From NCBI GenBank assembly GCA_902482185.1, contig CABSZR010000018.1, positions 1-13,353 of the forward strand: 13,353 nt of DNA, given 5' to 3'. Of this stretch, positions 1-13,353 are shown in pieces (the stretch's first letter is position 1; each line of letters starts with the position of its first letter). The position numbers and the translations under genes were made by a program. This DNA comes from an uncultured Collinsella sp. (GTDB taxonomy: Bacteria; Actinomycetota; Coriobacteriia; Coriobacteriales; Coriobacteriaceae). Under the pieces are notes generated by a model. That model saw nothing but the letters and a program-made list of their open reading frames with translations. It made no database searches and was not told where the DNA came from.

Positions 1-492
1 GAGCGCGTGCTCGTCGCTTCCCCCAAGGTTGCTACCTACGATCTGCAGCCCGAGATGAGCGCTCCCGAGGTTACCGAGAAGCTCGTCGCCGCCATCAACG
101 AGGATCGCGCTGATTTCTACATCGTGAACTTCGCGAACTGCGACATGGTTGGTCACACCGGTGTCTTCGACGCCGCCGTTAAGGCCGTCGAGGCTGTTGA
201 CGATGCCCTGTCCAAGGTTGTCCCGGCGATTCTCGCCAAGGGCGGCTTTGCGCTGATTACCGCCGACCACGGCAACGCCGATCACATGTTTGACGTTGCT
301 TCCGACGGTTCCAAGCATCCGTTTACGGCTCACACCACCAACCGCGTGCCGTTCATCATCGTTGATGAGAAGGCCAAGCTCACCGGTATCGAGGACGGCC
401 GTCTTTCCGATATCGCTCCGACCATGCTCACCATGGCTGGTATTGAGCCTTCCGCCGAGATGACGGGCCGCGTGCTCGCCACCGAGGCCTAA
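1..492 (+). CDS. gpmI: 2,3-bisphosphoglycerate-independent phosphoglycerate mutase, C-terminal part
   Basis: This is the 3' end of a gene that starts upstream of the window; 163 codons plus TAA are visible, roughly the last third of a family of about 510 residues. The enzyme interconverts 3- and 2-phosphoglycerate in cytosolic glycolysis and gluconeogenesis using two Mn ions. The family hallmarks are visible: [15 protein letters not shown], then [12 protein letters not shown], which carries the metal-ligand Asp and His, then [11 protein letters not shown] with the Asp-His ligand pair, then HTTNRVPFI with the last His ligand. These are the phosphatase-domain ligands of the alkaline-phosphatase superfamily fold. 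The family normally has Pro where this protein has Cys in NFANCDM, a minor variation. A strong terminator follows 27 bases after the stop, and secG comes next. The reading frame is open to the window edge, so the gene is cut only by the window. Confidence 0.97.
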
Positions 493-519
493 TAGAAAAC
501 AAATACCGTTTTCTAGTAA

Positions 520-552
520 GGGGGTTGTCCACAACCGGACAACCCCCCTTTT
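520..552 (+). terminator. Rho-independent terminator of gpmI
   Basis: A perfect 11-bp stem (520-530 with 537-547, GGGGGTTGTCC/GGACAACCCCC) closes a 6-nt loop and is followed by TTTT at 549-552. It lies 27 bases after the gpmI stop and separates the gpmI transcript from secG. Confidence 0.93.
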
Positions 553-611
553 GGTATTTCTGCCATTTCCACCCCGTCCTTGAGTGGCAGGTAGGGGAGA
601 GCGGGGGATTG

Positions 612-620
612 TGGTACAGT
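612..620 (+). promoter_or_regulatory. Possible extended -10 promoter of secG
   Basis: TGG-TACAGT at 612-620 resembles an extended -10 box (TGn followed by a TATAAT-like hexamer). It lies about 37 bases before the secG start. No good -35 box is found 17 bp upstream. A promoter is expected here because a strong terminator precedes and secG follows, but the exact site is uncertain. The secG ribosome binding site AAGGAG is at 644-649. Confidence 0.35.
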
Positions 621-656
621 ACTAGAGTTTGAACTGTTCTATTAAGGAGCTTATCT

Positions 657-911
657 ATGGGTCCGTTCCAGATTCTTCTGTTTGTCGTTTGGGCTGTCTC
701 TGCCGTGGCGCTGACGATTCTCGTCCTGATGCATTCCGGTAAGGGCACCGGCGTTTCGGATATGATCGCTAGCTCGCTGTATAACTCCAGCTCTGCCACG
801 GGCGTCATGGAGCAGAACCTCGACCGCCTGACCGTCATCATGGCTGTCGTGTTTGCCGTGTGCGTCGTGCTGTGCATGTTCTTCTTCCCGCAGGGCATCG
901 TGGGCTACTAA
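657..911 (+). CDS. secG: Preprotein translocase subunit SecG
   Basis: An 84-residue membrane protein, normal for SecG. It is the small accessory subunit of the SecYEG channel and assists SecA-driven export across the cytoplasmic membrane. Two hydrophobic helices are visible: residues about 3-24 (ILLFVVWAVSAVALTILVLM) and about 58-78 (a Val/Met/Phe-rich stretch ending MFFFP). The intervening cytoplasmic loop carries HSGKGTGVSDMIASS, close to the actinobacterial SecG signature. The start is set by AAGGAG at 644-649, seven bases before the ATG. The gene stands alone between two Rho-independent terminators. The position directly after glycolytic gpmI agrees with the common actinobacterial and clostridial linkage of secG to the lower-glycolysis gene cluster. 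Nothing is odd about it. Confidence 0.95.
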   Translation: MGPFQILLFVVWAVSAVALTILVLMHSGKGTGVSDMIASSLYNSSSATGVMEQNLDRLTVIMAVVFAVCVVLCMFFFPQGIVGY

Positions 912-933
912 TCACGAGCCGCATAAATACTTG

Positions 934-964
934 AAAAGGGTCCCGCAAGTGCGGGACCCTTTTT
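934..964 (+). terminator. Rho-independent terminator of secG
   Basis: A perfect 9-bp stem GGGTCCCGC/GCGGGACCC (938-946 with 951-959) closes the loop AAGT. It is preceded by AAAA (934-937) and followed by TTTTT (960-964), so it could also work in the reverse direction. Confidence 0.95.
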
Positions 965-1074
965 GTTTACATATTTGTAACAGAGTCAAAATATCCTCAT
1001 ATACTTCGCCCAACTAAAGAAAATCTCGACCGTTAACCGGAATTAGCCCCAAATCGTGCATAAAATGCGCTACT

Positions 1075-1124
1075 GTATTGCAATACGTTGGTCCGCTTTG
1101 TATAACCAGCCAAAACGGCGGACC
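1075..1124. promoter_or_regulatory. Inverted repeats overlapping the opp promoter, possible operators
   Basis: GTATTGCAATAC (1075-1086) is a perfect 12-bp palindrome covering the -35 box. GGTCCGC (1090-1096) and GCGGACC (1118-1124) form a 7-bp inverted repeat with a 21-base spacer that brackets the -10 box. Both arrangements suit dimeric repressor binding. The second could instead be a leader-RNA hairpin. No cognate regulator is encoded nearby. Confidence 0.4.
1078..1106 (+). promoter_or_regulatory. Sigma70-type promoter of the opp operon
   Basis: TTGCAA (1078-1083) and TATAAC (1101-1106) are separated by exactly 17 bp. They lie about 100 bases before the oppA start in the 290-base gap between secG and oppA. 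It is the best promoter match in that gap. A weaker alternative is TTGACG at 1152-1157 with TACTTT at 1173-1178 (15-bp spacing). The rest of the gap (965-1070) is A/T-rich with no other clear signal. Confidence 0.6.
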
Positions 1125-1202
1125 GCGTTTGAATGGTTCGATTGGGCTGTCTTGACGTTGCCCGACCGAACTTACTTTGTCCTATCTCATAAGGAGGATG
1201 GC

Positions 1203-2879
1203 ATGGCTGATTCTATGTTCCACCAGCCCGTTATGGGTCGTCGCGCCTTTGTTGGCGGCACCCTCGCTGCGAGCTCCATGGCTTTTCTTGCCGCATGCGG
1301 CAAGAAGGGCGGCGACGCTTCCGGTTCTGAGTCCGGTTCGACGCTGAACTTCTACATCAACAACCCGGTCTGCATCGACCCCTACAATGTCCAGGAGGAC
1401 CAGGGCACTCAGGTCGAGTACCAGCTCTTTGACGCTCTGACCTCTTATGACGCCGAGAAGGGCGAGATCGTTCCGCTGGCTTGCGAGTCCTTTGAGGCCA
1501 ACGACGACGCCACCGAGTTCACCTTCAAGATCAAGAAGGCCAAGTTCCACAACGGTGACGACGTTACCTCCAAGTCCTTCAAGCTCGGTTGGGAGCGTCT
1601 GGTCAACACCAAGTCGGCCATCGCTACCGAGTACGGCCCTTCCGAGGTCTCCTATCACCTTTCCATGGTCGAGGGCTATGACGATCTGCTTGCCGGTAAC
1701 GCTACTGAACTCAGCGGTGTTACCTGCCCCGACGATGAGACCCTCGTCGTCAAGCTGTCTTCCGCTTACGCCGACTTCCCCTTCGTCGCCTCTCACCCGG
1801 CTCTGGCCCCGGTTCCCGAGTGCGCCGAGTCCGATGTCAAGAGCTTCTATCTTGCACCGGTCGGTAACGGCCCGTTCATGATGGACGGCAAGTGGGAGGA
1901 TGGTCAGGAGATCAACCTCAAGAAGTTCGACGATTACTATGGCGACAAGGCCAAGATCGATGGCATCCACTTCCAGGTCATCAAGGACATGGAGACCGCT
2001 TACAAGGAGTTCCAGGCCGGTAACCTCGATGTCTGCGACGTTCCCGTCGCTCAGATCGATGCCGCCAAGAAGGATCGCGGCGTGTCCAAGGACGGCTACA
2101 CCATGGGTGACGGCGAGCGCATGCTGCTCGGCTCCGAGCCTTCCACCTACTACCTGACCTGCAACAACACGGCCGAGCCGTTCAACAACGCCGACCTGCG
2201 CAGGGGTATCTCCCTGGCCATCAACCGTGAGGCCATCTGCAAGACCATCTTCAAGGGTACCCGTACCCCCGCCGACGGCATTGTTCCTCCGGGCATCGAT
2301 GGCTACAAGGAGGGCGCATGGGAGTTCTGCGCCTACGACGTCGACAAGGCTAACGAGTACCTCGACAAGGTTGCTCCCGCTGGCGCTAACGGCGATCGTG
2401 GCATTAACGTGATCCTTTCCTACAACCAGGATGGTGGCCACAAGGAGATCATGGAGTCCATCATCGGCGACCTCGCCAAGGTTGGCGTTACCGCTGTCTC
2501 CGATACCCCTGAGTGGTCTGCCTTGCTCGAGCAGTACCAGAACTTTAACTATCAGTTCGGTCGTCTGGGTTGGATTGCCGACTACCCGATTATGGACAAC
2601 TTCCTGTATCCGCTGTTCCACTCCGACTCCCTCGGTGGCGACAACCGCTCCGGTTACAACAACCCCGAGTTCGACGCCAAGGTCAACGAGGCTCGCACCA
2701 CGGTTGACGACGAAGAGCGCGTTGCTAAGATGCAGGAGGCCGACGCTATGGTCGCTGCCGACTGCCCGGTCATCCCGGTGATGTTCTACACGCACACCAT
2801 CGTCGGCTCCGATCGCATCAAGCACCTCTATGTCGATCCGCAGAAGCACGCCGAGCTGGGTACCGCTGAGCTCGCCTAA
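1203..2879 (+). CDS. oppA: Oligopeptide/dipeptide ABC transporter, substrate-binding lipoprotein
   Basis: A 558-residue extracytoplasmic binding protein of the SBP family 5, which captures peptides and delivers them to the OppBC permease. The reading frame is open from 1056, but AAGGAGG at 1191-1197, five bases before the ATG at 1203, fixes this start. The N-terminus is a lipoprotein signal: charged MGRRAF, a hydrophobic stretch and the lipobox LAAC, so Cys32 would be lipidated and anchor the protein to the membrane. The twin Arg (RRAF) also resembles a Tat motif. A low-complexity linker (KKGGDASGSESGS) follows. Family features include a VEYQLFDALTSYD region, FHNGDDVTSKSFKLGWERLV, and the C-terminal GWIADYPIMDNFLYPLF typical of cluster C binding proteins. 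It is first in the operon and is followed by a hairpin, as expected for a binding protein needed in excess. Peptide substrate is inferred from the family and from OppDF; the exact specificity is unknown. Confidence 0.93.
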   Translation: MADSMFHQPVMGRRAFVGGTLAASSMAFLAACGKKGGDASGSESGSTLNFYINNPVCIDPYNVQEDQGTQVEYQLFDALTSYDAEKGEIVPLACESFEANDDATEFTFKIKKAKFHNGDDVTSKSFKLGWERLVNTKSAIATEYGPSEVSYHLSMVEGYDDLLAGNATELSGVTCPDDETLVVKLSSAYADFPFVASHPALAPVPECAESDVKSFYLAPVGNGPFMMDGKWEDGQEINLKKFDDYYGDKAKIDGIHFQVIKDMETAYKEFQAGNLDVCDVPVAQIDAAKKDRGVSKDGYTMGDGERMLLGSEPSTYYLTCNNTAEPFNNADLRRGISLAINREAICKTIFKGTRTPADGIVPPGIDGYKEGAWEFCAYDVDKANEYLDKVAPAGANGDRGINVILSYNQDGGHKEIMESIIGDLAKVGVTAVSDTPEWSALLEQYQNFNYQFGRLGWIADYPIMDNFLYPLFHSDSLGGDNRSGYNNPEFDAKVNEARTTVDDEERVAKMQEADAMVAADCPVIPVMFYTHTIVGSDRIKHLYVDPQKHAELGTAELA

Positions 2880-2892
2880 GAGTTTGCAGCTT

Positions 2893-2926
2893 CCGTGAGG
2901 GTCAAGTATTTACGTAGACCTCATGG
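2893..2926 (+). other. Imperfect hairpin at the oppA 3' end
   Basis: CCGTGAGG-GTC pairs with GAC-CTCATGG around a 13-base loop (one G/T wobble and one bulged G). No T-run follows, so it is not a standard terminator; it may stabilise the oppA mRNA end. The same stretch contains TTGCAG (2884-2889) and TATTTA (2907-2912) spaced by 17 bp, so a secondary promoter for oppBCDF is an alternative reading. Confidence 0.35.
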
Positions 2927-2975
2927 GAAACATACAGTTCTCCCTAACCTGGGGTAAACTGGCTGATGGTAATTT

Positions 2976-3008
2976 TGGGATGCCGGTCTGGCGATCGGCA
3001 TCCCATTT
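2976..3008 (+). terminator. Intercistronic hairpin between oppA and oppB, partial terminator
   Basis: A perfect 10-bp stem TGGGATGCCG/CGGCATCCCA (2976-2985 with 2996-3005) closes a 10-nt loop and is followed by only TTT. It sits 27 bases before oppB. The weak T-run suggests attenuation or mRNA processing, lowering expression of the permease and ATPase genes relative to oppA, rather than full termination. Confidence 0.55.
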
Positions 3009-3035
3009 AGGTTAATCCCTAGATAGGGGAGTGGT

Positions 3036-4073
3036 ATGGGTAAGTACATCGTTAAACGTGTGCTTCAGTTCATCCCGGTATTTTTGGGCGTTACGCTGAT
3101 TCTGTTCGCCCTTCAGAATATCGTGCCGGGAGATCCGATCAAGCTGATCGGTGGAGACAAGGCTCTGTCCCCCGAGGTGGAGCTTCAGCTTCGCGTCCGC
3201 TATCACCTGGTCCAGTCGGACGAGGACGGCAACGCGATCCTTGACGAGAACGGCGACCCCGTTCAAACGTCGCTCGTGGACCGTTACTTGTATTACATGA
3301 ACGGCCTGCTTCATGGCGATCTGGGCAATTCGTATCAGCGCAAGCTGCCGGTTACGGAAATCTTTGCCCAGAAGTATCCGTATACGGTCAAACTTGCCGC
3401 GTGCGCCATCGTGCTCGAGGCAATCATGGGTATCGGTGCGGGTATCATTTCGGCGGTAAAGCGTTATTCCTTCTGGGATATTTTGGTAACGCTCACCACG
3501 TCGATTCTCGTTGCCGTCCCGGCTTTCTGGCTCGGTATGTTGCTGCAGCTGTTCTTTGGCGTCATTCTCAAGGACGCCACGGGCGGTGCATTCTCCATGC
3601 CGATCTCGGGTGCCGGCGGTTCCAGCTCTCAGTATCAGGATTGGATGCACTATGTGCTTCCGACCATTACGCTGGCTTCGGTTTCGACCGCTTATGCCGC
3701 CCGCATTATGCGCTCGCAGCTGCTTGACGTCATGAACCAGGATTACATCCGTACGGCAAAGGCCAAGGGTCTCTCCAATCGCGCGATCATCGTCAAGCAT
3801 GCGCTTAAGAATGCACTCATCCCCGTCGTTACCTATATTGGTGTCGACTTTGGTGGCATGCTTTCGGGCGCCATCCTGACCGAGACGGTCTTTAACTGGC
3901 CCGGTATCGGCTATGAGGTCTATCGCGCCATTAGCATGCGTGACTGGCCCATCGTTATGGGCGGCGTTACGCTCATCGTCGTCGTCGTCATGGTGATCAA
4001 CCTGCTCGTCGACATTAGCTATGCATTCCTCGACCCGCGCATCCGCCTTGGCGGTCCGTCGGATAAGGCCTAA
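3036..4073 (+). CDS. oppB: Oligopeptide ABC transporter permease, OppB/DppB family
   Basis: A 345-residue inner-membrane permease, one half of the Opp channel. The N-terminal helix (residues about 10-30, FIPVFLGVTLILFALQ) is followed by the family motif PGDP at 31-34. Further hydrophobic segments lie near 119-140, 148-178, 205-225, 260-285 and 308-330. The cytoplasmic EAA loop that docks on the ATPases is at about 236-256 (DYIRTAKAKGLSNRAIIVKH). GLLHGDLGNSY (90-100) is also characteristic. The start is set by AGGGGAG at 3025-3031, four bases before the ATG. An acidic insert at residues about 60-76, with two DxxG-like turns (SDEDGNAILDENGD), lies in the first external region where shorter family members go straight from the PGDP helix to the LxGDLG motif. 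The gene is followed 14 bases later by oppC. Confidence 0.95.
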   Translation: MGKYIVKRVLQFIPVFLGVTLILFALQNIVPGDPIKLIGGDKALSPEVELQLRVRYHLVQSDEDGNAILDENGDPVQTSLVDRYLYYMNGLLHGDLGNSYQRKLPVTEIFAQKYPYTVKLAACAIVLEAIMGIGAGIISAVKRYSFWDILVTLTTSILVAVPAFWLGMLLQLFFGVILKDATGGAFSMPISGAGGSSSQYQDWMHYVLPTITLASVSTAYAARIMRSQLLDVMNQDYIRTAKAKGLSNRAIIVKHALKNALIPVVTYIGVDFGGMLSGAILTETVFNWPGIGYEVYRAISMRDWPIVMGGVTLIVVVVMVINLLVDISYAFLDPRIRLGGPSDKA

Positions 4074-4087
4074 GGGAGGTACGTCTC

Positions 4088-5023
4088 ATGCAGGAAACTG
4101 ATTCTCAGTCTCAGGAGCAGGCTACCGCCACGAAGGCCGCATCTGCTCCCGCCAAGTCCCGCACGCTGTGGGGCGACGCTTTTAAGCGTCTTCGCAAGAA
4201 CAAGCTCGCCGTTATCGGTGTCTGCTGGATCATCATCGTCGTTTTGGTTGCCCTGACCGCAGATCTGTGGGCTAAGCCCTGGCTCGGTTCGCCGACGGCT
4301 TCCGACTCGACCACCATGGCCGAGACGTCGCTGTTGGCTCCGTGTGCAGAGCACCCGTTTGGCACCGACGCCCTTGGTCGCGACATTCTCGTCCGCGTTA
4401 TCTACGGTGCACGCGTTTCGCTGTCCGTCGGCATTATGGCCACCGCGATCTCCACGGTGATCGGTCTGGTCATGGGTGCTCTGGCCGGTTTCTACGGCGG
4501 CATTTGGGATACGATCATCATGCGCTGTGCGGACATCTTCCTGGCGTTCCCGTACGTGCTGTTCGTTGTCGCCATGATCGCCGTTATCGGCCGTGGTCTT
4601 CAGAACGTCTTTATCGCCATCGGTATTCTCGGCTGGCCTTCGATTGCGCGCGTCTTCCGCTCTGCAATCTTGACGGTCAAAGAAAACGACTATGTTGACG
4701 CTGCGCGCGCGATGGGTGCATCTGATGCTCGTATCGTAGTGCGTCACATCTTCCCGAACTCCGTCGCCTCCATCGTGGTCTACGCGACCATGAACATTGG
4801 TGGCGCCATCCTGACCGAGTCCGCTCTGTCCTTCCTCGGCATGGGCGTTATTCCGCCTACGCCTTCGTGGGGCTCCATGATTCAGGACGGTCAGCAGTAT
4901 CTTCTGACTGCTCCCTGGATGATGATCATGCCCGGTCTGGCAATTCTCTCGACGGTGCTCGCCTTCACCCTGCTGGGTGACGGTCTGCGCGACGCCCTCG
5001 ACGTCAAGATGAAGGACGCATAA
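4088..5023 (+). CDS. oppC: Oligopeptide ABC transporter permease, OppC/DppC family
   Basis: A 311-residue second permease subunit. The cytoplasmic N-terminus is hydrophilic (Gln/Ser/Ala-rich to about residue 25) and is followed by the OppC_N signature: FKRLRKNKLAVIG, then a first helix at about 40-60. The family motif HPFGTDALGRDILVRVIYGARVS is at 89-111. The EAA loop that contacts the ATPases is at about 201-224 (DYVDAARAMGASDARIVVRH), and the C-terminal ALSFLGMGVIPPTPSWG motif is at 246-262. GGGAGG at 4074-4079 supports the ATG at 4088. The oppB stop is 14 bases upstream and oppD begins 2 bases after the TAA, so translation is probably coupled. It forms a heterodimeric channel with OppB in the cytoplasmic membrane. 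Confidence 0.95.
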   Translation: MQETDSQSQEQATATKAASAPAKSRTLWGDAFKRLRKNKLAVIGVCWIIIVVLVALTADLWAKPWLGSPTASDSTTMAETSLLAPCAEHPFGTDALGRDILVRVIYGARVSLSVGIMATAISTVIGLVMGALAGFYGGIWDTIIMRCADIFLAFPYVLFVVAMIAVIGRGLQNVFIAIGILGWPSIARVFRSAILTVKENDYVDAARAMGASDARIVVRHIFPNSVASIVVYATMNIGGAILTESALSFLGMGVIPPTPSWGSMIQDGQQYLLTAPWMMIMPGLAILSTVLAFTLLGDGLRDALDVKMKDA

Positions 5024-5025
5024 GG

Positions 5026-6117
5026 ATGAAGAAGAACAAGAACTATGTGGACCTGAAGGACCAGCCGGTTCCCGAGGGCCAGCATCTGCTCGAGGTCGAT
5101 GACCTAAAGATGTATTTCCACACCGAGGATGGCGTCGTTCGCGCTGTCGACGGTGTCTCCTACACGCTCGATCGCGGCGAGACCCTCGGTGTCGTCGGCG
5201 AGTCCGGCTCCGGTAAGTCCGTGACCGCCATGACCATCATGGGCCTTATCTCGATGCCTCCGGGAAAGATTGAGGGCGGCGACGTTCGCTATCGCGGTCG
5301 TTCTATCCTCGAGATGACCGAGGAAGAGATGCAGCACATTCGTGGTAACGATATCGCGATGATCTTCCAGGATCCTATGACCTCCTTGAACCCGGTCTAT
5401 AAGATCGGCAAGCAGGTAGGCGAGGGTCTTCGTCTGCACCGTGGCTACTCCAAGCAGGAGGCGCTCAAGCGCGCCACCGAGCTTTTGGACCTCGTGGGTA
5501 TCCCCGAGCCCGAGAAGCGCGTCAATGAGTATCCGCACCAGTTCTCTGGCGGTATGCGTCAGCGCGTCATGATCGCTATGGCTCTTGCCTGCGACCCCGA
5601 TATTCTGATTGCCGACGAGCCCACGACTGCCTTGGACGTTACCATTCAGGCTCAGATTATTGAGCTTATGCAGGAAATGCAGGAGAAGAACGGCAACGCC
5701 ATCATCATGATCACCCATGACCTGGGTGTCGTCGCTGATATGGCCGACAAGATCATGGTTATGTATGCTGGCCGTCCCGTCGAGTTCGGTACTGCTGAGG
5801 AAATTTTCTACGAGAGCCGTCACCCCTATACCTGGGGCCTTATCCGCTCCATCCCGGAGCAGGCCATCGATGAGAAGAAGCCGCTTACGCCGATTCACGG
5901 CAACCCGCCTTCGCTCATGAACCTGCCTGAGGGCTGCGTCTTCTCTCCTCGCTGCCCCTATGCGACGGACAAGTGCCGCAAGCAGCGCCCCGAGCGCGTT
6001 GTCACCGAGTCTGGTCATTACTCTGCATGCCACTACTCCGGTGACCCCGAGTTCCTCAAGAAAGCCCCTGAGACGTCCCGTACGCGCAAGGATTCCAAGA
6101 AGGGAGGCGAGGCGTAA
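5026..6117 (+). CDS. oppD: Oligopeptide ABC transporter ATP-binding protein OppD
   Basis: A 363-residue ATPase of the Opp/Dpp importer. The nucleotide-binding motifs are intact: Walker A GESGSGKS (58-65), Q-loop FQDPMTSLNP (Gln115), signature FSGGMRQR (173-180), Walker B ILIADEP with the catalytic Glu (193-199), D-loop TALDV, and the switch His231. The C-terminal oligo/dipeptide domain is present (NPPSLMNLPEGCVFSPRCPY). It carries Cys304, Cys310, Cys317 and Cys335, the spacing of the conserved Cys cluster reported to bind an iron-sulfur cluster in some Opp/Dpp ATPases. The start lies 2 bases after the oppC stop, with GGA overlapping that stop as a weak ribosome site, which implies translational coupling. 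The gene ends in TAATG, sharing one base with the oppF start. OppD pairs with OppF to form the ATPase heterodimer. Confidence 0.96.
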   Translation: MKKNKNYVDLKDQPVPEGQHLLEVDDLKMYFHTEDGVVRAVDGVSYTLDRGETLGVVGESGSGKSVTAMTIMGLISMPPGKIEGGDVRYRGRSILEMTEEEMQHIRGNDIAMIFQDPMTSLNPVYKIGKQVGEGLRLHRGYSKQEALKRATELLDLVGIPEPEKRVNEYPHQFSGGMRQRVMIAMALACDPDILIADEPTTALDVTIQAQIIELMQEMQEKNGNAIIMITHDLGVVADMADKIMVMYAGRPVEFGTAEEIFYESRHPYTWGLIRSIPEQAIDEKKPLTPIHGNPPSLMNLPEGCVFSPRCPYATDKCRKQRPERVVTESGHYSACHYSGDPEFLKKAPETSRTRKDSKKGGEA

Positions 6118-7145
6118 TGGCAGATACCAACGAGCGCACTCCGCTGCTGAAGGTCGAGCACCTCTCTAAGGAGTTTCCCGCTGAGTCCGGCATGTTCGCC
6201 AAGCGCTTCTCCAAGCGTGTCGTCTCTGCTGTGAATGACATTTCGTTCGAGATTTATCCGGGCGAGACCTTTGGCCTGGTCGGCGAGTCTGGTTGCGGTA
6301 AGTCCACCACGGGCCGTACCATCATGCGCCTCACCAAGCCGACGGCCGGCAAAGTGTTCTTCCAGGGCAAAGACGTTGCCGAGATGAGCAAGCACGAGAT
6401 CAAGGACATGCGTCGCGAGATGCAGTTCATCTTCCAGGACCCCTATGCTTCGCTCAACCCTCGTATGACCATCGGTGAGATCGTCTCCGAGCCCATGACC
6501 ATTCATGGCGTGGGCACCAAGGAGGAGCGCATTGAGCGCGTCCGCGAGCTTCTCGACGTTGTCGGACTGAACCCCGAGCACATCAACCGCTATCCTCATG
6601 AGTTCTCCGGCGGTCAGCGTCAGCGTGTCGGTATTGCCCGCGCTTTTGCGCTGAAGCCCAAGCTGATTATCTGCGACGAGCCAGTTTCTGCTCTGGATGT
6701 GTCCATTCAGGCCCAGGTTCTGAACCTGCTCAAGGAACTGCAGGACAAGTTCGGTACCGCGTATCTGTTTATCGCTCACGACCTGTCCGTCGTGCAGCAC
6801 ATTTCCGATCGCGTTGCCGTTATGTATCTGGGTAAGATGGTCGAGGTTTCGGACTGGAAGACGCTCTACAGCGAGCCTCACCATCCGTACACGCAGTCGC
6901 TGCTGTCTGCCGTGCCGGTTCCCGATCCTGATATCCAGAAGACCCGCAAGCGCATCATCCTCGCTGGCGATCCGCCGTCGCCGCTGGATCCGCCGACCGG
7001 TTGCCGTTTCCACACGCGCTGCCCGATCGCTCAGGGTATCTGCTCTGAGAAGCTTCCCGAGTTTAAGGAAGTCGCACCGGGCCACTGCTGCGCCTGCCAC
7101 TTCGCGGAGCCGTTCCCGATCAAGGAATCGCACATCGACCTGTAG
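6117..7145 (+). CDS. oppF: Oligopeptide ABC transporter ATP-binding protein OppF
   Basis: A 342-residue second ATPase. It has Walker A GESGCGKS (56-63), Q-loop FQDPYASLNP (Gln107), signature FSGGQRQR (163-170), Walker B LIICDEP (183-189), D-loop SALDV and His221. VGESGCGKSTTGR and DPYASLNPRM are typical of OppF/DppF rather than OppD. The C-terminal domain again holds a Cys cluster (Cys296, Cys302, Cys309, and CCAC at 324-327). The ATG at 6117 overlaps the oppD stop by one base; GGGAGGCGAGG at 6102-6112 provides the ribosome site. It is the last gene of the operon. The stop is followed 16 bases later by a large palindromic element at 7162-7293, which probably also serves as the transcript end. 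Confidence 0.96.
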   Translation: MADTNERTPLLKVEHLSKEFPAESGMFAKRFSKRVVSAVNDISFEIYPGETFGLVGESGCGKSTTGRTIMRLTKPTAGKVFFQGKDVAEMSKHEIKDMRREMQFIFQDPYASLNPRMTIGEIVSEPMTIHGVGTKEERIERVRELLDVVGLNPEHINRYPHEFSGGQRQRVGIARAFALKPKLIICDEPVSALDVSIQAQVLNLLKELQDKFGTAYLFIAHDLSVVQHISDRVAVMYLGKMVEVSDWKTLYSEPHHPYTQSLLSAVPVPDPDIQKTRKRIILAGDPPSPLDPPTGCRFHTRCPIAQGICSEKLPEFKEVAPGHCCACHFAEPFPIKESHIDL

Positions 7146-7161
7146 TCGGTTGTTCTCGTCC

Positions 7162-7293
7162 GGGCCCGCGCTGGACTTAGTTTTCAGAACGTCCTCGACC
7201 ATGGAAACCCCCTTATCCTGCTCCTTCGGAGCTGCGGATAAGGGGGTTTCCTGGTCTGCGGAATGTTCTGAAAACTAAGTCCAGCACGGGCCC
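7162..7293 (+). repeat. Long nested palindromic element A, structured and of unknown family
   Basis: This 132-base element folds into one long hairpin. The outer arms are 29 nt (7162-7190 with 7265-7293, a single C/A mismatch) and run from GGGCCCG to CAGAAC. They lead into an internal loop, GTCCTC (7191-7196) opposite TGCGGAAT (7257-7264), and then a middle helix GACCA/TGGTC (7197-7201 with 7252-7256). A perfect 16-bp inner stem follows (7203-7218 with 7236-7251), and the apex GCTCC-TTC-GGAGC spans 7220-7232. It starts 16 bases after oppF. The strand is assigned so that GTCCTC comes first; element B (7476-7600) has the same architecture on the other strand. There is no long T-run, so it is not a standard terminator. 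I see no target-site duplication and do not recognise the family. Confidence 0.85.
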
Positions 7294-7359
7294 TGCGGCA
7301 ACGCGGCAGGGAGGGGTGCGATTCCTTGATCGCTCACTTAATCTAATAGGAAAGTTAGT

Positions 7360-7390
7360 GAGGCCGGAGCTTTAGCTCCGGCCTCTTTAT
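7360..7390 (+). terminator. Rho-independent terminator-like hairpin
   Basis: A perfect 11-bp stem GAGGCCGGAGC/GCTCCGGCCTC (7360-7370 with 7375-7385) closes the loop TTTA and is followed by TTTAT. It is the best terminator candidate for the opp transcript, although it lies about 215 bases after the oppF stop. Bases 7316-7337 just upstream form a weaker hairpin, and 7333-7341 can pair with 7355-7362 in a fold that excludes this terminator. Confidence 0.7.
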
Positions 7391-7395
7391 ATAAG

Positions 7396-7414
7396 GGCTC
7401 GGCAAAGCCGAGCC
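7396..7414. repeat. Short perfect hairpin
   Basis: GGCTCGGC/GCCGAGCC (7396-7403 with 7407-7414) closes the loop AAA. It is 6 bases after the terminator-like hairpin at 7360-7390 and has no T-run. It may be a second, back-up stem of that terminator. The following stretch 7415-7475 shows no gene and no further structure that I can support. Confidence 0.6.
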
Positions 7415-7475
7415 ACCAAATTTGCATCAGCCCCCAGAACATGTTTGAGAACTGTGCCTGAAGTATGTATTTGCA

Positions 7476-7600
7476 GGCCCCGAATCGGTGTTGCCTCCCG
7501 GCGCATTCCGCAGGGGGAGCGATATTTTGCAGCACGAAGTGCGTAGCAAAATATCGCTCATGCCCGAGGACGCGCCGGGAGGCAACACCGATTCGGGGCC
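7476..7600 (-). repeat. Long nested palindromic element B, same family as element A, inverted
   Basis: This 125-base element has perfect 29-nt outer arms (7476-7504 with 7572-7600) beginning GGCCCCGAATCGG. Inside is an internal loop (7505-7512 opposite 7566-7571), a 3-bp middle helix (7513-7515 with 7563-7565), a perfect 14-bp inner stem GAGCGATATTTTGC (7517-7530 with 7546-7559), and the apex GCAC-GAA-GTGC (7532-7542). Read on the minus strand, the internal loop is GTCCTC opposite TGCGGAAT and the apex loop is TTC closed by C-G, exactly as in element A. The outer and inner stem sequences are otherwise unrelated to those of A. The strand is assigned from that core. No target-site duplication is visible. 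Confidence 0.85.
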
Positions 7601-7638
7601 GAACATATAGATCTACCAGCGCATTTACAAATTCGTAA

Positions 7639-7687
7639 ACTTTTTTGAAAAAAGTGCTTGCACAGTTCTCGAATCATAGGTTATTAT
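7639..7687 (+). promoter_or_regulatory. Promoter of tRNA-Leu with upstream A/T palindrome
   Basis: TTGCAC (7658-7663) and TATTAT (7682-7687, 18-bp spacing; 17 if read as TTATTA) form a sigma70-like promoter. Two bases upstream of the -35 lies a perfect 17-base palindrome, ACTTTTTTGAAAAAAGT (7639-7655), which resembles an UP element and recurs at the other two tRNA promoters. The leader before the tRNA is about 50 bases. Confidence 0.75.
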
Positions 7688-7744
7688 CTTCCTCGTTGAA
7701 CGCGCGGGTCTAACAAAACGAACTGCGAATCAACAACATAGCAT

Positions 7745-7834
7745 GTCGGAGTGGCGGAATTGGCAGACGCGCTAGCTTGAGGTGCTAGTGACCGCTTTTT
7801 GGTCATGCGGGTTCAAGTCCCGCCTCCGACACCA
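7745..7834 (+). tRNA. tRNA-Leu (anticodon GAG)
   Basis: The complete 90-base gene includes an encoded CCA (7832-7834). The acceptor stem GTCGGAG/CTCCGAC is perfect (7745-7751 with 7824-7830) and the discriminator is A. The anticodon stem CTAGC/GCTAG (7772-7776 with 7784-7788) encloses TTGAGGT with anticodon GAG at 7779-7781. The long class II variable arm (TGACC/GGTCA, 7789-7793 with 7801-7805) is diagnostic for Leu/Ser/Tyr. The T arm is GCGGG-TTCAAGT-CCCGC. It reads CUC and CUU codons. Confidence 0.97.
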
Positions 7835-7845
7835 TCGCATTTGAG

Positions 7846-7867
7846 AAGCCTCTTCGGAGGCTTTTTT
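7846..7867 (+). terminator. Rho-independent terminator after tRNA-Leu
   Basis: The stem AAGCCTC/GAGGCTT closes a TTCG tetraloop (7853-7856) and is followed by a T-run to 7867. It lies only 12 bases after the tRNA and about 26 bases before the next gene. The phosphatase gene must therefore use read-through or a promoter within this short interval; I see no clear one. Confidence 0.93.
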
Positions 7868-7893
7868 GTTACCGATAGACGGTGGGGTCCACG

Positions 7894-10239
7894 ATGGAAA
7901 CGCTTGAACGCAACGAGTGGGCAGACGTTGCCCAACTGGTCGAGATCACGAGCGATGCTGTCATCATCTGCGAGCTCGACGGAACCATTCTGCATGTGAA
8001 TAATCGCTTACTTGGTTTGATGTGCGAGGAACGCGCCGACGTCATCGGTGGAGATGTTAAAGACGTCCTGTACTCATCCGCTTTTGAACGTGCGACGGAA
8101 CATCGTCTGCCATTTGAAACTGATGGCTCCGAGAACGAATTGATGCTCAAGCTGAGTGACGGCTCCTTTATCCCCGTCTTGGTTCGTGCGGGCTCCGTAA
8201 CGCCTCCACGCATCTTTGGGCGCCGCGCACCACGTGTCCTTGTGGCGCTTCACAGTATCGAGGAACAGTATTCTCACGACCGTCAACTCAAGCGTGCGTT
8301 ATCGGAGCTTAGAGTGGCGAACAAGCGTCTCTCTGGCACGCTCTCGGTCATTATGAGTACCGTGGGCTCCGATGAGCTACCTAGCCTGCTTGATACCGTT
8401 TTGAACCAGCTTGTAGGAACGCTCGGTGCTTCGGGTGCCGCTATCTATTTTTCTGAGAGCGGCGGTTTTAAGCTTCGTGGTGTTTCCAAGGAGCTGTACG
8501 ACAGCTACCTGCCTGAGTTTTTGCCGTATGGCGCTGGCATTCCGACGTATGTTCTTCGTGAGTCGCGTGCCTGTCGCTTGTCGATTCAACAGGACCTTGA
8601 GGGCGATAAGGCCGCCTCCGGTATGTTCATGGACTTGGACAATCGTTCTAAGCACCTGTTGCGCGTGCAGGATATGCCTCCGTACCGCAGCGAGATCTGT
8701 CTTCCCGTTTTTTACGGTACGCAGATCCTTGGCGTGCTGGAAGTTGGTTGGAAACGCCCCCAGGCACCGCTCGCCTATGACGTTAATGTACTCGAGGTCA
8801 TTTGCGATTACTTGTCTATCCAACTGGTCGGCATGGCATCGAGTCTTCGCTCTCGTCGCACGGCCGAGCTTGGCCGCTCGCTCAATGTCTTACGTGATGA
8901 GTTGTTTACCTTTCTAGACGATTCCGTCGCGGCTACCCAGGCGGTATCGTCCGAGATCTGCAATATGCTCAACTGCCATTTTTGCCCTGTTGAGTATGAC
9001 GCCAGTCTGGATTCCTACGTCATAGATTTTGAAGGCGGCAGTCGCGTTGCTTTGCCGGACGATCCCGAGAAGCTTTTCTTTTCCACGACGGCGCCAGCGG
9101 CACGTCTGGGGGCTGGCCCTGATGGCTTTGAGGCATCTGTTTTGGGGGGTACGAGTGCCGAGGACCTTAAACACGTCCGTATAACTCGCGTTGACGAATC
9201 GATTCCTATGGGAGGCTGGCTTAGGGCGCATGGTCTGCCTTGTCAAGGTCTCTACGTCGACTCCGGCATCGAGGCGGGGCACCCGCGCTCTGAGGGCGAT
9301 GGCAAGCACAGTAACGACGCGATTGTTCCTGCTTCTGTTGCGAAGAGCCCGACGACGCGCGCGCTGCTGCTTCGTGATGGTAGCCAAGAGCCGATTGATG
9401 ACCTTGAATATGACTACTTGGTGCACTTGGCGCATGACTTTGAACTGATCTACGAAGGCGAATCTCAAAAGCGCGAGGAGCGCCATATCGCTCAGACGCT
9501 CCAGATTGGCATGAGAAATTCCCTGGGGGATGTTCCGGGTATCGCAACCGATTCGGTGTACCTGTCGGCCACGAATTCGGCGTTGGTCGGAGGCGATTTC
9601 TATACGCTCATTCGTCTTCCCGACGACTGCGCCGTCATGATTCTGGGTGATGTGTCTGGCAAAGGCATTGAGGCCGCATCGATGTCCGCGCTCGTCAAGA
9701 CGGCCCTGACGGCATATGCCTGGGAGGGCGCTGGACCGGCCCGCATGGCACGCTCCCTTAACAGCATGCTCATGGGCTTTTCGAGGGTCGAGACGTTCGT
9801 GACGGCCTTTATCGCCAAGATTGACCTTAAAGCCGGACGCGCAACGTATTGTTCGGCGGGCCATCCTCCGACCATGGTCATCAGGCCAGAGTCGATGCCG
9901 CTGGGTGGCGGCGAGGCCCGTGGGGGAGAGGTTGAGCTGCTTGGATGCCAATCGGGCGTAATCGGTGCCTTTGAGAGCATGGTCTACGAGACGGGCGTGT
10001 TTACGTTCGCTCCTGGTGACATGCTATTTATGTATACCGATGGAACAATCGAAGCACGTGATCGCTCGGGTGCTTTCTTTGGCGAGCAGCGCCTTCGTGA
10101 CCTTCTGCTCTCTGTCTCGGGTGAGGGCGTATCGGGCATTTGCGGCAAGGTCTTGGGCGAGCTTGACCGATTTACCGAATCGGCGCTGGACGATGACATT
10201 GCATTGGTGTCCCTTGAGTTTTTACGGGGTCGTTCATAG
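7894..10239 (+). CDS. PAS-GAF sensor PP2C-type serine phosphatase (SpoIIE/RsbU-like)
   Basis: A protein of 781 residues. The domains in order are: PAS (about 10-110; VEITSDAVIICELDGTILHVNNRLLGL), a linker helix, GAF (about 150-315; ends ILGVLEVGWKRPQAPLAYDVNVLEVI), a divergent GAF-like region (about 330-515; RALLLRDGSQEPIDDLEYDYLVHLA), and a C-terminal SpoIIE/PP2C phosphatase (about 540-778). The metal-binding aspartates are present: GGDFY (Asp568), GDVSGKG (Asp586), YTDG (Asp716) and DDDIALV (766-768). By family it would dephosphorylate a phosphorylated STAS antagonist protein, and the next gene encodes exactly such a domain. No membrane helices are visible, so it should be cytosolic. The frame is open from a GTG at 7882, but ATG 7894 is preferred because GGTGGGG (7881-7887) lies six bases upstream. 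The sensed ligand cannot be read from the sequence. It is 78 bases before the STAS-kinase gene with no terminator between, probably one operon. Confidence 0.9.
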   Translation: METLERNEWADVAQLVEITSDAVIICELDGTILHVNNRLLGLMCEERADVIGGDVKDVLYSSAFERATEHRLPFETDGSENELMLKLSDGSFIPVLVRAGSVTPPRIFGRRAPRVLVALHSIEEQYSHDRQLKRALSELRVANKRLSGTLSVIMSTVGSDELPSLLDTVLNQLVGTLGASGAAIYFSESGGFKLRGVSKELYDSYLPEFLPYGAGIPTYVLRESRACRLSIQQDLEGDKAASGMFMDLDNRSKHLLRVQDMPPYRSEICLPVFYGTQILGVLEVGWKRPQAPLAYDVNVLEVICDYLSIQLVGMASSLRSRRTAELGRSLNVLRDELFTFLDDSVAATQAVSSEICNMLNCHFCPVEYDASLDSYVIDFEGGSRVALPDDPEKLFFSTTAPAARLGAGPDGFEASVLGGTSAEDLKHVRITRVDESIPMGGWLRAHGLPCQGLYVDSGIEAGHPRSEGDGKHSNDAIVPASVAKSPTTRALLLRDGSQEPIDDLEYDYLVHLAHDFELIYEGESQKREERHIAQTLQIGMRNSLGDVPGIATDSVYLSATNSALVGGDFYTLIRLPDDCAVMILGDVSGKGIEAASMSALVKTALTAYAWEGAGPARMARSLNSMLMGFSRVETFVTAFIAKIDLKAGRATYCSAGHPPTMVIRPESMPLGGGEARGGEVELLGCQSGVIGAFESMVYETGVFTFAPGDMLFMYTDGTIEARDRSGAFFGEQRLRDLLLSVSGEGVSGICGKVLGELDRFTESALDDDIALVSLEFLRGRS

Positions 10240-10317
10240 ACGACGCTGGGCGGGCTGAATCCGTACGGTTGGGGAAACGAATGCATCGAGTGGGCTTTTT
10301 TGGGGAACCATGGTCGT

Positions 10318-11064
10318 ATGAATGAGTGGAATGACATAGCGGTTTTGACGCCACCAGGCGATATCGACATCGCCACGGTGCCTGCGCTGCGTCGGCGGTT
10401 GGATGCTTTGATTGGCCGCGGCGTGCGTCGTGTCGTCATCAACTGTCAGGCTGTTAGCTTTATCGATTCTACGGGCTTGGCATTCCTGCTTACGCGCGCT
10501 CGTGAGCTTATGAGGCGAGAAGGCCTGCTTTCGCTCGTCAATGCATCAGGTGAAGTTGTTCGCTTTTTGGAGATTGCTCGTCTTGTCGATATCCTTCATG
10601 TCGCGGGGCCGGCACGGGAGTCTATTCCCGCCATTCCGGTGGGGGAGCTGCCTCGCTGGAGTAAGAGCGTTGAGGTCCGTCAGGGTATCGAGAATCTTCC
10701 ATACTACCGACATCGCATCGCCGAACTCCTTGAATCGCTTCCGTTGCGCCGTGACGAGCGCTACGATGTCGCATTGGCGTCGGGGGAGGCGCTGGGTAAT
10801 GCCTATGACCATGCGGGCGGTATCGGGTGCGTCCTGACGGTTCAGGCCTATGGCGATCGCGTTGTGGTTGAGGTGCTTGATCGAGGTGCCGGCTATTCTA
10901 TCGATGAAACGAGCGAGCCGGTTGCATCTGAGGAACGCGGCCGTGGTATCAAGCTTATGCGTATGCTCGTCGATAACGTGGAGGTTGCTCGTCGTACGGA
11001 CGGCGCCGGCACGCGCGTGCAGATGGTGAAGCTGTTTAGCGGAGCGCTGGAATCGTGTGCCTAG
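10318..11064 (+). CDS. STAS domain fused to HATPase_c anti-sigma-type kinase (RsbV-RsbW fusion)
   Basis: A protein of 248 residues. The N-terminal STAS domain (about 1-100) has the hallmark SFIDSTGLAFLL, with Ser51 matching the serine phosphorylated in RsbV/SpoIIAA. The C-terminal HATPase_c domain of the RsbW/SpoIIAB type (about 115-240) has an N-box with Glu157 and Asn161 (ASGEALGNAYDHA), a G1 box DRGAGYS (188-194) and a G2 box RGRGIKLM (207-214). By family, the kinase part phosphorylates a STAS serine and can bind a sigma factor, while the STAS part relieves this; here both are on one chain. It follows the PP2C phosphatase, the expected antagonist. The start is uncertain: ATG 10318 has GGGGAA ten bases upstream, and an in-frame TTG at 10300 adds six residues. 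No sigma factor is in the window, so the final target is unknown. Confidence 0.88.
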   Translation: MNEWNDIAVLTPPGDIDIATVPALRRRLDALIGRGVRRVVINCQAVSFIDSTGLAFLLTRARELMRREGLLSLVNASGEVVRFLEIARLVDILHVAGPARESIPAIPVGELPRWSKSVEVRQGIENLPYYRHRIAELLESLPLRRDERYDVALASGEALGNAYDHAGGIGCVLTVQAYGDRVVVEVLDRGAGYSIDETSEPVASEERGRGIKLMRMLVDNVEVARRTDGAGTRVQMVKLFSGALESCA

Positions 11065-11089
11065 CCAATCGCTTTAGCGCGTTTGGCTA
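11062..11089 (+). terminator. Hairpin at the end of the STAS-kinase gene, weak terminator
   Basis: TAGCCAA/TTGGCTA (11062-11068 with 11083-11089) contains a small inner CGC-TTTA-GCG stem. It starts at the stop codon itself. There is no T-run, only TTAAG, so it is at best a weak terminator or 3'-end stabiliser. Confidence 0.4.
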
Positions 11090-11111
11090 TTAAGAACATG
11101 CGGCAGACAAG

Positions 11112-11157
11112 TTTTTTGAAAAAAGTACTTGCGTCTTTTGGACAACTCGCGTAAATT
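11112..11157 (+). promoter_or_regulatory. Promoter of tRNA-Gly (first copy)
   Basis: TTGCGT (11129-11134) and TAAATT (11152-11157) have a 17-bp spacing. The palindrome TTTTTTGAAAAAA (11112-11124) ends four bases before the -35, as at the other tRNA promoters. The -10 lies 12 bases before the tRNA, so the leader is only a few bases. Confidence 0.75.
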
Positions 11158-11169
11158 AATAACCCGCAA

Positions 11170-11245
11170 GCGGACATGGCTCAGTTGGTAGAGCACAACC
11201 TTGCCAAGGTTGGGGTCGCGGGTTCGAGCCCCGTTGTCCGCTCCA
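11170..11245 (+). tRNA. tRNA-Gly (anticodon GCC), first copy
   Basis: The complete 76-base gene includes an encoded CCA (11243-11245). The acceptor stem GCGGACA/TGTCCGC is perfect and the discriminator is U. The anticodon stem CAACC/GGTTG encloses TTGCCAA with anticodon GCC at 11203-11205. The T arm contains GGTTCGAGCC. It reads GGC and GGU. A second copy, identical over the visible 55 bases, starts at 13299. Confidence 0.97.
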
Positions 11246-11253
11246 AACGTAAC

Positions 11254-11283
11254 AGCCCGACTACTACGGTAGCCGGGCTTTTT
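11254..11283 (+). terminator. Rho-independent terminator after tRNA-Gly
   Basis: AGCCCG/CGGGCT (11254-11259 with 11274-11279), then one A/C mismatch, then CTAC/GTAG with loop TACG, followed by a T-run at 11279-11283. It lies 8 bases after the CCA end and separates the tRNA from the glucosidase gene. Confidence 0.9.
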
Positions 11284-11297
11284 CGTACCCGTCGCCT

Positions 11298-11313
11298 GGG
11301 CTCGAACCCGCGA
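11298..11313 (-). repeat. Inverted 16-bp copy of the tRNA-Gly T arm
   Basis: On the minus strand this stretch reads TCGCGGGTTCGAGCCC, identical to 11216-11231 inside the tRNA-Gly T arm. The flanks do not fold into a tRNA: the rest of the T stem mismatches and no acceptor is seen. It may be a tRNA fragment left by recombination or integration at the tRNA, or a sequence able to pair with read-through tRNA transcript. Confidence 0.6.
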
Positions 11314-11349
11314 GGGAGCGATCGTTTTGGGGCGTGGCTGTGGCGTTGT

Positions 11350-11380
11350 TTGTCGCGAATGTCCGCTTTGGGCGTATCAT
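11350..11380 (+). promoter_or_regulatory. Possible promoter of the alpha-glucosidase gene
   Basis: TATCAT (11375-11380) is a fair -10 box about 44 bases before the start codon. TTGTCG (11350-11355) is the nearest -35-like hexamer, at a long 19-bp spacing. A promoter is expected after the tRNA terminator, but this match is weak. Confidence 0.35.
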
Positions 11381-11423
11381 CGTGGGCATCTCGCATAACC
11401 TCGTTGCAAGGGAGATACGCCCC

Positions 11424-13157
11424 ATGGCTACAGAAAAGTCTTCTTCGCGCTCGTGGATGTCCGATGCCGCGATCTATCAGATCTACCCGCGCTCGTTTAA
11501 GGATTCGACTGGTTCGGGTCTGGGCGATATCGCGGGCATTACCCAGCAGATGGACTATCTTGAGCGACTGGGTATCGAGGCCATCTGGCTGAGCCCGTTT
11601 TACCCTTCGCCTCTTGTCGATGGCGGCTATGATGTGGCGGACTACTGCGATGTCGACCCACGTCTCGGCTCGCTTGACGACTTCGATGACATGATCGCTG
11701 CGGCTCACGCGCGCGGCATCAAGGTCATCGTCGACATCGTGCCCAACCATTCATCCAACCAGCACCCCTGGTTCAAAGCCGCTCTTGCCGCCGGCCCCGG
11801 ATCGCCCGAACGCGCCCGTTATATCTTCCGCGATGGTCGCGGCGAGCATGGCGAGCTGCCTCCCACCAATTGGAATGCCAACTTTGGCGGCCCCGCATGG
11901 ACGCGTGTTGCGGACGGTCAGTGGTATCTGCACATGTTTACGCCCGAGCAGCCGGACTTTGACTGGTCATGCCCTGAGGTTCACGCGCTCTTTTGCGACG
12001 TCCTGGCGTTTTGGAGCGATCGAGGCGTCGATGGCTTTCGCATTGATGTGGCGCAGGGTCTCGCCAAGGATCTCGACCGCGATGACCTCGACCGGTGGCA
12101 TCTCGCCGAGGGCGATGACATGGTTGACGACGGCACCCATCCGCTGTGGGACCGCAATGAGGTCCACGAGATCTATCGCGAGTGGCGCCGCGTGTTCGAC
12201 CGCTATAATCCGCCGCGCAGTGCCGTTGCCGAGGCGTGGGTGCTGCCCGAGCGCCAGTATCTCTACGCGCGTCCCAGCGAGCTTGGCCAGACATTCAACT
12301 TTGAGTTTGCCAAGGCCACTTGGACCTATGATGACATGCACACTGCAATCGAGAAGGGCTTGAAGGCAGCCGTCGAATCCGATTCCGCCTCGACCTGGGT
12401 ACTCTCCAACCACGACGTGCCGCGCGTGGCGACACGCTATGCCCTGCCGCAAATCAAGGCGACGCGCTACCACCAGATTGCGCTCGACTGGCTCTTGCGC
12501 GACGGGTCGTCTTATGACGAGGACCGTGAACTCGGCGAGCGCCGCGCGCGGGCGGCCCTTTTGCTTGAGCTGGCGCTTCCGGGCTCGGCATACGTGTATC
12601 AGGGTGAGGAGCTCGGCCTTTTTGAGGTGGCTGATATCCCGTGGGCTGCACTCGAAGACCCTACTGCGACCAATACGCACGGACCGAAGCGTGAGAAGGG
12701 GCGCGACGGCTGTCGTGTGCCCCTGCCGTGGGTGGCAGCGGACGATCCCGCGCATGGCGGATCGTTTGGGTTTTCGCCGGCAGACGCCGATGCAGCGCCT
12801 CATCTGCCGCAGCCTGCATGGTTTTCCGATTATGCTGCCGATAAGGAAGAAGCGGACCCGACATCGATGCTTGCGCTCTATCGTGACGCCCTCTGGCTGC
12901 GGCGCAAGCTGCGCGGGTGCGCCAACGATCTTGCGTGGCTCGATCTTGACGGGCGCACCGGTCTTGCGGATGGTGCCGAGGGCGCTGAGGGCGGCGTCAT
13001 CGCCTATCGCCGCGATAACGGCTGGGCGTGTGTGACGAACTTCGGTGCAGCACCTGTGGAGCTGCCGGCGGGCAGGGTCCTGCTCACCTCATCACCGCTT
13101 GCAGACGGCAGGCTCGCGCAGGACAGCTCTGCCTGGATCATGCTCGGCGAGATGTAG
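11424..13157 (+). CDS. Alpha-glucosidase, glycoside hydrolase family 13
   Basis: A 577-residue enzyme with no signal peptide, so it is cytosolic. It would hydrolyse terminal alpha-glucosidic bonds of maltose- or isomaltose-type oligosaccharides after uptake. GH13 conserved regions are intact: VDIVPNHSS (region I), GFRIDVAQG with nucleophile Asp208 (II), AVAEAWV with acid/base Glu270 (III), SNHDVPR with Asp331 (IV), and PDFDW. The opening AAIYQIYPRSFKDSTGSGLGDIAGI and the AAGPGSPERARYIFRDGRG stretch resemble actinobacterial AglA-type enzymes (probably subfamily GH13_30, inferred). Val follows the nucleophile, as in oligo-1,6-glucosidases, so alpha-1,6 preference is possible. The frame is open from 11334, but AAGGGAG (11408-11414), nine bases before ATG 11424, fixes this start; the family N-terminus also begins just after it. 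It lies alone between two tRNA-Gly genes, without a transporter or regulator beside it. No terminator is visible after its stop. Confidence 0.93.
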   Translation: MATEKSSSRSWMSDAAIYQIYPRSFKDSTGSGLGDIAGITQQMDYLERLGIEAIWLSPFYPSPLVDGGYDVADYCDVDPRLGSLDDFDDMIAAAHARGIKVIVDIVPNHSSNQHPWFKAALAAGPGSPERARYIFRDGRGEHGELPPTNWNANFGGPAWTRVADGQWYLHMFTPEQPDFDWSCPEVHALFCDVLAFWSDRGVDGFRIDVAQGLAKDLDRDDLDRWHLAEGDDMVDDGTHPLWDRNEVHEIYREWRRVFDRYNPPRSAVAEAWVLPERQYLYARPSELGQTFNFEFAKATWTYDDMHTAIEKGLKAAVESDSASTWVLSNHDVPRVATRYALPQIKATRYHQIALDWLLRDGSSYDEDRELGERRARAALLLELALPGSAYVYQGEELGLFEVADIPWAALEDPTATNTHGPKREKGRDGCRVPLPWVAADDPAHGGSFGFSPADADAAPHLPQPAWFSDYAADKEEADPTSMLALYRDALWLRRKLRGCANDLAWLDLDGRTGLADGAEGAEGGVIAYRRDNGWACVTNFGAAPVELPAGRVLLTSSPLADGRLAQDSSAWIMLGEM

Positions 13158-13211
13158 TGGCCTCTTGCGGCGAGTTTGCGTTTGCCTGCGCCTTCCGTGG
13201 TGGCTGATGTC

Positions 13212-13229
13212 TTCGCGAGGTTCGCGAGG
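13212..13229 (+). repeat. Tandem 9-bp direct repeat
   Basis: TTCGCGAGG occurs twice back to back in the 85 bases between the glucosidase stop and the next tRNA promoter. No other structure and no Rho-independent terminator is visible in this gap. The repeat may be chance in GC-rich sequence. Confidence 0.5.
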
Positions 13230-13241
13230 GCGTCGCAAAAC

Positions 13242-13286
13242 TTTTTAAAAAAAGTTCTTGCATTTGGGTGGATCATCCCGTATATT
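13242..13286 (+). promoter_or_regulatory. Promoter of tRNA-Gly (second copy)
   Basis: TTGCAT (13258-13263) and TATATT (13281-13286) have a 17-bp spacing. The A/T palindrome CTTTTTAAAAAAAG (13241-13254) precedes the -35. The -10 again lies 12 bases before the tRNA, as in the first tRNA-Gly copy. Confidence 0.78.
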
Positions 13287-13298
13287 AAATCCTCGCAG

Positions 13299-13353
13299 GC
13301 GGACATGGCTCAGTTGGTAGAGCACAACCTTGCCAAGGTTGGGGTCGCGGGTT
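13299..13353 (+). tRNA. tRNA-Gly (anticodon GCC), second copy, cut by window end
   Basis: The first 55 bases are identical to 11170-11224 of the first copy, with anticodon GCC at 13332-13334. The T stem and acceptor 3' strand lie beyond the window. The upstream promoter is similar but not identical to that of the first copy, so the duplication is not a very recent exact one. Confidence 0.93.

Follow-up and report, generated by a model that had tools for sequence, protein, structure and literature searches.

Two large hairpins, which we call A and B, lie in the window (the whole 13 353 nt stretch of DNA from an uncultured Collinsella sp. that was analysed) and belong to a family of gene-end hairpins present in Coriobacteriaceae and a few relatives. 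Members combine a near-invariant core, GTCCTC opposite TGCGGAAT, with near-Watson–Crick stems that are specific to each locus. Our preferred explanation, to which we assign a probability of roughly 0.6, is that the family is a REP-like element of mRNA 3′ ends with self-renewing stems and a core read by a protein; its position relative to genes is what points to an action at the RNA level.

Two hairpins with a common core

Hairpin A (7162–7293, forward strand) starts 16 nt past the stop codon of an oppF-like gene (oligopeptide/dipeptide ABC transporter ATPase; 6117–7145, forward strand), in the sense orientation. Its 29 nt outer arms (7162–7190 and 7265–7293) are 97% complementary and enclose the two core strands, GTCCTC at 7191–7196 and TGCGGAAT at 7257–7264, the latter free of any IS110-family end in the window. 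Further in, a short middle helix leads to a 16 bp inner stem, the arms of which (7203–7218 and 7236–7251) pair at 100%, and to a TTC apex. Hairpin B (7476–7600, reverse strand) is in the reverse orientation to A and upstream of a tRNA-Leu; its 29 nt outer arms are fully complementary, its core strands are found at 7566–7571 (GTCCTC) and 7505–7512 (TGCGGAAT), and a short middle helix again precedes the inner stem (14 bp) and the TTC apex. Between the two, about 65 nt past A, is a terminator-like hairpin with a T-rich tail (7360–7385, forward strand).

Each hairpin folds at about −107 kcal/mol (z of about −15; no shuffle out of 200 is as stable), and the pair GTCCTC...TGCGGAAT occurs twice in the window, compared with a mean of 0.02 in 200 shuffles. 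The initial annotation, which had described two inverted elements of shared architecture with inner stems of 16 and 14 bp, was thus accurate in its coordinates, arms, core and apex. It had also described the shared core as an internal loop. The two core strands are indeed common to A and B, but the predicted folds show this loop as partly closed: GTCC is paired with GG(A)AT, in the order G·T, T–A, bulged A, C–G, C–G, T×C mismatch and C–G, and what remains is a bulged A, the T×C mismatch and a bulged T.

A repeat family of the Coriobacteriaceae

The nearest genome compared (G001) has 64% of sampled 31-mers in common with the window. The core pattern was matched in 36 of 58 relatives; by eye, the hairpin copies are within the genus and many of the other matches are due to chance. 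A pattern search of the fetched loci returned 77 copies, 64 of them distinct (some places were counted twice). For the covariation alignment, 24 representatives were retained from an original 26 (loci L053 and L065 were left out). In this alignment 39 of the 50 aligned pairs are changed on both sides, and 91.9% of the cells are paired, compared with 67.5% after shuffling and 40–48% after sliding. A covariance model built from 24 copies (R1) has matches in 36 of the 43 Collinsella-genus genomes: 10–19 matches in 21 of them and 0–5 in the others, except for G016 with eight. Some of these are second-strand hits on the same element, the 17 matches in the single-contig genome G059 corresponding to 15 sites.

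In other species, most of the copies read carry the same core on a mini-apex, with arms of up to 42 bp free of mismatches; G021 also has an expanded copy. Arms are mostly of 20–50 bp, the longest being 42 bp without mismatch and 50 bp with two. A second model (R2), built from 16 of these compact copies and matched by expanded ones too, finds compact copies in the first genome group as well (for example in G059 at 2088789) and has matches in 39 of the 43 genus genomes. Across the class, R2 matches 65 of 296 genomes. The genus accounts for 34 of these (out of 37), the other members of the family for 14 (out of 15), the remainder of the order for 12 and that of the class for five; the denominators 37 and 15 are taken from the order of a listing that omits 211 match-free genomes. 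Outside the family (17 genomes), the best E-value is above 1e-6 in 12 and stronger in G139, G176, G251, G267 and G311, with the loci of G267 and G311 left out of the sequence reading. An exact scan of named genomes returned 39 stretches, 22 of which come from Collinsella, Enorma, Limicola or Slackia records, and all 14 further regions around R2 matches rematched R2; the ten that passed a stricter pattern were read. A Treponema MAG from horse feces contains three exact core matches (L217, L249 and L252), which are weak by model and possibly a contamination.

The covariance-model search of Collinsella and other Coriobacteriia that the initial annotation had proposed therefore yielded the family it expected: further copies exist, their core is constant, and their stems vary in sequence and covary. 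Part of this core conservation is by construction because the search pattern and the models include the core and would overlook any copy in which it has been lost or equalised.

Position at the 3′ ends of genes

The copies were also mapped relative to gene 3′ ends, as had been suggested. For 114 of 137 distinct copies a sense frame of at least 100 codons stops within 80 nt before the arm. The antisense side has such a frame in 18 of 137 copies, and the same holds for 389 of 2740 random positions. In the sense direction, the stop-to-arm distance has a median of 21 nt and is 7–33 nt in 112 of the 114 copies. These copy counts include orthologues, an effect that counting by locus group reduces. 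With frames of 80 codons, a limit of 60 nt and a majority of members, a sense stop precedes the arm in 23 of 27 groups and an antisense one in five of 27, compared with 170 of 1120 (15%) at random (binomial p of 1.4e-15). The group counts exclude elements with arms shorter than 20 nt and concern 27 of the 28 groups, those with less than 400 bases of flank being skipped. A sense stop is absent in four of the 27 groups, with no notable sense frame before B or before the group L147/L167/L181. No sense gene was found ending before B, which is thus an exception to the gene-end rule. This gene context supports the ‘3′-end element’, one of the candidates initially listed.

The upstream genes include those for GroEL, phosphofructokinase (pfk), fructose-bisphosphate aldolase (fba), pyruvate:ferredoxin oxidoreductase (nifJ), phosphate acetyltransferase (pta) and PEP carboxylase (ppc), as well as grcA, asd, thrB, ilvE, larD, glpK and the genes for Fe-ADH, Hsp20, ribosomal protein S10, Usp and a Zn/Cd-type P-ATPase. 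Other upstream frames encode a K+ transporter, a serine dehydratase, an M29 peptidase, an amidohydrolase and a PhoU-like protein, or have no match. The hairpin follows the same gene in different species in the case of thrB, asd, fba, nifJ, groEL, Fe-ADH and the Zn/Cd-type P-ATPase. Genes of this kind are typical of central metabolism and of stress proteins, and their identity suggests that they are highly expressed.

How the stems stay paired

The initial annotation held that conserved loops with covarying stems mean selection on a fold. The stems do covary, but this inference was too strong. Selection on an RNA fold should tolerate G·U far more readily than A·C. Among 2460 outer-arm pairs, 2409 are Watson–Crick, 16 are G·T, 19 are A·C and 16 are of other kinds; when each combination of locus group, position and pair counts a single time, the non-Watson–Crick events are 16 G·T, 18 A·C and 16 others. 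The arms were scored with G·T as a mismatch, which lowers the absolute rates and leaves the G·T:A·C ratio unaffected. Since G·T is as rare as A·C in the outer arms, copying from arm to arm at the DNA level, namely template switching, is indicated over selection on RNA alone, and the outer-arm covariation may largely originate from such copying. Between closely related elements, 255 changes affect both sides and 106 affect one side, counts that are not independent of one another. Template switching has been put forward as a process by which RNA hairpins arise and are preserved (PMC8794818), and the quasi-palindrome events described in yeast were observed only under high transcription (PMC3820800).

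The core behaves differently from the arms: in the copies seen, its strands are not equalised and two unequal strands are kept. For this reason the core is probably under selection, with the proviso that equalised copies would escape core-based searches. The inner stems follow yet another pattern, being shared between loci, whereas the outer arms are mostly locus-specific. In G019 the larD element carries the inner stem of the nifJ element with one base of difference, and the ppc and grcA elements have a common inner stem within unlike outer arms; the remaining larD copies read combine nearly identical arms with a different inner stem. Judging by these copies, inner stems are exchanged between loci.

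The rarity of G·T is not predicted by RNA selection alone and thus also favours a reading in which the hairpin acts as DNA, offering a chromosome or repair protein a cruciform or a single-stranded site, and lies at gene ends since it is tolerated there. The long arms (42 bp mismatch-free, 50 bp with two mismatches) could be accounted for in the same way. The preference for the sense orientation and the short distance to the stop codon fit a feature of the mRNA better than a DNA site, and we consider this alternative rather unlikely, although it is the likeliest of those to our preferred reading.

Mirrored flanks and the oppF locus

Across locus groups, a weaker core-like motif borders the outer arms (TGCG...A/T-C-G on the right and ...CC on the left). 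In A it corresponds to the outer linker TGCGGCAAC (7294–7302, forward strand), a weaker copy of the core motif, with GTCC on the opposite side at 7158–7161. At some loci the coding end of the upstream gene reappears, inverted, downstream of the hairpin and beyond this outer motif. The 3′ end of the oppF-like coding sequence (7117–7142, forward strand) thus has an inverted copy at 7307–7332 (85%), forming a flank stem around A. Around B, an inverted repeat of 93% joins 7444–7457 and 7660–7673 (reverse strand), the second of which overlaps the start of a promoter-like site (7659–7687, forward strand); the sequence overlapping this promoter-like site of the tRNA-Leu is in other words mirrored across B.

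To assess such repeats, left and right flanks of different loci were paired as a null. The median p is at most 0.05 in nine of 28 locus groups and above it in 19, and six of the nine score above all 6000 null flank scores. The G·U:A·C ratio of the flank stems is 29.8:9.8 (summed per-group means), compared with 1916:1036 in the null, and without locus L152 there is no clear G·U excess over the null. A signal of RNA selection in the flank stems was therefore rejected, as this one locus drives most of the excess. At L152 (genome G059), a hydrolase-like gene has approximately 50 nt of its 3′ end mirrored past the hairpin, with many differences that are compatible with G·U; an antisense reading frame was first suspected at this locus, but it is the sense frame that has weak hydrolase matches.

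Presence or absence between strains, a check that had also been proposed, was followed at oppF in 30 loci, from which 13 without a located stop motif and the mis-anchored L309 were left out. Hairpin A is uninterrupted in eight of the 12 close relatives with a located oppF stop. It is deleted in G029, where a stub of the left arm is left, and it is interrupted in the three others, by foreign DNA at the core in G014 and G061 and by foreign DNA that begins after the TTC apex in G064. In this last strain (L321/L291) the foreign DNA resembles an IS end by eye, and the contig ends there. No core-bearing element follows oppF in the four more distant species viewed. In more distant Collinsella (L310, L311 and L313), T-tailed terminator-like hairpins, identified by eye, are found after oppF in place of the A of C. 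aerofaciens-like strains.

Template switching at transcribed gene ends could also generate palindromes that are simply neutral, the core being kept by gene conversion or only seemingly kept because it serves as the search key. The mirrored coding ends, the loss of A in one of the 12 close relatives and the inner stems common to loci within G019 (nifJ/larD and ppc/grcA) would all be expected if this were so. Template switching would nevertheless tend to equalise the two strands of the asymmetric core, which stay unequal (equalised copies would be missed), and in different species the hairpins follow the same genes. We regard neutrality as improbable.

An IS110-family transposon lands in the core

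The insert in A of G014 encodes both the DEDD and the Transposase_20 portions of a transposase of the IS110 family. This copy is interrupted by IS21 and IS3 genes, which lie between these portions or next to them. The element spans 722–7008 of L318, and further ends are found at L322–L330. Its end sequence occurs nine times in seven of the 43 genomes. Seven of these nine ends fall exactly on the GTC(C)|TG position of the core and occupy four loci, told apart by their flanks: oppF (three), grcA (two), pta (one) and groEL (one). The oppF insertions, in G014, G061 and G010, end at the equivalent of TG 7257–7258 in A; the shared oppF and grcA insertions may be inherited rather than independent. 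The remaining two ends are located elsewhere within an asd-locus element, with a changed end, and outside any element, respectively. Both junctions could be seen in G014 and G008, with TG at each.

The non-coding end beside the start of the transposase holds a 9 nt segment, ACATTCCGC, that is complementary to the target GCGGAATGT and is the predicted guide, and AATAGGAGC in the same non-coding end matches the donor end. The core thus has both hallmarks of a site targeted by IS110-family elements, namely that insertion occurs at a core dinucleotide and that the non-coding end holds a complementary guide, and a bridge RNA is predicted. In the case of IS621, REP elements are targeted via a bridge RNA (PMC11208160).

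The initial annotation had listed a hairpin-type mobile element among its candidates, and part of this idea survives, in that inner stems are exchanged and an IS110-family transposon lands in the core. That the hairpin itself transposes as a cassette is very improbable: dispersed copies, inner cassettes common to loci with unlike outer arms and the lack of a core-bearing element after oppF in the four more distant species would agree with it, but it is unsupported because copies follow the same genes in different species, many positions are common to strains as well as to species, and RAYT-like transposase loci hold other repeats, with no hairpin hit in 17 of them.

A proposed mechanism

In the mRNA 3′-end reading that we prefer, the transcribed hairpin would work as a barrier to 3′ exonucleases, as a processing site or as an aid to termination, and its core would be read by a protein. 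DNA polymerase switching template at the quasi-palindrome would use one arm to rewrite the other, a process that heavy transcription may promote, and would sometimes extend the palindrome into the coding end. The stems would need no fixed sequence because template switching would keep copying one arm onto the other. As with REP elements, a transposon of the RNA-guided IS110 family has come to use the repeated core as its target. Assembled into a single scenario, these steps would describe self-renewing regulators of gene ends, with a fixed, protein-read core, stems rewritten by transcription-linked template switching that extends into the coding end, inner hairpins swapped from one locus to another and an RNA-guided transposon that has adapted to the core; this complete version is speculative, and we hold it as a possibility rather than an expectation.

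The family offers a natural bacterial case in which covariation of stems, commonly regarded as proof that RNA is under selection, can be told apart from copying at the DNA level by comparing G·T with A·C. With 10–19 model matches in each of 21 genus genomes out of 43, it is also tractable for studying how perfect hairpins arise and persist. Moreover, it points to a candidate core-binding factor at gene ends, and it adds to the REP case of E. coli a natural family of targets, with a predicted guide, for RNA-guided recombinases of the IS110 family.

Comparison with known systems

A search of the open PMC literature revealed no earlier description that we could recognise as this hairpin family. 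Rfam gave only tRNAs above the gathering threshold over the whole window. Below the threshold, 11 matches with E-values of up to 10 fall within 7100–7720, the best of them to a miRNA family (44 bits for a cut-off of 90), and a known Rfam family was rejected on this basis. Collinsella-1 RNA (RF01700), a structured RNA candidate named after the same genus (PMC2864571), has no match in 7100–7720 at E-values of up to 10 in Rfam 15, where this family is expected.

Integron attC sites are variable hairpins with conserved asymmetric or extrahelical bases. Unlike them, the hairpins studied here follow the stop codons of single metabolic genes, with no cassette array in the loci read. The family resembles intrinsic terminators in being a stable hairpin soon after a stop codon, in the sense orientation. 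It differs from them by its conserved internal loop, by the second hairpin inside the C. aerofaciens-like form and by the lack of a clear T-tract. Indeed, in 28 group representatives no heptamer with more than five T of seven is found within 40 nt after the arms, and the identification as an intrinsic terminator was rejected for want of a clear T-tract directly after them; L364 has TTTTT a few bases past its lower stem. In a looser scan, seven of 28 groups have a T-tailed hairpin within 300 nt downstream, compared with 15 of 270 random stretches, and two of 28 have one within the element itself; a stricter scan gives three of 28 for each of these two locations.

REP elements are defined by a palindromic stem sequence that is conserved across copies and by their association with a RAYT (Y1) transposase gene. 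In the Collinsella family the stems are not conserved in sequence: each locus keeps its own, and the internal core alone is constant. As for RAYTs, Y1_Tnp is present in 37 of the 43 genus genomes and absent from three of the four without R2 matches. The scarcity or absence of elements in genomes lacking Y1_Tnp suggested an origin from RAYT/REP, which was rejected since R2 has no hit (E-values of up to 1) in 17 loci around long Y1_Tnp genes, some of which hold other repeats. Some RAYT-like genes (L375, L376, L377 and L381) are flanked by other short repeats recognised by eye, for example around TTGGGGACGTG or GGGACAGGCAC, apparently REP-like elements of their own.

The likeness to REP elements is in how they are used. 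In E. coli, REP elements are the insertion sites of IS621, an RNA-guided IS110-family element (PMC11208160), and both families consist of dispersed, intergenic, imperfect palindromes that serve as landing sites for such an element (here with seven of nine ends at the core, at four loci). On the sequence evidence the Collinsella hairpins are thus REP-like as an IS110 target, yet they are not REP elements by stem conservation or by RAYT association. Finally, they share with the template-switch-maintained RNA hairpins, as described in PMC8794818, perfect stems that change on both arms, and differ from them, as described there, in forming a repeat family with a fixed core, located at gene ends and accompanied by mirrored coding ends.
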